In this document: piece after piece, positions 1 to 64,000 of the stretch
Layout of the letters: each line of letters opens with the position of its first letter
Position numbering within the stretch: position 1 is the first letter of the stretch
Assembly (NCBI RefSeq): GCF_000744255.1
Contig: NZ_JQLO01000001.1
Coordinates: 2,294,001-2,358,000 of the forward strand
Length of the DNA stretch: 64,000 nucleotides
From: Carnobacterium divergens DSM 20623
Lineage (GTDB): Bacteria > Bacillota > Bacilli > Lactobacillales > Carnobacteriaceae
Reading direction: 5' to 3'
Notes under the pieces: model-generated
The model's database searches: none
What the model saw: only the letters and a program-made list of their open reading frames with translations
What the model was told of the DNA's origin: nothing
Made by a program: the position numbers and the translations under genes

Positions 1-347
1 TGCCCTAAACCACGCCCCGACATCTTAGCTACTGGAATATCTAAAGCCGCCACTAAAGGAGCTAAAACAAGGGTTGTCGTGTCACCCACGCCACCTGTTG
101 AATGTTTGTCTACTTTAATTCCTTCGATTGCAGATAAATCAATGGTTTCGCCAGAATTTACAATTGCCATTGTTAAATCAGCGCGTTCACGATCTGTCAT
201 ATCTTGGAAATAAATCGCCATTGCTAATGCACTTGCTTGATAATCAGGAATCGAACCGTCTGTATATCCATTAATAAAAAATTGAATTTCTTCAGTTGTT
301 AATTCTTTGCCATCTCTTTTTTTCTCAATAACATCTACCATTCTCAT
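1..347 (-). CDS. pdp: Pyrimidine-nucleoside phosphorylase, N-terminal part (cut by window edge)
   Basis: Phosphorolysis of uridine, thymidine and deoxyuridine to base plus (deoxy)ribose-1-phosphate, in the cytoplasm. Only the first 115 or so residues are inside the window. They begin [10 protein letters not shown] and contain the glycosyltransferase-family-3 helical domain, then [17 protein letters not shown], the phosphate-binding signature of this family. I place the start at the ATG whose last base is 347, because the B. subtilis protein begins MRMVD and a GGTGA ribosome binding site sits at the right distance. An in-frame ATG four codons upstream is possible. It follows deoC on the same strand, as in the dra-nupC-pdp operon, but nupC is absent between them. 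Confidence 0.93.
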
Positions 348-438
348 GTTCTTCACCATTCCATTCTTCTTTTATTGTCCTAATTAGAGGACTAAAGTTA
401 TTTGTACTGCATGTTGAATACGGTTACTTTTTATTGTT

Positions 439-479
439 GATGGAAAGATAGGTAGCTTAATACTCCCTATCTTTTCATC
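439..479 (-). terminator. Stem-loop between deoC and pdp
   Basis: A long imperfect hairpin (arms 439-452 and 465-479, core GATAGG/CCTATC) lies directly after the deoC stop. There is no uninterrupted U tract, so it may be a partial terminator or an RNA-processing/stability element that sets the deoC:pdp ratio. This role is inferred from position. Confidence 0.45.
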
Positions 480-488
480 ATTTTATTT

Positions 489-1160
489 TTAGTAGCCGTC
501 TGTTTTAGCTTGTTTGTCATTTGTTACGATTGCAACACTTGCACTTGCACCAATTCTTGAAGCTCCTGCTTTAATCATTGCATCTACATCTTCTGTTGTA
601 CGGATTCCGCCTGATGCCTTCACTCCAATAGTTGGTCCAACGGTTTTACGCATCAAAGCGATATCTGCTGCTGTCGCGCCACCAGTTGAGAAACCAGTCG
701 ATGTTTTAACAAAATCGGCTCCTGCTTCAACAGATAATTCAGAAGCACGGATTTTTTCTTCGTCTGTTAACAAACATGTTTCAAGAATAACTTTCACTAA
801 AGCTTTTCCGTTAGCTGCATTAACAACGGCTTTAATATCATTTAATACGGTTGCTTCGTCCCCTGATTTTAAAGCTCCTACGTTAATTACCATATCAACT
901 TCAGTTGCGCCATTTTTAATTGCATCTTCTGTTTCGAACGCTTTTGTTGCAGAAGTATTTGCGCCTAATGGAAAACCGATAACGGTACAAATGTCAACAC
1001 CTGTGCCCGCTAATTCTTTACTTGCAAGTGCTACCCAATATGGATTTAAACATACGGATGCAAATTTGTATTCTTTTGCTTCTTCAATTATTTTTAAAAC
1101 CGCTTCTTTTGTTGCTTCTGGTTTTAAAAGTGTGTGATCAATCATTTTTGCTACGTTCAT
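489..1160 (-). CDS. deoC: Deoxyribose-phosphate aldolase
   Basis: Cleaves 2-deoxyribose-5-phosphate into glyceraldehyde-3-phosphate and acetaldehyde, the last step of deoxynucleoside catabolism. The 223-residue TIM barrel begins [17 protein letters not shown]. It carries the Schiff-base lysine in the strand [16 protein letters not shown] and a second active-site lysine in [11 protein letters not shown]-like GVKASGG. The start is the ATG ending at 1160, preceded by AGGAG at 8 nt; a GTG three codons upstream overlaps that site and is less likely. It is the first gene of the deoC-pdp unit and has its own promoter and a DeoR-type operator upstream. Confidence 0.96.
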
Positions 1161-1191
1161 TTGTATCACTCCTAGTTCGATTTATATTTTT

Positions 1192-1220
1192 ATTATAACC
1201 TTTCTTTGAACATATGTAAA
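1192..1220 (-). promoter_or_regulatory. deoC promoter
   Basis: On the minus strand, -35 TTTACA (1215-1220) is followed by a 17-bp spacer and -10 TATAAT (1192-1197). The start codon is about 30 nt further on. It overlaps the DeoR-like operator. Confidence 0.8.
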
Positions 1221-1243
1221 ACATAATATGAAATTATGTTCAA
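1206..1243. promoter_or_regulatory. DeoR-type operator dyads
   Basis: Two nested inverted repeats overlap the deoC -35 region. TTGAACATA at 1206-1214 is mirrored by a second half ending at 1243. AACATAAT (1220-1227) and ATTATGTT (1233-1240) form a perfect dyad with a 5-bp centre. DeoR of B. subtilis binds a palindrome plus a direct half-repeat at the same place in dra-nupC-pdp. The match here is by position and architecture. Confidence 0.65.
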
Positions 1244-1376
1244 TTTCTTTTTAGCTAATACTAACACCGAAAAATTTAAAGCCAATATTACTAAATTAAT
1301 GACTTTTTCGTTCTTTCGTGTTACAAGTATCTACAGCCTATCTAGGAAAACAAGCTCATTGCTTATGTTTTTTCAT

Positions 1377-1435
1377 AAAAAAAAAAAAATTGGCTAGTAA
1401 GTTTAGAGATCAGTATCTCAATCTTTACCAGTCAA
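1377..1435 (-). terminator. deoR terminator
   Basis: A hairpin at 1390-1435 (outer stem TTGACTGGTAA / TTACTAGCCAA on the minus strand, inner stem GAGAT/ATCTC) is followed by a run of 13 T on the minus strand. It ends the deoR transcript. Confidence 0.8.
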
Positions 1436-1508
1436 TTTATTTTTATAGATCGCTTAAAAAGTAAGTGGCTCTTTTTTGCATATACTAAAAATAGATGAAC
1501 TAAGTTTT

Positions 1509-2447
1509 TTAATAGGCTAATAATTCTGCAGCCGTAAATTGATCAATAATTAATACATTCGCATAATTTCCAACTAAAGCACCATTAATTGCTTCGACTT
1601 TTCGCTCGCCACCCGCAACTAAAATAGACTGCTCTTTCTTACGCAAGTCTGCTAATTCTATCCCAATTGTTCGTTGGTTAATCTCTTTATCACTAATATT
1701 GCCTTTTTTATCAAAAAAGCGTGAACAAATATCGCCAACAGCATTCTCTTTTAGAAAATGAACTTCTTGATTGTTAAAGTAACCTAGTCGAAATAACAAT
1801 GCTTCATCACGAACTGTTCCTACCGTAAACATGGCAATCGTCGCTTTTTTACCCATTTCAATGATCTGATGGATATGGCGATCTTGCTCCACTAGTTCTT
1901 TAGCCACAACATTATCCAATACCACTGGTAATGGCAAATTACGTGCTGTCGTTTGAAATCCTTCAGCAAATAGCGCCAACGTTTCATTTGCATAATTGTT
2001 CACGTCTGAATGACTAATGCTGCCTTTTAATTGTACAACTTCCACACCTTTTACTTGCTGTGGTGTTATTTTCCTAGCAATTTCGTACATTGTTGTTCCC
2101 CAACTTACACCTAAAATATCACCATTTTTAACATGGGATTCTAGGTATTCAGCAGCGAACTTACTAATGTATTCTGTGATGATTTGGTACTTTGCTGTTG
2201 GTGAAAAAACAACATGAGCCTCTAATAAATTGTACTTCTCTTTGATTTTATTTCCTAATGTTTCAAGATCAGCAAAAGGATCGGTTACTTTGATTTGCAC
2301 AAAGCCTTTTTCTTTTGCATACGTGAGCAGTCTGGATACTGTCGGTCTAGAAATTTTTAGTTTGGTTGCAATTTCTTGTTGGCTAAAATCAGATTGATAG
2401 TAAAGTCTTGCAACTTCAATGCTCAGCTGTTGTTTTTCTTTTTCCAC
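1509..2447 (-). CDS. deoR: Deoxyribonucleoside regulator DeoR (SorC family)
   Basis: Repressor of deoxynucleoside catabolism. An N-terminal helix-turn-helix (about residues 20-50, FSQQEIATKLKISRPTVSRLL) is followed by a SorC-type sugar-phosphate-binding domain (about 55-312, with GDILGVSWGTTMYEIA and the C-terminal ADLRKKEQSILVAGGERK). At 312 residues it matches the length of B. subtilis DeoR and is similar along the whole chain. Its inducer is expected to be deoxyribose-5-phosphate, the substrate of the neighbouring deoC. The start is a GTG at 2447 with a weak GTGGGA site upstream. It lies directly upstream of deoC-pdp in the same direction, with its own terminator. Confidence 0.93.
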   Translation of the reverse strand: MEKEKQQLSIEVARLYYQSDFSQQEIATKLKISRPTVSRLLTYAKEKGFVQIKVTDPFADLETLGNKIKEKYNLLEAHVVFSPTAKYQIITEYISKFAAEYLESHVKNGDILGVSWGTTMYEIARKITPQQVKGVEVVQLKGSISHSDVNNYANETLALFAEGFQTTARNLPLPVVLDNVVAKELVEQDRHIHQIIEMGKKATIAMFTVGTVRDEALLFRLGYFNNQEVHFLKENAVGDICSRFFDKKGNISDKEINQRTIGIELADLRKKEQSILVAGGERKVEAINGALVGNYANVLIIDQFTAAELLAY

Positions 2448-2560
2448 GACTCAAATCCCACTTTCTATTTTCTTATTATCTTATAATTATCGCAAAAAAA
2501 GACTGATAAAACAAATCAAAAAAGAAATTTCAATCTTTTTAATCACGACAGCCACTCATA

Positions 2561-2588
2561 AAAAAAAGCAACGCTTGATAACGTTACT
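2561..2588 (-). terminator. Terminator after the first phosphatase gene
   Basis: Short hairpin (minus strand AGTAACG, 8-nt loop, CGTTGCT) followed by seven T, 13 nt after the stop of the phosphatase at 2602. Confidence 0.75.
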
Positions 2589-2601
2589 TTTCTTTATTCT
2601 T

Positions 2602-3357
2602 CTAAGCTTCTAAATAAAGTGATCTTAATTGACTCACTTTTTCTTTATCGAAGTCTAAAGCTTGTTCAGCATAATTTAGAACCGTTTCATACTGATCTTT
2701 AATTAAGGAAAAAGCATAATCTAAATATGCTGGTTTTACATACAAAGCTGTTGACAAAGCAGCTATTTCTTCCTCATCCATTCCCTTATCTCTAAAGGTA
2801 TCCAATAACTGATCGTTGGCTTGTTTTCTTTCTGTATTTGTTAGTAAAAAATCGTTCATAATCTCCTCTTCTGGAACTCCTAGCAAAGCTAAAATTAAAG
2901 CTGCTGCGTAACCAGTACGATCTTTTCCTGCAAAACAATGAAATACGGTAGAACCTGTTTTGTTCGCAACAATAATTTCCATAAATTCTTTAAATCCCTC
3001 TTGCGCCCCTGGGTTTAAAATCAAATCTGTATAAACTTCTTTCATATGATTATCTACTGCATCAATTGATTTTAATCGAGCAAAATCTTCTAGGGATGAA
3101 TTTTTAGCACCCATTTTCCCTAAAATATCAAGATTAATGTAAGCTGCTTTTGGAATTTTTGTATCTGGAGACTGCTGAATTTCAAATTCTCTTCTAAAAT
3201 CAACAATTGTTGCCAGCTTATAATCATTTATCAGCTCATTGACTGTTTGACTGCTTAAATTTGATAAATCACCTGAACGCAAAAGTTTACGATGTTTGAT
3301 TGTTTTTCCATCTTCTGTTTTTAATCCACCTAAATCTCTAAAATTTGTAACTTCCAT
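2602..3357 (-). CDS. Tyrosine-phosphatase-like protein (Y_phosphatase3 type), partner of an organophosphate carrier
   Basis: 251-residue enzyme of the bacterial dual-specificity/LipA-like phosphatase group. The catalytic P-loop is visible as HCFAGKDRTGY with Cys141 and Arg147 (HCX5R). The family N-terminal signature NFRDLGGL is at residues 5-12, and RSGDLSNLS follows. There is no signal peptide, so it acts in the cytoplasm. It lies 16 nt after the MFS carrier gene and is almost certainly co-transcribed with it. Family members dephosphorylate phosphotyrosine peptides or phospholipid headgroups. The operon context suggests a small phosphorylated metabolite brought in by the carrier, but that is inference. 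A second, longer paralogue is at 5011-6057. Confidence 0.85.
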   Translation of the reverse strand: MEVTNFRDLGGLKTEDGKTIKHRKLLRSGDLSNLSSQTVNELINDYKLATIVDFRREFEIQQSPDTKIPKAAYINLDILGKMGAKNSSLEDFARLKSIDAVDNHMKEVYTDLILNPGAQEGFKEFMEIIVANKTGSTVFHCFAGKDRTGYAAALILALLGVPEEEIMNDFLLTNTERKQANDQLLDTFRDKGMDEEEIAALSTALYVKPAYLDYAFSLIKDQYETVLNYAEQALDFDKEKVSQLRSLYLEA

Positions 3358-3373
3358 CCTGCTTCACCCTTTC

Positions 3374-4762
3374 TTATACTTCTATTTTAGCTTGTCGAAT
3401 TCGTTTTTCTTCTGCAAATGCAACCGTTCCTAATAATACAATAATAATCACAACAGCGATATAGAAAATAATAAATGTATCACCCCACCCATGAAGAACT
3501 GTATTAAATAACTTCACACCTGCTTGAGTTGGATCTGAAATTTTTGCTAGTAAAATTTTTGCCATTGAATCACCAAACAAATACGCAAATGCTCCTAGCA
3601 ATCCACCTGCGACAACCGTTGCTTTTTTAGGGACAAAACCAAGCATTGAGATATTGATCAATAATTGTGGACCAAAAATCATCATCCCCAACATAAACAA
3701 TGATCCATTAATAATCAATTCAGTCGTCCCAAATTGATAACCAATAATCCCAATCGGTAATAAAAAACTACTGATCGTTGCAACTAATGCTGGACGTCCC
3801 TTTAAGAAATCAGAAATATATCCCCAAGCTAAGCAGCCTACTAGCGCACCCATTTCAAAGTAAAAAATCGTATTCGCTGCTGCTTCATTGCTAAAGTTCA
3901 AGTGTTCCGTGACATACAATGGTGCCCAATTATCAATTCCAATTCTCACGATGTACACAAAAACGTTCGACACACACAATAACCAAATCCAAGGATTCGT
4001 TAAAAGGTATTTTTTGAAAATTTGCCATTTTGTCATATCTTCTGCTTCTTGATTTGCTTCTTCAACAGGCTCTTCAAAGATTTCTTCGCTAGATGCCCAG
4101 CCTAAATCCTCTGGACGGTTTTTTCCAATAAAAAAAGTAATCACAGCAATTACACCCGCAACAACAGCGGGCAAAATAAACATCCCGGCTACATTTCCTT
4201 TAAAGAATGTTTGCGCACACCAGATAGCAAAAATTCCCGCTAAGCCGCCGCCAATATTATGCGATGCATTCCATAAACCAATATATCGTCCTCGATTTTT
4301 CTTAGTCGTCCATTGCGTAATAACAGAAGCACAACTAGGTCCACCAACACATTGAAAGAGACCATTCAATGACCAAAGTACAACAATCCAGCCAAGTGGT
4401 ACATGATTCATCGTAAATAGAAAACCCATACATAAAACAGTTAGAGAAGATAAAAATAAAAGCACAGATAAAATTTTCTTCGTATTCTTTCCATCAACAA
4501 TGTAGCCTAAAATAAACTTACCAAAACCATAGACAATTGAAAAAGTGAAACCAATATAGCCTAAATCAGTAGTAGTAAACCCTAACTGGCTTTTTAATAA
4601 TGGCTGCGCTGCTTTAAAATTATTCCGAATCAAATACATAGTGATATAAATCATCACCACTACAAAAAACGGTTTCATAAATTCTTTAAACCAACGTTTC
4701 CGCTGTTCTGAAATGGTTAATGTACTTTTTGGAACAGGAACATTTTTTAGAAAATCTAACAT
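3374..4762 (-). CDS. Organophosphate:phosphate antiporter-type MFS transporter (UhpC/GlpT-like)
   Basis: 462-residue membrane protein with about 12 transmembrane segments and a central acidic cytoplasmic loop (EEIFEEPVEEANQEAED). The N-terminus, RWFKEFMKPFFVVVMIYITM, and the following YLIRNNFKAAQPLLK carry the conserved arginine-bearing first helix of the OPA family, which exchanges hexose phosphates or glycerol-3-phosphate for phosphate. The start is the ATG at 4762 with AAGGA 7 nt upstream; a TTG one codon earlier is possible. It forms an operon with the phosphatase downstream and is driven by a promoter overlapped by a cre site. The substrate is not evident from sequence. Confidence 0.85.
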   Translation of the reverse strand: MLDFLKNVPVPKSTLTISEQRKRWFKEFMKPFFVVVMIYITMYLIRNNFKAAQPLLKSQLGFTTTDLGYIGFTFSIVYGFGKFILGYIVDGKNTKKILSVLLFLSSLTVLCMGFLFTMNHVPLGWIVVLWSLNGLFQCVGGPSCASVITQWTTKKNRGRYIGLWNASHNIGGGLAGIFAIWCAQTFFKGNVAGMFILPAVVAGVIAVITFFIGKNRPEDLGWASSEEIFEEPVEEANQEAEDMTKWQIFKKYLLTNPWIWLLCVSNVFVYIVRIGIDNWAPLYVTEHLNFSNEAAANTIFYFEMGALVGCLAWGYISDFLKGRPALVATISSFLLPIGIIGYQFGTTELIINGSLFMLGMMIFGPQLLINISMLGFVPKKATVVAGGLLGAFAYLFGDSMAKILLAKISDPTQAGVKLFNTVLHGWGDTFIIFYIAVVIIIVLLGTVAFAEEKRIRQAKIEV

Positions 4763-4838
4763 CAAGCATCCTTCTTTCTACTTTTTGTATTTTTTCTATC
4801 AGCTGATAAACTCTTAAAGATAACATTTTCTATTTAAT

Positions 4839-4875
4839 AATATAGCACCCCTTCGCACAAATGTAAACGCATACT
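4839..4875 (-). promoter_or_regulatory. Promoter of the OPA carrier-phosphatase operon with overlapping cre site
   Basis: Minus strand: -35 TTTACA (4862-4867), 17-bp spacer, -10 TATATT (4839-4844). On the plus strand TGTAAACGCATACT (4862-4875) matches the CcpA cre consensus TGWAANCGNTNWCA at 12 of 14 positions and covers the -35 box, predicting carbon catabolite repression. Confidence 0.75.
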
Positions 4876-4954
4876 TGAAATTAATTTCATAAAATAACCA
4901 AATAATTGGGAATTTTTTTTTATACTATATGTGTAATTTTATTTAAAATAACAA

Positions 4955-4997
4955 AAATAAACTACTGAGTTTTTAGATACTCTAGCAGTTTATTTTC
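4955..4997 (-). terminator. Terminator of the sigma-54 PTS operon
   Basis: Strong hairpin with 16-bp arms (4955-4970 and 4982-4997; AAATAAACT.../...AGTTTATTT) followed by a T-rich stretch on the minus strand. It separates the PTS-phosphatase operon from the OPA carrier operon. Confidence 0.8.
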
Positions 4998-5010
4998 TAC
5001 TTGGTTCTTT

Positions 5011-6057
5011 TTAGACTAAATACAAAGACCTTAATGACTTAATTTCCTCTTGCGAAATCTTTAATCCTTCTTGAACAAACTGATCAAAACTTCCATAAAT
5101 TTCTTTAATTGCTTCAAATGTAGCCGCCAAATATTCAGGTTCTGAAGACGTTAATGCCCGTAAATTATCTAATACCTCTTTATCTTCAGTATATTTTTTA
5201 TAAAGTTTCATCCGACTGGCGATATGTTCTTTACGATACTCGTCTGTTAAAAAGAAATCTGTTGCTACATCTTTTTCAGAAACACCCAATAATAATAAAA
5301 TGACAGCAACACCAAATCCAGTTCGGTCTTTTCCACCTTTACAATGTTGTAAAATAGGTGTATTTTCTTCTTTCAAGTGAAGCTGAATCACTTTACGATA
5401 AACGGTTAAAGATTGTGGGGATAAAACAAATTGACGATATTGTTCAATCATATTGGCTTTTAGTTTCTTGATTTTTGCTCGGCCTTCAACTGTTTCTAAC
5501 ATTTCTTTAAATGAATGCTTTTGATGCATTGCAACACTTTTTTCAGAAGTATTTGAGGCAATTGCAGCCATATCCGCATTGGGATCTAAGTGATAAAACG
5601 TAGCTTCTGACCATTCCCTATCAGGATTAGCCTCTCGTTCTGCTTCATTACGGTAATCAATCACGGTTTTAATACCTAATTGGTTTTGAATGTACTCAAG
5701 ATCTTGCGAAGTTAGTTGAGACAAGACATCTGACCGATACAATTTACCAAAAACAACATTTTTCCCATCAGATCCCTGCCAACCTCCATAATCTCGAAAA
5801 TTAACGGTTCCTTCTAAATCAACTAAACCTTCCCGAGTAAAAAATTCTGTTCCATTTTTCAATAATACTCGGAAAAAATAAATTGGAAATTCTGCTTTGA
5901 TTTTAATAAAATCTTGTTTTTCAGCTATTTGTAACACTTTCGTTTCATTATTAGGCTCTGTACCAATCCATAACTGATAAATATCGCTGCTAAAACTCGA
6001 CCAATCAATCGTTAAAATTTTATTTTCGCGTGTTACAATTAATTTTGGATAGTTCAA
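5011..6057 (-). CDS. Tyrosine-phosphatase-like protein with N-terminal extension, last gene of the PTS operon
   Basis: 348-residue cytoplasmic phosphatase of the same family as the protein at 2602. Residues 1 to about 80 form an extra beta-rich domain, possibly Ig-like, absent from the shorter paralogue. The phosphatase domain starts at GTVNFRDYGGW (about 83-93), has YRSDVLSQLTSQDL, and carries the P-loop HCKGGKDRTGF with Cys239 and Arg245. It begins 18 nt after the EIIC gene and ends at a terminator, so it belongs to the sigma-54-driven PTS transcript. PTS operons of this type normally end in a phospho-glycosidase, which is missing here. The phosphatase may process the imported sugar phosphate, though it could instead be regulatory. 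Confidence 0.85.
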   Translation of the reverse strand: MNYPKLIVTRENKILTIDWSSFSSDIYQLWIGTEPNNETKVLQIAEKQDFIKIKAEFPIYFFRVLLKNGTEFFTREGLVDLEGTVNFRDYGGWQGSDGKNVVFGKLYRSDVLSQLTSQDLEYIQNQLGIKTVIDYRNEAEREANPDREWSEATFYHLDPNADMAAIASNTSEKSVAMHQKHSFKEMLETVEGRAKIKKLKANMIEQYRQFVLSPQSLTVYRKVIQLHLKEENTPILQHCKGGKDRTGFGVAVILLLLGVSEKDVATDFFLTDEYRKEHIASRMKLYKKYTEDKEVLDNLRALTSSEPEYLAATFEAIKEIYGSFDQFVQEGLKISQEEIKSLRSLYLV

Positions 6058-6075
6058 AAAATCCCTCCTAACTTC

Positions 6076-7338
6076 CTATGACTCTTTTTCAAAAACTGCC
6101 TCTGCTTTTACTTTATTTGTATCTAGCATACCGACAAATGGTAGATAAATAAGAATGGATACCACCAATAAAACGACATTTAGCACAACTAACTGCCAAC
6201 CACCCATAAAGATTCCTTTGACAATCTCAGGCATACCTGTTGGCACCATAACGCCGTTTAAACGAGGCACCCAGCCCGCTGCAATAGCAAAATAAGAAAT
6301 CACGATATTCACCATCGGAGCACCAATCATCGGAACTAAGATATACGGGTTTAAAATCATTGGAACACCAAATTTCAGTGGCTCACTAATTCCAAAAACA
6401 GCTGGCAATAACCCTAAACGTCCGACTGTTTTTAACTGGGTACTTTTGGTTTTAAAGGCTAATAAAATGGCAAAGGCTAAATTGTGTGCGCCTTTTTGTT
6501 GCATGATAAAAGACATTGTCACAATATACGGTAACGGTGAGCCTGCATTAAATGCGTTTAAATTGGCTAAATCTAATGGATAATAAACCGCATATAAAAT
6601 AGCCATTGTCGCCATTGAACCGTGAATTCCCAAAAACCATAAAAATTGCATTAAGAAAACTAAAACCAATGCTGCTGGTAAATTCGCGCCTAGTTTTTGC
6701 AATGGACCTTGAATCAATTGAATAATCAAGTCATGGGCATTTCCATAGGCAGTCAGTGCCACTAATTGACTGATCACTACAAAAATAACTGCAATGACAA
6801 TACCTGGAATCAAACTATTAAAAGAATTGCTAACTGTTGGAGGAACGCTTTCAGGAAGCTTGATTTCCCATTTCTGGTCTAAAATTAATACGTAAATACG
6901 ACTTGCAATTAAACTTACAATAATGGCAACAAATAATCCTTGTGAACCTAGATACTGCATGTTTAATGTTTGAATTTTCTCATCAAATATCGTAATCGGT
7001 GTTACAACAAAGAAGGCCATTAAACTCAGAATCCCCCCCATTGCACCATCTTTATCAAATGAATCTGCTAATTTATACCCTATCATATAAGCCGCATAAA
7101 TCGCAATCAGACCCGTTGTAATTCCATATGGAATATTAATCGCCTTTGCAATCCCCGTTGACGTAATGAAGCTTTGATAGCCTTTTATCGGCAGTGCATA
7201 TAACAACGAAGACATCGCGCCAACAATCATTAATGGAAATAATGTCATCAAACCATCAGACAGGGCTTGAATGTACCGATTACTGGTGAATTTCCCCATC
7301 ACTACTTGCATGTTTTCTTGTATTTTAGCCCATTTCAT
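6076..7338 (-). CDS. PTS EIIC component, lactose/cellobiose family
   Basis: 420-residue integral membrane permease of the Lac/cellobiose EIIC family with about ten transmembrane segments. It begins MKWAKIQENMQVVMGKFTSN and has the conserved substrate-site region GIHGSMATMAIL and the GISEPLKFGVP motif, whose glutamate takes part in sugar phosphorylation. The gene follows EIIA with a 3-nt gap and precedes a phosphatase. The sugar cannot be read from the sequence; the family handles beta-glucosides, cellobiose, lactose and chitobiose. Confidence 0.9.
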   Translation of the reverse strand: MKWAKIQENMQVVMGKFTSNRYIQALSDGLMTLFPLMIVGAMSSLLYALPIKGYQSFITSTGIAKAINIPYGITTGLIAIYAAYMIGYKLADSFDKDGAMGGILSLMAFFVVTPITIFDEKIQTLNMQYLGSQGLFVAIIVSLIASRIYVLILDQKWEIKLPESVPPTVSNSFNSLIPGIVIAVIFVVISQLVALTAYGNAHDLIIQLIQGPLQKLGANLPAALVLVFLMQFLWFLGIHGSMATMAILYAVYYPLDLANLNAFNAGSPLPYIVTMSFIMQQKGAHNLAFAILLAFKTKSTQLKTVGRLGLLPAVFGISEPLKFGVPMILNPYILVPMIGAPMVNIVISYFAIAAGWVPRLNGVMVPTGMPEIVKGIFMGGWQLVVLNVVLLVVSILIYLPFVGMLDTNKVKAEAVFEKES

Positions 7339-7341
7339 TTT

Positions 7342-7653
7342 TTAATTCCCCCTCATCTTGTCATATAACCCAACAAATTTATCTGCTAAATCACGAACCG
7401 TCATGGCGTTCATTAAATGGTCTTGCCCGTGAATCAAAAGCAATGTCACTTCGACCCTTTCGCCACTAGCTTCTTTTGTAAGTAACGCTGTTTGACCGTT
7501 ATGGGCCTCATTTAATTTTTCATTGGCTTCTTCTAATTTTGCTTTTGCTTCTTGAATTTCACCTGATTGAGCTATGTCAATTGCTTCCATCGCTAAACTT
7601 CTTGCATTTCCTGCCCCTACAATAATCTGCATCACTGCCTGCTCTAAATTCAT
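7342..7653 (-). CDS. PTS EIIA component, lactose/cellobiose family
   Basis: 103-residue all-helical phosphocarrier. The phosphorylated histidine lies in LLLIHGQDHLMNAMTVRDLA, the signature of the LacA/CelC family. It accepts phosphate from HPr and passes it to the EIIB encoded 14 nt upstream. It is the second gene of the EIIB-EIIA-EIIC-phosphatase operon. Confidence 0.92.
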   Translation of the reverse strand: MNLEQAVMQIIVGAGNARSLAMEAIDIAQSGEIQEAKAKLEEANEKLNEAHNGQTALLTKEASGERVEVTLLLIHGQDHLMNAMTVRDLADKFVGLYDKMRGN

Positions 7654-7667
7654 CGTATCTCTCCTTT

Positions 7668-7985
7668 TTATTTTCTGACTAAATGAATTGCTTCGTTTAA
7701 TATTTTTTCACCATTTATCATGCCGTAATCGACACTATTAATAACAACGATTGGAAAACCTTTATCTGCGTACTGTTCTTCGATCTTCTTCTTCATATAC
7801 ATTACTTGCGGGCCTAGTAATAAAATATCCGTTTCATCTGCTAATTTTTTAAACTTGCTTTCTGCTGAAGCCACGATACGAATCGTATCATTAGGATAAA
7901 ATTGGGTAGCCGCTTTTTGCATTTTTTGAACTAAAATACTTGTAGACATTCCACCTGCACATACAAGCGTTATTTTGATTTCCAT
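7668..7985 (-). CDS. PTS EIIB component, lactose/cellobiose family
   Basis: 105-residue phosphocarrier with the active-site cysteine in LVCAGGMSTSILVQKM (Cys10), typical of Lac-family EIIB. It is the first gene of the operon; GGGGAG lies just upstream of the ATG at 7985. Transcription should begin about 30 nt upstream, from the sigma-54 promoter at 8024-8039. Confidence 0.93.
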   Translation of the reverse strand: MEIKITLVCAGGMSTSILVQKMQKAATQFYPNDTIRIVASAESKFKKLADETDILLLGPQVMYMKKKIEEQYADKGFPIVVINSVDYGMINGEKILNEAIHLVRK

Positions 7986-8023
7986 CTTTATTCTCCCCTT
8001 TTTTGGTTGATACTAACTACTAT

Positions 8024-8039
8024 TGCAAAAAACGTGCCA
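8024..8039 (-). promoter_or_regulatory. Sigma-54 (RpoN) -24/-12 promoter of the PTS-phosphatase operon
   Basis: On the minus strand TGGCAC-N5-TTGCA (8039 down to 8024) matches the sigma-54 consensus TGGCACN5TTGCW at every defined base. Exactly 10 nt separate the invariant GG and GC. The adjacent gene encodes a sigma-54 activator with a GAFTGA-type loop, which makes the assignment very likely. Confidence 0.93.
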
Positions 8040-8096
8040 AGACACATTAAAAAGCACACAGCTCTGTTATTAGCCATGTGCTTTTGGATGTGTCTT
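8039..8096. promoter_or_regulatory. Large dyad upstream of the sigma-54 promoter (activator site and/or terminator)
   Basis: Two 20-bp arms (8039-8058 and 8077-8096) are complementary at 18 of 20 positions, with an 18-nt centre. The dyad starts inside the stop region of the activator gene and abuts the -24 box. It could terminate the activator transcript (a T6 run follows 7 nt later), serve as the enhancer-like binding site of the activator, or do both. Confidence 0.7.
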
Positions 8097-10758
8097 AATG
8101 TGTATTGATAAAAAATGAAACCATGTAACACACTTCATCTTCACTGATGTTGATCTGATATTTGTATTCAATACTTCTTAATGCTTCTTGAATTAATTGA
8201 ATTTCATCTGCATGTTTCCTCATGAAAAATTCTTTATCTAAAAATTCTGTCCCTTTTTCGCCACCAAACTCTCGATCAATCATACACGCTAAATGAAAAG
8301 CAAATCCAATCAACACATTTAAATTTGATTCGATCGAAAATTGAATTGTTAGAGCTGTAATCAGTTTCTTTACATCCACCACAACTTCCTCTGAATCAAC
8401 ATACTTCAACTGTCCAGCTAGCGTCTTTCCTAATTTCCCATAGGTTTCTGCCAAATCAACTAATTGCTGAATCTCCTGGATTTTAGATTTTTCAATCACC
8501 TCTACTAAATCAAAATGAGGGTATTGAAAAGCTAAATGAAAAGGACTCACTATACAGATAATTTCATAAGTTTTGGACAAACTGGCTAGTCTTGCATAAA
8601 TATCTTCCTTATCAATTAAATTGATTGCAATAATCTCAAGTACCTCTTCATCAAAATTCAATTCTGTTGTTAGTATATTTTTTAAGACTTTTGCCGTTCC
8701 TTCACCCGTTGTACAAATCGTTACGATAGCAAATTTGATTGAATTTTTTTTACTATGCTCTTGAAGTTCCTCTTCAATCAAAAGATTAACGGCTAGGGTT
8801 TCCTTATAGACAGCTTGCAAGGGATAGCCCAACATGGCTTTTCGGACTGCTTCTAAAACATGTAAAGTGGACACCAATTGAATCGTTTGAGTGTCTATCC
8901 CAAAGGTCTTACTAATCTCATTTCCAAAAGTATTTAACGATCCCATATCCACCATAAATAAAATAGGCGCCTTGATTTGATGCGTTTGAATATACGCTTT
9001 AATTCGAAGAAGCGAGTCTTGTGGTTTTTCAGATAGAGGTACGTCAAATCCAATCCCGTATTCTTCACCTAATAATTGATTGACTGTATTCACAATAGAG
9101 GTTGCTGTCGACTCTCCGTGAGTGACTACAAAAACGTGTACTACTTCTTGAACTTGCTTTTTTGTATGGTTGCCGTACACAAAAAATAGCGTTAGATAAT
9201 TGGCTTCACTGATTGGCAATTCAATTTCAAATTCTTGATTGAATAACCGAATACAGTCATAAGAAACTTGGTATTCTCGCGGATGACTTTCTTCTGTATT
9301 TTCAAACAACTGATTTTCATAATAATGATTCTTTTTAACACGCGACACTGCCTTTTCAAGATGTAGTGCCAATCCATAAAAAACGCGATTGCCAAATACC
9401 GTCTCCAACTGACTTTCCGCATATTGAATCATTCGTTCTACACTCGAAATAATACGTTGATCTACTAAATTTTCAATATAGCGTTGATTCGAATCCTTCT
9501 TTACTTGATTCATATACTCTTCAAAATGTAAATGAATCTCCTTATTTAAATTCTCTTCTAATTCTTTTCCGCTAATCCCTAAGTGGGTTAATTCAACTTT
9601 TTTATGATCAATCAATTCATAAATATCTTGTTGATCAATCGGTTCTTCTAAATAGTGTGTTGCCTCTCCTGAAAATTCAAAATATCGCTGATTAATGCCA
9701 ATAATTTTATTCCAAAGTTTACGATGTTGAACTTCCAACAATAATCCTGCATTTACTTTTTCAGATAAATCCAATGCTGAAATTTGAATCTTTTCTGCAT
9801 GATTGGATAAGTATTCCGCATACGCTTTAGCACAGGCTAATTGAACATCTGATTTTAACTCTCCGATATTATGTCTGCATTCATAACTTAAAAAAGCTCT
9901 TAATGAATTTACAGAAACGGTAATTGGCTCTTTTAGTTTTGCTGATTCTTGATTGATAAAATACTTAATGAGTGCAAATCGTTCTTCTAACTGTCGACTT
10001 TTAAGATTTGGCAATTTAATTACCATGGGCATTCTTCTAACGAAGGTTTCTAATAATGTAGTTGCTGGATTTTCAGTTGTCGCTGCTACAATCATCACCT
10101 GTGAGCTACGTTCATTTTCTGTTTCTCCTAGCCTTCTAAATGTCCCTTTGTCCATAAAAGTAAACAACATCTCTTGACCTTCTGGTGGCAATCGATGAAC
10201 TTCATCTAAAAATAGCACTCCCTGATTTGCCAATTCAATCAAGCCTTTGCGATCATCATTGGCCCCAGTAAAGGCATTTTTTTTCACACCAAATAATTGC
10301 GCTAAAAGCATCTGTGGGTTGTGGCTATAGTCAGCACAATTAAAACTAATTAGCTGCTCATTTTTAGTAAAGCGCTTCATTTCTTTTCCAAATGAAAATA
10401 ACATTTCAGCAAACATTGACTTCCCTGTTCCAGTTTCGCCTAATAGTAAGGTATTCATGCCATTGGGGGGATATAAGACAGCTGCTTTAGCTTGCTCAAT
10501 TGCTTTGGACAATGAGGGATTTTCAATTAAAAATAAGTCGAATCCTCTCTCTTTAGATAGCGTTTTCTTTTCTTCCTTTGGAAAATAATATACTGGTTTT
10601 CCCGACTCTTTACGTGCTTTGCCCATTCTCACGAGTTCATTTAAATCAGAACTTACGTTATTACGACTAAATGACGTTAAACTAGAGACTTCTTTTGTTG
10701 TTAAGCCCTTATTTCCTTGTTTTTTTAGCACCTCATAAATTGTTTGAATTCTTTTCAT
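8095..10758 (-). CDS. Sigma-54-dependent PTS operon activator, LevR/CelR type
   Basis: 887-residue cytoplasmic activator. Order of domains: N-terminal helix-turn-helix (about 1-60); AAA+ ATPase (about 75-330) with Walker A GETGTGKS at 107-114, the sigma-54 contact loop as NAFTGA at 161-166 and Walker B VLFLDE at 181-186; PRD1 (about 430-535); mannose-type EIIA domain (about 541-675) with His548 in THGES; EIIB-like stretch (about 690-775, TICTTGEGT); C-terminal PRD2 (about 790-887). The activity of such proteins is set by phosphorylation from HPr and the cognate EIIB. It is adjacent to and codirectional with the sigma-54 PTS operon, which it presumably controls. rpoN is not in this window. Confidence 0.92.
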   Translation of the reverse strand: MKRIQTIYEVLKKQGNKGLTTKEVSSLTSFSRNNVSSDLNELVRMGKARKESGKPVYYFPKEEKKTLSKERGFDLFLIENPSLSKAIEQAKAAVLYPPNGMNTLLLGETGTGKSMFAEMLFSFGKEMKRFTKNEQLISFNCADYSHNPQMLLAQLFGVKKNAFTGANDDRKGLIELANQGVLFLDEVHRLPPEGQEMLFTFMDKGTFRRLGETENERSSQVMIVAATTENPATTLLETFVRRMPMVIKLPNLKSRQLEERFALIKYFINQESAKLKEPITVSVNSLRAFLSYECRHNIGELKSDVQLACAKAYAEYLSNHAEKIQISALDLSEKVNAGLLLEVQHRKLWNKIIGINQRYFEFSGEATHYLEEPIDQQDIYELIDHKKVELTHLGISGKELEENLNKEIHLHFEEYMNQVKKDSNQRYIENLVDQRIISSVERMIQYAESQLETVFGNRVFYGLALHLEKAVSRVKKNHYYENQLFENTEESHPREYQVSYDCIRLFNQEFEIELPISEANYLTLFFVYGNHTKKQVQEVVHVFVVTHGESTATSIVNTVNQLLGEEYGIGFDVPLSEKPQDSLLRIKAYIQTHQIKAPILFMVDMGSLNTFGNEISKTFGIDTQTIQLVSTLHVLEAVRKAMLGYPLQAVYKETLAVNLLIEEELQEHSKKNSIKFAIVTICTTGEGTAKVLKNILTTELNFDEEVLEIIAINLIDKEDIYARLASLSKTYEIICIVSPFHLAFQYPHFDLVEVIEKSKIQEIQQLVDLAETYGKLGKTLAGQLKYVDSEEVVVDVKKLITALTIQFSIESNLNVLIGFAFHLACMIDREFGGEKGTEFLDKEFFMRKHADEIQLIQEALRSIEYKYQINISEDEVCYMVSFFINTH

Positions 10759-10842
10759 TATACTACTCCTTTACTGGGTGGCAGACTGGACAATTAAAGT
10801 ATAACTTTTAAATCCAATTTCTACAACAACCTCTCTCTAGTC

Positions 10843-10878
10843 AAAAAAGACTAGTATCTCCATATTGGAAATACTAGC
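10843..10878 (-). terminator. purA terminator
   Basis: Minus strand: arms CTAGTATTTCC and GGAGATACTAG around a 5-nt loop (10851-10877), then TCTTTTTT. It lies 24 nt after the purA stop. Confidence 0.85.
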
Positions 10879-10901
10879 CTTTTCTTTTAAAGTTAAGTGA
10901 C

Positions 10902-12194
10902 CTAAATTTGTGCCCAAACACTTTCTAAGACATTCGTTTGGTTACGATCTGGGCCTACTGAGAATGTTGAAATGCGAACGCCTACTAATTCAGAAACGCG
11001 GTGCACATAGTTACGTGCATTAGCCGGTAATTCTTCAAGGGTACGACATCCCGTAATATCTTCACTCCAACCTGGCAACTCTTCATAAATCGGTGTACAT
11101 TCAGCTAATTCTTTTAAGCTAGCTGGATAATGGAAAATTGTTTCACCGTTACGTTCGTAAGAGGTACAAATTTTAACTGTTTCTAACCCACTTAAAACAT
11201 CAATTGAATTAAGAGATAAGTTTGTAATTCCAGAAACACGTTTTGCATGACGCATTACAACTGTATCAAACCAACCCACACGACGAGGGCGTCCTGTTGT
11301 AGTACCGTATTCTTTCCCTACTTCACGAATTTGTTGACCCACTTCATCGAATAATTCAGTTGGAAAAGGACCGTCACCAACGCGGCTTGTATAAGCTTTA
11401 CATACCCCTACAACTTTATCAATTTTAGATGGACCAACGCCACTCCCGATTGTTACACCACCGGCAACAGGGTTTGAAGACGTAACAAATGGATACGTTC
11501 CTTGATCGATATCTAGCATTACGCCTTGTGCGCCTTCAAAAAGAACACGTTTGCCAGCATCTAATGCATCATTTAAAATAACGGATGTATCACATACATA
11601 TTTTTTAATTTGTTGACCATATTCATAATACTCTTCAAAAACATCATCAAATTCAATAGGTGTTGACTCAAACATTTTAACGAATTGACGATTTTTTTCT
11701 TCTAAGTTAATACGTAAGCGTTCAGCAAAAATTTCTTTGTCTAATAAATCAGCAACTCGAATCCCAACACGTGCTGCTTTATCCATATATGCTGGACCAA
11801 TCCCTTTAATGGTTGTTCCAATTTTTTGATCTCCTTTTGAATCTTCTTGCAATTGATCCAAGTGGATATGATAAGGTAAAATAACATGTGCGCGATCTGA
11901 GATACGTAAATTATCCGTATCAATATTTTTATCTTTTAGGTAAGCCAATTCAGTTACAAGTGATTTTGGGTTTACCACAACGCCATTTCCTATAACGCTA
12001 ATTTTCTCCTTATAGAAAATACCTGAAGGAATTAAGTGTAATTTGTACGTCACACCGTCAAATTTGATTGTGTGTCCTGCATTATCGCCACCTTGGTAAC
12101 GTGCAATCACTTCCGCATTTTCACTTAAAAAATCTGTAATCTTACCTTTTCCTTCATCGCCCCATTGTGTTCCCACAACTACTACTGAAGACAT
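10902..12194 (-). CDS. purA: Adenylosuccinate synthetase
   Basis: Condenses IMP with aspartate at the expense of GTP, the first committed step from IMP to AMP. The 430-residue protein is full length. The N-terminal GTP-binding loop [11 protein letters not shown] is at residues 8-18, followed by the IMP site DNAGHTI. The switch region [16 protein letters not shown] and the C-terminal guanine-recognition SVGPDRNQ are also present. It is monocistronic, with its own promoter, terminator and three PurBox-like sites upstream, so PurR regulation is expected. Confidence 0.97.
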
Positions 12195-12238
12195 ATGAAC
12201 ACCTCATTAATTTTATTTATAAAAACCAAATACATCTA

Positions 12239-12267
12239 ATTCTATCAGTTTTGCATAAAGGATTCAA
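12239..12267 (-). promoter_or_regulatory. purA promoter
   Basis: Minus strand: -35 TTGAAT (12262-12267), 17-bp spacer, -10 TAGAAT (12239-12244). The first PurBox-like site begins 4 bp upstream of the -35. Confidence 0.75.
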
Positions 12268-12270
12268 GGT

Positions 12271-12365
12271 AAAAACGAATATTTGATTTAAATAATAAAA
12301 TAAAAAGGCATAAAAACGAACAATTTATTAATTTAAACTAAAATATCAGCAAAAATACGAACGAA
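12271..12365. promoter_or_regulatory. Three PurBox-like sites at 41-bp spacing upstream of purA
   Basis: Plus-strand elements start at 12271 (AAAAACGAATATT), 12312 (AAAAACGAACAAT) and 12353 (AAATACGAACGAA). They resemble the PurR box AWWWCCGAACWWT. The middle one differs only at one C. Starts are exactly 41 bp apart. Confidence 0.65.
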
Positions 12366-12369
12366 TTTA

Positions 12370-12400
12370 AAAAATAAAAAAGTGATCCGTTAAGATCACT
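12370..12400 (-). terminator. dnaB terminator
   Basis: Perfect hairpin AGTGATC / GATCACT (12381-12400) with a 6-nt loop followed by a T-rich run on the minus strand, just after the dnaB stop. Confidence 0.85.
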
Positions 12401-12407
12401 CTTCATG

Positions 12408-13793
12408 TTACATAGGCGGTTCTGGCATGTAGGATAAGGAGGAAAATTTATTGTATTCCTTAACAAATAATAGTTTCACCGTACCACGAGCGCCACTCCG
12501 GTTTTTTTCAATAATGACTTCAATAATATTATCTTCTCCAGCTGCATCGCGATCGCCATCATCGTCGTCATCTCCACCTTCACGATCATAATAATCATCA
12601 CGGTATAAAAAGGCAACAATATCTGCATCTTGCTCGATAGATCCAGATTCACGAATATCACTTAAAACAGGCCGCTTGTCTTGTCTTTGCTCAACGCCAC
12701 GAGACAGTTGCGACAATGCAATAACGGGTACTTTTAATTCTTTCGCTAATTTTTTTAACTGACGGGAAATTTCAGAAACCTCTTGTTGGCGGCTTTCTTT
12801 CCCACTACCTTCAATCAATTGCAAGTAATCGATTAAAATCAATCCTAGTCCGCCTTTTTCTTGAGCTAAACGACGGCATTTCGCTCTAATTTCAGCAATT
12901 CGAATTCCTGGTGTATCATCAATATAAATACTCGCCTTCGATAGGCTCCCCATCGCTACAATTAGACTTTGCCATTCCTCTTCTGAAAGATTCCCTGTTC
13001 GTAAATGACTGGCATCAATACTGCCCTCGGCGCATAGCATCCGATTGACTAAAGATTCCGCTCCCATTTCTAGACTAAAAATGGCAACCGTCTCATCTGT
13101 CTTTGTTCCAATGTTTTGTGCGATATTTAACGCAAAGGCTGTTTTCCCTACAGCGGGACGTGCTGCCAAAATAATTAATTCTTCTGATTGCAGGCCGGCA
13201 GTCATCTGATCCAAAGCTTGATAACCTGTTGGAAGACCTGTAATTTCTTCATCATTTTGATACAACCGATCAATTTCTGCGATTGAACTATTTAACACGT
13301 CTGAAATCGCTAAAAAACCGTTGCTATTTCGTCTTTCAGATACTTCGAGAATACTACGTTCAGCCTGATCTAAAATGGCTCCTAGCTCTTCTCCTTCTTC
13401 ATATCCTTGAGTTACAATATCTGTTGCTGTATGAATTAGTTTTCTTAAAATTGACTTTTGCTCAATAATTTTTGCATAATGTTCCATATTCGCAGCTGTT
13501 GGCACAGCAATCGCAAGTTCAGCTAGATAAGGCATTCCACCAACATCTTCCAGCTGATTTTTTGATTCTAAACTATTCATAACCGTAACAACATCAATAG
13601 CCTCATTGCGGTCATTTAATTCTAACATTGTTTGAAAAATAATTTGATGGCCACGACGATAAAAATCTTGTGCCTCTAAAAATTCCAATGCGCCTACGAC
13701 TGTTTCGGGGTCAAGAAAAATAGCACCTAAAACGGCTTGCTCTGCCTCAATACTTTGTGGCGGCAATCGGTCTTGAAAAGCTTCATTCACCAA
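12408..13793 (-). CDS. dnaB: Replicative DNA helicase (DnaB type)
   Basis: Hexameric 5'-3' helicase that unwinds DNA at the fork and binds primase. The 461-residue protein has the N-terminal DnaB domain (about 10-110, RLPPQSIEAEQAVLGAIFL). The RecA-like C-terminal domain has Walker A AARPAVGKTAF, Walker B LILIDYLQLI and DIRESGSIEQDADIV. A short acidic insert (GGDDDDDGDRDAAGEDN) lies near the C-terminus. The start is a TTG at 13793 with AAGGA 9 nt upstream; the next codon is GTG and could be used instead. The symbol dnaC is used for this gene in Bacillus. It lies between rplI and purA, a common Lactobacillales order. Confidence 0.96.
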   Translation of the reverse strand: MVNEAFQDRLPPQSIEAEQAVLGAIFLDPETVVGALEFLEAQDFYRRGHQIIFQTMLELNDRNEAIDVVTVMNSLESKNQLEDVGGMPYLAELAIAVPTAANMEHYAKIIEQKSILRKLIHTATDIVTQGYEEGEELGAILDQAERSILEVSERRNSNGFLAISDVLNSSIAEIDRLYQNDEEITGLPTGYQALDQMTAGLQSEELIILAARPAVGKTAFALNIAQNIGTKTDETVAIFSLEMGAESLVNRMLCAEGSIDASHLRTGNLSEEEWQSLIVAMGSLSKASIYIDDTPGIRIAEIRAKCRRLAQEKGGLGLILIDYLQLIEGSGKESRQQEVSEISRQLKKLAKELKVPVIALSQLSRGVEQRQDKRPVLSDIRESGSIEQDADIVAFLYRDDYYDREGGDDDDDGDRDAAGEDNIIEVIIEKNRSGARGTVKLLFVKEYNKFSSLSYMPEPPM

Positions 13794-13900
13794 TTTTTAT
13801 CTTCCTTTCATAAGTAAATTTCTTTTACTTGGAGCGGCTTCTTAATTTGTTTCAGTCTTATTATTTTACCGCAAAAATCAACTTAATACAATGAATAGAA

Positions 13901-13939
13901 AAAAGGCCAAAACAGTCTTATAAAACTGCTTTGGCCTTT
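13901..13939 (-). terminator. rplI terminator
   Basis: Hairpin with arms AAAGGCCAAAGCAGTTTT / GACTGTTTTGGCC on the minus strand, followed by TTTTTT, 13 nt after the rplI stop. dnaB is therefore probably transcribed separately. Confidence 0.85.
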
Positions 13940-13951
13940 AAATTATTTAGT

Positions 13952-14407
13952 CTACGCTTCTTGTGAAACATTCACTGTCAGTGTTGCCACAACTTCTGGA
14001 TGTATTTTAACATCTATTTTTGTTACGCCTAGATTGCGAATAGGAGTTGTTAAATCAATTTTACGTTTGTCTAATTTAATATCATATTGTTTTTTTACTG
14101 CATCTGCAATTTGTTTTGAGGTAATTGAACCAAATAAACGACTATCTTCTCCAGCTTTTGCTTTCATCTCAATTACATGTTTATCATCTTCTAATAAACC
14201 TTTTAATTGGTTCGCTTCTGCTAAAATTTCTGCGTTGTGTTTGTCTTCAGCTTTCTTTTGTCCTGCTAGTTCACTTAATGTTGATGAATTGGCTTCTTTT
14301 GCTAATCCATTTTTGATTAGGTAGTTTTGTGCATACCCATCTGCTACGTTTTTTGTTTCTCCTTTTTTGCCTTTACCTTTAACATCTTCTAAAAAAATGA
14401 CTTTCAT
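13952..14407 (-). CDS. rplI: 50S ribosomal protein L9 (bL9)
   Basis: Binds domain V of 23S rRNA at the base of the L1 stalk. The 151-residue protein has the N-terminal RNA-binding domain [21 protein letters not shown] with the bL9 signature through about residue 40. A long connecting helix and the C-terminal domain follow, ending in [17 protein letters not shown]. It starts 3 nt after the gdpP stop and is translated from the same message. Confidence 0.97.
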
Positions 14408-14410
14408 TTA

Positions 14411-16411
14411 TTATTCCTCCTTATTTTGTCCATTAATAACTTGTTCTAATTGTTCTTTAGCTTCAGCTATCGTAACATCGCTAAGTTGCGTGGCAGCATT
14501 TGATAAGTGCCCGCCTCCACCAAGTGCTTCCATAATAATTTGAACGTTGATTTCCCCAAGACTTCTCGCACTGATTCCAACACGTCCATCTGCTCGCTTC
14601 GTAATCACAAAGGATGCATCTACATCTGCCATCGAAAGCATGGTATCTGCAGCTTGAGCAGCGACTACAGTGTCGTAGGTTTCATCCTCTTCACCAGTTG
14701 CAATTGCCAAATTGGATTTCACAAATTCAATTGATTGAATCAAATGACTTCTCAATAAATAGGTATCTACGTTTTCTTTCAGTAATCGTTGAATCATAAC
14801 CGAATCTGCTCCACAAGAACGTAAATAACTCGCAGCGTCAAAGGTTCTTGAACCTGTTCGAAGAGAAAAACTTCTTGTGTCTACAATAATTCCAGCGAGC
14901 ATAGCAGTTGCTTCAATTTTATTGATTGGATCTGATTCGTTTGATTGATATTCAAACAATTCAGTAATCAATTCAGCAGCTGACGATGCATATGGTTCAA
15001 TATAAACCAATACTGGATTTTCTGGAAATTCTTCGCCACGACGATGGTGATCAATTACAACAATTTGGTTCGTTAGGGTTAACAATTCAGGTGCAATTGA
15101 AATAGATGGACGATGCATATCAACCATCACCAATAAACTTGTTGCTGTCATTTTTTCAGCAGCTTCTTTTGGAGTAATGATGTACTTACTAATATTTGCA
15201 TCTTTTTTTACCTCATCCATTAATCTTGAGATATCGTTACTAAATTCATCTGGGTTTACAACAATCCACGCTTCTTTATGGTTCATTTCTGCAATACGGC
15301 GAATACCCAAACAAGAACCGATTGCATCCATATCTGGATATTTATGCCCCATCACAAAAATTTGATCTGACTGTTTCATTAATTCTTGTAATGCTTGGCT
15401 AATCATCCGAGAACGAACACGTGTTCGTTTTTCCATTGGGTTCGTTTTTCCACCATAAAAGCGAGCATCTTCCTCACTTGATTTTACAACTACTTGATCT
15501 CCACCACGACCCAATGCCAAATCTAAATTGCTTTGAGCTAGATTTGCTAAATTGCTTAAATCTTTATCTCCATATGCAAGACCTATGCTGAGGGTTAGTG
15601 GGAAGTTTTGTTTAGATGTACGTTCACGAACACGATCGATGATACTAAATTTTTCTTCTTCAATTTTTTGCAATGACTTCAAATACATCAACACAATAAA
15701 TCGATCTTCAGAAACTCGTTTTAAATAAATGTGATGCTCTTTTGCCCAATTAGATAATTGTGTTGTTACAAAGTTATTTAAATTGGAAGTACTACGATCA
15801 TTCATTGATTGAACAATTTCATCGTAGTTATCGATAAAGATATTTCCAATAACCAATTGTTCTTCTTCATACTGTTCTTTTATCTTATAATATTGCGTAA
15901 TATCCATTAAATAAATAACTTTAATATCATCCTGAACAATAATTTGAAATTCTTTATCTCCCCATTTTACATTGCTTAAACCTTTTGTTTTATTATTTTT
16001 AATAACGTTGGCCAATTCCAAATCGATCTCATCAATTTTCTTGCCTAATACTTCTTTTTTTCCAAGATAAAGCTGTAAATAAGGATTTGTCCATTGAACT
16101 TCATACTTTTCATTATACAGCAAAATACCGATAGGCATTTTAATTAAAGCCTCTTGTTCTCCTCTTTTTATTCGATAAGATAAATCAGCAATATATTTAT
16201 TTGTTTCTACTGTGATTTTTTTCATTGAATAATAAAGCAATAAAAGAACAATAATAAATAAAACAGATAATGCTAAACCAATATAAAACTTAGCAAAAAA
16301 TGCTAAAATAACAATTAAAACCAATAATCCACTTAGAACAAATGTTGCAATTCTCAGCTTTTCATCTTTTAAAAAACTCGGGAGTTTTTCATGAGGCAAC
16401 TTTTTTTCCAT
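14411..16411 (-). CDS. gdpP: Cyclic-di-AMP phosphodiesterase GdpP
   Basis: Membrane-bound enzyme that hydrolyses c-di-AMP to pApA, controlling potassium and osmolyte homeostasis and beta-lactam tolerance. The 666-residue chain has two N-terminal transmembrane helices (about 18-62), a PAS-like domain (about 85-165) and a degenerate GGDEF domain (about 170-305). The DHH domain follows (from about 345, GHKYPDMDAIGS and DHHRRGEE), then a DHHA1 domain with GGGGHLSNAATQ. All DHH metal ligands visible in the motifs are present. It is located upstream of rplI, as in other Firmicutes. Confidence 0.95.
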   Translation of the reverse strand: MEKKLPHEKLPSFLKDEKLRIATFVLSGLLVLIVILAFFAKFYIGLALSVLFIIVLLLLYYSMKKITVETNKYIADLSYRIKRGEQEALIKMPIGILLYNEKYEVQWTNPYLQLYLGKKEVLGKKIDEIDLELANVIKNNKTKGLSNVKWGDKEFQIIVQDDIKVIYLMDITQYYKIKEQYEEEQLVIGNIFIDNYDEIVQSMNDRSTSNLNNFVTTQLSNWAKEHHIYLKRVSEDRFIVLMYLKSLQKIEEEKFSIIDRVRERTSKQNFPLTLSIGLAYGDKDLSNLANLAQSNLDLALGRGGDQVVVKSSEEDARFYGGKTNPMEKRTRVRSRMISQALQELMKQSDQIFVMGHKYPDMDAIGSCLGIRRIAEMNHKEAWIVVNPDEFSNDISRLMDEVKKDANISKYIITPKEAAEKMTATSLLVMVDMHRPSISIAPELLTLTNQIVVIDHHRRGEEFPENPVLVYIEPYASSAAELITELFEYQSNESDPINKIEATAMLAGIIVDTRSFSLRTGSRTFDAASYLRSCGADSVMIQRLLKENVDTYLLRSHLIQSIEFVKSNLAIATGEEDETYDTVVAAQAADTMLSMADVDASFVITKRADGRVGISARSLGEINVQIIMEALGGGGHLSNAATQLSDVTIAEAKEQLEQVINGQNKEE

Positions 16412-16503
16412 ATCATACTCCTTCTTTTAGCAAGTGTATTCAATAGGGGATACTCTCTTATTTTACCATAATCTAGGGATTTATTCTAGCTAGCCTCTTA
16501 TTA

Positions 16504-16519
16504 TGTTTCACGTGAAACA
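16504..16519. other. parS site (perfect)
   Basis: TGTTTCACGTGAAACA, identical to the consensus ParB nucleation site and extended to an 18-bp palindrome. It lies between gdpP and rpsR, about 10 kb from the dnaA-dnaN region. Confidence 0.93.
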
Positions 16520-16531
16520 TAATTATTTTAT

Positions 16532-16567
16532 AAAAAAAAAGCCGTGATCGAAATCACGGCTTTTTTT
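16532..16567. terminator. rpsR terminator
   Basis: Perfect hairpin GCCGTGAT / ATCACGGC flanked by A and T runs, so it can act in both directions. It ends the rpsF-ssb-rpsR message, 10 nt after the rpsR stop. Confidence 0.9.
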
Positions 16568-16576
16568 ATTTATATA

Positions 16577-16813
16577 CTATTCAGCTGTTACGAATGGTAA
16601 TAATCCCATAATACGAGAACGTTTGATAGCAATTGTTAATTTACGTTGGTGTTTAGCACAAGTACCAGTAACACGACGAGGTAAAATTTTTCCTCTTTCA
16701 GAGATAAAACGTTTTAATAGTTCAGTATCTTTGTAATCGATATGGTCAATGTGGTTTGCTGTAAAATAACAAACTTTACGGCGCTTACGTCCGCCTCTGC
16801 GTTGTTGAGCCAT
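16577..16813 (-). CDS. rpsR: 30S ribosomal protein S18 (bS18)
   Basis: Platform protein that forms a heterodimer with bS6 on 16S rRNA. The 78 residues start [17 protein letters not shown] and contain [22 protein letters not shown], the bS18 signature. It is the last gene of rpsF-ssb-rpsR and has a strong AGGAGG ribosome binding site. Confidence 0.97.
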
Positions 16814-16853
16814 TATTTAAATCCTCCTTTTCATTTTCCAAACTAATTTTATA

Positions 16854-17429
16854 TTAGAATGGTAAATCATCATCTGAGATATCAATTTGTTGTCCACTTG
16901 TTGCAAATGGATCATCATTTCTCTCGAAATTTTGATATTGTTGTTTAGGAGCTGTTGATTGATTATTCGTGCTATTATTAGCTGAATTTTGTTGATAACC
17001 ACCACTTTGGTATTGGTTGTTGCTACTACTTCCACCAGAATAACTAGTATTTTGATTAGTTGTAGGAGCACTACTATTTCCATCATGACTTTGACGTTGT
17101 TCACTAACAGATTTTGACTCTAATAATGAAAACGTATCAACAACAACTTCAGTAACGTATACACGTTGCCCTTGTTGATTATCATAAGAACGCGTTTGAA
17201 TACGGCCTTCCACACCAACTAAAGAACCTTTTCGGGTAAAATTAGCTAGAGTTTCAGCAGTTTTTCTCCAAGCAACACAGTTGATAAAATCAGCTTCTCT
17301 TTCACCGCTTTGGTTCGTAAATTGTCTATTCACCGCAACTGTAAATGAGGCAACCGCTGCGCCATTTGAAGTATATCGCAAATCAGCATCTTTAGTTAAT
17401 CTTCCAACTAAAACAACTCTATTAATCAT
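16854..17429 (-). CDS. ssb: Single-stranded DNA-binding protein
   Basis: Coats single-stranded DNA at the fork and recruits repair and replication partners. The 191-residue protein has an OB fold (about 1-105, [19 protein letters not shown]). A low-complexity Gln/Asn/Ser linker (about 110-180) and the conserved acidic tail DISDDDLPF, which binds partner proteins, follow. The position between rpsF and rpsR is the standard Firmicutes arrangement. A parS-like site lies in its upstream spacer. Confidence 0.97.
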
Positions 17430-17456
17430 CTTTTTAAGCTCCTTTCTTTCTTAAAA

Positions 17457-17472
17457 TGTTTCATGTGAAACA
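17457..17472. other. parS site (one mismatch)
   Basis: TGTTTCATGTGAAACA differs from the consensus parS by one base at the centre. It lies between rpsF and ssb, inside the operon. Confidence 0.85.
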
Positions 17473-17481
17473 ATTCTAAGT

Positions 17482-17781
17482 TTAAACTTCTTCTCTAATT
17501 ACCATATGACGAATAATGTCATCGCTAATCTTAGCTAGACGATCAAATTCATTGATAGCCGCTGCATCAGTTGCAGTTAACTTCACGATATGATAAATTC
17601 CCTCGCGGAAATCTTTAATTTCGTAAGCTAAACGGCGTTTCGCCCAGTCTTTAGATTCGATCACTTCAGCGCCATTATCTTTTAAGATAGTATCGAAGCG
17701 TTCAACAACAGCTGCTTTAGCTGCCTCTTCAATGTTCGGACGGATAATGTACATAATTTCGTATTTTGCTGTTTGACTCAT
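17482..17781 (-). CDS. rpsF: 30S ribosomal protein S6 (bS6)
   Basis: 99-residue platform protein that pairs with bS18. It begins [16 protein letters not shown] and contains [19 protein letters not shown] and HIVKLTA. The start is the ATG at 17781, since AAGGAGGTGA lies 8 nt upstream and the length then fits the family; a longer reading to 17880 would run through the leader hairpin. It is the first gene of rpsF-ssb-rpsR. Confidence 0.96.
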
Positions 17782-17792
17782 CTGACTGTCAC

Positions 17793-17840
17793 CTCCTTGT
17801 GGACTTTGGCTCTTTTTAAAGTAAAAAGAGCAAGGAGAGC
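17793..17840 (-). promoter_or_regulatory. rpsF leader hairpin sequestering the ribosome binding site (S6:S18-type)
   Basis: In the mRNA leader CTCCTTG (17837-17831) pairs with CAAGGAG (17799-17793), which contains the rpsF Shine-Dalgarno sequence. Above it is a second stem of GCTCTTTTTA / TAAAAAGAGC and an internal bulge (CCAAAGTCCA). This is the layout of the S6:S18-binding leader described for bacterial rpsF operons, giving feedback repression by the encoded proteins. Confidence 0.72.
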
Positions 17841-17870
17841 ATTCTATAAATAGATTACTCACGTCCAATA

Positions 17871-17899
17871 AGTGTACCATTTTAGAGAATGTGTGTCAA
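17871..17899 (-). promoter_or_regulatory. rpsF-ssb-rpsR promoter
   Basis: Minus strand: consensus -35 TTGACA (17894-17899), 17-bp spacer, -10 TACACT (17871-17876). Confidence 0.85.
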
Positions 17900-18025
17900 T
17901 GTTTTTTATCTATCAAACTGAATTAAATACCTTATGTTTTTAATTTCTTCTACTCCTTTTTAGATTTAGATTAAGAGAATGGATTGAAAAATTTTTTCTT
18001 CATTAGCAACATTTCTACGAAATCA

Positions 18026-18257
18026 AGAGATATGTACGCCTATGAACATGCTTTTTCTGATGATGAAGTAACAATTTGGTTAGAATGGAATCTAGCTTCA
18101 TACAAAAATAATAGTTTTGAATTATAGGCAGATAAAGGATACTAATGAAATAATTGGAGAGTGCGCGAACTAACGGTACAAACAATTGATAATAAAAGTT
18201 AGACTGAAATTGGTTATCGTTTACAAAAAACATTGGTATTATAGCTATACCACATTA
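18026..18257 (+). pseudogene. Decayed GNAT-family N-acetyltransferase
   Basis: Three blocks in different frames align with ribosomal-protein/antibiotic-type GNAT enzymes. The first is RDMYAYEHAFSDDEVT followed by IWLEWNLASYKNNSFEL (18026-18124, then TAG). The second is EIIGECA (18147-18167). After a 2-nt shift comes LTVQTIDNKS-stop-TEIGYRLQK (18170-18229), then KHWYYSYTT after another shift. The order and spacing are those of an intact acetyltransferase (compare LEWNLASY..GFGLWAV..IGECGLT..EIGYRL). There is no usable start and there are several stops, so it is non-functional. The remaining plus-strand sequence to about 18318 is open but unrecognised. Confidence 0.8.
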
Positions 18258-18365
18258 TTTATTTGTTGCTAATAAAACTGTTAAACAAACTGTAGGTAAA
18301 CAGTTTAAGAACTTATAGTTATCTCTAATTTATATAGTTAAATGTCAATTTTTCCATTTCAATTT

Positions 18366-18408
18366 AAAAACACTACTTTCCTGAAAATAAAGAACGGTAG
18401 TGTTTTTT
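18366..18408 (+). terminator. Terminator-like hairpin in the gene-poor stretch
   Basis: AAAAACACTAC / GTAGTGTTTTTT around a 20-nt loop. It may be the old terminator of the decayed acetyltransferase gene. The stretch 17900-18508 holds only this, the pseudogene and the next hairpin. Confidence 0.6.
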
Positions 18409-18424
18409 ATTTTAGGGATTATGT

Positions 18425-18453
18425 AAAGAACCACCCAAAAGCGGTTCTTTTTC
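18425..18453. terminator. Terminator downstream of the secreted protein gene
   Basis: Hairpin AAAGAACC / GGTTCTTT with a 10-nt loop, and T-rich flanks on the plus strand. It lies between converging genes and could serve either. Confidence 0.6.
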
Positions 18454-18508
18454 GTTATTTTAGTTAAACTTTTAAAACAAAGCTTATTAACAAGCAATTT
18501 ATTTACAT

Positions 18509-19042
18509 CTAATAAAGCAAATCATTTTTATCCCATACAGATGCCCAAAAAGTACCTTGAGCAGTACTAAATTGACGCCAGTAATAACCATATTGCCATG
18601 CACCTGCCCCAGTATCTGTAATTTTACCAGAGTTAAAAGTTAAGGCTTGGCCGAATCCTTTTGTAACTGATGATGGAATACCATTGTCATACCAATTAAA
18701 GCCTACAGGAACTAGCTCATTTATTCTCCATTGATAGAATCCATACATTTCTTTATAATCATTGGCTCTGTAAACTTTTAAAGCAGCACGTGTTGCTATT
18801 CTATTCGATTGATTTGGTTGTTCTGTGGTTAAATTTTCTAATGGGAAAGGGATATTTTCTGAATTTCCATCTTTAGTAACTATGTTAATAGCCTCCATGT
18901 TTGATTCAGCACTTGGTATGAAATTTATATAATTACTATCATACGCAGCTGCTTCAGCCTTAAAATCATTAAATAATAATCCAGTGATACTTAATAATGA
19001 TAAACCAAAAGTTAAACCTAGTACTCTCCATATTTTTTCCAT
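18509..19042 (-). CDS. Small secreted protein of unknown function
   Basis: 177 residues. The N-terminus (about 1-32) is a signal peptide: positively charged start MEKIWR, hydrophobic core LGLTFGLSLLSITGLLF, and a likely cleavage after AEAAA. The mature part has no cell-wall anchor and no cysteines. Its C-terminal half (about 95-177) is rich in aromatic residues (YGFYQWRINE, GAWQYGYYWRQF, FWASVWDKND), suggesting a compact beta-rich domain. I do not recognise the family. The gene stands alone between a pseudogene and gyrA, with a good promoter and an AGGAAGAGG ribosome binding site. A bacteriocin-like or surface-active role is only a guess. Confidence 0.75.
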   Translation of the reverse strand: MEKIWRVLGLTFGLSLLSITGLLFNDFKAEAAAYDSNYINFIPSAESNMEAINIVTKDGNSENIPFPLENLTTEQPNQSNRIATRAALKVYRANDYKEMYGFYQWRINELVPVGFNWYDNGIPSSVTKGFGQALTFNSGKITDTGAGAWQYGYYWRQFSTAQGTFWASVWDKNDLLY

Positions 19043-19093
19043 AATATCTACCTCTTCCTTTTTAAATTCCCATCATTTTATAATGGTATATTA

Positions 19094-19122
19094 ATATTAA
19101 TGCATTCTTTTTTCAATGTCAA
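19094..19122 (-). promoter_or_regulatory. Promoter of the secreted protein gene
   Basis: Minus strand: -35 TTGACA (19117-19122), 17-bp spacer, -10 TAATAT (19094-19099), 50 nt before the start codon. The rest of 19123-19342 is AT-rich with no convincing gene; a 65-codon plus-strand reading frame there has no ribosome binding site. Confidence 0.8.
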
Positions 19123-19342
19123 CAGATAACCTATGGTTTTTTTATGAATAATTAATTTTTCTAAAATAATGAAAACTTATTTTCTTGATTTTTATAAAAT
19201 CATCACATACAACTCTATTAAAAACAATAAATATGATCCTACATTTGCTTTAGATTTTAATTTAACTAAAGAATTATTAGTTACTATAACTGAGCTATTT
19301 CACAATTCATTTCATAAAATCATCATAAAAACTTACAATAAA

Positions 19343-19391
19343 AATCAGGCTAATTATCTCCTGTAAAACACAGAAAACAACTAGCCTGATT
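19343..19391 (-). terminator. gyrA terminator
   Basis: Arms AATCAGGCTA / TAGCCTGATT with T-rich sequence on the distal side, 30 nt after the gyrA stop. Confidence 0.8.
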
Positions 19392-19420
19392 AAAAAATAA
19401 TTTATTTATAAATCGTTTGG

Positions 19421-21907
19421 TTAAGCTTCATCATTTTGAACAGGTTTTTCTTCTGTTGCGGTTTCCTCTTCAATTGGTTCTGCTTCCACTTTTGCCATTG
19501 TTGACACGATTGCGTCTTCCCCAACACGAATCAAACGAACACCTAATGTTGCACGACCTGTTTGTGACACTGAGTCTACTTCGAAACGGATAATGACACC
19601 TGTGTTTGTTATCAACATGATGTCTTCGTCTCCATTAACAGTTGTCAAGCCTGCTAATTTACCGTTTTTCTCGGTAATGTTAGCTGTCTTGATTCCTTTA
19701 CCGCCACGACCTTTAATTGGATATTCGCTAGCTTTAGTACGTTTTCCGTAACCATTTTCAGTAATTACTAATACTTCTGAGTCAGCTTTTAAAACGTCCA
19801 TTCCAACAACATAATCATCTTCACGTAAACGAATTCCACGAACACCACTTGCGCTTCGTCCCATATCACGAACTGTGTTTTCATCGAAACTAACCGCATA
19901 GCCTAAATGAGTTCCGATAATCACATTTTGTTCGCCATTGGTTACACAAACATTCATCAATTCATCGTCTTCACGTAAGACAATCGCTTTTAGTCCATTG
20001 CTGCGAATATTAGAAAAGGCACTTACAGATGTACGTTTTACAACACCTTTAAGAGTTGTAAAGAATAGATAGGTGTCCTCTTCTGATTTTCCTTTAACGT
20101 TGATAATCGCTTGGATTTTTTCGCCAGAATCAATTCCTAGTAAGTTGATTGCTGGAATTCCTTTCGCTGTACGGCCGTATTCAGGAATTTCATAGCCTTT
20201 GGCACGGTATACTTTTCCGTTATTGGTAAAGAATAATAACGTATCATGTGTTGAACAAGAAACAAGATTTTCGATGAAATCATCATCGTGCATCCCCATT
20301 CCTTGAACACCACGCCCACCACGACGTTGCGCTCTAAATTCATTGTTTGGCAAACGTTTGATGTAGCCATTATGAGTCAAAGTAATCACGATATCTTCTT
20401 CTTCAATCAGATCTTCATCTTCTAGACTAAGAACTTCTCCTACAAGCAATTCTGTACGACGAGGATCGCCATATTTTTCTTGAATTTCTAGTAGTTCTGT
20501 TTCAATAATCGTATGAATTCGTTGACTGCTTCCTAAAATATCTGCCAAATCTGTAATTAATTCAATTAAGTCATTGTATTCAGCTTCAATTTTTTCACGT
20601 TCCAAACCAGTTAAACGAACCATTCGCATATCTAAAATTGCTTGTGCTTGTTTATCAGATAAACCGAAACGCTCGATTAATTCTGTTTTAGCCACATCAC
20701 CCGTTTTTGAACCGCGAATAATTTTAATGATTTCATCAATGTGATCTAACGCAATTCGTAAACCTTCGAGAATATGAGCTCTTGCTTCAGCTTTTTGTTT
20801 ATCAAATTGAGTACGACGACGAATAACGATTTCTTGATGCTCTAAGTAGTGGGTTAAAATGGATTTTAAACTCAATACTTTTGGGACACCGTTAACAATC
20901 GCTAGCATATTAAAACCAAAAGAAGTTTGCATTGGTGTCAATTTGTATAGATTATTTAAGACAACACTTGCACTAACATCACGTCTAACGTCGATAACCA
21001 CACGCATACCATCACGATCGGACTCATCGGTTAAATCGGTAATACCTTCAATTCGTTTTTCACGAGCCAATTCAGCAATACGTTCAACTAATTTAGCTTT
21101 GTTAACCATATAAGGCAATTCGTTCACTATAATGCGTTCCTTGCCATTTTTACGTATTTCGACATCAACCTTAGCACGAATCATAATCGAGCCTCTACCA
21201 GTCTCATATGCGCGTCTAATGCCAGATTTACCCATGACCAATCCACCAGTTGGGAAATCAGGTCCAGGTAACACTTCCATCAAATCGGCTGTTGTTGCAT
21301 CTGGGTCGTTCATCAAAATATGCAACGCAGAAATAACTTCTGATAAATTATGTGGCGGAATATTCGTTGCCATCCCAACCGCAATCCCTGTTGCACCATT
21401 GACTAAAAGGTTAGGAAAACGTGCTGGTAGCACTTCTGGTTCACGTTCCGAGCCATCATAGTTATCTTGATAATCAACTGTATTTTTATTGATATCACGT
21501 AACATTTCAACAGCAATTTTAGACATTCTTGCTTCGGTATAACGCATCGCAGCGGCACCATCACCATCGACAGAACCAAAGTTTCCGTGTCCGTCAACTA
21601 AGGTACTACGATAACTAAAGGGTTGAGCCATCCGTACCATTGATTCATAAATCGCACTATCGCCATGTGGGTGATATTTCCCCATAACGTCTCCGACAAT
21701 ACGAGCTGATTTTTTATAGGCCTTATCAGGTGTTACTCCAAGTTCGTTCATCCCATATAAAATACGACGATGAACGGGTTTCATCCCATCTCTAACATCT
21801 GGCAACGCACGCGCTACGATTACACTCATTGCATAATCTAAAAACGAGGTACGCATTTCTTCTGTCAGATTTTTTTGTGCAATCTTCTCTTTAAATTCCT
21901 CAGCCAT
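19421..21907 (-). CDS. gyrA: DNA gyrase subunit A
   Basis: Breakage-reunion subunit of gyrase, which introduces negative supercoils. It is full length at 828 residues. The catalytic tyrosine is in [13 protein letters not shown]. The quinolone-resistance region reads [18 protein letters not shown] with wild-type Ser and Glu positions. The C-terminal beta-pinwheel includes the GyrA-box [11 protein letters not shown], which distinguishes it from ParC. An acidic tail follows. It lies 64 nt after gyrB with a hairpin in the gap. Confidence 0.98.
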
Positions 21908-21930
21908 TCGTTAAAATCCTCCTTGTGAGA

Positions 21931-21957
21931 AAAATTGGCTGCTAACTAACAGCCAAT
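21931..21957 (-). terminator. Attenuator-like hairpin between gyrB and gyrA
   Basis: Perfect ATTGGCTG / CAGCCAAT stem with an 8-nt loop, followed by TTTTCTC on the minus strand, 24 nt before the gyrA start. It may reduce read-through from gyrB into gyrA. Confidence 0.65.
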
Positions 21958-21971
21958 ATCTTTTTCTATCC

Positions 21972-25032
<3,061 letters not shown>

Positions 25033-25033
<1 letters not shown>

Positions 25034-25275
25034 TACAGTTCTTCCTCGGTCGTCTCTTTTTCTGATTGTACAAAAAAGCTGCCGACTTCTGGAATTTCAA
25101 CTACTGATCCTGGGTAAATTTTCTTTCCTCGACGATTTTCAATTTCATTATCCAATAAAACAGTGTGCTCAGCTAAATACCACTTTGCCATCCCACCACT
25201 GCTAATTACATCGATATGCTTTAAAAGTTTACCCAGTGTAATGAATTCACTATCAATTAAAACGGCTTGTTTCAC
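25033..25275 (-). CDS. yaaA: S4-domain RNA-binding protein YaaA
   Basis: 80-residue S4-like protein conserved between dnaN and recF in Firmicutes. It contains FITLGKLLKHIDVISSGGMAKWYL and the S4 beta hairpin ENRRGKKIYPGSVVEI. I place the start at the GTG at 25275 (VKQAVLIDSE), because AGGTGA lies 5 nt upstream and the length fits the family; the frame stays open to 25353 without a second ribosome binding site. In related bacteria it affects ribosome assembly. Confidence 0.85.
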
Positions 25276-25351
25276 TTGATTCACCTGCTTTTCAATAAAA
25301 TAAGCGTGGATGGTCTGCCAATCCACGCAATTTTTTAATCTGTATAAGAAC

Positions 25352-25380
25352 ATTATACTCTTTTTTTAACGACTTTACAA
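25352..25380 (-). promoter_or_regulatory. Promoter of yaaA-recF-gyrB-gyrA
   Basis: Minus strand: -35 TTGTAA (25375-25380), 17-bp spacer, consensus -10 TATAAT (25352-25357). It supports a short yaaA start, since a start at 25353 would lie inside the -10 box. Confidence 0.8.
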
Positions 25381-25498
25381 ATAAATTAGGGAATTTTCAT
25401 AGGTTATTCGCATTTTGTTCGAAAAACTCAAAAAGACCTTAAACCATCAAAAAAAGCTTAAAACGAAAAATAAGGGGTATTTTAATTGATGATATGTA

Positions 25499-25544
25499 AA
25501 AAATCCCCATTTTCCAAATAAAAATTCAGAAAATGAAGATTTTT
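25499..25544 (-). terminator. dnaN terminator
   Basis: Arms of 16 nt (25499-25514 and 25529-25544; AAAAATC...CATTTTC / GAAAATG...GATTTTT with G-U pairs) followed by T-rich sequence, 9 nt after the dnaN stop. Confidence 0.75.
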
Positions 25545-25552
25545 AATTATTT

Positions 25553-26695
25553 TTAAAATGTACGAACTGGAGTAATCAATTGGATAAAGTTCTGATTGTC
25601 TTCACTTGGAACCAAAATAAAGGGACGAACAGGTGATGTAAATTTAATTCGGATATCCGTTTGACCAAAAGTTCTTAAAGCATCTTTCATATAATCTGGA
25701 TTGAACGATAAATCAATCGACTCACCTTCAACTGAAATATAAGCTAATTCTTCTTTTACATTCCCAACATCTGGCGAATTTCCAGAAATCTCAACTAATT
25801 CAGGTGAAATTGAAATTTTAACAACGTTATTTTTACCTTCGTGAGATAGCAATGACGCGCGTTCAATCGAACCTAATAATGAACTTGCGTTAAAAACAAT
25901 TTCTGTTGCAGCTGATTCAGGAATCAAACGAGCTGTATCTGGGTAATACCCTTCTAATAAACGAGAATAGAAATACATATTTTCAGTTTTAAATAAAACT
26001 TGATTTTCTGTAATCATCATTTCAATATTTTCATGACGTTCATCTAAAGTTCTTGATAATTCAATCAAACTTTTCCCTGGAATGATAATGTTGTATTTTT
26101 GATCTGCTAATGCTGAGCTTACTTCAAGTGGAATAATTCGTTGACTTAAACGATGACTGTCGGTAGCAACTGCTAGCAATTTGCCATTTTCAATGACCAT
26201 ATTAACTCCCGTTAAAATAGGGCGACTTTCATGAGTTGAAATAGCAATAACCGTTTGTCCAATAATTTGTTTAAATAAATTAATTGGCAACGAAAATGTT
26301 TCTTGCGTATCGATGACTGGCAAATGAGGATAGTTGTTTGCATCTAATCCATTAACAGTAAAAGAAGCATTGGCAGAAGTAATTAACGTTTGGAAATGGT
26401 CAAGAACTTCAATTTGCATCATTTCGTCAGGAAGTTTTTTTACAATTTCACTAAAGAAGCGAGCTTGCAACACAATGCTACCTGCTTGATCGATGGTTAA
26501 ATTATTTTTTTCATCCTCGACAGGAATAAAGGCTTCAATGGAAATATCTGAATCACTTCCGGTTAATGTTAATCCTTCTTCAGAAGCTTGAATTTTAATT
26601 CCAGTCAAAATTGGAATGGTTGTTCTTGATGAGATAGCTCTTTGTACATCAGCTAAACTTTTTAAAAATTCACTTCGTTTAATTGAAAATTTCAT
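25553..26695 (-). CDS. dnaN: DNA polymerase III beta subunit (sliding clamp)
   Basis: Ring-shaped processivity clamp. The 380 residues form the three clamp domains, beginning MKFSIKRSEFLKSLADVQRAISSR. Conserved features are ATDSHRLSQR in the central domain and the C-terminal LITPVRTF. It follows dnaA in the classical order, separated by 265 bp that carry degenerate DnaA boxes and the DnaA-trio element. Confidence 0.98.
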   Translation of the reverse strand: MKFSIKRSEFLKSLADVQRAISSRTTIPILTGIKIQASEEGLTLTGSDSDISIEAFIPVEDEKNNLTIDQAGSIVLQARFFSEIVKKLPDEMMQIEVLDHFQTLITSANASFTVNGLDANNYPHLPVIDTQETFSLPINLFKQIIGQTVIAISTHESRPILTGVNMVIENGKLLAVATDSHRLSQRIIPLEVSSALADQKYNIIIPGKSLIELSRTLDERHENIEMMITENQVLFKTENMYFYSRLLEGYYPDTARLIPESAATEIVFNASSLLGSIERASLLSHEGKNNVVKISISPELVEISGNSPDVGNVKEELAYISVEGESIDLSFNPDYMKDALRTFGQTDIRIKFTSPVRPFILVPSEDNQNFIQLITPVRTF

Positions 26696-26741
26696 TTTAA
26701 TTGTACCTCCAAAATTAGTTTAATTTATTTAATAAATAAGA

Positions 26742-26756
26742 TAGTAATAGTAGTAG
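26742..26756. other. DnaA-trio / origin unwinding element
   Basis: TAGTAATAGTAGTAG on the plus strand is a run of trinucleotides matching the DnaA-trio that directs DnaA onto single-stranded DNA in B. subtilis. A GC-rich GGGCC directly follows at 26756-26760, then degenerate DnaA boxes, and AT-rich DNA lies on the other side (26715-26741). The layout is that of the oriC melting site between dnaA and dnaN. Confidence 0.82.
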
Positions 26757-26769
26757 GGCCTGTTAATAC

Positions 26770-26862
26770 TGTGGAAAAGAATAATGAGCCTTAGAGACAC
26801 TAAGTTTTCCACATGTGTATAAGTTGTGGAAAAAAGCGAGACAACTTCAGAAGTTGTCCACA
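26770..26862. other. DnaA-box cluster in the dnaA-dnaN spacer (oriC, unwinding side)
   Basis: Near-consensus boxes: TGTGGAAAA at 26770 and 26825, TTTTCCACA at 26805, TTGTCCACA at 26854. Each differs from TTATCCACA/TGTGGATAA by one or two bases. Both orientations occur. Confidence 0.8.
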
Positions 26863-26960
26863 AAGTCTTTTTTACCGAATGAGTGAAAATTACTAAAAAA
26901 AATGATATATCAACTATAGAAAATTAGTTATTTCAAAATTTTTTATACCATTTATAAAAA

Positions 26961-28301
26961 TTAGGATTTTAACTTATTCTTGATTTCTTCAATATCGCGG
27001 CGTAATTCTTCATCCTTCGTTAATGCATGCTCAATTTTTTCATAAGCATGAATCACGGTTGTGTGATCCTTGCCACCAAATTCGGCTCCAATTTTTGGAA
27101 GTGAATTGGAAGTGAGTTCTCTTGAAAGATACATTGCAATTTGTCTAGGGACAACGATTGACTTAACTCGTTTCTTCCCTTTTAAATCGCTTAAAGGAAT
27201 TTGATAGTATTTGCAAACTGTGCTTTGAATTTCTAAAATCGATAAAGTTGCAGGTTTACCTGAAGGAATAATGCTCTTTAACGCGTCTGCAGCTAAACTA
27301 GTTGAAATATCGCGACTTTCAATTGCCGCATAGGCTTGAACGCGGACTAAAGCTCCCTCAAGCTCGCGAATATTCGAATCGATTTGACCAGCTATATAAC
27401 TTAATGTATCTCCTGGTATTTCTAAACGTTCTGCATTAGCTTTTTTGCGTAAAATCGCGATTCGTGTTTCTAAATCAGGTGGCGTAATGTCAACTGACAA
27501 TCCCCAGGCAAAGCGTGATACAAGACGTTCTTGTAATTTAGGAATTTCGTTTGGCAAACGATCACTTGTTAGAACGATCTGTTTACGTTCATCATAAAGT
27601 GCATTAAACGTATGGAAAAATTCTTCTTGTGTTCCTTCTTTATCTGCAAAAAACTGGATATCATCCACTAATAATAAATCAACACTGCGGTATTCATTTC
27701 TGAACTTCTCTTGTGATTTAGTTTGGATGGAATTGATAAAATCGTTGGCAAAGGTCTCGCTACTTACATACTTTACTTTTGCATCTGGATTGATTAATAA
27801 CATTTGGTGACCAATCGCATGCATCAAATGGGTTTTGCCTAAACCGACGCCACCATAGAAAAATAAAGGATTATAAATAGTACCTGGTTCTTCAGCGACA
27901 ACAAGGGCAGCTGCGTGGGCCATTTGATTGCCTTTTCCAATAACGAAAGTATCAAATGTATACTTATCATTTAATTGAGCATCTTTTCGCACGGGCGAAT
28001 TTTTAGCAAAAGAGTCACTTTTTCTAAGCACAGTTGTTTCATTTGGATCTTGTTCATTCTTAATGATAAATAATGGTGAAATCTCACGGCTCGAATATTC
28101 ATAAATATTTTCAACGATTCGAGTGGCTAAATTATTTTCCCAATATTCTTTGTGTAAGGATGAAGGAACTTCAATAATAATGTTTTGGTCAGTGATACGG
28201 ATAGGATGTGCACTTTCAATCCATGTATCATAACTGACTTTGGAAAGTGATTCTTTAAACTTTTCCTTTAAGTAGCTCCATAGGTTCTGTAAGTCATCCA
28301 C
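26961..28301 (-). CDS. dnaA: Chromosomal replication initiator DnaA
   Basis: Binds DnaA boxes and melts the origin. The 446 residues contain domain I (about 1-80, [20 protein letters not shown]), a short linker, and the AAA+ domain with Walker [16 protein letters not shown] and Walker [16 protein letters not shown]-terminal domain IV follows, with the DnaA-box-reading [15 protein letters not shown]. DnaA boxes close to its start imply autoregulation. Confidence 0.98.
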
Positions 28302-28356
28302 AAAATGAACCTCCTTTATAAATGTGTCTTTTTTATTTTAGCATTTTATTGGAAAG

Positions 28357-28666
28357 TTTTCCACAAGTAGTTAAAATCTGTTGAAAGTTTATTCATAAGG
28401 TGTTTAAAAGTTATCCACAAGTCGAAAGTGGACAGTGGATAACTTATTTTAATTTCCGATTTTATTTTAATTGTGGATAAAAAATTGTTTGTTAGTGTAG
28501 ACATACCAATTGTTTCACGGGTTATCCACAAATTTAACAAGGAAGTTTAAAAAGACTATACACATGTTGTTGAATTGTGGATAACTTAAATCTATCTTTT
28601 AGGTAACTTAAACTTAAAAAAAGTTGTTCTATATGACTGTGGATAAAAAAACGTAATTGTGGATTC
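28357..28666. other. DnaA-box cluster upstream of dnaA (oriC)
   Basis: TTATCCACA boxes at 28411 and 28522 and TGTGGATAA boxes at 28472, 28576 and 28638 are perfect. TTTTCCACA at 28357, AGTGGATAA at 28434 and TGTGGATTC at 28658 are degenerate. The 656-bp dnaA-rpmH gap contains no gene. With the dnaA-dnaN spacer it forms a bipartite origin like that of B. subtilis. Confidence 0.92.
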
Positions 28667-28853
28667 TTTTTTCGAGGGTAAAATTTTATTTCAGAGATAA
28701 AAAAAGCCTTTTTTAAATAAAATATCATCCTCCAAGAATCGAGAAATACAAAAAATGAACAACTTTACAACAAATATTCTAAAAATAGGTTTCTTATTAC
28801 GCCTATTTATGCTATTATATTTGAGTGAGTTAATAAAAATAGGCATGTTGTAC

Positions 28854-28883
28854 TTGACAAGGCTATTTTATCTTCGTTATAAT
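28854..28883 (+). promoter_or_regulatory. rpmH promoter
   Basis: Consensus -35 TTGACA (28854-28859) and -10 TATAAT (28878-28883) with an 18-bp spacer. Confidence 0.88.
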
Positions 28884-28957
28884 ATTCAAGACTGTCTTGT
28901 GATGATATAAAATTTAGAAGCAACTAAGAGATAGTTTTTACAGGAGGTGTATCACGA

Positions 28958-29092
28958 ATGAAAAGAACTTACCAACCTAAAAAACGTAAACGTCAAAAAG
29001 TACACGGTTTCCGTAAACGTATGAGTACAAAAAACGGACGTAGAGTATTACAAAGTAGACGCCGTAAAGGAAGAAACGTATTGTCTGCATAG
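28958..29092 (+). CDS. rpmH: 50S ribosomal protein L34 (bL34)
   Basis: 44-residue, very basic protein starting [20 protein letters not shown] and ending [10 protein letters not shown], full length for the family. AGGAGGTG lies 8 nt before the ATG. It marks the right-hand border of oriC and heads the rpmH-rnpA-yidC-jag cluster. Confidence 0.97.
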
Positions 29093-29120
29093 ATCACTGA
29101 ACGTCTCAGTGGTCTTTTTT
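29092..29120 (+). terminator. Terminator/attenuator after rpmH
   Basis: GATCACTGA / TCAGTGGTC hairpin with a 5-nt loop followed by TTTTTT. Partial read-through would give the usual excess of rpmH over rnpA transcript. Confidence 0.88.
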
Positions 29121-29205
29121 CTTTAGTAAATTTTATAAAAAATCTAAAAAAAAGACCTAAAAATCTTTTTTTTTCAGAAAAATGCAAGAGATGAGAGGTT
29201 GTTTT

Positions 29206-29544
29206 ATGAGAAAGACCTATCGTGTCAAAAAGGAAGCTGATTTCCAAAAAGTTTTTCATAAAGGCGTTTCTACAGCAAATCGCCAATTTGTGATTTATGT
29301 GTTAGAAAAAAAAGAGCAAGCTCATTTTAGAGTGGGGCTGTCTGTTGGAAAAAAAGTTGGAAATGCAGTGACTAGAAATGCAGTTAAGCGTAAAATCAGA
29401 CAAAGTATTACAGAATTAAAGCCAAATTTAAAACAAGACAAAGACTTTATTGTAATTGCTCGGATTCCTGCTGCAAAAATGACAACAAAAGAAGTCAAAA
29501 AGAGCTTAACACATGTGCTAAAACTAGCTAAAATGTTAAACTAA
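29206..29544 (+). CDS. rnpA: Ribonuclease P protein component
   Basis: Basic protein subunit of RNase P, which matures tRNA 5' ends. The 112 residues begin [20 protein letters not shown] and include the RNR motif [16 protein letters not shown]. The ATG at 29206 is chosen because AGAGG lies 7 nt upstream and the family begins at this point; an earlier in-frame ATG at 29182 lacks a site. Confidence 0.95.
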
Positions 29545-29581
29545 AAAAATAACTATCTACTATAGAAGTGAGGGAATTGAT

Positions 29582-30421
29582 GTGAGTAAACGTAAGCGAT
29601 TACTTATATTGGTTAGTTCAGTGCTTTTAATGGCTGTCTTAACTGGGTGTGGGAAAACAGGTTCGATTGATGCAAATAGTACAGGATTTTGGGACCATTA
29701 CATTGTTTGGAATTTCTCAAGAGCAATTACGGGATTATCAAATATATTCTTTGGAAGCTATGGTTTAGGAATTATTTCATTTACCATTCTGATTCGAATT
29801 ATTTTATTACCATTAATGCATCACCAAATGAAAAGTACACGTAAAATGAGTGATATGCAACCGCGATTAAAAGCGTTGCAAAAACAATACGCGTCAAAAG
29901 ACACTGAAACACAAAATAAATTAAGAGAAGAAACACAAAAATTGTACTCTGAAGCAGGCGTAAATCCAGCGATGGGTTGTTTGCCAATGTTGGTTCAAAT
30001 GCCTGTTTTGATGGCATTATATCAAGCTATCAGTCGTACTGAAGTTTTAAAAGCCGGTCATTTCTTATGGATGAACTTAGGAGAACGTGACCCGTATTTT
30101 ATTTTACCGGTCTTAGCAGCTGTGTTAACATTTGCTACAACAAAGCTTTCAACCATGAGTCAAGCCGAATCAAACTCAATGACAAGCGCAATGTTGTACA
30201 CGATGCCAGCGTTGATTTTATTTATGGGGGTTACACTACCAAGTGCGTTATCTCTTTACTGGGTAGTCGGAAATGCTTTTTCAGTAGGTCAAACCTTACT
30301 ATTGAATAATCCATTTAAAATTAAAAAAGAACGTGATGAAAAAGTACAAGCAGAACGTGATCGTCAAAAAGCCTTAGAAAAAGCAATAAAACCGAAAAAG
30401 AAAAAAAATAAGAAAAGATAA
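29582..30421 (+). CDS. yidC: Membrane protein insertase YidC
   Basis: Inserts and folds membrane proteins, alone or with SecYEG. The 279-residue protein has a lipoprotein signal peptide with lipobox LTGC (Cys23). The YidC/Oxa1 core has five transmembrane segments (GIISFTILIRIILLPLMHHQ with the hydrophilic-groove arginine, then MGCLPMLVQMPVLMALYQAI). A lysine-rich C-terminal tail follows. The start is GTG at 29582 with GAGGGA upstream; ATG three bases earlier runs straight into TGA. Confidence 0.96.
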   Translation: MSKRKRLLILVSSVLLMAVLTGCGKTGSIDANSTGFWDHYIVWNFSRAITGLSNIFFGSYGLGIISFTILIRIILLPLMHHQMKSTRKMSDMQPRLKALQKQYASKDTETQNKLREETQKLYSEAGVNPAMGCLPMLVQMPVLMALYQAISRTEVLKAGHFLWMNLGERDPYFILPVLAAVLTFATTKLSTMSQAESNSMTSAMLYTMPALILFMGVTLPSALSLYWVVGNAFSVGQTLLLNNPFKIKKERDEKVQAERDRQKALEKAIKPKKKKNKKR

Positions 30422-30468
30422 TTAGTTTGTTTAATAGGGAATCGACAAAAGAAATGGAGGGAAAACAG

Positions 30469-31197
30469 ATGGAACAGTATACGGCTAGTGGAGAAACCGT
30501 AGAAAAAGCAATTGAAACGGGATTGAATAAGTTAGGGATTACTCGGAATGATGCGAGCATTACTATTATTTCAGAAGGCAAAAAAGGTATTTTTGGTTTT
30601 GGGAAAAAAGCCGCTATTGTTGAAATTACATCAAAACTTGAACCAAAGAATCAAGTCGAGCAAGAAATTCTTTTAGAAGAAAAAGTATTTAATGAAGAAA
30701 ATTCTCTGAAAGAAGTTCTATTAAATGAACGAAATGACGATGTTGCGATTGATATTTCTAAAAAATATCTAGTCGATATTTTGACACAAATTGGTGCAGA
30801 TGCAACAGTCGAAGAAGAACGTGTTGACGATAAAATTATCTTCCATGTGAAAACAGAAAAGCCAGGCTTAGTCATTGGGAAACATGGTAAAGTTTTAAAT
30901 GCGCTACAGGCGTTGACACAAGTTCTCGTGCATCGACATGCTAAGAGTAAGTTAACCGCAATCGTGAACGTTGGCGATTACCGTGAGCGCCGTGAAACGA
31001 TTTTAAAACAACTAGCAGAACGCACGGCTGAAAAAGTATTACGTACGAACCAACCTGTTTTTCTTGAACCGATGCCAGCTTTTGAACGTAAGCAAATTCA
31101 TTTTTATTTAAGCAAAGATGGTCAAGTTACTACGCATTCAGAAGGCAATGAACCTCATCGCTATTTAGTTGTTGAACCTGTTAAGAAACGATTTTAA
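30469..31197 (+). CDS. jag: RNA-binding protein Jag/KhpB
   Basis: 242 residues. Jag-N domain (about 1-50, TASGETVEKAIETGLNKLG and GKKGIFGFGKKAAIVEI), acidic linker, KH domain (KPGLVIGKHGKVLNALQ) and R3H domain (ERKQIHFYLSKDGQVTTHSEG). In streptococci KhpB/EloR works with KhpA in cell elongation. The start is the ATG at 30469, after GGAGGG. It is co-transcribed with yidC. Confidence 0.95.
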   Translation: MEQYTASGETVEKAIETGLNKLGITRNDASITIISEGKKGIFGFGKKAAIVEITSKLEPKNQVEQEILLEEKVFNEENSLKEVLLNERNDDVAIDISKKYLVDILTQIGADATVEEERVDDKIIFHVKTEKPGLVIGKHGKVLNALQALTQVLVHRHAKSKLTAIVNVGDYRERRETILKQLAERTAEKVLRTNQPVFLEPMPAFERKQIHFYLSKDGQVTTHSEGNEPHRYLVVEPVKKRF

Positions 31198-31200
31198 TCA

Positions 31201-31245
31201 AAAAAGCCGCGACAACCAAGAATTTCTTGGTTGTCGTGGCTTTTT
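31201..31245. terminator. Bidirectional terminator between jag and the iron-uptake operon
   Basis: AAAAAGCCGCGACAACCAAG / CTTGGTTGTCGTGGCTTTTT, a stem of about 20 bp with A and T flanks, shared by convergent genes. Confidence 0.93.
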
Positions 31246-31248
31246 AAT

Positions 31249-32262
31249 TTAGTTGAATAAATCAGGATAAATTTCAGTTGCTAATTTTTCAATACCATCT
31301 AAACTTTGATAGCCGTAGCCAAATAGATAATTGTAATCAACACCGTAAACTTGTTTATTTTTGATGGCTTTCATGTTTGTAAGTTTAGGATTTGCATAAA
31401 AACCTGCTTTAATTTTAGCAATATCAGCGCCATCTTCCCAAATTGGGAAAATAAGAATATCAGGATCAGTTTTAAGCAAGGTTTCAATACTAACATCGCC
31501 CTTTTCATTTTTGTAAACATTGTCTAATTTAATCAATTTAAAAATGTCATTAAAGAAACTTTCGTCGTGAGCGGGATAAACGGCAATTTCAGTTGGGTCC
31601 ATTGTATGAATATAAGCAAATGTTTGATTTTGATTGATTTTTTTCAATGACGTTGTGAGCGTTGTTTCTTTCGCTTTTATTTCAGCAGCAAAACTTTTTG
31701 CTTTGTCTTCAACATTGAAAATTTTTCCAAGGTTGTCAATATCTTGATAAATAGAGTCAAATGTACCACCCGTTACAGAGGATTCTAAAAGGTACGTTCG
31801 AATGCCGCTATCATTTAAAGAATCTACCGTTCCAACGCCCCATTCGTTGTTATCAAATAGACCTGCACGTCCATAAACAAAGTCTGGATTGGTTCCTAAG
31901 GTTACTTCTTTTCCTACATAATCTTTTGATAAGATGGGTAGCTTACTATAAGCTTTTTCGACAGCTTTATCAGGTTCTCCAAAATCAGCCCCAACACCGA
32001 CAATTTTATCTTCTAAACCTAGATGCAATAAAAGTTCAGCAGCAGGTTTCGTATTGGCCATGATTTTGTGAGGTGCTTCTTGAAAGGTTTCTTCTTTTGG
32101 CTCCCATTTTGTCGAGCCTTCTGCTTTGGTGTAATTGTTGATTTTAACAGGGTAGCTCCCATTTGATTGTGTTCCACTTTGGGCATTATTTTCTTTAGCA
32201 CCACAAGCTGAAACGAATAAACTTAGTGCAAAAATTGAACCGATTAAAAAGGTTTTTTTCAT
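31249..32262 (-). CDS. Iron(III)-siderophore ABC transporter substrate-binding lipoprotein
   Basis: 337-residue class III binding protein, anchored outside the membrane. The lipoprotein signal is MKKTFLIGSIFALSLFVSAC with Cys20. The periplasmic-binding fold includes PAAELLLHLGLEDKIVGVG and the glutamate/aspartate residues that contact the permease. The start is the ATG at 32262 with AGGAGG; a longer frame to 32361 has no site. It is the last gene of a Fur-box-controlled operon. Ferric hydroxamate, haem or cobalamin are all possible ligands; iron is favoured by the Fur box. Confidence 0.88.
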   Translation of the reverse strand: MKKTFLIGSIFALSLFVSACGAKENNAQSGTQSNGSYPVKINNYTKAEGSTKWEPKEETFQEAPHKIMANTKPAAELLLHLGLEDKIVGVGADFGEPDKAVEKAYSKLPILSKDYVGKEVTLGTNPDFVYGRAGLFDNNEWGVGTVDSLNDSGIRTYLLESSVTGGTFDSIYQDIDNLGKIFNVEDKAKSFAAEIKAKETTLTTSLKKINQNQTFAYIHTMDPTEIAVYPAHDESFFNDIFKLIKLDNVYKNEKGDVSIETLLKTDPDILIFPIWEDGADIAKIKAGFYANPKLTNMKAIKNKQVYGVDYNYLFGYGYQSLDGIEKLATEIYPDLFN

Positions 32263-32278
32263 TATTTTTCCTCCTGTT

Positions 32279-33046
32279 TTATATGCTGTAATAGGAAAAT
32301 CCCATTTTTTTAGTAATTGGATTGATAAACGTTTGGCATTTGACTTGATAAAGCTCTTCAATCAGCTCAGCTGTTAGGAGCTTTTCGGGTGTTCCTTTGG
32401 CGATGACTTCGCCATCCTTCATGGCATATAGATAATCACAGTAAGCAGCAGCCATTTCTAAGTCATGAAGTGCTGCAAGAACGCCAATTTTCATTTTTTT
32501 TACGCTGTTCAATATTTCTAATTGATAGCGAATATCTAAATGATTAGTGGGCTCGTCTAAAATAATAAAATGCGGTTGCTGGGCGATTGCTCTGGCTAGA
32601 ATGACGCGCTGTTTTTCGCCACCAGATAAGGATAAAAAACTACGCTCTCGATAATTTAACAGATTGGTTTGCGACAAAGCTTCTTCTACGATTTGATAAT
32701 CAGCTTTTGTATCAGACTCTAATAATTTTTTGTGGGGAGTACGTCCTAAAAGGACGATTTGTTCAACACTTAAATCAAAACTCATTTCGTTAAATTGACT
32801 CACTACAGCCAATTGCTTTGCGACGGTTTTATTAGAAGCTGTTAAAACGTCTAATTCATCTAAAAAGATGCCTCCTTTTTTAGGTTTGAGGCTTTTATAG
32901 AGACTTTTTAATAGAGTTGACTTACCGCAACCATTTGCCCCAATCACGCCGACAAATTGTTGATGCTCTACTTGAAGAGTAACGTCTTTGACGATGTCTT
33001 TTTTACCAATCTGAATGGATATGTCCTGAGCGACCAATTGTGTCAT
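32279..33046 (-). CDS. Iron-siderophore ABC transporter ATP-binding protein
   Basis: 255-residue FecE/FhuC-type ATPase. Walker A is GANGCGKSTLLKS, the signature is LSGGEKQRVILARA and Walker B is FIILDEPTNHLD with the switch histidine in ALHDLEMA. It lies 5 nt after the permease gene. Confidence 0.93.
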   Translation of the reverse strand: MTQLVAQDISIQIGKKDIVKDVTLQVEHQQFVGVIGANGCGKSTLLKSLYKSLKPKKGGIFLDELDVLTASNKTVAKQLAVVSQFNEMSFDLSVEQIVLLGRTPHKKLLESDTKADYQIVEEALSQTNLLNYRERSFLSLSGGEKQRVILARAIAQQPHFIILDEPTNHLDIRYQLEILNSVKKMKIGVLAALHDLEMAAAYCDYLYAMKDGEVIAKGTPEKLLTAELIEELYQVKCQTFINPITKKMGFSYYSI

Positions 33047-33051
33047 TGTAT

Positions 33052-34104
33052 TTAACCTCCAAATTGATAATTTTTTTTGATAATAATATAGATAAAAAGA
33101 GGTGCGCCAATGACTGAAGTAATGATTCCGATTGGAATTTCCACATTTTTAATTAGAATTCTAGAAAGAATATCGGCCCAAATCATAAATAATGCTCCAA
33201 TCAGTAAAACCATTGGCAAAAGATGTTTATGATTTGCGCCAAAGAGTCCTCTGGCTAAATGAGGTATAATGAGTCCTACAAAGCCAATCATTCCAGAATA
33301 GGCAACAACCGTCCCTGTTAGAAGAGAAGCTAAAGCTAGATAGATTTTTCGATATTTTCCAAGCTCGATTCCAAGTGTAATGGCAGCCTCGTCTCCAAGC
33401 AACATAGTATTTAAAATTCGATGTTGGAAGAGAAAGAAGAGACAGCTTAACAGTACTGGTACAGAAAGAATGGGTAATTTATCCCAACTAGCAGAAGCAA
33501 GACTGCCCATTGACCAAAAGGTGATGGTCTTAATGCCTTCAGCGTTGTTTGCAAAATAAACGATTAAACTGGAAAAAGCACTTAATAACGAACTAATGAC
33601 CATGCCTGACAATAGTAATTTGATTGATGTGATACGTCCGCCAAAACTAGCTAATAATAAAACACCAAAAGAGGCAACAACTGCTCCAATAAAGGCGCCA
33701 AAGGCAACACCAATCTGTGCAAATAATGCGCCACTTCCGACTCCTAAAAGAATCACAAACGTTGCTCCTAAAGAAGCACCAGACGAAATCCCTAAAATAT
33801 AAGGGTCTGCTAATGGGTTTTGAACAATAGCCTGCATAATCGTTCCGCTAACGGCTAAGCCCATTCCAACTAATAAAGCAAATAATGCTCGAGGCAATCG
33901 CAATTGCCAAATAATTGTAATGTAAGATTGATTGTCTAAATGATCTAATGATCCTACGGAGCCATTTGAGATTTTAGAGATAAAGATGTTCCAAGATTGG
34001 TCGAAAGGAATGTCAACTTGACCGATTGATGTAGAGTAGATAATAGAAAGAAAAATAGCTACAACCAAGGCAATCAGAATCAATAGATAGTTTTTATGCT
34101 TCAT
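33052..34104 (-). CDS. Iron-siderophore ABC transporter permease (FecCD type)
   Basis: 350-residue permease with about ten transmembrane segments. Motifs of the BtuC/FecD family are LRLPRALFALLVGMGLAVSG near residue 75, NPLADPYILGISSGASLGA and GFVGLIIPHLAR, the coupling-helix region. Only one permease gene is present, so it should function as a homodimer. Its start overlaps the nitroreductase end by 11 nt. Confidence 0.93.
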   Translation of the reverse strand: MKHKNYLLILIALVVAIFLSIIYSTSIGQVDIPFDQSWNIFISKISNGSVGSLDHLDNQSYITIIWQLRLPRALFALLVGMGLAVSGTIMQAIVQNPLADPYILGISSGASLGATFVILLGVGSGALFAQIGVAFGAFIGAVVASFGVLLLASFGGRITSIKLLLSGMVISSLLSAFSSLIVYFANNAEGIKTITFWSMGSLASASWDKLPILSVPVLLSCLFFLFQHRILNTMLLGDEAAITLGIELGKYRKIYLALASLLTGTVVAYSGMIGFVGLIIPHLARGLFGANHKHLLPMVLLIGALFMIWADILSRILIKNVEIPIGIITSVIGAPLFIYIIIKKNYQFGG

Positions 34105-34714
34105 TATTTTTCACACTTTCTAAAGTAGTCACCCATTCGCTAAGAGGAGTACGTTTTGCTTTTATTTTTGTTGATGCTGTTTTTATTTTAGTTAAATGAA
34201 GAGTTGCAACAATTTGCCGGGTGGAATCAATTCGTAATTCTTCAGCGAATTTTGAGTCAAAAATATTAGGTGTGGTTCGCCAAGTTACGCCGATTGATTT
34301 ATCCCAAGCGACAAGTTGGATATTTTGAATAAATGCAGCGGTAGCAGAAATGGCTTCCAATGAAGTCTTTTGATCAGCTTCTAATGGAACAGAAACAACG
34401 ATGCTGACGGGCACTTCAGCAAAATAGTCATAGACTTTGCTTTTTGTTTTATCTAAGTCTGATTGATTGTAAGAATCCCACACCCCTAAACGTGTGTAAC
34501 TTTCAAGGATTGCTGTTGAAAATAGTTGGCGTTCTGATTCTGTTGAAATAAGTAAAACTTCCCAAGGTTCTTTTTTTGAATGGAAAGGTGCAAAAGAAGC
34601 TATTTCTAAAATAGTATAAATTAGTTCTCGAGGGATAGAATCGGGTAAAATCTTTCGAATCGTCCTTCTACTTTGAATTAGTTGACTAATTGAATGTAGT
34701 TCATCTCGTTCCAT
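34094..34714 (-). CDS. Nitroreductase-family flavoprotein, first gene of the iron-uptake operon
   Basis: 206-residue FMN-dependent oxidoreductase of the NfsA/YdjA fold. RRTIRKILPDSIPRELIYTILE forms the FMN-phosphate-binding arginines, and ASFAPFHSKKEPWEVLLI follows. It is first in an operon with the FecCD/E/B genes and sits 24 nt downstream of a Fur box. A reductive role, such as releasing iron from an imported siderophore, is inferred from context. BluB-type chemistry is less likely, as no cobalamin genes are near. The ribosome binding site is GGAGTG. Confidence 0.82.
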   Translation of the reverse strand: MERDELHSISQLIQSRRTIRKILPDSIPRELIYTILEIASFAPFHSKKEPWEVLLISTESERQLFSTAILESYTRLGVWDSYNQSDLDKTKSKVYDYFAEVPVSIVVSVPLEADQKTSLEAISATAAFIQNIQLVAWDKSIGVTWRTTPNIFDSKFAEELRIDSTRQIVATLHLTKIKTASTKIKAKRTPLSEWVTTLESVKNNEA

Positions 34715-34738
34715 AAGGTCACTCCATTTGAATGTAAT

Positions 34739-34760
34739 TGATAATCGTTCTCAATTATCA
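34739..34760. promoter_or_regulatory. Fur box before the iron-uptake operon
   Basis: The 22-bp dyad has TGATAAT at one end and ATTATCA at the other. On the minus strand TGAGAACGATTATCA matches the 7-1-7 Fur site TGATAATNATTATCA at all but two positions. It predicts iron repression. Confidence 0.8.
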
Positions 34761-34863
34761 TAGTCGAATCCTTTTAAATAAGCAAGATAAATTGTGAGCA
34801 AATAAAGATAATACTATAAAAAAAGTCTATTTTGTGAAGGTTTAAAAATGTTATAAACTGAAC

Positions 34864-34893
34864 AAACGGACACATTAGAAATTTTGTCCGTTT
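34864..34893. promoter_or_regulatory. DhaS operator upstream of dhaK
   Basis: GGACACAT (34868-34875), six bases, then TTTTGTCC (34882-34889), extended to a dyad AAACGGACA/TGTCCGTTT. It matches the Lactococcus lactis DhaS site GGACACATN6ATTTGTCC except for one base. It lies just upstream of the presumptive -35 region, as expected for an activator. Confidence 0.88.
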
Positions 34894-34896
34894 AAA

Positions 34897-34919
34897 AGAA
34901 AACGTTTTCGCGATATAGT
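34897..34919 (+). promoter_or_regulatory. dhaK promoter with cre-like site
   Basis: AGAAAACGTTTTCG (34897-34910) fits the CcpA cre consensus at 12 of 14 positions and lies between a weak -35 (TTTAAA, 34891-34896) and the -10 TATAGT (34914-34919). The weak -35 fits dependence on the DhaS activator. Confidence 0.65.
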
Positions 34920-34956
34920 AAGCATGTAGAAAACAAACGAAGGGTGCGGATAAATA

Positions 34957-35946
34957 ATGAAAAAGATAATAAATGACGCGACAGCAGTAGTAGACGAAAT
35001 GTTGGACGGGTTGACTTATGCACATGGAGATTTAGTTGAACGTATCAATGAAAGCGGAATCATCGTAGCGAAAAATCAAACGAAGGGACATGTTGGGTTA
35101 ATTAGTGGAGGCGGAAGCGGACATGAACCAGCACATGCAGGTTTTGTCGGTCAAGGAATGTTATCAGCAGCAGTTTGTGGGGCAGTTTTTACATCCCCAA
35201 CTCCTGATCAAATTTTAGAAGGAATCAAAGCAGCTGATCAAGGAGCCGGCGTCTTTTTAATCATTAAAAATTATTCTGGTGACGTGATGAATTTCGATAT
35301 GGCAAAAGAGTTAGCTGAGATGGAAGATATTGAAGTTGATTTTATTATTGTAGATGACGACATTGCAGTGGAAGATAGTACCTATACGGCAGGAAAGCGT
35401 GGAGTTGCAGGGACTGTTTTAGTTCATAAAATTTTAGGCGCTGCAGCTGATCAAGGTGCAAGTTTATCAGAAATTAAAGCAATGGCTGATAAATTGGTTC
35501 CACAAATCAAAACCATTGGAGTAGCCTTAACAGGTGCAACTGTTCCTGAGGTAGGTAAGCCAGGCTTTGTTTTAGCAGATGATGAAATTGAATTTGGTGT
35601 GGGTATCCACGGTGAACCTGGTTACCGCAGAGAAAAAATCGCTCCTTCAAAAGAGTTAGCAAAAGAATTAGTAATGAAGTTAAAAGCAGCCTTCGATTGG
35701 AAAAAAGGCGATCATTTCGCACTATTAGTTAACGGCTTAGGCAGCACACCTTTAATGGAACAATATATTTTTACAAATGATGTTCGCCAATTACTAGATG
35801 AAGAAGGAATAGTGGTTGAATTTAAAAAAGTGGGCGATTTCATGACTGCAATCGATATGGCTGGTTTATCGTTAACATTAGTAAAATTAGAAGATTCTAA
35901 ATGGCTAGAAAATTTAACTTATAAAACAAATACAATTGCTTGGTAG
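34957..35946 (+). CDS. dhaK: Dihydroxyacetone kinase subunit DhaK
   Basis: Substrate-binding subunit of the PEP-dependent dihydroxyacetone kinase. The 329 residues include GGGSGHEPAH (His56), NYSGDVMNF with the catalytic Asp109, and GVGIHGEPG with His218, which forms the hemiaminal bond to dihydroxyacetone. The spacing is exactly that of E. coli DhaK. It is the first gene of dhaKLM-gldA, preceded by a DhaS operator. Confidence 0.97.
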   Translation: MKKIINDATAVVDEMLDGLTYAHGDLVERINESGIIVAKNQTKGHVGLISGGGSGHEPAHAGFVGQGMLSAAVCGAVFTSPTPDQILEGIKAADQGAGVFLIIKNYSGDVMNFDMAKELAEMEDIEVDFIIVDDDIAVEDSTYTAGKRGVAGTVLVHKILGAAADQGASLSEIKAMADKLVPQIKTIGVALTGATVPEVGKPGFVLADDEIEFGVGIHGEPGYRREKIAPSKELAKELVMKLKAAFDWKKGDHFALLVNGLGSTPLMEQYIFTNDVRQLLDEEGIVVEFKKVGDFMTAIDMAGLSLTLVKLEDSKWLENLTYKTNTIAW

Positions 35947-35958
35947 GAGGAAATAAAA

Positions 35959-36540
35959 ATGAATGTAGAAACTGTAAAAACCTGGTTAGACTTATTTACA
36001 GATGAGGTTAATCAAAACAAAGAGTATTTAAGTGAATTGGATACCCCAATTGGTGACGGAGACCACGGTATGAATATGGCTCGTGGTACAACGGCCGTAA
36101 AAGAGGTTATTGCTGAAAAAAATCCAACAACGTTGGTAGATATTTTCAAATTAACGGGTATGACATTAGTTAGTAAAGTGGGTGGCGCATCAGGTCCGTT
36201 ATATGGTTCAGCGTTCATCAGTATGGCAAAAGCTGCTGGAGAAACAGACGATTTAGGGGAGCTCTTGGCTGCTGGTTTAGCTGGAATTCAAAAACGTGGC
36301 AAGGCTGAAGTTGGCGAAAAAACAATGGTAGACGTTTGGCAACCTGTTGTTGAAGCAGTACAAAAAAACGAACTAACTTCTAAAGTTATTCAAGATGCTG
36401 TTGAAGGGACAAAAGAAATTAAAGCTACAAAAGGTCGCGCATCGTATCTTGGCGATCGTTCAATTGGGCATATTGATCCAGGAGCAATGTCAAGTGGATA
36501 TTTATTTGAAGCAATGTTGAAAGCAGGTGTTTTTCAATGA
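35959..36540 (+). CDS. dhaL: Dihydroxyacetone kinase ADP-binding subunit DhaL
   Basis: 193-residue helical barrel that carries ADP as a fixed cofactor, receives phosphate from DhaM and transfers it to dihydroxyacetone on DhaK. The Mg-binding signature DTPIGDGDHGMNMARG is at about residues 29-44, with GASGPLYGSAF and GRASYLGDRSIGHIDPGA. It has an AGGAGG site and overlaps dhaM by 4 nt (ATGA). Confidence 0.97.
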   Translation: MNVETVKTWLDLFTDEVNQNKEYLSELDTPIGDGDHGMNMARGTTAVKEVIAEKNPTTLVDIFKLTGMTLVSKVGGASGPLYGSAFISMAKAAGETDDLGELLAAGLAGIQKRGKAEVGEKTMVDVWQPVVEAVQKNELTSKVIQDAVEGTKEIKATKGRASYLGDRSIGHIDPGAMSSGYLFEAMLKAGVFQ

Positions 36541-36908
36541 GTAAACTAGGTGTTGTAGTCGTTTCACATGTTCCTCAAATTGCAGAAGGAGTCGTTCGCT
36601 TAATGCGAGAAGTGGCAAAGGATGTATCGATTACCTCTGCTGGCGGAACGGATGAGAATGAAGTTGGAACGAGCTTTGAAAAAATCCAAACAGCTTTTGA
36701 CGCTAATGAAGCTGAAATTTTATTAGCTTTCTATGATTTAGGTAGTGCCAAAATGAATTTAGAAATGGTAATGGAAATGACAGACAAAGAAGTCCATCTA
36801 TTTGATACAGCTTTTCTAGAAAGTAGCTACACGGCGGCAGCCTTGATTCAAGCCGATGCATCCTTAGAGATGATTAAAGAACAAATTGATCCGATGAAAA
36901 TTAAATAA
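36537..36908 (+). CDS. dhaM: Dihydroxyacetone kinase phosphoryl donor DhaM (EIIA-only form)
   Basis: 123-residue PTS EIIA-mannose-type protein. The phosphorylated histidine is in VVVSHVPQIAEGV (His10). Unlike E. coli DhaM there are no HPr or EI domains, so phosphate must come from general EI and HPr. This single-domain form is the one known in Gram-positive bacteria. Confidence 0.95.
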   Translation: MSKLGVVVVSHVPQIAEGVVRLMREVAKDVSITSAGGTDENEVGTSFEKIQTAFDANEAEILLAFYDLGSAKMNLEMVMEMTDKEVHLFDTAFLESSYTAAALIQADASLEMIKEQIDPMKIK

Positions 36909-36975
36909 ACACTGTAGACACTGCGTCTCAATTGAGGCGCATCCTAAATAAATGAAAACTATGGAGGTAAGAACA

Positions 36976-38106
36976 ATGAGAAAAGCATTTATTTCACCAA
37001 CAAAGTATGTACAAGGAGAGGACGAAATTCTTAATTTAGGCTATTTCGTTTCTACTTTCGGAAAATCAGCACTATTAATTGCCCATCAAGACGATATCAA
37101 CCGTGTACAAGCACAATTAGACCAAACAACTGAAAAATTTAACATTGAAATCATTCCAAGCCATTTTAACGGCGAATGTTCAAGACAAGAAGTAGCTCGC
37201 TTACAAGAATTTGCTAAAGAACACAACTGTGATTGTGTGATTGGTTTAGGTGGCGGTAAAGCAATTGACACTGCAAAATGTGTTGCGGAAGGTGAAGCGT
37301 TGATTATTGTTCCAACAATTGCGGCAACAGATGCACCAACGAGTCATTCCGCAGTATTGTATACTCCAGAAGGCGAATTCGACGATTACGCATACTTCAA
37401 ACAAAGCCCAAGCGTAGTCATGGTAGATACGAAAATTATTGCCAATGCCCCAACACGCTTTTTAGTAGCCGGAATGGGAGACGCACTTTCTACTTATTTT
37501 GAAGCACGTGCAACGTCAAACTCCTTCTCAAATGTAAATGCAGGTTTGCCATGTGGCGCACGAACAGGAGAATGCCCACCAGCTAAAGGAACAAATGCAG
37601 CTTTAATGATGGCAAAATTATGTTATGAAATGCTACTTGAAAATGGCTACAATGCAAAAATTGCTTGTGACAATAACCTTGTAACACCTGCTTTAGAAAA
37701 TATTGTTGAAACAAACATTTTATTATCAGGCTTAGGCTTTGAAAGTGCTGGTTTAGCAGCGATTCATGCGATTCATGACGGATTGACTGCCTTAGAAGGA
37801 ACGCATCATTATTTCCATGGTGAAAAAGTGGCCTTTAGCGCAATTGCGCAATTAGTATTAGAAAATGCACCAATTGAAGAACTACATGAAGTGTTAGATT
37901 TCTCATTATCAATTGGCTTACCTGTTTGCTTAGCAGATATCGGAGTTGAATCCATTACAATGGAAGAAGCTATTTCAGTTGCTGAAAAAGCATGTATTCC
38001 TGAAGAGTCTATCCATTCTATGCCATTCCCAATCACTGTCAATGATGTCGCATCAGCAATTATTGCAGCAGACAAAATTGGGAGCGACTACAAAAAAAAT
38101 CACTAA
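36976..38106 (+). CDS. gldA: Glycerol dehydrogenase (NAD-dependent, iron/zinc family)
   Basis: Oxidises glycerol to dihydroxyacetone, feeding the DhaKLM kinase encoded upstream. The 376 residues include the NAD loop GLGGGKAIDTAK and the metal ligands Asp (VAGMGDALSTYFEA), His (AAIHAIHDGLTAL) and His (HHYFHGEKVAFS). The start is the ATG at 36976 after GGAGG. It shares the operon with dhaKLM and is followed by a terminator. Confidence 0.96.
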   Translation: MRKAFISPTKYVQGEDEILNLGYFVSTFGKSALLIAHQDDINRVQAQLDQTTEKFNIEIIPSHFNGECSRQEVARLQEFAKEHNCDCVIGLGGGKAIDTAKCVAEGEALIIVPTIAATDAPTSHSAVLYTPEGEFDDYAYFKQSPSVVMVDTKIIANAPTRFLVAGMGDALSTYFEARATSNSFSNVNAGLPCGARTGECPPAKGTNAALMMAKLCYEMLLENGYNAKIACDNNLVTPALENIVETNILLSGLGFESAGLAAIHAIHDGLTALEGTHHYFHGEKVAFSAIAQLVLENAPIEELHEVLDFSLSIGLPVCLADIGVESITMEEAISVAEKACIPEESIHSMPFPITVNDVASAIIAADKIGSDYKKNH

Positions 38107-38126
38107 AAACAAATTGAAATAGAATA

Positions 38127-38178
38127 AAATAAATTTGCTGGTAGTTGCAAGTACGCAACCGCCAACAAATTTATTTTT
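38127..38178 (+). terminator. dhaKLM-gldA terminator
   Basis: Long hairpin with arms AAATAAATTTG and CAAATTTATTTTT and an inner GGTAGTTGC / GCAACCGCC stem. Confidence 0.88.
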
Positions 38179-38312
38179 GTAAATAGAAAATGAACTTTTT
38201 AATCCTAAAAAATACAGAAAAAGCCTTCTATAAAAAGTACGATTTGTGATAAGATGGTCTAGAATAGTTTACTCGTTCAAAATAAAAGTTACAGCGAGAA
38301 TAGAGGATTAAA

Positions 38313-39302
38313 ATGAAAAAAATTGTTAATCGACCAGAAAAAATGGTTACACAAATGTTAAATGGAATCGTTTACGCTCATGATGAAAAGCTTGAACGGA
38401 TAAAAGGAACAGGTGTAATTTATCGTAAAGCTATCTCTAAAGGTAAAGTTGCGGTTGTAAGCGGTGGAGGAAGTGGTCATGAACCCGCTCATACAGGATT
38501 TGTTGGAAAAGGTATGCTTGCAGCGGCTATTTGTGGTCCGATTTTTGTTCCACCAACACCGGAAGAAGTTTTTCAAGGAATTGCCATTTCGGATCAAGGT
38601 TTTGGTGTTTTACTAGTGATAAAAAACTTTGAAAAAGACGTTGAAAGTTTTTTGGAAGGACGCCGTTTAGCCCTAGATAAGGGACATCAAGTTGCCTATG
38701 TCATTGTGAATGATGATTGTTCATTAGAAGAAAATAGTTTTCAAAAAAGACGCCGTGGGGTTGCTGGAACAGTATTCGTGCATAAAATTTTAGCTGCAGC
38801 AGCAGAAAACGGTAGCACTCTAGATGAATTAGCAGAATTAGGGAAAAAGGTGGTTCGAGCTAGTAATACATTAGGGCTAGCTTTATCACCAGCTGTGGTA
38901 TCAGAAGAACATCAAGCTCAATTTCATTTGGCAGAAGATGAATTGTCCTTTGGCGTTGGAATCCACGGAGAGCCGGGATATCGTATTGAAAAACTACATT
39001 CCTCTGAACGCTTAGCCATTGAACTGGTAAATAAATTAAAAAATCATTACCAATTAGCAAAAGGAGATCAGTTTGCGTTGATGGTTAATGGATTAGGCGG
39101 AACGCCTTTAATGGAGCTCTATATTTTTACGAATGATGTCCGACGTCTATTGGAATTAGAAGGAATTAAGGTTGTTTTCAAAAAAGTTGGAAATTATATG
39201 ACCTCTTATGACATGAAAGGGTTGTCGTTAACCTTTTTGAAGATAGAGGAAGAGCATTGGTTAGATTGGTTGAATGAACCCGTTGAGGTTTATGGATGGT
39301 AA
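38313..39302 (+). CDS. dhaQ: DhaQ, DhaK-like co-activator of DhaS
   Basis: 329-residue paralogue of DhaK. It keeps His56 (GGGSGHEPAH) and His218 (GVGIHGEPG), so it should still bind dihydroxyacetone. However, the catalytic loop NYSGD of DhaK reads NFEKD here, and the DDDIAVEDSTYTAGKRG loop is replaced by NDDCSLEENSFQKRRRG. This is the pattern of L. lactis DhaQ, which binds dihydroxyacetone and then activates DhaS instead of acting as a kinase. dhaS is 1 kb downstream on the other strand. A second true DhaK is possible but less likely, because no second dhaL or dhaM is present. Confidence 0.85.
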   Translation: MKKIVNRPEKMVTQMLNGIVYAHDEKLERIKGTGVIYRKAISKGKVAVVSGGGSGHEPAHTGFVGKGMLAAAICGPIFVPPTPEEVFQGIAISDQGFGVLLVIKNFEKDVESFLEGRRLALDKGHQVAYVIVNDDCSLEENSFQKRRRGVAGTVFVHKILAAAAENGSTLDELAELGKKVVRASNTLGLALSPAVVSEEHQAQFHLAEDELSFGVGIHGEPGYRIEKLHSSERLAIELVNKLKNHYQLAKGDQFALMVNGLGGTPLMELYIFTNDVRRLLELEGIKVVFKKVGNYMTSYDMKGLSLTFLKIEEEHWLDWLNEPVEVYGW

Positions 39303-39305
39303 ACA

Positions 39306-39354
39306 AAAAAACAGGTAAAAAAACTCGATTTTAGAGTTTTTTACCTGTTTTTTA
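39306..39354. terminator. Bidirectional terminator between dhaQ and the acylase gene
   Basis: AAAAAACAGGTAAAAAACTC / GAGTTTTTTACCTGTTTTTT, a nearly perfect long stem shared by convergent genes. Confidence 0.92.
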
Positions 39355-40338
39355 ATTTAGGTGATGAATGTCTTGCTCCATTGGAAGTGGGTATTTTTTT
39401 AATTTGCCATCAGTTAAATCTTCATTGAATAAGTTGACCTTATTAATACGACGATTATCATAAGAAGCAAAATAATAATTAGAAGAATCGGTAGACATTG
39501 AGCTTGTGTAGACCGTGTAGTCACTATTACCTTGCTCGTTTAAGACGATTCCTTTTGGAATATCAACTGAAGCTAAGATATGAAAGCTTGTTGTAACACC
39601 TTCAAGTTCAGTAGTAGCTTTCTTTGCATATTCTTTTAGATAGGCTACCCGAACAAAACGAGCAGGTGGAGTATAATCGCCTGGCATACCAACTGTACCA
39701 CTTCCTTGACCAAATGGTTTGAATGTTTTACCATTCAATTCAACTGATTTTAATTGATTCGGATTGATGCCAATGTAGTTTCTAAGGTTGGTTTCATGCC
39801 ACTGATAATTTGGACTGTTTGTCATGACCCCTATTGAATCTTTATGGAGAGTCAATTGATTTTGATCAGGCTCAATAATTAATGTTTTGCCACTTTTATC
39901 TGTAAAAATAAAATGTAACGGTGGGACGATAGGAAGAATGTCGTTGATTTCATTGATTAAATCAATTGAAGGAAGAATCATCTCAACTTCTTCAATATTT
40001 TTTGCCTGCCCTAGCATGTAGGAGATAAACTGAAGAGGATTAATACTCGTTTTTGTTGATTGTTTTTGATAGGTAGCAAATCCAGGATAATACAAGGTGG
40101 CTCCAGCTAAGCCGTGTTCATTTACGCCATCATAAAAGGCAGGAGAAGACGTGGTTAAATTAGCCATACCTAGAAAGCGGTGTTGAACCACTTGTTGTTC
40201 GTTTTGATTATAGTTTAGTTTGAAGCCTTTTGGTACAACGACAACGCCACTATCAACATAAGTTGCAAAATCCATCGTACGAGAGAGCAATTGTGTACCA
40301 TTTAATGTTTTAAGTGTAAAGCTGCTGCATCCAATCAT
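39352..40338 (-). CDS. Penicillin V acylase-type choloylglycine hydrolase
   Basis: 328-residue N-terminal-nucleophile amidohydrolase. It begins MIG-CSSFTLKT, like the Bacillus sphaericus penicillin V acylase precursor (MLG-CSS...), so three residues are expected to be removed to free catalytic Cys4. Conserved family features are LSRTMDFA, YDGVNEHGLAGATLYYPGFA, VMTNSPNYQWHETNLRNY with the active-site Asn, and ARFVRVAYLK with the catalytic Arg. No signal peptide, so it is cytoplasmic. Substrates in the family are penicillin V, bile salts or N-acyl homoserine lactones. It sits between dhaQ and dhaS, and 26 nt separate it from dhaS, with which it may be co-transcribed. Confidence 0.9.
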   Translation of the reverse strand: MIGCSSFTLKTLNGTQLLSRTMDFATYVDSGVVVVPKGFKLNYNQNEQQVVQHRFLGMANLTTSSPAFYDGVNEHGLAGATLYYPGFATYQKQSTKTSINPLQFISYMLGQAKNIEEVEMILPSIDLINEINDILPIVPPLHFIFTDKSGKTLIIEPDQNQLTLHKDSIGVMTNSPNYQWHETNLRNYIGINPNQLKSVELNGKTFKPFGQGSGTVGMPGDYTPPARFVRVAYLKEYAKKATTELEGVTTSFHILASVDIPKGIVLNEQGNSDYTVYTSSMSTDSSNYYFASYDNRRINKVNLFNEDLTDGKLKKYPLPMEQDIHHLN

Positions 40339-40364
40339 ATCTATTCCTTCTTTCTATTTAGTGA

Positions 40365-40943
40365 TTATTTATTTTTTTGCTCACTATACCGTTTTAATGT
40401 TGATAGAAAAGAATCCTCCACAATTAGTTGAATGTTTTCAGAAAGTTCTAGCGGAGGAATAGTGCAACCGTGCATCAACCAATCTTTAGCAGTTCCTACA
40501 AAGGCATGACTGTAAAAAGCATTAAAAAAAGCTAATGTCTCTTCAGGCAACTCAATGTTTTGTTGTGTCATCATATCGGTAATGATCTTAAGTAGTAAGT
40601 TTTGTGTATGGTCAAAAAAATACCGGTCGAAAGAGTTTTGTTCGGTAATGGCTAAGGCATTATTGTAAAAGGTTTTATTTTCAGCTAAGTATTCAAAAAG
40701 TCTCGTAATGACCTTTGTCCAATGCTCATAATCTAAATAATCCTCAATATTTTCACTAGCTTCTTGATTGTAAATCCAAGCAAGCAATTCATACTTATCT
40801 TGAAAATGATAATAGAAAGTCTGGCGTCTAATATCACAATGAGTCATAATATCCCGAATTGAAATTTTTTGAAAAGGTATGGTTTCCATCAATTCTTTCA
40901 ATGAATGTGCAATTACTTTTTTGGTAATTAACGAATCGTGCAT
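40365..40943 (-). CDS. dhaS: DhaS, TetR-family activator of dihydroxyacetone kinase genes
   Basis: 192 residues. The N-terminal helix-turn-helix (about 8-55, SLITKKVIAHSLKELMETIP and IRDIMTHCDIRRQTFYYHFQ) is followed by a helical ligand/partner-binding domain. The sequence closely resembles L. lactis DhaS, and both its partner gene dhaQ and its operator (before dhaK) are present nearby. Known mechanism: DhaQ with bound dihydroxyacetone converts DhaS into an activator of dhaKLM. Confidence 0.9.
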   Translation of the reverse strand: MHDSLITKKVIAHSLKELMETIPFQKISIRDIMTHCDIRRQTFYYHFQDKYELLAWIYNQEASENIEDYLDYEHWTKVITRLFEYLAENKTFYNNALAITEQNSFDRYFFDHTQNLLLKIITDMMTQQNIELPEETLAFFNAFYSHAFVGTAKDWLMHGCTIPPLELSENIQLIVEDSFLSTLKRYSEQKNK

Positions 40944-40976
40944 GGAATCCCCCGTCCCTTGTAATAGTTAACTTCA

Positions 40977-40990
40977 TTATAACGCTTTCG
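40977..40990. promoter_or_regulatory. cre-like site at the dhaS promoter
   Basis: On the minus strand CGAAAGCGTTATAA fits the cre consensus at 12 of 14 positions and overlaps a -10 TATAAT (40976-40981). It suggests CcpA also limits the activator gene. Confidence 0.5.
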
Positions 40991-41054
40991 AGAAAAAACT
41001 GCATCCAGAAGGTAGTCAAATTTAGCAAAATTTAAAAGTATTCAAAAAAAGAAA

Positions 41055-41092
41055 GAAAAACGCTTGCATAATAAAAAGAAAAGGGTTACAAT
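41055..41092 (+). promoter_or_regulatory. treB promoter with cre-like site
   Basis: -35 TTGCAT (41064-41069), 17-bp spacer, -10 TACAAT (41087-41092). GAAAAACGCTTGCA (41055-41068) fits the cre consensus at 11 of 14 positions and covers the -35. Confidence 0.75.
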
Positions 41093-41106
41093 TCAACTAT
41101 AAAAAT

Positions 41107-41124
41107 AACTTGTATATACAAGTT
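41107..41124. promoter_or_regulatory. TreR operator
   Basis: Perfect 18-bp palindrome AACTTGTATATACAAGTT just downstream of the -10, containing the TTGTATATACAA box bound by TreR of B. subtilis. Bound repressor would block initiation. Confidence 0.92.
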
Positions 41125-41149
41125 AAAAAGATTTTAAGGAGGAGAAAAG

Positions 41150-42607
41150 ATGGCAGATTACAAAAAAGATGCCCAGTTGTTGTTAGAAGATATTGGCGGA
41201 AAAGAAAATATTTCAGCAGTCACTCATTGTGCAACTAGAATGCGTTTTGTATTAGTAGACCCCGCACTTGCAGATAAAGAGAAAATTGAAAAAATCGCAA
41301 CCGTTAAAGGAACCTTTACTCAAGCTGGTCAATTCCAAGTAATAATTGGGAATGATGTTCCAACATTTTATAATGAATTTGTTAAATTATCCGGAAATGA
41401 AGGCGTTTCAAAAGATCAAGTTAAAAGTGCAGCTAAGCAAAATATGAACCTTATCCAACGAGCAATGGCGGTATTAGCTGAGGTATTTTCACCAATCATT
41501 CCAGCAATTATTGTAGGTGGTTTGATTTTAGGTTTTCGTAATGTGATTGGTGAAGTACCGATGGGCTTCTTAGATGGAAAAACAATTGTGGAGACTTCGG
41601 TCTTTTGGAATGGTGTGAATAGTTTCCTATGGTTGATTGGTGAAGCGATTTTCCATTTCCTACCAGTAGGAATTACGTGGAGCATTGCTAAAAAGATGGG
41701 AACCACTCAAATTCTTGGGATTGTATTAGGGATTACATTGGTTTCACCACAGCTATTAAATGCGTATGCAGTTGCAGAAACGGCTGCTAAAGATATTCCA
41801 TTCTGGGACTTCGGTTTTGCTCAAGTGAATATGATTGGCTATCAAGCACAAGTTATTCCAGCAATGCTAGCTGGTTTTATGTTAGCGTATCTTGAAATAT
41901 GGTTACGTAAATTTATTCCACAAGCAGTTTCGATGATTTTTGTTCCATTCTTTTCACTTGTTCCAACGGTACTAATGGCTCATCTTGTACTAGGTCCAAT
42001 CGGTTGGAAAATTGGTAGCTTTGTTTCAATGATTGTAAACACTGGTTTAGCAAGTAGTTTTAACTGGTTGTTCGGTGCATTATTTGGTTTCTTGTATGCC
42101 CCACTTGTTATTACAGGCTTACATCATATGACGAATGCGATTGATTTGCAGTTGGTAGCTGATTTTGGCGGAACAAACCTTTGGCCAATGATTGCACTTT
42201 CAAATATTGCACAAGGTTCTGCTGTACTGGCAATTATTTTCTTACACCGTGGCAATAAAGAAGAAGAACAAATCTCGATTCCAGCAGCAATTTCATGTTA
42301 TCTAGGTGTAACAGAACCCGCTATTTTTGGGATCAATTTAAAATACGTGTATCCGTTTATCGCAGCAATGATTGGTTCAGGTGTGGCCGGATTGATTTCG
42401 ACATTGTTTAATGTAACGGCGTTGTCAATCGGCGTTGGTGGTTTACCGGGTATCTTATCTATTCAACCGCCGTATTATCTAATTTTTGCCATTTGTATGT
42501 TGATTGCAATCGTAGTACCATTTGGATTGACCGTTGCTTTTCGTAAGTATGGAGTTTTTAACAAATTAGATCCAATCGATGAAAAAACGGGTAAAATTGT
42601 AGCGTAG
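41150..42607 (+). CDS. treB: PTS trehalose-specific EIIBC component
   Basis: 485 residues. The N-terminal EIIB domain (about 1-90) has the phosphorylated Cys in ENISAVTHCATRMRFVL. The EIIC domain has about ten transmembrane segments (PIIPAIIVGGLILGFRNVIG, GVTEPAIFGINLKYVYPFIA). Imports trehalose as trehalose-6-phosphate. There is no EIIA domain, so EIIA-Glc must be borrowed from another system. It forms an operon with treC. Confidence 0.95.
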   Translation: MADYKKDAQLLLEDIGGKENISAVTHCATRMRFVLVDPALADKEKIEKIATVKGTFTQAGQFQVIIGNDVPTFYNEFVKLSGNEGVSKDQVKSAAKQNMNLIQRAMAVLAEVFSPIIPAIIVGGLILGFRNVIGEVPMGFLDGKTIVETSVFWNGVNSFLWLIGEAIFHFLPVGITWSIAKKMGTTQILGIVLGITLVSPQLLNAYAVAETAAKDIPFWDFGFAQVNMIGYQAQVIPAMLAGFMLAYLEIWLRKFIPQAVSMIFVPFFSLVPTVLMAHLVLGPIGWKIGSFVSMIVNTGLASSFNWLFGALFGFLYAPLVITGLHHMTNAIDLQLVADFGGTNLWPMIALSNIAQGSAVLAIIFLHRGNKEEEQISIPAAISCYLGVTEPAIFGINLKYVYPFIAAMIGSGVAGLISTLFNVTALSIGVGGLPGILSIQPPYYLIFAICMLIAIVVPFGLTVAFRKYGVFNKLDPIDEKTGKIVA

Positions 42608-42637
42608 AAATAAACTGTTTTAGAAATGGAGTTTAGT

Positions 42638-44308
42638 ATGAGTAATTTTCATGAAAAAGTAATTTATCAAATTTATCCAAAATCGTTTAAAGATTCAAAT
42701 GGAGATGGCGTCGGAGATCTAAGAGGAGTGATTGAAAAAATTCCTTATTTATCTGATTTAGGAGTGGATATGATCTGGTTAAATCCATTCTTTTGCTCAC
42801 CGCAAAATGACAATGGCTATGATATTTCAAATTATCTGGCGATTGATCCTTTATTTGGAACAATGGCTGATTTTGAAGAACTCGTTAGAGAAACGCAAAA
42901 ATTAGGGATTGAAATTATGCTAGACATGGTTTTAAACCATACCTCGGTTGAACACGAGTGGTTCCAGAAGGCGTTAGCGGGAGATAAAAAGTATCAGGAT
43001 TACTATTATATTCGTGAACCTAAAGCTGATGGAAGCTTGCCAACCAATTGGGAGTCAAAATTTGGCGGACCGAGCTGGACTCCTTTTGGTGAGACAGGAA
43101 AGTACTTCTTGAATTTATACGATCGAACACAGGCTGATTTAAATTGGCACAATCCGACAGTTCGTGAAGAACTGTTTGCTGTAGTGAATTTTTGGCTTGA
43201 AAAAGGCGTGAAAGGTTTCCGTTTTGACGTAATGAATGTGATTGGCAAACCGTTAGAACTAGTTGATGATTTGACAGGAAATGGCAAATCACTTTATACA
43301 GATCAGCCAATTGTTCATGAGTATTTAATGGAGCTAAATAAGGCCAGTTTTGGTAAAGAAGAGGATAGCGTAACTGTTGGTGAAATGTCTTCGACAACGA
43401 TTGACAATTGTGTGATGTACTCAAATCCAGATAGAAATGAATTGTCGATGGCATTTAGCTTTCACCATTTAAAAGTAGATTATCTAGATGGTGAAAAGTG
43501 GTCATTAATGCCTTTTGATTTTATGGAATTGAAAACCATTTTGAATGATTGGCAAGAAGGAATGTCAGAGGGAAATGGCTGGAATGCATTGTTTTGGAAC
43601 AATCACGATCAACCAAGAGCCTTGAGTCGTTTTGGTGATCCTATTCATTATCGTTTTGAAACAGCTACAATGTTAGCTCAAACCATTCACTTATTGCGTG
43701 GAACTCCTTATATTTACCAAGGGGAAGAAATCGGAATGTTGAATCCCGATTTTGCAGATATTAAGGACTATGTTGATATTGAAACCCATAATGCATACAA
43801 AGAATTACAGGAAAAAGGCTTATCTGAGGCAGAAATTATGGCTATTATCCAAGAGAAATCTAGAGATACGAGCCGTACGCCAATGCAATGGGACTCCACT
43901 GAAAATGCAGGATTTAGTACTGGAGAACCTTGGTTAAAAGTAGCAGATAATTATTCACTGATTAATGTGAAAAAAGAACGCGAAGAAGGCCAAATTTTCA
44001 ATTATTATCAAAGCTTGATTCAATTGCGTAAAGAGATGAAGGTTATTTCAGAAGGAGCTTACCGAAGCTTGTTAATGGAGCATCCAAGTGTTTATGGCTA
44101 TGTCCGAGAATTGGATTCTGAACAAGTTCTTGTATTGAATAATTTTTATGGCGAGTCAACTTCGGTAGATATCCCAATGGAATTTATCGATCAAGAGAGT
44201 CGTTACTTGATTGGAAATGGGAAGAAACGGAAGTTAACAAGTAAGATTCATTTGGAACCTTATGAAACGATTGCGTTTTATATAGAGAAACAACATAATA
44301 ACTATTAA
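42638..44308 (+). CDS. treC: Trehalose-6-phosphate hydrolase
   Basis: GH13 enzyme cleaving trehalose-6-phosphate into glucose and glucose-6-phosphate. The 556 residues begin MSNFHEKVIYQIYPKSFKDS. The catalytic nucleophile region is GFRFDVMNVIGKP, the acid/base region TVGEMSSTT, and the third carboxylate is in WNNHDQPRALSRFGD. The start is the ATG at 42638 with GGAG 6 nt upstream. treA is the Bacillus symbol. Confidence 0.95.
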   Translation: MSNFHEKVIYQIYPKSFKDSNGDGVGDLRGVIEKIPYLSDLGVDMIWLNPFFCSPQNDNGYDISNYLAIDPLFGTMADFEELVRETQKLGIEIMLDMVLNHTSVEHEWFQKALAGDKKYQDYYYIREPKADGSLPTNWESKFGGPSWTPFGETGKYFLNLYDRTQADLNWHNPTVREELFAVVNFWLEKGVKGFRFDVMNVIGKPLELVDDLTGNGKSLYTDQPIVHEYLMELNKASFGKEEDSVTVGEMSSTTIDNCVMYSNPDRNELSMAFSFHHLKVDYLDGEKWSLMPFDFMELKTILNDWQEGMSEGNGWNALFWNNHDQPRALSRFGDPIHYRFETATMLAQTIHLLRGTPYIYQGEEIGMLNPDFADIKDYVDIETHNAYKELQEKGLSEAEIMAIIQEKSRDTSRTPMQWDSTENAGFSTGEPWLKVADNYSLINVKKEREEGQIFNYYQSLIQLRKEMKVISEGAYRSLLMEHPSVYGYVRELDSEQVLVLNNFYGESTSVDIPMEFIDQESRYLIGNGKKRKLTSKIHLEPYETIAFYIEKQHNNY

Positions 44309-44361
44309 AAATAGCACCTATTCTTCAATATCTATAATGAGGGAGAACGGGTGCTATTTTT
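44309..44361 (+). terminator. treBC terminator
   Basis: AAAAATAGCACC / GGTGCTATTTTT around a loop of about 28 nt. Confidence 0.85.
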
Positions 44362-44466
44362 GATTAGGTAGTAATTTATTTTATCGCAAAAAAACTGGAA
44401 AAAATAAATAACTCGATAAACTAATTTTCATGTTAGAGTGAATTATATTATTTAGGAGGTTTACTT

Positions 44467-45309
44467 ATGAAAAAATACTTTGCATTATTATTTTTCTGCG
44501 TCATATCTATTTTATTTACACCACAGGAAGTACAAGCACAAAACGAAAACAATTTAATTGAAGTTACGATTAATCACTATGTGAATCCATACCAAGATAC
44601 CGATGTATTATTTAAAAAAGAAATAATTTATTTGAATGAAGGAAGTATTTTTGATCCCAAACAGTACTATTTAGATTTTAGTTATACTGAGTGGGATTCT
44701 AACTATTCTTATAATGATTTAGATAACGAATTGCCCTTTGAAGTACACAAAGAAGATTCACATTTAGAAATTAATTATTATTATCTTGCCGAAATTGAAA
44801 GTACAGATTTAATAGAAATTACAATGAACCACTATGTAGACCCGTATCAAGATTTTAATGTTTTATACAAAAAAGAAATATTGTATTTACCTAAAAATAG
44901 TATTTTTGATCCCAAACAGTATTATCTAGATTTTAGTTATACAGAATGGAATCCAGAATATTCTTATAATGATTTAAAAAATCAATCACCGTTTGAGCTT
45001 TACCAAGGAGACTCAGGATTAGAAATTAATTATTATTATCTTGCTGAAATTGAAATTAATAAACTAGTAAAGATTACAATAAATCATTTAGTAGATCCGT
45101 ATCAAGACTTTGATAGATTATATAAAAAGGAAATATATTATCTTCCAGAAGGGAGTATTTTTGATCCTGCTAACTATTTTTTAGATTTTAGCTACACAGA
45201 ATGGGATTCAGAGTATTCATATAACAATTTAGAAAATCAAAATGTGTTTAAGATAACTCAAAGCGATTCGGGTTTAGAAGTCAACTATTATTATCGTGCT
45301 GAAATTTGA
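44467..45309 (+). CDS. Secreted three-repeat protein of unknown function
   Basis: 280 residues: signal peptide (1-25, ending VQAQ) and then three tandem repeats of 85, 85 and 82 residues (29-113, 114-198, 199-280) that fill the entire mature protein. Each repeat contains NHYVDPYQD, LYKKEI-YLP-GSIFDP, YYLDFSYTEW, YSYNDL and ends LEINYYYLAEI. The pattern loosely resembles MucBP or internalin B-repeat modules, but I do not recognise the family. The mature part is acidic and very rich in Tyr and Asp, with no LPXTG motif or membrane anchor, so it is probably released. AGGAGG precedes the ATG. It lies inside the tre locus, between treC and treR. Confidence 0.8.
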   Translation: MKKYFALLFFCVISILFTPQEVQAQNENNLIEVTINHYVNPYQDTDVLFKKEIIYLNEGSIFDPKQYYLDFSYTEWDSNYSYNDLDNELPFEVHKEDSHLEINYYYLAEIESTDLIEITMNHYVDPYQDFNVLYKKEILYLPKNSIFDPKQYYLDFSYTEWNPEYSYNDLKNQSPFELYQGDSGLEINYYYLAEIEINKLVKITINHLVDPYQDFDRLYKKEIYYLPEGSIFDPANYFLDFSYTEWDSEYSYNNLENQNVFKITQSDSGLEVNYYYRAEI

Positions 45310-45340
45310 TAGTAGCTTTATTTTAAAAATAATGATAGTA

Positions 45341-45370
45341 AAAAAACTATTTCCTGGGAAATAGTTTTTT
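45341..45370. terminator. Bidirectional terminator containing a Noc-site-like palindrome
   Basis: Perfect 14-bp arms AAAAAACTATTTCC / GGAAATAGTTTTTT separated by TG, between convergent genes. Its centre ATTTCCTGGGAAAT (45349-45362) differs by one base from the B. subtilis Noc-binding sequence ATTTCCCGGGAAAT. Confidence 0.88.
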
Positions 45371-45388
45371 CTATTATTTTTATGAAGA

Positions 45389-46105
45389 TTACATCGGGCT
45401 TCTCCGTCTCGCAAATTCAACAAAACGAAAACGATCCAGTCGATGTCGAGACTCTGTATGTTGGAATAGCGTTGTGTCTTCTAAATAAACATCGCTACGA
45501 ACGACGACAACATGAGTATCTCCATTTAAGTCCATTAATTCGTGGTCTTTTTTTGTTGCCGGATCAACGGTAATTTCTTTTTGAGCAAAGCTGATTGTTA
45601 ATCCCAAGGTATGTTCAATATAATCGTAAATCGAATTTTGAGCAGCCTCTGCTGGCAATTCTGGGATAATTGAAGTAAGCAAATAATCTTTGTCTAAAAT
45701 TACCACTTCTTGATTAAATTTACGTTGACGTTCGACATAAATAATTTCTGTCTCTTGAGAGATTTTTAAGTGGTTCGCTAACTTTTTTGAGATTTTTTCG
45801 ATACAATTTTTAGTCACAATGGTCTCACTTTTCAAATTTTGTGAATCATGGAGCTCTTTAAAGCTTGTTAAACCAGAAACCGGAAAATCAAAACGATTGA
45901 CGTTTAAAACAATGGAGCCTTTGCCTTGTTTTTTTTGAATATAGCCATTTTCCAGTAGTAGTACTAGGGCTTTTCGAATGGTTTCTCGTGAGACATGATA
46001 GACTTTTGCTAAATCATTTTCGCTTGGAAGCAGGGTGCCTGCGTGGTACGTTTGATTTAGGATGGCTTTTTCTAAGTCTAAATAAATTTCGTAAAATTTA
46101 TTCAT
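45389..46105 (-). CDS. treR: Trehalose operon repressor TreR (GntR family)
   Basis: 238 residues. GntR winged helix (about 1-70, SENDLAKVYHVSRETIRKALVLL) and a UTRA effector domain (about 90-235) that binds trehalose-6-phosphate in homologues. It represses treBC through the palindrome at 41107-41124. The start is the ATG at 46105 with GAGG 8 nt upstream. It is separated from treC by the three-repeat protein gene, an unusual insertion. Confidence 0.92.
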   Translation of the reverse strand: MNKFYEIYLDLEKAILNQTYHAGTLLPSENDLAKVYHVSRETIRKALVLLLENGYIQKKQGKGSIVLNVNRFDFPVSGLTSFKELHDSQNLKSETIVTKNCIEKISKKLANHLKISQETEIIYVERQRKFNQEVVILDKDYLLTSIIPELPAEAAQNSIYDYIEHTLGLTISFAQKEITVDPATKKDHELMDLNGDTHVVVVRSDVYLEDTTLFQHTESRHRLDRFRFVEFARRRSPM

Positions 46106-46305
46106 AGTTAATCCTCGCATTCTTAGATAGTTTCAATTGTATTTGTTTAGTTATTTCTACATTTCTATTTTAGCACATGGCGACGAAAAGAGAGAATGAA
46201 AGTAGTATTTTTTATTGTTGAAAGGCGGTTTGACAAAGAAAATGAATAGGGGTATATTTTAGCAAGTAGGTATGTGAAGTATTTAATAAAGGATGGGGAA
46301 CGAAA

Positions 46306-46803
46306 CTGTTTGAATTAAGTAAGTTTAAAATCGGTTTGAGAACAATTAAAACAGGAATCAGTGTTTTTTTATGTATGCTGATTTTCACCATTTTTGATCG
46401 AGGAACACCAATAGTTGCCACGTTAACGGCTGTTTTTGCACTTAGAGAAGATATGGAAAATACACGAAAATTCGGTCGTCACCGGATTGTTGGAAATACA
46501 TTTGGAGCAATTTTTGCGGTAATTGTTATTTTATTATATGAAGTGATTGGAAATGTTGTCATCGTTCAGCTTGTTTGTATCCCACTTTTGATGATGGTGA
46601 TGATTACGTGCTGTTCAGCTACTGGACATCGTGAAGGTGTAGTAGGAGCTTGCGGAACTTTTTTAACGATCATCTTTATGATTCCTGAGAATGAGTCCTT
46701 TGGATATGCGATGGAACGTGTTTTGGATACTTTTATTGGCACTGGTATTGCATTAGGGGTCAATCATTGGATTCGACCACGTAAAATCAAAAAAAGTGAT
46801 TGA
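46306..46803 (+). CDS. Aromatic acid exporter family (FUSC-like) membrane protein, probable CTG start
   Basis: 165-residue membrane protein of the ArAE_1 type with about four transmembrane segments, starting LFELSKFKIGLRTIKTGISVF. The family is expected to begin with this segment, yet the frame has no ATG, GTG or TTG before TTG at 46336, which would cut it off. CTG at 46306 is preceded by GGATGGGGAA, an acceptable ribosome binding site. Short relatives of larger FUSC proteins. The function is unproven: export of aromatic or phenolic acids by family naming. It is monocistronic, next to treR. Confidence 0.72.
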   Translation: MFELSKFKIGLRTIKTGISVFLCMLIFTIFDRGTPIVATLTAVFALREDMENTRKFGRHRIVGNTFGAIFAVIVILLYEVIGNVVIVQLVCIPLLMMVMITCCSATGHREGVVGACGTFLTIIFMIPENESFGYAMERVLDTFIGTGIALGVNHWIRPRKIKKSD

Positions 46804-46821
46804 AAAATTGCGGTTTTAGGA

Positions 46822-46850
46822 TTGACAAATGATGGATTTAACGTTATATT
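46822..46850 (+). promoter_or_regulatory. mnmE promoter
   Basis: -35 TTGACA (46822-46827), 17-bp spacer, -10 TATATT (46845-46850), about 170 nt before the start codon. This leaves a long leader. Confidence 0.82.
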
Positions 46851-46861
46851 CATAACAACTG

Positions 46862-46884
46862 ACATCTAAAAAAAGATGTTTTTA
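46862..46884 (+). terminator. Short hairpin at the start of the mnmE leader
   Basis: ACATCT / AGATGT with an A-rich loop followed by TTTTT. It could end the upstream membrane protein transcript or sit at the 5' end of the mnmE message. Confidence 0.5.
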
Positions 46885-46935
46885 ACCTTATAATTTAATC
46901 ATTTATTGAAATATTTATTAGCGATAAAAGTAGTC

Positions 46936-46995
46936 AAAGTGCTTTATCCATTCCTAGCTATTTATAGCCAAGGGGTGGAGTGGGCACTTTTTTGG
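46936..46995 (+). terminator. Large terminator-like hairpin in the mnmE leader
   Basis: AAAGTGC / GCACTTT outer stem, CCATTCCT / AGGGGTGG middle stem and a small AGCTA/TAGC top, followed by six T. It lies only about 30 nt before the mnmE start and downstream of its promoter, so it may be an attenuator. Confidence 0.65.
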
Positions 46996-47023
46996 TGCAA
47001 AAAAATAAGAAGGAGTGAGTCTG

Positions 47024-48412
47024 TTGTCATTAGAATTTGATACAATTGCAGCTGTTTCAACGCCACCAGGTGAAGGTGCGATTGGAATTGTTCGCCTATC
47101 AGGCGACGAAGCATTAGCAGTTGCAGATAAAGTTTATCAAGCTGGAAAAAAACAATTAGCGGAAGTGCCAAGTCATACGATTCATTATGGGCATATTATT
47201 GATCCGAAAAATAGTGGTGTCATTGATGAAGTGATGGTTTCTGTTATGCGTGAGCCAAAAACTTTTACTAGAGAAGATGTGGTTGAGATTAATTGTCACG
47301 GAGGCATTACGTCAGTCAATCAAGTGTTGCAACTTGTCTTGCAAAATGGCGCTCGTTTGGCAGAACCAGGCGAATTTACGAAACGTGCTTTTCTAAATGG
47401 TCGAATCGATTTGTCACAGGCAGAGGCCGTGATGGATTTGATACGTGCCAAAACGGATAAAGCGATGTATTTAGCTTTGCAACAGTTAGACGGCAATCTT
47501 TCGCAATTAATTCGCAACCTTCGTTCAGAAATTTTAGACACATTAGCGCAAGTAGAAGTGAATATTGATTATCCTGAATATGATGACGTAGAGACTCTGA
47601 CTTCAAAACTCTTAGTTGAAAAAGCCTATCAAGTAAAGGCGAGCATCAATCAACTTTTACAAACAGCAAGCGAAGGGAAAATCCTTCGAGAGGGATTAGC
47701 AACGGCGATTATTGGTCGTCCAAATGTTGGGAAATCAAGCTTATTGAATTTCCTTTTACAAGAAGACAAGGCAATTGTGACTGAAATTGCTGGGACAACG
47801 CGAGATATTATCGAAGAATATGTGAATGTTCGAGGCGTGCCATTAAAACTAGTCGATACTGCCGGAATTCGTGAAACAGAAGACATTGTGGAGCGTATCG
47901 GTGTGGAGCGTAGCCGTCAAGCTTTAAGCGAAGCGGACTTAGTCTTACTGGTTTTCAATCAAAATGAACCTTTAACAAATGAAGATCGATTGTTGATTGA
48001 AGCGACAAATGACAATCATCGCATCGTCATTTTAAATAAAATGGATTTGCCAAACCAATTGGATTTAGCTGAATTGGAATCATTAGTGGATCCAGAAAAT
48101 ATTGTCAAAACATCTATTTTAACCAAATCTGGTATTGAAAGCTTAGAAAATAAAATTGCTGCGTTGTTCTTTGCAGGAGCAACTGGGGAACGAGATGCTA
48201 CGTATGTATCAAATGTTCGTCATATTGCCTTACTTCATGACGCAGAAGCAGCATTGGACGAAGTTATCAACGGAATTGAATCTGGCATGCCAGTAGATTT
48301 AGTTCAAATTGATATGACTCGTTGTTGGGATTTATTAGGTGAAATTACAGGAGACAGCGTTCAAGATGAATTATTAACGCAGCTCTTTAGTCAATTCTGT
48401 TTAGGTAAATAG
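47024..48412 (+). CDS. mnmE: tRNA modification GTPase MnmE
   Basis: With MnmG forms the complex that adds the aminomethyl group at U34 of certain tRNAs. The 462 residues have an N-terminal tetrahydrofolate-binding domain ([20 protein letters not shown]). The inserted G domain (about 220-380) has G1 GRPNVGKS, G3 DTAG and G4 NKMD. The C-terminal motif is CLGK. The start is TTG at 47024 with AAGGAG 8 nt upstream; GTG at 47015 overlaps that site. Confidence 0.96.
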
Positions 48413-48427
48413 GAAGGGAATGAGAAA

Positions 48428-50323
48428 ATGGAACGATATGAAGCAGGTACATTTGATGTTATCGTAGTTGGAGCAGGACATGCAGGATCAGAAGCGGCGC
48501 TAGCAAGCGCACGAATGGGTGCAAGCACACTACTTTTAACCATCAATTTAGATATGGTGGCATTTATGCCATGTAATCCATCCGTTGGAGGTCCAGCAAA
48601 AGGCGTTGTAGTTCGTGAAATCGATGCTTTAGGTGGCGAAATGGGACGCAACATTGATAAAACGTACATTCAAATGAGAATGTTAAATACAGGGAAAGGC
48701 CCTGCCGTGAGAGCTTTGCGGGCGCAAGCCGATAAATTTCTTTACGCCAATGAAATGAAATATACAATTGAAAAGACGGATAACTTGATTTTACGTCAAG
48801 GAATTGCCGAAGATCTAATTATTGAAAATGGAATTTGTGAAGGAATCGTTACAAATACAGGCGCTATTTACCGTAGTAAAGCTGTGGTATTAACTGCTGG
48901 AACTTCTTCAAGAGGACAAATTATTATTGGAGAGTTAAAATATTCTTCTGGTCCAAACAACTCACAACCTTCTATTAAGTTATCTGAAAGCCTATTAAGA
49001 AATGGCTTTGAATTGGCACGTTTTAAAACAGGAACACCGCCGCGGGTAAAAGGTTCAACCATTGATTACAGCGTAACGGAAGAACAACCGGGAGATGAAA
49101 AACCAAATCATTTCAGCTATAAGACACCCGACAGTCTTTATTTAAAAGATCAATTGTCTTGCTGGTTAACGTATAGCAATGAAAAAACTCACGAAATTAT
49201 TCAAGCGAATCTACACCGTGCGCCAATGTTTACAGGAATCGTAGAAGGCGTAGGAGCAAGATATTGTCCATCCATTGAAGATAAAATCGTCCGTTTTAGT
49301 GACAAACCAAGACATCAACTATTTTTAGAACCAGAAGGTCGTAATACAGAGGAAGTCTATGTTCAAGGTTTATCTACCTCTTTACCAGAGGATGTTCAAT
49401 TAGAAATGATCCGTTCAATCGAAGGATTAGAAAATGCAGAAATGATGCGAACAGGTTATGCAATTGAATATGATGTGGTCGTTCCTCATCAACTGCGCCC
49501 CTCTTTAGAAACGAAAACCGTTGAGAATCTCTTTACTGCAGGTCAAATGAATGGAACTTCAGGCTATGAAGAAGCAGCAGGTCAAGGATTGATGGCTGGG
49601 ATTAATGCAGCCTTGAAAATCCAAGGAAAAGAACCCTTTATTATGAAGCGTAGTGACGGCTATATTGGTGTTATGATTGACGATTTGGTAACAAAAGGAA
49701 CCAATGAACCATACCGTTTATTGACGTCTCGTGCGGAATATCGTTTACTTTTACGTCATGACAATGCGGATTTCCGTTTAACAGAAATCGGACACGAATT
49801 AGGTTTAGCAGATGAAGAACGTTACCAAGACTATTTGGTTAAAAAAGCAGCTGTCGAAGCTGAAATCAAACGTTTAAATTCGGTTCGTTTAAAACCGCAT
49901 GCTGAACTTCAAGCATTTTTAGTTGAAAAAGGTTCTTCCCCATTAAAAGATGGAATTTTGGCAGCAGACTTCTTACGTCGCCCAGAAATCAGTTATCAAG
50001 AAGTTGTTCAATTTGCCCCAGCAGAAATCGCCGTAGCGAAAGAGGTTGCAGAGCAAGTTGAAATTCAAGTGAAATACGAAGGTTACATTCAAAAAGCCTT
50101 TGAAAAAGTGGCGAAAATGAAACGAATGGAATCAAAACGCATTCCAGAACGTATCGATTATGAAGCCATTAACGGTTTAGCAACAGAAGCCAAACAAAAA
50201 CTAATCAAAATCCAACCAGAAACCATTGCCCAAGCAAGTCGAATCAGCGGAGTAAATCCAGCCGATATTTCGATTTTGATGGTTTATATTGAACAAGGGA
50301 AGATTGCGAAAGTAGAAGCGTAA
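48428..50323 (+). CDS. mnmG: tRNA uridine-5-carboxymethylaminomethyl modification enzyme MnmG
   Basis: 631-residue FAD enzyme, partner of MnmE. The FAD Rossmann motif is [19 protein letters not shown], followed by [13 protein letters not shown] with a conserved cysteine, [19 protein letters not shown] and the helical C-terminal MnmE-binding domain. It is 15 nt after mnmE. The gene usually next to it, rsmG, is displaced by the 5'-nucleotidase gene on the opposite strand. Confidence 0.97.
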
Positions 50324-50331
50324 CTCATATC

Positions 50332-50369
50332 AAAAAAGAGAACCTCGTATCATACGAGGTTCTCTTTTT
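50332..50369. terminator. Bidirectional terminator between mnmG and the 5'-nucleotidase gene
   Basis: Perfect AAAAAAGAGAACCTCGTAT / ATACGAGGTTCTCTTTTT stem with a minimal loop. Confidence 0.95.
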
Positions 50370-50372
50370 ATC

Positions 50373-52694
50373 CTATACGATTTTTTTCTTCCTTAAAACC
50401 AACACAATTCCTCCGCCAAGCAAACCAGCACCAACAATAGCGCTAATCAATTGGACGTTCTCTCCTGTTTGAGGGAAGTCCTTTCCATCTTTTTTAGAGG
50501 AAGTCTTATCGGTTGTTACAGGTTTATCCTCATCTGTCTTTCCAGGTTTTTCTGGAGTTACGGGAGGCGTTCCTCCATTTTCATCAGGCTTTGGTGTCAC
50601 GACATCCATTGCTAAAACGGTCTTTTCAAATGGAACCCTGTATCCATTTTGATCGGTTACCGTTACTACTAAAACTTGATCTTTTTTCACGTCTAACGAA
50701 GAGATATCAACAGTGAAATCACCATTTGCATCGGCAATCGCTGTTGCGGGATTTAAACTACGTGTTTGAACCGCCTCTTTTACTTGAACGTTTATCGTTG
50801 CATTTGGAAGAGTTTTACCTGTATGTTGCGTATCTTTTTCTTTAATATCGGTTAAAACAGTCGCTGCATGAATTGCTGCAAGGGCATTTTTTTCATTTTC
50901 AGCAGCAATGTCCGCTTGAGAACGATACGTTTTACGTCCATCAACGGCAGCTGAAATAGTTTTTCCAGCAGCTTCTTGCGCTTTGAAATAGTTAATAAAG
51001 GTATCTGTATCAGAATCAATTGCACCGATTAATTTAGCTCCAGTAAAAGTTTTAAAGCCATCCCCGCCACCAAATAAGAAATCGTTAATTACGACACGAT
51101 ATGTTTCATTAGGATCAAGAGGTTCGCCATTTTCTTTAACTATTTGATGCACTTTGTAAGGGACAGTAGGATCACCCGTTTCCGTATAGGTATAACGTAA
51201 GCCTGATAGCTGTAAGAAATACTTTCCATCTTCATCGTATTGTTCATTTAATACATTTTCAATTTGAGCACCGGTCATTTCCACGATTTGCAAAATATTG
51301 CCAAAGGGTTGAACATTTTGTGCGGCGCCCCATGTAATGGTTTTGTCATCTTGGACTAGTAAATCTGCTCGAATTCCACCGTTATTTGTCATGGCGAAAT
51401 CAACATGATTGCCATCTAAATTTGCCACAATGCGTTGCGCATCAGTGACCAAATTGCCTACTGGCGATTCATTTGCAGCGTTGACTTCACGAGACATTGT
51501 GCCAGCTTCAGTCGCAGTCCCAACTTTTTCATTTGTAACTTGAGTAACCAAGTTATCCGCCTCTTCAATAATTTGGCTGACAGCAGAATCAGGAACTACC
51601 GGAGTACCGTTTACGTCATTTGTCAAGACAGGAGTCACAACAGCGTCAGGAGTTTTAACAAAATCTTTCGTCACAGGATCTAGTTCGCCAGTCATATTAA
51701 CGAAGGCTTTTCCTTGTGAGGTACTTTGGACAATGCGTGTGTTGTTCGCCAATCCGTTTGTAAATTGGTGATTGTGTCCTGCGAAAAGAGCATCCACACT
51801 GTTTTCAGGATCAATGGCGTTGACCTTGTTAATTAATGTCGCAGCGTCGCCAACAGCCACATCATCGGTACTCGTTGCGGGTACATGAGCTAACACAACA
51901 ATTGCGTTAACACCTTTATCTCTTAGCTCTTTTGAATATTTTGCAACGGTTTCAGCTTCATCTAAAAAATTATATTGTTCATAGTGCTTCTTCAACACTA
52001 AATTAGGGATTTCTGTAGTAACGATTCCGATAAAGCCAACTTCAACGGACTGTCCATTTTGGGAAATTAACTTCGTTGTATAAGGTTTCCAATCAAAAGG
52101 AATGGCGCCAGTTTCTTTATCCGTCATATTTGCAATCACAATATCCGTTTTTGTAGCTTCACGTTGATAATTTTGTGTAATCTGATTGAATTGACCCGGT
52201 AATGGAGCCGTTCCAGTTAAAATTCGATTGTATTCAGCCAAACCTTCATCAAATTCATGATTTCCTAATGTCCCAACTTGAAAATTCATGCGGTTTAAGA
52301 CTTTGATGGTAGGCTCATCTTGTAATAAACCTGAATTTGCAGGGCTAGCTCCAACCATATCACCGGCTTGTACTCGAATCGTCGATCCTGTTGCATTTGT
52401 TTCTTTAAAGGTCTCTTCTGCTTGGTCTAAATAAGTCGCAAGCAAAGCAGCTTTTCCTGCATTTCTAAATGGTGTTCCATTAATATAGGCTGTTCCTGTC
52501 GTACTTAACGCACCGTGAAAATCATTAATGCCTAATAATTGAATTGGAAGAGTGGCGGTGGGGGCTTGTGTTACTGCGCCCGTGTCGGTTCCTCCTATTT
52601 CATCAGCAGAAACAATTGCTGAAAAACTCCCCAAACTTGTTACAACTAAACCTAACAATGCAACCTTACTAAAAAGAAGACTTGCTTTTTTCAT
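50373..52694 (-). CDS. Cell-wall-anchored 5'-nucleotidase (FPQTG sortase motif)
   Basis: 773-residue surface enzyme. Signal peptide (about 1-31). Metallophosphatase domain (about 45-340) with LLGINDFHGALS, MVGASPANSGL, GTLGNHEFDEG and AGHNHQFTNG metal ligands. 5'-nucleotidase C-terminal domain (about 395-570) with NNGGIRADL and LFGGGDGFKTF. Ig-like module (about 625-690), a Pro/Thr/Lys-rich wall spacer, then FPQTGE, a hydrophobic segment and RKKK. The sortase motif has Phe in place of the usual Leu. Releases nucleosides and phosphate from extracellular nucleotides; adenosine made this way can dampen host immunity in related pathogens. A PurBox lies next to its -35. The start is the ATG at 52694. 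Confidence 0.9.
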   Translation of the reverse strand: MKKASLLFSKVALLGLVVTSLGSFSAIVSADEIGGTDTGAVTQAPTATLPIQLLGINDFHGALSTTGTAYINGTPFRNAGKAALLATYLDQAEETFKETNATGSTIRVQAGDMVGASPANSGLLQDEPTIKVLNRMNFQVGTLGNHEFDEGLAEYNRILTGTAPLPGQFNQITQNYQREATKTDIVIANMTDKETGAIPFDWKPYTTKLISQNGQSVEVGFIGIVTTEIPNLVLKKHYEQYNFLDEAETVAKYSKELRDKGVNAIVVLAHVPATSTDDVAVGDAATLINKVNAIDPENSVDALFAGHNHQFTNGLANNTRIVQSTSQGKAFVNMTGELDPVTKDFVKTPDAVVTPVLTNDVNGTPVVPDSAVSQIIEEADNLVTQVTNEKVGTATEAGTMSREVNAANESPVGNLVTDAQRIVANLDGNHVDFAMTNNGGIRADLLVQDDKTITWGAAQNVQPFGNILQIVEMTGAQIENVLNEQYDEDGKYFLQLSGLRYTYTETGDPTVPYKVHQIVKENGEPLDPNETYRVVINDFLFGGGDGFKTFTGAKLIGAIDSDTDTFINYFKAQEAAGKTISAAVDGRKTYRSQADIAAENEKNALAAIHAATVLTDIKEKDTQHTGKTLPNATINVQVKEAVQTRSLNPATAIADANGDFTVDISSLDVKKDQVLVVTVTDQNGYRVPFEKTVLAMDVVTPKPDENGGTPPVTPEKPGKTDEDKPVTTDKTSSKKDGKDFPQTGENVQLISAIVGAGLLGGGIVLVLRKKKIV

Positions 52695-52736
52695 TTCCAA
52701 ATCCAACCCCTTAATTATTATGGTTCAACATGTAGA

Positions 52737-52779
52737 ATTTTAACATTAAATAGATTTATCTACAATATAGTTCGTAAAT
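52737..52779 (-). promoter_or_regulatory. 5'-nucleotidase promoter with PurBox
   Basis: Minus strand: -35 TTGTAG (52760-52765), 17-bp spacer, -10 TAAAAT (52737-52742). ATTTACGAACTAT (52767-52779, minus strand) fits the PurR box AWWWCCGAACWWT at 12 of 13 positions. A second core CCGAACAAA is at 52909. The rest of 52780-53008 is AT-rich with no gene seen. Confidence 0.65.
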
Positions 52780-53040
52780 AAAACGGTAACGATTTTATAA
52801 TTGGGTTTAAATCATACGGAAAAAGTCCGATTAACGATTTTTCAAGAAAATAGAACTGATGTTTTAAGCCTTGGAATTCTCGTTTCATTTATAAATAAAA
52901 AAATACCACCGAACAAAACATTAAAAATCAAAAAAAACAGCAAATAATCATTGCACTTCTTGGGCATTTGTATTAAAGTTAAACAGATAGAGTTGTGAAA
53001 CAAAGTTGTGTTTCACGTTATCAAAAAGGAGCGTGAATTC

Positions 53041-53757
53041 ATGAATCCAGAAGAATTTAAGGAAGCCTTACAAGAAAAGGGAATTCCACTAACTGAAAAA
53101 CAAATGAACCAATTTAAACAATATCTGGTCCTTCTCCAAGAATGGAATGAGAAGATCAATTTAACAGCGATTACTGAAGAAGAAGAAGTGTACTTAAAGC
53201 ATTTCTATGATTCGATTCTAGCTGGCGTGTATGTGGATTTTAATAACGGGGTCCAAAGCTTATGTGATGTAGGTGCTGGTGCTGGGTTTCCAAGCATCCC
53301 CCTAAAAATTGTCTTCCCAAAATTATCGGTGACAATTGTTGATTCATTAAATAAACGTATTCAATTTTTAAATACATTAGCAACTGAATTAGAATTAGAA
53401 GATGTGCATTTCTATCATGATCGAGCAGAAACCTTTGGTCAAAATAAACAGTTCCGTGAATCCTTTGATTTTGTAACGGCTAGAGCCGTTGCAAGAATGA
53501 GTGTCTTGTCTGAATTATGCTTGCCATTAGTTAAAAAAGGCGGTTTGTTTATCGCTTTGAAAGCTAGTAACAGCCACGCAGAAATGCAAGAAGGCGAACG
53601 AGCACTGTCATTATTAGGCGGAAAAGTTCGAGAAGATATTATTTGTGAATTGCCAAGAGATGCTGGCGAACGCCACATTATTTTGATTGATAAAAAGAAA
53701 GAAACACCAAAGGCGTATCCAAGAAAACCAGGAACACCTAACCGAAAACCTCTTTAA
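53041..53757 (+). CDS. rsmG: 16S rRNA (guanine527-N7)-methyltransferase RsmG
   Basis: Methylates G527 of 16S rRNA using S-adenosylmethionine; loss gives low-level streptomycin resistance. The 238 residues include [28 protein letters not shown], the SAM loop [16 protein letters not shown] and [17 protein letters not shown]. The start is the ATG at 53041 after AAGGAG; a frame open to 53008 lacks a site. Confidence 0.96.
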
Positions 53758-53791
53758 CGTAATAAAAGAGAATCGGTTTCATCATAAAATT

Positions 53792-53821
53792 TTGCAAGAC
53801 TAAACTACTTTTTGTTACAAT
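53792..53821 (+). promoter_or_regulatory. noc promoter
   Basis: -35 TTGCAA (53792-53797), 18-bp spacer, -10 TACAAT (53816-53821), 31 nt before the start codon. Confidence 0.75.
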
Positions 53822-53852
53822 AGTATCAAAGGAACTACAAGGAGAGAATAAA

Positions 53853-54755
53853 ATGGCATTGTCGGATTTATTTGGTTCAGGAAAAGCAAAAAAGAAAACT
53901 GAAAAACGTGATGAAGTTGTGCCGGAAGTAGCCCTAGAAACTATTGAAAGCGAAGAGGCGCAGCAACAACTTGTTCAAAAACTACCCGTTGCACGTATTG
54001 TTCCAAATCGTTTTCAACCAAGAAAGATTTTTAATGAAGAAAAGCTGCAAGAATTGTCCAGAACGATTCATATTCATGGCTTAATTCAACCCATCGTTGT
54101 ACGAGAGTATGCACCGGGAGAATACGAGATTATTGCTGGGGAACGACGTTTTAGAGCGATGCAAATTTTAGAGTGGGAAGAAGTTCCTGCGATTATCCAA
54201 GAAATGACCGATCCAGAAACAGCATCAGTTGCTTTGATTGAAAATCTGCAACGTGAAGAGTTGACATCAATTGAAGAAGCAAAAGCCTACCAAGGTTTGA
54301 TTGAATTAAATGAAATCACTCAAGAAGCTTTAGCCCAACGGATTGGAAAAAGTCAGTCATTTGTTGCTAATAAGCTACGCTTGCTAAAGCTCTCAACACC
54401 TGTTCAACAAGCACTTTTAACAAAAGAAATTTCAGAACGACATGGCCGTAGCTTACTTGCTTTAAACGAAGAAGAGCAAAAAGAAGTTGTTGCTACAATA
54501 ATTTCAGAAAAATTAACGGTAAAAGAAACTGAATCCTTAGTTAAAAGTATAAAAGCTGACAAAGAAGAAAAAACACCCGCGAAGCCCAAAAAACGTAAAA
54601 AAGGCATTTCAAAAGACATTCGCTTGGCGTTAAATACAATAAAAAAATCAATTACTATGGTGAATGACACAGGAATTAAAATGAAGACAGAAGAAGAAGA
54701 TTTAGAAGATGTCTATCGAATCACAATTGAAATTCCAAAAAAGAAAGATAAATAA
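53853..54755 (+). CDS. noc: Nucleoid occlusion protein Noc (ParB family)
   Basis: DNA-binding CTPase that blocks division over the chromosome. The 300 residues start with a short amphipathic segment MALSDLFGSGK, the membrane-targeting element in Bacillus Noc. The ParB N domain follows with VPNRFQPRKIF and the CTP motif GERRFRAMQ, then an ENLQREELTSIEEA helix-turn-helix domain. A lysine-rich linker and dimerisation tail end the protein. The other ParB paralogue, with its parA, lies downstream. A Noc-site-like palindrome is at 45349. Confidence 0.9.
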   Translation: MALSDLFGSGKAKKKTEKRDEVVPEVALETIESEEAQQQLVQKLPVARIVPNRFQPRKIFNEEKLQELSRTIHIHGLIQPIVVREYAPGEYEIIAGERRFRAMQILEWEEVPAIIQEMTDPETASVALIENLQREELTSIEEAKAYQGLIELNEITQEALAQRIGKSQSFVANKLRLLKLSTPVQQALLTKEISERHGRSLLALNEEEQKEVVATIISEKLTVKETESLVKSIKADKEEKTPAKPKKRKKGISKDIRLALNTIKKSITMVNDTGIKMKTEEEDLEDVYRITIEIPKKKDK

Positions 54756-54782
54756 AGAGCGATAAATGAACCATTTCATTTT

Positions 54783-54830
54783 GAAAAGATGCGCAGGAGA
54801 ATAAAGGCATCTTTTCTTTTATTCTCCTAT
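54783..54830 (+). terminator. Overlapping terminator hairpins between noc and parA
   Basis: GAAAAGATGC / GCATCTTTTC and GGAGAATAAA / TTTATTCTCC share bases and cannot form together. Each is followed by a T-rich run. Either ends the noc transcript. Confidence 0.7.
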
Positions 54831-54890
54831 TTTTAATGGACAAAAATCGGGTCTCCTATTTAACGAGAGCCTAAAAACGGAGGAACAACA

Positions 54891-55655
54891 ATGGCACGAA
54901 TTATATCAGTTGCAAATCAAAAAGGTGGCGTTGGCAAAACGACGACTACTGTAAATTTAGGTGCATGTTTAGCTTATAACGGCAAAAAAATCTTATTGAT
55001 TGATATAGATGCACAAGGAAATGCTACCAGTGGCTTAGGAGTCCGAAAAGCGGATGTTGAAAAAGATATCTATGACATCTTAGTCAACGAGACGCCCATC
55101 GAAGACGTTGTGATGCCGACATCAAGAGAAAATCTATGGATCGTGCCGGCAACCATTCAATTAGCAGGAGCAGAAATCGAACTGACGACTCAAATGGCAA
55201 GAGAATCACGATTGAAGCAAGCGATTCAAAAGGTTAAAGATCAATACGATTATATTTTAATTGATTGCCCACCTTCACTTGGTCATTTAACCATTAATGC
55301 ATTTACAGCCAGCGATTCAATTCTGATCCCTGTTCAATGTGAATATTACGCATTAGAAGGATTAAGCCAACTTTTAAACACAGTCCGACTTGTCCAAAAA
55401 CATTTTAATCCTGATTTGAAAATTGAAGGCGTGTTGTTAACGATGCTGGATGCTAGAACAAACCTAGGCTATGAAGTCGTTGATGAAGTGAAAAAATATT
55501 TCCGCGAGCGCGTGTATAAAACAATTGTGCCACGTAATATCCGTTTATCAGAAGCACCAAGTCATGGCTTATCGATCATTGATTACGATCCACGTTCAAG
55601 AGGAGCAGAGGTTTACCTAGAATTGGCAAAGGAAGTGTTAGCAAATGGCGAATAA
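54891..55655 (+). CDS. parA: Chromosome partitioning ATPase ParA (Soj)
   Basis: 254-residue deviant Walker ATPase that positions the origin and regulates DnaA. The deviant Walker A KGGVGKTTTTVNLG is at about residues 10-23, and the Walker B region is DYILIDCPPSLG. AGGAGG-like GGAGGAA precedes the ATG. Overlaps parB by 11 nt. Confidence 0.96.
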   Translation: MARIISVANQKGGVGKTTTTVNLGACLAYNGKKILLIDIDAQGNATSGLGVRKADVEKDIYDILVNETPIEDVVMPTSRENLWIVPATIQLAGAEIELTTQMARESRLKQAIQKVKDQYDYILIDCPPSLGHLTINAFTASDSILIPVQCEYYALEGLSQLLNTVRLVQKHFNPDLKIEGVLLTMLDARTNLGYEVVDEVKKYFRERVYKTIVPRNIRLSEAPSHGLSIIDYDPRSRGAEVYLELAKEVLANGE

Positions 55656-56535
55656 AAATAGCAAAGGCTTAGGCCGCGGAATAGATGCGCTTTTTGGCGA
55701 TTACACGGAGCTAGAAGAAATCGATGTGAACAGTGAAGTCGTAAAAGAGATTTCCTTAGAAGAAATCAGACCAAATCCTTACCAACCAAGAAAAATATTT
55801 GATGAAGAAGCATTGAATGAATTAGCCGATTCCATTCGTTCTTCAGGTGTATTTCAACCGATTATTTTAAGAGAATCAACAGTCAAAGGCTATGAAATCA
55901 TTGCCGGCGAACGTCGTTTTAGAGCCTCTAAATTAGCAGGTAAAGCAACCATTCCAGCGATTATTCGTGTCTTTGATGAAGAGCGAATGATGGAAGTAGC
56001 GGTGTTGGAAAACTTACAAAGAGAAGACTTGACCTCTCTTGAAGAAGCAGAAGCTTATGATATGCTGATGAAAAAGTTAAAATTAACTCAAGAAGAAGTG
56101 GCAAAACGACTAGGCAAGAGTCGCCCTTATATTGCAAATTACTTACGCTTACTAGGTTTGCCTGATGGCGTCAAAAAAATGCTTCAAAATGAAGAAATCT
56201 CAATGGGACAAGCAAGAACATTACTAGGCTTAAAGGATAAAAAACAAATCAGCAAAATTGCCAATCGAGTTGTTCGAGATAATTTAACGGTTCGCCAGTT
56301 GGAGCAATTAGTGATTCAATTGAATCAACCAAAAGAAAAAGCTCAAGACAAGCCAAAAGCTGAAAAAAAACCTTATTACATCCGAGAAAGTGAAGAGCGC
56401 TTGATGGATAAATTCGGTACAGCTGTTCAAATCAGCGAAAAAGGTGAAAAAGGAAAAATCGAAATCGAATACCTTTCTGTTGACGATTTAACTAGAATTC
56501 TAGATATTTTAGAAATTCAATTTGAAGACGAATAG
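55645..56535 (+). CDS. parB: Chromosome partitioning protein ParB (Spo0J)
   Basis: 296-residue CTPase clamp that loads at parS. N-terminal KGLGRGIDALFGDY motif that stimulates ParA, then NPYQPRKIFDEEAL, the CTP motif GERRFRASKL, ENLQREDLTSLEEAEAYD, a helix-turn-helix and a C-terminal dimer domain. Three parS sites occur in the window. Confidence 0.96.
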   Translation: MANKNSKGLGRGIDALFGDYTELEEIDVNSEVVKEISLEEIRPNPYQPRKIFDEEALNELADSIRSSGVFQPIILRESTVKGYEIIAGERRFRASKLAGKATIPAIIRVFDEERMMEVAVLENLQREDLTSLEEAEAYDMLMKKLKLTQEEVAKRLGKSRPYIANYLRLLGLPDGVKKMLQNEEISMGQARTLLGLKDKKQISKIANRVVRDNLTVRQLEQLVIQLNQPKEKAQDKPKAEKKPYYIRESEERLMDKFGTAVQISEKGEKGKIEIEYLSVDDLTRILDILEIQFEDE

Positions 56536-56566
56536 ATCATTTTTAAGATAGAGTGGGTGGGGGAAA

Positions 56567-56758
56567 ATGTATCAATTAAACGATATTGTCGAAATGAAAA
56601 AGCCACATCCATGTGGAACCAATCGGTGGCAAATTATTCGAATGGGCATGGATATTCGGATTAAGTGTGAAAAATGTGGACATATGGTTTTAATGCCACG
56701 AAGAGAATTTGAAAAGAAAATGAAAAAAATACTCGTTTCAGCAGAAACAATTAACTAA
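56567..56758 (+). CDS. DUF951 family small protein
   Basis: 63 residues, MYQLNDIVEMKKPHPCGTNRWQ with CEKCGHMVLMPRREFEK. The cysteines Cys-Gly-Thr and Cys-x-x-Cys could bind zinc; predicted small nucleic-acid-binding fold. It sits between parB and ychF, as in many Firmicutes. Function unknown. Confidence 0.9.
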   Translation: MYQLNDIVEMKKPHPCGTNRWQIIRMGMDIRIKCEKCGHMVLMPRREFEKKMKKILVSAETIN

Positions 56759-56781
56759 AGAAAAGGAATGTGTGACTAAAA

Positions 56782-57882
56782 ATGGCATTAACAGCAGGAA
56801 TTGTAGGCTTACCAAACGTAGGAAAATCAACACTATTTAACGCAATTACAAAAGCAGGAGCAGAAGCGGCAAACTATCCCTTCGCGACAATTGACCCTAA
56901 TGTGGGCATGGTTGAAGTACCAGATAAACGCCTAGACCGTATTACGCAATTGATTACCCCTAAAAAGACGATTCCAACGACTTTTGAATTTACTGATATC
57001 GCAGGAATCGTAAAAGGCGCTAGTAAAGGTGAAGGATTAGGAAATAAATTCTTAAGTCATATTCGTCAAGTAGACGCGATTTGTCACGTTGTACGCTCGT
57101 TTGATGATGAAAATATCACTCACGTAGATGGCCGCGTAGACCCACTAGCAGATATTGAAACGATTAACTTAGAATTAGTCTTAGCAGACTTAGAGTCTGT
57201 TGAAAAACGGATTGCTCGTGTGGCAAAAGTTGCAAGAACAAAAGATAAGGACGCTGTTGCAGAATTAACAGTGCTAGAAAAAATCAAACCCGTTTTAGAA
57301 GCAGGCCAATCAGCAAGAAGCATTGAATTTTCAGAAGATGAATTGCCACTAGTAAAAAGCTTGTTCTTACTAACAACGAAACCTGTTTTATACGTAGCGA
57401 ACGTTGGGGAAGAAGACGTTGCAGATCCATCAAATAACGAATACGTTAAACAAGTAAAAGAATTTGCTGCAAGTGAAAATTCAGATGTTATTGTTATCTG
57501 TGCTAGAGCAGAGGAAGAAATCGCTGAGTTAGAAGACGAAGAAAAAGCAGAATTCTTAGAAGAAATGGGTATTGCAGAATCTGGTTTAGACCAATTGATT
57601 CGTACCGCTTACCACTTATTAGGACTAGCCACTTACTTTACAGCAGGCGAAAAAGAAGTTCGTGCTTGGACCTTTAAACAAGGAATGACAGCACCGCAAA
57701 CAGCGGGAATTATCCATTCTGATTTTGAACGAGGCTTTATCCGTGCTGAAACGTATTCATTTGAAGATTTAGACAAATACGAAAGCCTGCAAGCAATCAA
57801 AGAAGCAGGACGCTTACGTTCAGAAGGAAAAGGCTATATTGTACAAGATGGAGATGTTATGGAGTTTCTATTTAACGTCTAG
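56782..57882 (+). CDS. ychF: Redox-regulated ATPase YchF (Obg family)
   Basis: 366 residues; ribosome-associated P-loop ATPase. G1 GLPNVGKSTLFNAI, G3 DIAGIVKGASKGEGLGNKFL, a coiled-coil insertion and a C-terminal TGS domain (FTAGEKEVRAWTFKQGMTAPQ). The G4 region does not read NKxD, in keeping with ATP preference. Confidence 0.96.
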   Translation: MALTAGIVGLPNVGKSTLFNAITKAGAEAANYPFATIDPNVGMVEVPDKRLDRITQLITPKKTIPTTFEFTDIAGIVKGASKGEGLGNKFLSHIRQVDAICHVVRSFDDENITHVDGRVDPLADIETINLELVLADLESVEKRIARVAKVARTKDKDAVAELTVLEKIKPVLEAGQSARSIEFSEDELPLVKSLFLLTTKPVLYVANVGEEDVADPSNNEYVKQVKEFAASENSDVIVICARAEEEIAELEDEEKAEFLEEMGIAESGLDQLIRTAYHLLGLATYFTAGEKEVRAWTFKQGMTAPQTAGIIHSDFERGFIRAETYSFEDLDKYESLQAIKEAGRLRSEGKGYIVQDGDVMEFLFNV

Positions 57883-57897
57883 TAGGTGAGGGAAGAC

Positions 57898-58608
57898 TTG
57901 AAAGGGGCTATCGAAACAGTGGAACATGAAGAATTAGTAAACGTAAAAGCAGAAAATGAAGCATTACAAGCCAAATTAACAAAGCGTAATGAACAATATA
58001 TGATGGGGTTAGACAAAGCCTTAACCGCAGCTAACTTGTCTGAGGAACGCAAAACAGAAATTTACAGCGAAATGCTGCCACATTTAGTAGAAGGTCAAAA
58101 AACAGGTCAAACCGCACGCCAAATTTATGGAACAGTGACGGAACAAACGTCAGCTTTACTAGATGGACCTAGAAAAGCGACTGCACCAGTTGGTCAATCA
58201 AAAGATTGGATGATTGCATTAGATGGTGGGTTAATGATGGTTGCGTTGCTTTCCTTAATTACAGGAGTTTCAAGCCTTTGGGGAAAAGCACAACAAGGAG
58301 CAGAGATGGGAATTATTACTTTGTTGATTAACTTTCTTGCGGGGGGGATCGTCATTTTACTAATCTCTAAAAATGCACCTAATCGTTATGCGAAAGAGAA
58401 GAAAAAAGGTGGATTTTTCCGTTATATCTTAATTATTGGGGTAGCCATGCTTGCGTGGATGTTCTTGATGACAGCTTCAATGGCATTCTTACCAGCGTCA
58501 ATTAACATGAGTCTGCCACCAATTGGGTATCTTATTGTTGCAGCAGCAGCATTTGGTGCAAAATTATACTTTAAACGTAAATGGAATATCCAAGGTGGGT
58601 TCTTTTAA
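57898..58608 (+). CDS. DUF1129 family membrane protein
   Basis: 236 residues. A charged N-terminal helical part (about 1-90, NEALQAKLTKRNEQYMMGLDKALTAANLSEE) is followed by four transmembrane segments (about 100-235). The start is TTG at 57898 after AGGTGAGGG; GTG at 57886 is possible but has no site. It starts 15 nt after ychF and is followed by a terminator. Function unknown. Confidence 0.85.
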   Translation: MKGAIETVEHEELVNVKAENEALQAKLTKRNEQYMMGLDKALTAANLSEERKTEIYSEMLPHLVEGQKTGQTARQIYGTVTEQTSALLDGPRKATAPVGQSKDWMIALDGGLMMVALLSLITGVSSLWGKAQQGAEMGIITLLINFLAGGIVILLISKNAPNRYAKEKKKGGFFRYILIIGVAMLAWMFLMTASMAFLPASINMSLPPIGYLIVAAAAFGAKLYFKRKWNIQGGFF

Positions 58609-58624
58609 CCGCTAGATTATTTTT

Positions 58625-58672
58625 AAAACCGCTAAGATCTCGTACTCACGGGATTGCTTAGCGGTTTTTTTG
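58625..58672 (+). terminator. Terminator after the DUF1129 gene
   Basis: AAAACCGCTAAG / CTTAGCGGTTTTTTT with a 20-nt loop. Confidence 0.92.
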
Positions 58673-58774
58673 TTGGAGCTAACTACTAGTAATCTTAAGA
58701 AAATCTTAACTTATGAAGAAAAATTGAAACTGATACACTAGATAGGCAAGTAAAAAATTGGAGGTTAACGAACG

Positions 58775-59224
58775 ATGTATCAGAACACAAGAGAAAAGCT
58801 TATTTTTACAGGATTAATGTGTGGAGTTATGGTGTTTTTAATGAGTGCATTTAACATCATTTTACAAGTAGGATTCAACTGGACGGCTGTTACAACTATT
58901 TTAAAAGGATTTATCCCTATTTTTATTATTGGGTTTTTATTAGATCTCTTCGTAATTGGAAAATTTGCTAAAGCAATGCAAAGTAAAATGGTGAAACCCG
59001 ATGCACATATTATGAAGAAAGTTTTTGCAATGCAATTTTTTATGGTATTTGGTATGTGTATTTGCATGACGACTCTAACAACGTTTATGCATTTTGGTTT
59101 TACTGGTATAGAAGTGTATCAAATTTTGGCTATTACGCTTGTTCGTAATTTTGTTGTAGCTCTTATTTTGCAGGTTTTTATTGCAGGTCCAATTGTTCGA
59201 AACGTGGCACAACGAATTTATTAA
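58775..59224 (+). CDS. DUF2798 family membrane protein
   Basis: 149 residues with four transmembrane segments in two similar halves (IFTGLMCGVMVFLMSAFN... and KKVFAMQFFMVFGMCICMTT...). Each half resembles a DUF2798 unit. Monocistronic, with a GGAGG site. Function unknown. Confidence 0.82.
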   Translation: MYQNTREKLIFTGLMCGVMVFLMSAFNIILQVGFNWTAVTTILKGFIPIFIIGFLLDLFVIGKFAKAMQSKMVKPDAHIMKKVFAMQFFMVFGMCICMTTLTTFMHFGFTGIEVYQILAITLVRNFVVALILQVFIAGPIVRNVAQRIY

Positions 59225-59338
59225 GTAAAAAAACAACTTGAAACAGTTGGAAATAAGACAGAAAGAAACCTAAAAAGCGGAGTGTTTTCTCATCTTTCTT
59301 TCATAAAACCCTGTGATTTTACATTTTTTTCAATTGTA

Positions 59339-59390
59339 AGAGAATTCATAGCCATAAAGGCTTGACGAAGGCCGAATTCTCTGTTATTTT
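59339..59390 (+). promoter_or_regulatory. guaB promoter within a 9-bp dyad
   Basis: -35 TTGACG (59362-59367), 17-bp spacer, -10 TATTTT (59385-59390). AGAGAATTC (59339-59347) and GAATTCTCT (59374-59382) form a perfect dyad around the -35, with inner AGCC/GGCT and GGC/GCC repeats. No purine riboswitch signature is visible. Confidence 0.6.
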
Positions 59391-59416
59391 TGTAATTAAA
59401 ATCTAATTCAAATTGA

Positions 59417-60928
<1,512 letters not shown>

Positions 60929-60938
60929 ATAATAATCA

Positions 60939-60973
60939 AAAAAATCTCTTTGAATTTAAAAGAGATTTTTTTT
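60939..60973 (+). terminator. guaB terminator
   Basis: AAAAAATCTCTT / AAGAGATTTTTTTT hairpin shortly after the guaB stop. Confidence 0.88.
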
Positions 60974-61037
60974 GCTTTTAATAAAACGTCCGTTACTTTA
61001 TAATGAATGTAAGTTTTATAAGGAGGGGGAAACAAAT

Positions 61038-61673
61038 TTGAAAAAAATACTTAGCTTTTTAGTTGTCTGTGTAAGTCTGTTCATCAGTATGCCGATAGTG
61101 GCTTCGGCTGTAGCTGGTGGAGGAGATGCTACATACTATGATGGGGGAAACAGTTATAATGGAAATTACACTAATTATTCAGATAATTCTTCAGATGGAG
61201 AATTATCTGCAGGCGCAGCCATACTCTTAATAATAGGATATGGGATTTCCTATTTATTCAAATCTAATCAAAAAAATAATGATGGAACGATTGAACATGC
61301 ACTCAGCAAGCGCATTGAAGAGGCTTTTTGTTCGATTCAAAATGCGTGGACTAAAGATAAATTGGAGTTAGCGAGGAGTTACTATTCACAAGATTTATAC
61401 CTTGACCATCAACGAATGTTGGTGAAAATGAGAAAAGAGAATCTTCGAAACTATGTATTAAATGTAAGAGTTAAAAAAATGCATCATTTTAAAATGATTG
61501 AAAAAGATCGGAAGTTTTCAGTTAAAATTGAAGCCAGTCTGATTGATTACACTGTAGATACAGTTACGGACAAATTAATTAGAGGTCGTCGCTATGAAAA
61601 AGGAATGATTTCTCAAACTTGGATATTTATTAAAGATATCAAAAATGAATGGGTTGTTGTTTCTATTCGATAA
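61038..61673 (+). CDS. Tim44-like domain protein with N-terminal signal
   Basis: 211 residues. Signal peptide or first membrane segment (about 1-25, LKKILSFLVVCVSLFISMPIVASA). A short Gly/Asn/Tyr-rich stretch follows (YDGGNSYNGNYTNYSDNSSDG) and a transmembrane segment near 60-75. The C-terminal Tim44-like domain (about 85-211) starts LSKRIEEAFCSIQNAWTKDKLELARSYYSQDLY. The start is TTG at 61038, since AGGAGGGGG lies 8 nt upstream. The topology would place the Tim44 domain in the cytoplasm. Role unknown; the family often binds or inserts at membranes. Confidence 0.82.
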   Translation: MKKILSFLVVCVSLFISMPIVASAVAGGGDATYYDGGNSYNGNYTNYSDNSSDGELSAGAAILLIIGYGISYLFKSNQKNNDGTIEHALSKRIEEAFCSIQNAWTKDKLELARSYYSQDLYLDHQRMLVKMRKENLRNYVLNVRVKKMHHFKMIEKDRKFSVKIEASLIDYTVDTVTDKLIRGRRYEKGMISQTWIFIKDIKNEWVVVSIR

Positions 61674-61787
61674 GGTTTGATTCGTTAGTTTAACCAATAA
61701 TCAGTAGATATTTAACAAAAACTTTAGTACTTTCTGTTATGATAGAAGAAAGAATTAAAAATAAACCGCCATACAAGGAGAACTATT

Positions 61788-62477
61788 ATGAAAATATTAG
61801 TCGTTGATGATGATAAAGAGATTGTTGAATTATTAAGTATCTATATAAAAAATGAAGGCTATGAAGTTGAAAAAGCGTATAATGGCAAAGAAGCAATGAC
61901 AAAAATTATGACTACACCAGATATCGATTTAATGGTATTGGATGTGATGATGCCTAAAATGGATGGAATCGAAGTAGTTAAAGCATTACGTAAAGACTCG
62001 CAAATGCCTGTTTTAATGTTAAGTGCGAAAACAACGGATATGGATAAAATCCAAGGGTTGATTACTGGAGCAGATGACTACGTAGCAAAACCTTTTAATC
62101 CACTGGAAGTCATGGCACGTATCAAATCATTATTAAGAAGAAGCAATTATCAAGTGACACAAGACGAACCAGATGTTCTGGAAATCGGTCCGTTAATTAT
62201 TCAAAAAGATTCACATGAAGTCACAACGATTCATGGAAAATCAATCCAATTAACCGCTTTAGAATTTGGAATCCTACATTTACTAGCTAGCCACCCAAAT
62301 CGCGTTTTTAGTGCAGATGAAATTTTTGAACGCGTCTGGCAACAAGAAAGCTTAGTATCAGCTAAAACAGTCATGGTTCATGTGAGCCATTTGCGCGACA
62401 AAATCGAAGAAGCAACTGATGGCGAAAAAGTCGTACAAACTGTTTGGGGCGTAGGTTATAAAATCGAAGATCGATAA
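61788..62477 (+). CDS. OmpR/PhoB-family response regulator (CroR/VanR-like)
   Basis: 229 residues. Receiver domain (1-120) with acidic pair Asp8-Asp9, phospho-acceptor in LMVLDVMMPKMDG and the conserved Lys in DDYVAKPF. Winged-helix effector domain (about 130-229, LTALEFGILHLLASHPNRVFS). It resembles enterococcal CroR and VanR. In E. faecalis croRS also lies close to guaB, and CroRS controls cell-wall stress and cephalosporin resistance. The symbol is withheld because VanRS-like systems are hard to separate by eye. Confidence 0.88.
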   Translation: MKILVVDDDKEIVELLSIYIKNEGYEVEKAYNGKEAMTKIMTTPDIDLMVLDVMMPKMDGIEVVKALRKDSQMPVLMLSAKTTDMDKIQGLITGADDYVAKPFNPLEVMARIKSLLRRSNYQVTQDEPDVLEIGPLIIQKDSHEVTTIHGKSIQLTALEFGILHLLASHPNRVFSADEIFERVWQQESLVSAKTVMVHVSHLRDKIEEATDGEKVVQTVWGVGYKIEDR

Positions 62478-62526
62478 AATTTGTACTTGGCAACCAGTTC
62501 TATGATTGAGGAGATGAAACAAAAAG

Positions 62527-63663
62527 TTGAAGTTAACTAGAAAAGAAAAAAGCGAATTGATATTTGAAGGATTTATTACAGTAGGGTTGATTTACTTACT
62601 CTATTTAGCTGTTTTAATCATTTTTGAACGCTTTGTGTACACATCACCAGACCTAGTCAATAATATTTGGATTTTTAAAAATTCATTTACAATTGGAGAA
62701 CGCCAAGTTCACTCATACAAATTGATTTTTGTTACTCTGTTAGTTATTGTGGCAATGATTGTTTTATTTTGGCGCTTAAAACGTCGTTACAAACAAATGC
62801 AATTACGTCATGTTATTAGCGAGTTGCATTACATTGCAGAAGGTCATTACGATCATCGCATTCCTTTTGAATTAAGTGGCGACATGAATAAAGTTATCGA
62901 CAGTATCCATGTGTTAGTGGACAGTACCGTGAGTGCAATGGAAGAAGAGCGTAAGATTGAGCAATCGAAAGATGAGCTGATTACGAATGTCTCTCATGAT
63001 ATTCGCACACCTCTAACTTCTATTATTGGTTATTTGGGATTAATCGAGGATAAACAATATCAAAGTCAAGAAGAGCTACTAAAATACACACATACGGCAT
63101 ACATTAAAGCCAAACAAATGAAAATATTAGTTGAAGATTTATTCGAGTACACAAAAGTTCGTCAACATACAACACCGTTAAACCTTACACAGTTTGATAT
63201 GGTAAAGCTATTAGAGCAACTAGCAGCTGATTTTGAATTAGATGCTAAGAAAAAGAACATGGTCATTGAAGTGATTCAACCAGATTCTGAAATTATGATG
63301 GAGGCAGACACAGAAAAAATTGTGCGCGTCTTTAATAATTTAATTTCCAATGCTTTAAAATATGGTGTTGGCGGTAAAAAAATCACGATTGAAGCGCAAA
63401 AAGTTGGTAAAGAAGTCATTATTTCAGTCAGCAACGATGGGCCGGAAATTCCAGAAGCTTCTTTAAATCAATTATTCGATCGTTTCTACCGCGTAGAAGA
63501 ATCGCGTTCACAAGAAACGGGTGGAACAGGCTTAGGCTTAGCGATTGCACAAAGTATCGTCGCGTTACATGGGGGATACATTTATGCGAAATCAGATAAA
63601 GAATTAACACGTTTTGTACTGCACTTACCATTAAAGCAAGTACAAAACAGTGAAACAAAATAA
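62527..63663 (+). CDS. Sensor histidine kinase (CroS/VanS-like)
   Basis: 378 residues. Two transmembrane segments (about 14-33 and 62-82) enclose a short extracellular loop of about 30 residues. A HAMP-like linker follows, then HisKA with the phosphorylated His in NVSHDIRTPLTSIIGYLG. The HATPase domain has NNLISNALKYG and GGTGLGLAIAQSIV. The small loop suggests an intramembrane or wall-linked signal. The start is TTG at 62527, 13 nt after GAGGAG, which is long. It is the partner of the response regulator 49 nt upstream. Confidence 0.88.
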   Translation: MKLTRKEKSELIFEGFITVGLIYLLYLAVLIIFERFVYTSPDLVNNIWIFKNSFTIGERQVHSYKLIFVTLLVIVAMIVLFWRLKRRYKQMQLRHVISELHYIAEGHYDHRIPFELSGDMNKVIDSIHVLVDSTVSAMEEERKIEQSKDELITNVSHDIRTPLTSIIGYLGLIEDKQYQSQEELLKYTHTAYIKAKQMKILVEDLFEYTKVRQHTTPLNLTQFDMVKLLEQLAADFELDAKKKNMVIEVIQPDSEIMMEADTEKIVRVFNNLISNALKYGVGGKKITIEAQKVGKEVIISVSNDGPEIPEASLNQLFDRFYRVEESRSQETGGTGLGLAIAQSIVALHGGYIYAKSDKELTRFVLHLPLKQVQNSETK

Positions 63664-63679
63664 TGTTTCACGTGAATCA
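63664..63679. other. parS site (one mismatch)
   Basis: TGTTTCACGTGAATCA, 15 of 16 bases of the consensus, directly after the kinase stop codon. Confidence 0.85.
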
Positions 63680-63690
63680 TTTTAGTTTAA

Positions 63691-63725
63691 AAAGCTGAGA
63701 ACAGAGGGATTAATCTTAGCTTTTT
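63691..63725 (+). terminator. Terminator of the two-component operon
   Basis: AAAGCTGAGA / TCTTAGCTTT with a 13-nt loop followed by T-rich sequence. Confidence 0.82.
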
Positions 63726-63842
63726 AATTTGTTTTAAAGAATAAAAAGAACCATTTTAATTTCAGAAAAAAACTTGTTTTTTAGTGATAATTTCGCTAAC
63801 ATAGAGAAGTCAATAAAAACGATATTGAGGAGAATTTATTAC

Positions 63843-64000
63843 ATGAAAAAATTAAATAAATACGGCGTGATTTTTGCTGTCGCGTTAATGATAGGAACTA
63901 TTTTTCCATCTTTCTTGATGGGCGCTCAAACAGCATCAGCAGCTGAAGCACCAGAAATTAATGCAGCTGCTGCATTTGCAATTGAAGCGAAGACAGGAAA
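63843..64000 (+). CDS. dacA: D-alanyl-D-alanine carboxypeptidase (PBP5 type), N-terminal part
   Basis: Only 52 codons are in the window. They show a signal peptide (about 1-37, ending in ASAAEA) and the start of the penicillin-binding domain, AAAFAIEAKTGK, the strand that precedes the SxxK active site in DacA/PBP5. It trims the terminal D-Ala of peptidoglycan stem peptides. Its position after a cell-wall-stress two-component system is suggestive. GAGGAG precedes the ATG. Confidence 0.85.
   Translation, partial: MKKLNKYGVIFAVALMIGTIFPSFLMGAQTASAAEAPEINAAAAFAIEAKTG

What the first reader, a model, noticed from the sequence alone, without database searches (positions are those of the whole stretch)
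5011..10758. Sigma-54 PTS operon that ends in a tyrosine-phosphatase-like enzyme instead of a phospho-glycosidase
Seen: EIIB, EIIA, EIIC and a 348-residue HCX5R phosphatase are packed between a perfect -24/-12 promoter and a terminator, next to a LevR-type activator. Known: Lac/cellobiose PTS operons usually include a 6-phospho-beta-glycosidase. Inferred: the phosphatase may act directly on the imported phospho-sugar (import, then dephosphorylation) or reset the phospho-state of a PTS protein. Its extra 80-residue N-terminal domain could give specificity. This is my leading candidate for an undescribed system.
Basis: partly seen in the sequence, partly recalled or inferred. Interest (0 to 1): 0.78.

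Follow-up and report, generated by a model that had tools for sequence, protein, structure and literature searches.

The report
PTS sugar importer with dedicated phosphatase
A bacterial sugar-import operon carries a tyrosine-phosphatase-like enzyme from a distinct subgroup found mostly next to such importers, which suggests that it removes the phosphate the importer puts on its sugar.

Summary
EIIB, EIIA, EIIC and a 348-residue HCX5R phosphatase (PF13350) lie between a perfect sigma-54 site and a terminator-like hairpin, beside a LevR-type activator. The pairing recurs: in 395 genomes of the order, 40 of the 44 best-scoring homologs lie in one gene run with PTS genes (lactose/cellobiose-type EIIABC, mannose-type EIIABCD, or a lone EIIC). 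The PTS-linked enzymes belong to one clade with its own P-loop, HC[R/Q/K/H]GGKDR; 42 of 46 such genes examined are linked. The other 39 homologs examined have HC[T/F/S]AGKDR and none is in a run with EII genes. The motif occurs in 36 of 395 genomes of the order, but in a 398-genome phylum sample only in the window's own genome. In 37 of 42 linked runs only EII and regulator genes accompany the phosphatase; three linked loci also hold a phospho-type GH1. The N-terminal beta domain does not explain the linkage. Best reading: a sugar-phosphate phosphatase acting on the product of its partner EII, a PTP-fold counterpart of the MalT-MapP logic. Substrate and activity are untested; a protein-phosphatase role is less likely but not excluded. 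New variant of a known kind.

The parts
8024..8039 (-). sigma-54 (-24/-12) promoter TGGCACGTTTTTTGCA
   Evidence: perfect consensus, 0.05 matches expected per window; with a relaxed pattern, a site lies beside LevR in 17 of 19 LevR-linked loci, this one included
7668..7985 (-). EIIB, lactose/cellobiose family
   Evidence: PF02302 E 5.9e-15
7342..7653 (-). EIIA, lactose/cellobiose family
   Evidence: PF02255 E 3.5e-36
6076..7338 (-). EIIC, lactose/cellobiose family
   Evidence: PF02378 E 5.6e-43; TIGR00410 306.8 bits, cut-off 236
5011..6057 (-). phosphatase of the PTP superfamily, MptpB/ALP type (PF13350), P-loop HCKGGKDRTG
   Evidence: PF13350 E 4.6e-63; fold match to C. difficile PTP 8dhi Z 28 and MptpB 2oz5 Z 25.5; clade-specific P-loop
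5806..6057 (-). N-terminal all-beta domain of the phosphatase (residues 1-84), probably Ig/FnIII-like
   Evidence: AlphaFold of residues 1-85 alone, mean pLDDT 78.3, 8 strands; fold matches weak, none with E <= 0.001; also in non-PTS homologs
4946..5002 (-). terminator-like hairpin followed by a U-rich stretch
   Evidence: -18.6 kcal/mol, z -4.79; not listed by the generic scan
8095..10758 (-). LevR-type sigma-54 activator with PRDs, a separate gene upstream
   Evidence: PF00158, PF00874, PF03610

Best explanation
The fourth gene encodes a cytoplasmic, cysteine-based phosphatase of the MptpB/ALP family, re-specialised to hydrolyse the phospho-sugar that its neighbouring EII releases into the cell. 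Shown: the operon layout; the sigma-54 and LevR elements; recurrent close linkage to EII genes of several families; an intact catalytic P-loop; clade-specific residues in the P-loop and at a few other positions. Inferred: co-transcription; that the partner EII phosphorylates its sugar on entry; that the phosphatase then frees the sugar through a phospho-cysteine intermediate. The free sugar then either enters catabolism by a route that needs it unphosphorylated (as recalled for maltose and MapP), or leaves again, so that the pair limits the sugar-phosphate load (inducer expulsion or stress relief). I give the first fate slightly more weight, because the phosphatase is the only enzyme seen in most runs; the second fits better where a phospho-glycosidase is also present. 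The confidence below covers both fates. The sugar is not identified.
For: 40 of the 44 top-scoring places (157.8 bits or more) in 395 genomes lie in one run (gaps up to 60 nt) with EII genes. In 42 of 42 linked genes an EII gene is the direct neighbour, from 19 nt overlap to 21 nt gap; unassigned genes more than six genes away lie directly beside an EII gene in 3 of 307 cases. Run partners: lactose-type EIIABC 23, mannose-type 10, lactose-type EIIC without EIIA/B in the run 8, Glc-type 1. EIIB of mannose-type systems carries phospho-His, of lactose-type phospho-Cys (recalled), so what the systems share is a sugar phosphate rather than one phosphoprotein. P-loop position 2 is R22/Q17/K4/H2 in the clade against T27/F9/S3, position 3 is G in 45 of 45 against A in 39 of 39, D110 45/45 vs 0/39, P159 45/45 vs 2/39. 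Changing position 2 to Lys altered activity and substrate preference in MptpB and Lmo1800 (PMC3091653, passages). A related ALP, Pho16B, was active on all ten substrates tested, glucose-6-phosphate among them (PMC6409689, passages). The same genome holds a MapP-like layout, an EIIBC gene overlapping an Exo_endo_phos gene beside GH65 and beta-phosphoglucomutase.
Against: No substrate or activity was tested. At three linked loci a GH1 with the phospho-type signature follows the phosphatase gene (L099 at -1, L115 at 78, L141 at 41 nt), where the two enzymes would compete. Two intact clade members (L080, L124) have no EII gene nearby, and L080 is the closest relative outside the genus, 49% identity. 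Lmo1935, a long-form homolog, prefers peptide substrates (PMC3091653). Clade-specific residues outside the P-loop were not placed in a structure. Linkage and motif follow one clade, so the 42 cases are not independent. The 85 genes were the best-scoring rows plus a hand-picked part of the lower rows, not a random sample.
Confidence: 0.6

Rival explanations
1. The enzyme is a protein phosphatase that resets a phosphorylated PTS component or the regulator and so tunes transport or induction.
For: PTP superfamily; the long-form homolog Lmo1935 prefers phosphopeptides. A LevR, LicR-type, RpiR-like or 629-residue-type HTH regulator gene lies within six genes of 41 of 42 linked phosphatases.
Against: The clade pairs with transporter families whose EIIB is phosphorylated on different residues (recalled) and with different regulator types, so no single local phosphoprotein is common to all. 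Phospho-His is not a usual PTP substrate (recalled). A general PTS protein such as HPr is not excluded.
Confidence: 0.17
2. Overflow or safety valve, a sub-case of the best explanation: a sugar-phosphate phosphatase whose job is to drain phospho-sugar that the cell cannot use (inducer expulsion, sugar-phosphate stress), not to start catabolism. Its probability is part of the 0.6 above, not added to it.
For: Linkage does not depend on transporter family; the enzyme co-exists with a phospho-type GH1 at L099, L115, L141. Gram-positive inducer expulsion uses an intracellular sugar-phosphate phosphatase (recalled).
Against: Fixed clade-specific residues suggest a defined substrate. Exporters were not looked for in the loci, so this point is open.
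Confidence: 0.27
3. An ordinary phosphotyrosine or lipid phosphatase carried along by chance in a PTS operon.
For: Same Pfam family as MptpB and the Listeria enzymes; catalytic residues kept.
Against: 42 of 46 motif-bearing genes are EII-linked against 0 of 39 others; linked genomes belong to six families of the order.
Confidence: 0.05

Closest known systems
MalT-MapP maltose system of Enterococcus faecalis (Mokhtari 2013; recalled, title seen in the reference list of PMC3737153; the paper itself is not held)
   Same: A PTS EII paired with a dedicated phosphatase that removes the phosphate of the imported sugar (recalled). A layout of this kind is also in this genome.
   Different: The phosphatase of the MapP-like locus here is Exo_endo_phos, not PF13350; its EII is a Glc-type EIIBC, and a GH65 gene lies alongside. 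No MapP sequence was compared.
Atypical lipid phosphatases (MptpB, Lmo1800, Lmo1935; PMC3091653, passages)
   Same: Same fold, PF13350, HCXXGKDR[TA]G signature with catalytic Asp and substrate-binding Lys.
   Different: P-loop positions 2 and 3 are [R/Q/K/H]-G instead of [T/F/S]-A; mostly in runs with PTS genes; found in these samples only in one order.
sigma-54/LevR-type PTS operons, e.g. lptBAC and LpoR of E. faecalis (PMC8262876, passages)
   Same: -24/-12 promoter, LevR-type activator in the vicinity, EIIBAC order.
   Different: In the passages seen 'phosphatase' occurs twice in the text and the uses shown concern HPrK/P, not lptBAC.

Membership tests
Lactose/cellobiose family PTS | EIIC of the lacE family with separate EIIA and EIIB | tested here: met
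   EIIC over the TIGR00410 cut-off; EIIA and EIIB over the Pfam cut-offs. EIIA and EIIB fall below the NCBIfam subfamily cut-offs (124.6 vs 136.95; 89.7 vs 110), so no sugar is assigned.
Sigma-54 dependent LevR-type PTS operon | -24/-12 promoter, AAA+/PRD activator, rpoN in the genome | tested here: met
PF13350 / atypical lipid phosphatase (ALP) | HCXXGKDR[TA]G P-loop and MptpB-like fold | tested here: met
   HCKGGKDRTG; Z 25.5 to MptpB and 28 to 8dhi
PF13350 / atypical lipid phosphatase (ALP) | activity on phosphoinositides and phosphopeptides | not testable with these tools
   needs purified protein
MapP-type phosphatase | homology to MapP | not tested
   no MapP sequence was at hand; the MapP-like gene of this genome is Exo_endo_phos, the window enzyme PF13350
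MapP-type phosphatase | dephosphorylates the product of its partner EII | not testable with these tools
   inferred only
Lactose/cellobiose operon with phospho-beta-glycosidase | phospho-glycosidase gene in the operon | tested here: not met
   none between promoter and hairpin; another EIIC-GH1 locus of this genome has one (L165)

The most novel reading that the evidence does not exclude
The HC[R/Q/K/H]GGKDR phosphatases are a new class of PTP-fold sugar-phosphate phosphatases, restricted to this order, that turn group-translocating PTS importers of at least two transporter families into devices that deliver free sugar inside the cell; some could be the missing genes for the phosphatase step of Gram-positive inducer expulsion.
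Probability: 0.35. Interest if true: 0.8.

Novelty: new variant of a known kind. Interest (0 to 1): 0.62.

Why it matters
If true, a branch of the PTP superfamily that records name 'tyrosine-protein phosphatase', and whose studied members are discussed as virulence factors, is metabolic in many bacteria of this order. A short P-loop motif would then tell PTS-linked sugar phosphatases from protein or lipid phosphatases in annotation. It would explain PTS operons that have no phospho-glycosidase, and would make the phosphatase step of inducer expulsion testable by deleting one gene.

Tried and rejected
N-terminal domain as the specificity element: rejected as a general rule. Non-PTS homologs (for example L129, L131, L132, L136, L139, L140) carry it, and 7 of 42 linked enzymes (L082, L090, L096, L101, L114, L116, L159; 261-281 aa) lack it. 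Its fold search gave no match with E <= 0.001 (best rows grass-pollen allergens, i.e. expansin-like domains, and FnIII modules); a profile search of PDB sequences gave nothing below E 0.5.

The frequent neighbour of about 630 residues, first guessed to be a polysaccharide lyase, is in the cases scanned a PRD/EIIA regulator, an HTH protein or, in the licT loci, a Glc-type EII. The licT, EIIglc and GH1 genes that begin 148-281 nt downstream in the many LevR loci that have them were taken as a separate operon.

A true beta-glucosidase acting on free sugar was looked for: the GH1 proteins that follow the phosphatase at L099, L115 and L141 carry the phospho-type signature (recalled motif), which counts against the simplest catabolic model.

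Searches outside the genomes: viral contigs gave no motif match. Plasmids: 155 records match the window enzyme, and the contexts of 4 were read. Lactobacillus ultunensis is linked, with HCRGGKDR. Latilactobacillus curvatus (HCTAGKDR), Enterococcus faecalis (HCFAGKDR) and Ligilactobacillus salivarius (HCTAGKDR) have no EII gene among the annotated neighbours. Two further plasmid searches added no context. Twelve phage records match; their motifs were not read. The two extra motif places found are fragments: L170 near an EIIC gene but not in a run with it, L171 with no EII gene found.

Homologs without the motif are not always far from EII genes. Four of 39 (the window's and L079's second phosphatase, L121, L157) have an EII gene within five genes on the same strand, but outside the 60-nt run.

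Literature: the listings of searches showed no title on a PTS-linked tyrosine-phosphatase-like enzyme. Searches found 0 papers. Searches listed only the first 20, 8, 10 and 8 of 23,234, 257, 11 and 27. The library is open access only. 'Undescribed' rests on this alone.
Full report
What is there. On the minus strand the genes run EIIB (7985-7668), EIIA (7653-7342), EIIC (7338-6076) and a 348-residue phosphatase (6057-5011), with gaps of 14, 3 and 18 nt. The first gene follows a perfect -24/-12 site at 8039-8024. A hairpin follows the last gene (-18.6 kcal/mol, z -4.79; not listed by the generic scan). Upstream is a LevR-type activator. The genome has one rpoN match and two more LevR-type activators. 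The phosphatase is PF13350 from residue 80 on (E 4.6e-63). AlphaFold (mean pLDDT 76.6) and VIA-align put its catalytic domain with C. difficile PTP 8dhi (Z 28) and M. tuberculosis PtpB (Z 25.5); the next entry listed has Z 14.8.

The pairing recurs. A search of 395 genomes of the order found matches in 177 at E <= 1e-20; at most five candidates per genome were scored in genomes that had more, and the list was cut at its lower end. Of the 44 top rows (157.8 bits or more, own included), 40 lie in one run with EII genes, gaps up to 60 nt. The other four: L080 has peptidase genes beside it. L092 has mannose-type EII genes upstream with ORFs between that look like a transposase by eye. L100 has mannose-type genes upstream and a broken phosphatase gene. 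L124 has no EII gene. With L126 (142.6 bits) and the plasmid case L159 (Lactobacillus ultunensis), 42 linked genes were found. In all 42 an EII gene is the direct neighbour, from 19 nt overlap to 21 nt gap. For comparison, genes of unassigned family more than six genes away lie directly beside an EII gene in 3 of 307 cases. Linked genomes fall in six families of the order (f1, f2, f3, f7, f8, f9).

The partners differ. By the strict run, 23 are with lactose-type EIIABC, 10 with mannose-type EII genes, 8 with a lactose-type EIIC and no EIIA/B in the run, and 1 with a Glc-type EII. Of the 8, L099 does have EIIA and EIIB, behind a 144-nt gap, and L090 has an EIIA-like ORF 160 nt downstream. A regulator gene (LevR 19, RpiR-like 11, LicR-type 8, 629-residue-type HTH 5; some loci have two) lies within six genes of 41 of 42. 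A site matching a relaxed -24/-12 pattern lies beside LevR in 17 of 19 LevR-linked loci, the window included; none was found in L089 and L125. In 37 of 42 runs only EII and regulator genes accompany the phosphatase; two runs hold a GH1 (L099, L141) and three an ORF of another or unassigned family (L087, L113, L118).

An active-site signature goes with the pairing. The 85 PF13350 genes examined came from the window, the top rows, a hand-picked part of its lower rows, rows and one plasmid. Of these, 46 have the P-loop HC[R/Q/K/H]GGKDR and 42 of the 46 are EII-linked; the other 39 have HC[T/F/S]AGKDR and none is in a run with EII genes. Four of these 39 have an EII gene within five genes on the same strand but outside the run, among them the second phosphatase of the window. 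In a tree of 84 rows the GG rows are one side of one branch, SH-aLRT 96 (quick method, several long branches). Columns that separate the 45 GG rows used from the 39 others: G241 (45/45 vs 0/39), position 240, D110 (45/45 vs 0/39), P159 (45/45 vs 2/39), Y286 (42/45 vs 0/39); C239, K243, D244 and R245 are fixed in both sets. The cases share ancestry and are not independent trials. Run labels (four transporter types and none) need at least 9 changes on the tree, linked versus unlinked 4; part of the 9 comes from the none label and from gaps such as that in L099. The tree therefore suggests, without proving it, that partners were exchanged while the linkage to PTS stayed.

A motif search that does not depend on overall similarity gave 47 places in 36 of 395 genomes, the reversed pattern none. 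Of the 47, 45 were already in the set: 41 linked, plus L080, L092, L100 and L124. The two new ones are fragments, L170 near an EIIC gene but not in a run with it, L171 with no EII gene found. In a phylum sample of 398 genomes only the window's own matched, and viral contigs gave none.

What it may do. Beresford et al. changed P-loop position 2 to Lys in MptpB, Lmo1800 and LM1 and report enhanced activity in the first two and a new substrate for MptpB (PMC3091653, passages). A related ALP, Pho16B, was active on all ten substrates tested, glucose-6-phosphate among them (PMC6409689, passages). A natural change at that position, together with pairing to EII types whose EIIB is phosphorylated on different residues (recalled), points to a small phosphorylated molecule, most simply the sugar phosphate that the EII makes. 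The genome also holds a MapP-like arrangement: an EIIBC gene overlapping an Exo_endo_phos gene by one base, beside GH65 and beta-phosphoglucomutase (L167). Import followed by dephosphorylation is thus an established idea (MapP recalled; title seen), here with an unrelated enzyme.

What speaks against it. At three linked loci the phosphatase gene is followed by a GH1 with the phospho-type signature (L099 at -1, L115 at 78, L141 at 41 nt; signature recalled). A phosphatase acting on the same phospho-sugar would compete there, which suits a safety-valve or product-side role better. Lmo1935 prefers peptides. The Listeria-like locus L136, which I take for its homolog from recalled gene order, has the HCTAGKDR loop and no EII neighbour. 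No activity was tested here and the sugar is unknown.

The N-terminal domain. Residues 1-85 fold alone as an all-beta domain of eight strands (pLDDT 78.3, single sequence); fold matches are weak. It is shared by non-PTS homologs and absent from 7 of 42 linked enzymes, so it looks like an old part of the long-form lineage rather than the source of PTS specificity.

Verdict. The mechanism is likely but unproven. I rate it a new variant of a known kind (PTS importer plus dedicated phosphatase), with an enzyme subgroup that the papers I could search do not tie to this role.

Noticed in passing
window 2602-4765 (-): A UhpT-like hexose-phosphate antiporter gene (NF007107 662 bits, cut-off 497) is followed 16 nt later by a second PF13350 phosphatase (HCFAGKDRTG). 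Among the loci examined the pair was seen otherwise only in a genome of the same genus (L079). Two phosphatases of one family thus sit near two systems that bring sugar phosphates into the cell.
   Followed up: partly
L166 (G000:C1:1457000-1474000): A second LevR-type locus of this genome has two EIIC, three EIIB and one EIIA genes and five sigma-54-like sites, four on the coding strand, three of them directly upstream of an EII gene; no phosphatase or GH1 was found there.
   Followed up: partly
L167 (G000:C1:2456000-2470000): A MapP-like arrangement: EIIBC (TIGR02003) overlapping an Exo_endo_phos gene, divergent from GH65 and beta-phosphoglucomutase; an epimerase-like and a LacI-like gene follow, judged by eye.
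   Followed up: partly
L092 7182-8542: ORFs that look like a transposase by eye lie between the mannose-type EIID gene and the phosphatase gene, whose N-terminal part is missing.
   Followed up: partly
window 8045-8090: A strong inverted repeat between the end of the LevR gene and the sigma-54 site; it may end the LevR transcript or bind a regulator.
   Followed up: no
L080 8206-9303 (-): The closest relative outside the genus (49% identity) has the HCKGGKDR loop but lies beside X-Pro dipeptidyl-peptidase and M19 dipeptidase genes instead of PTS genes.
   Followed up: partly
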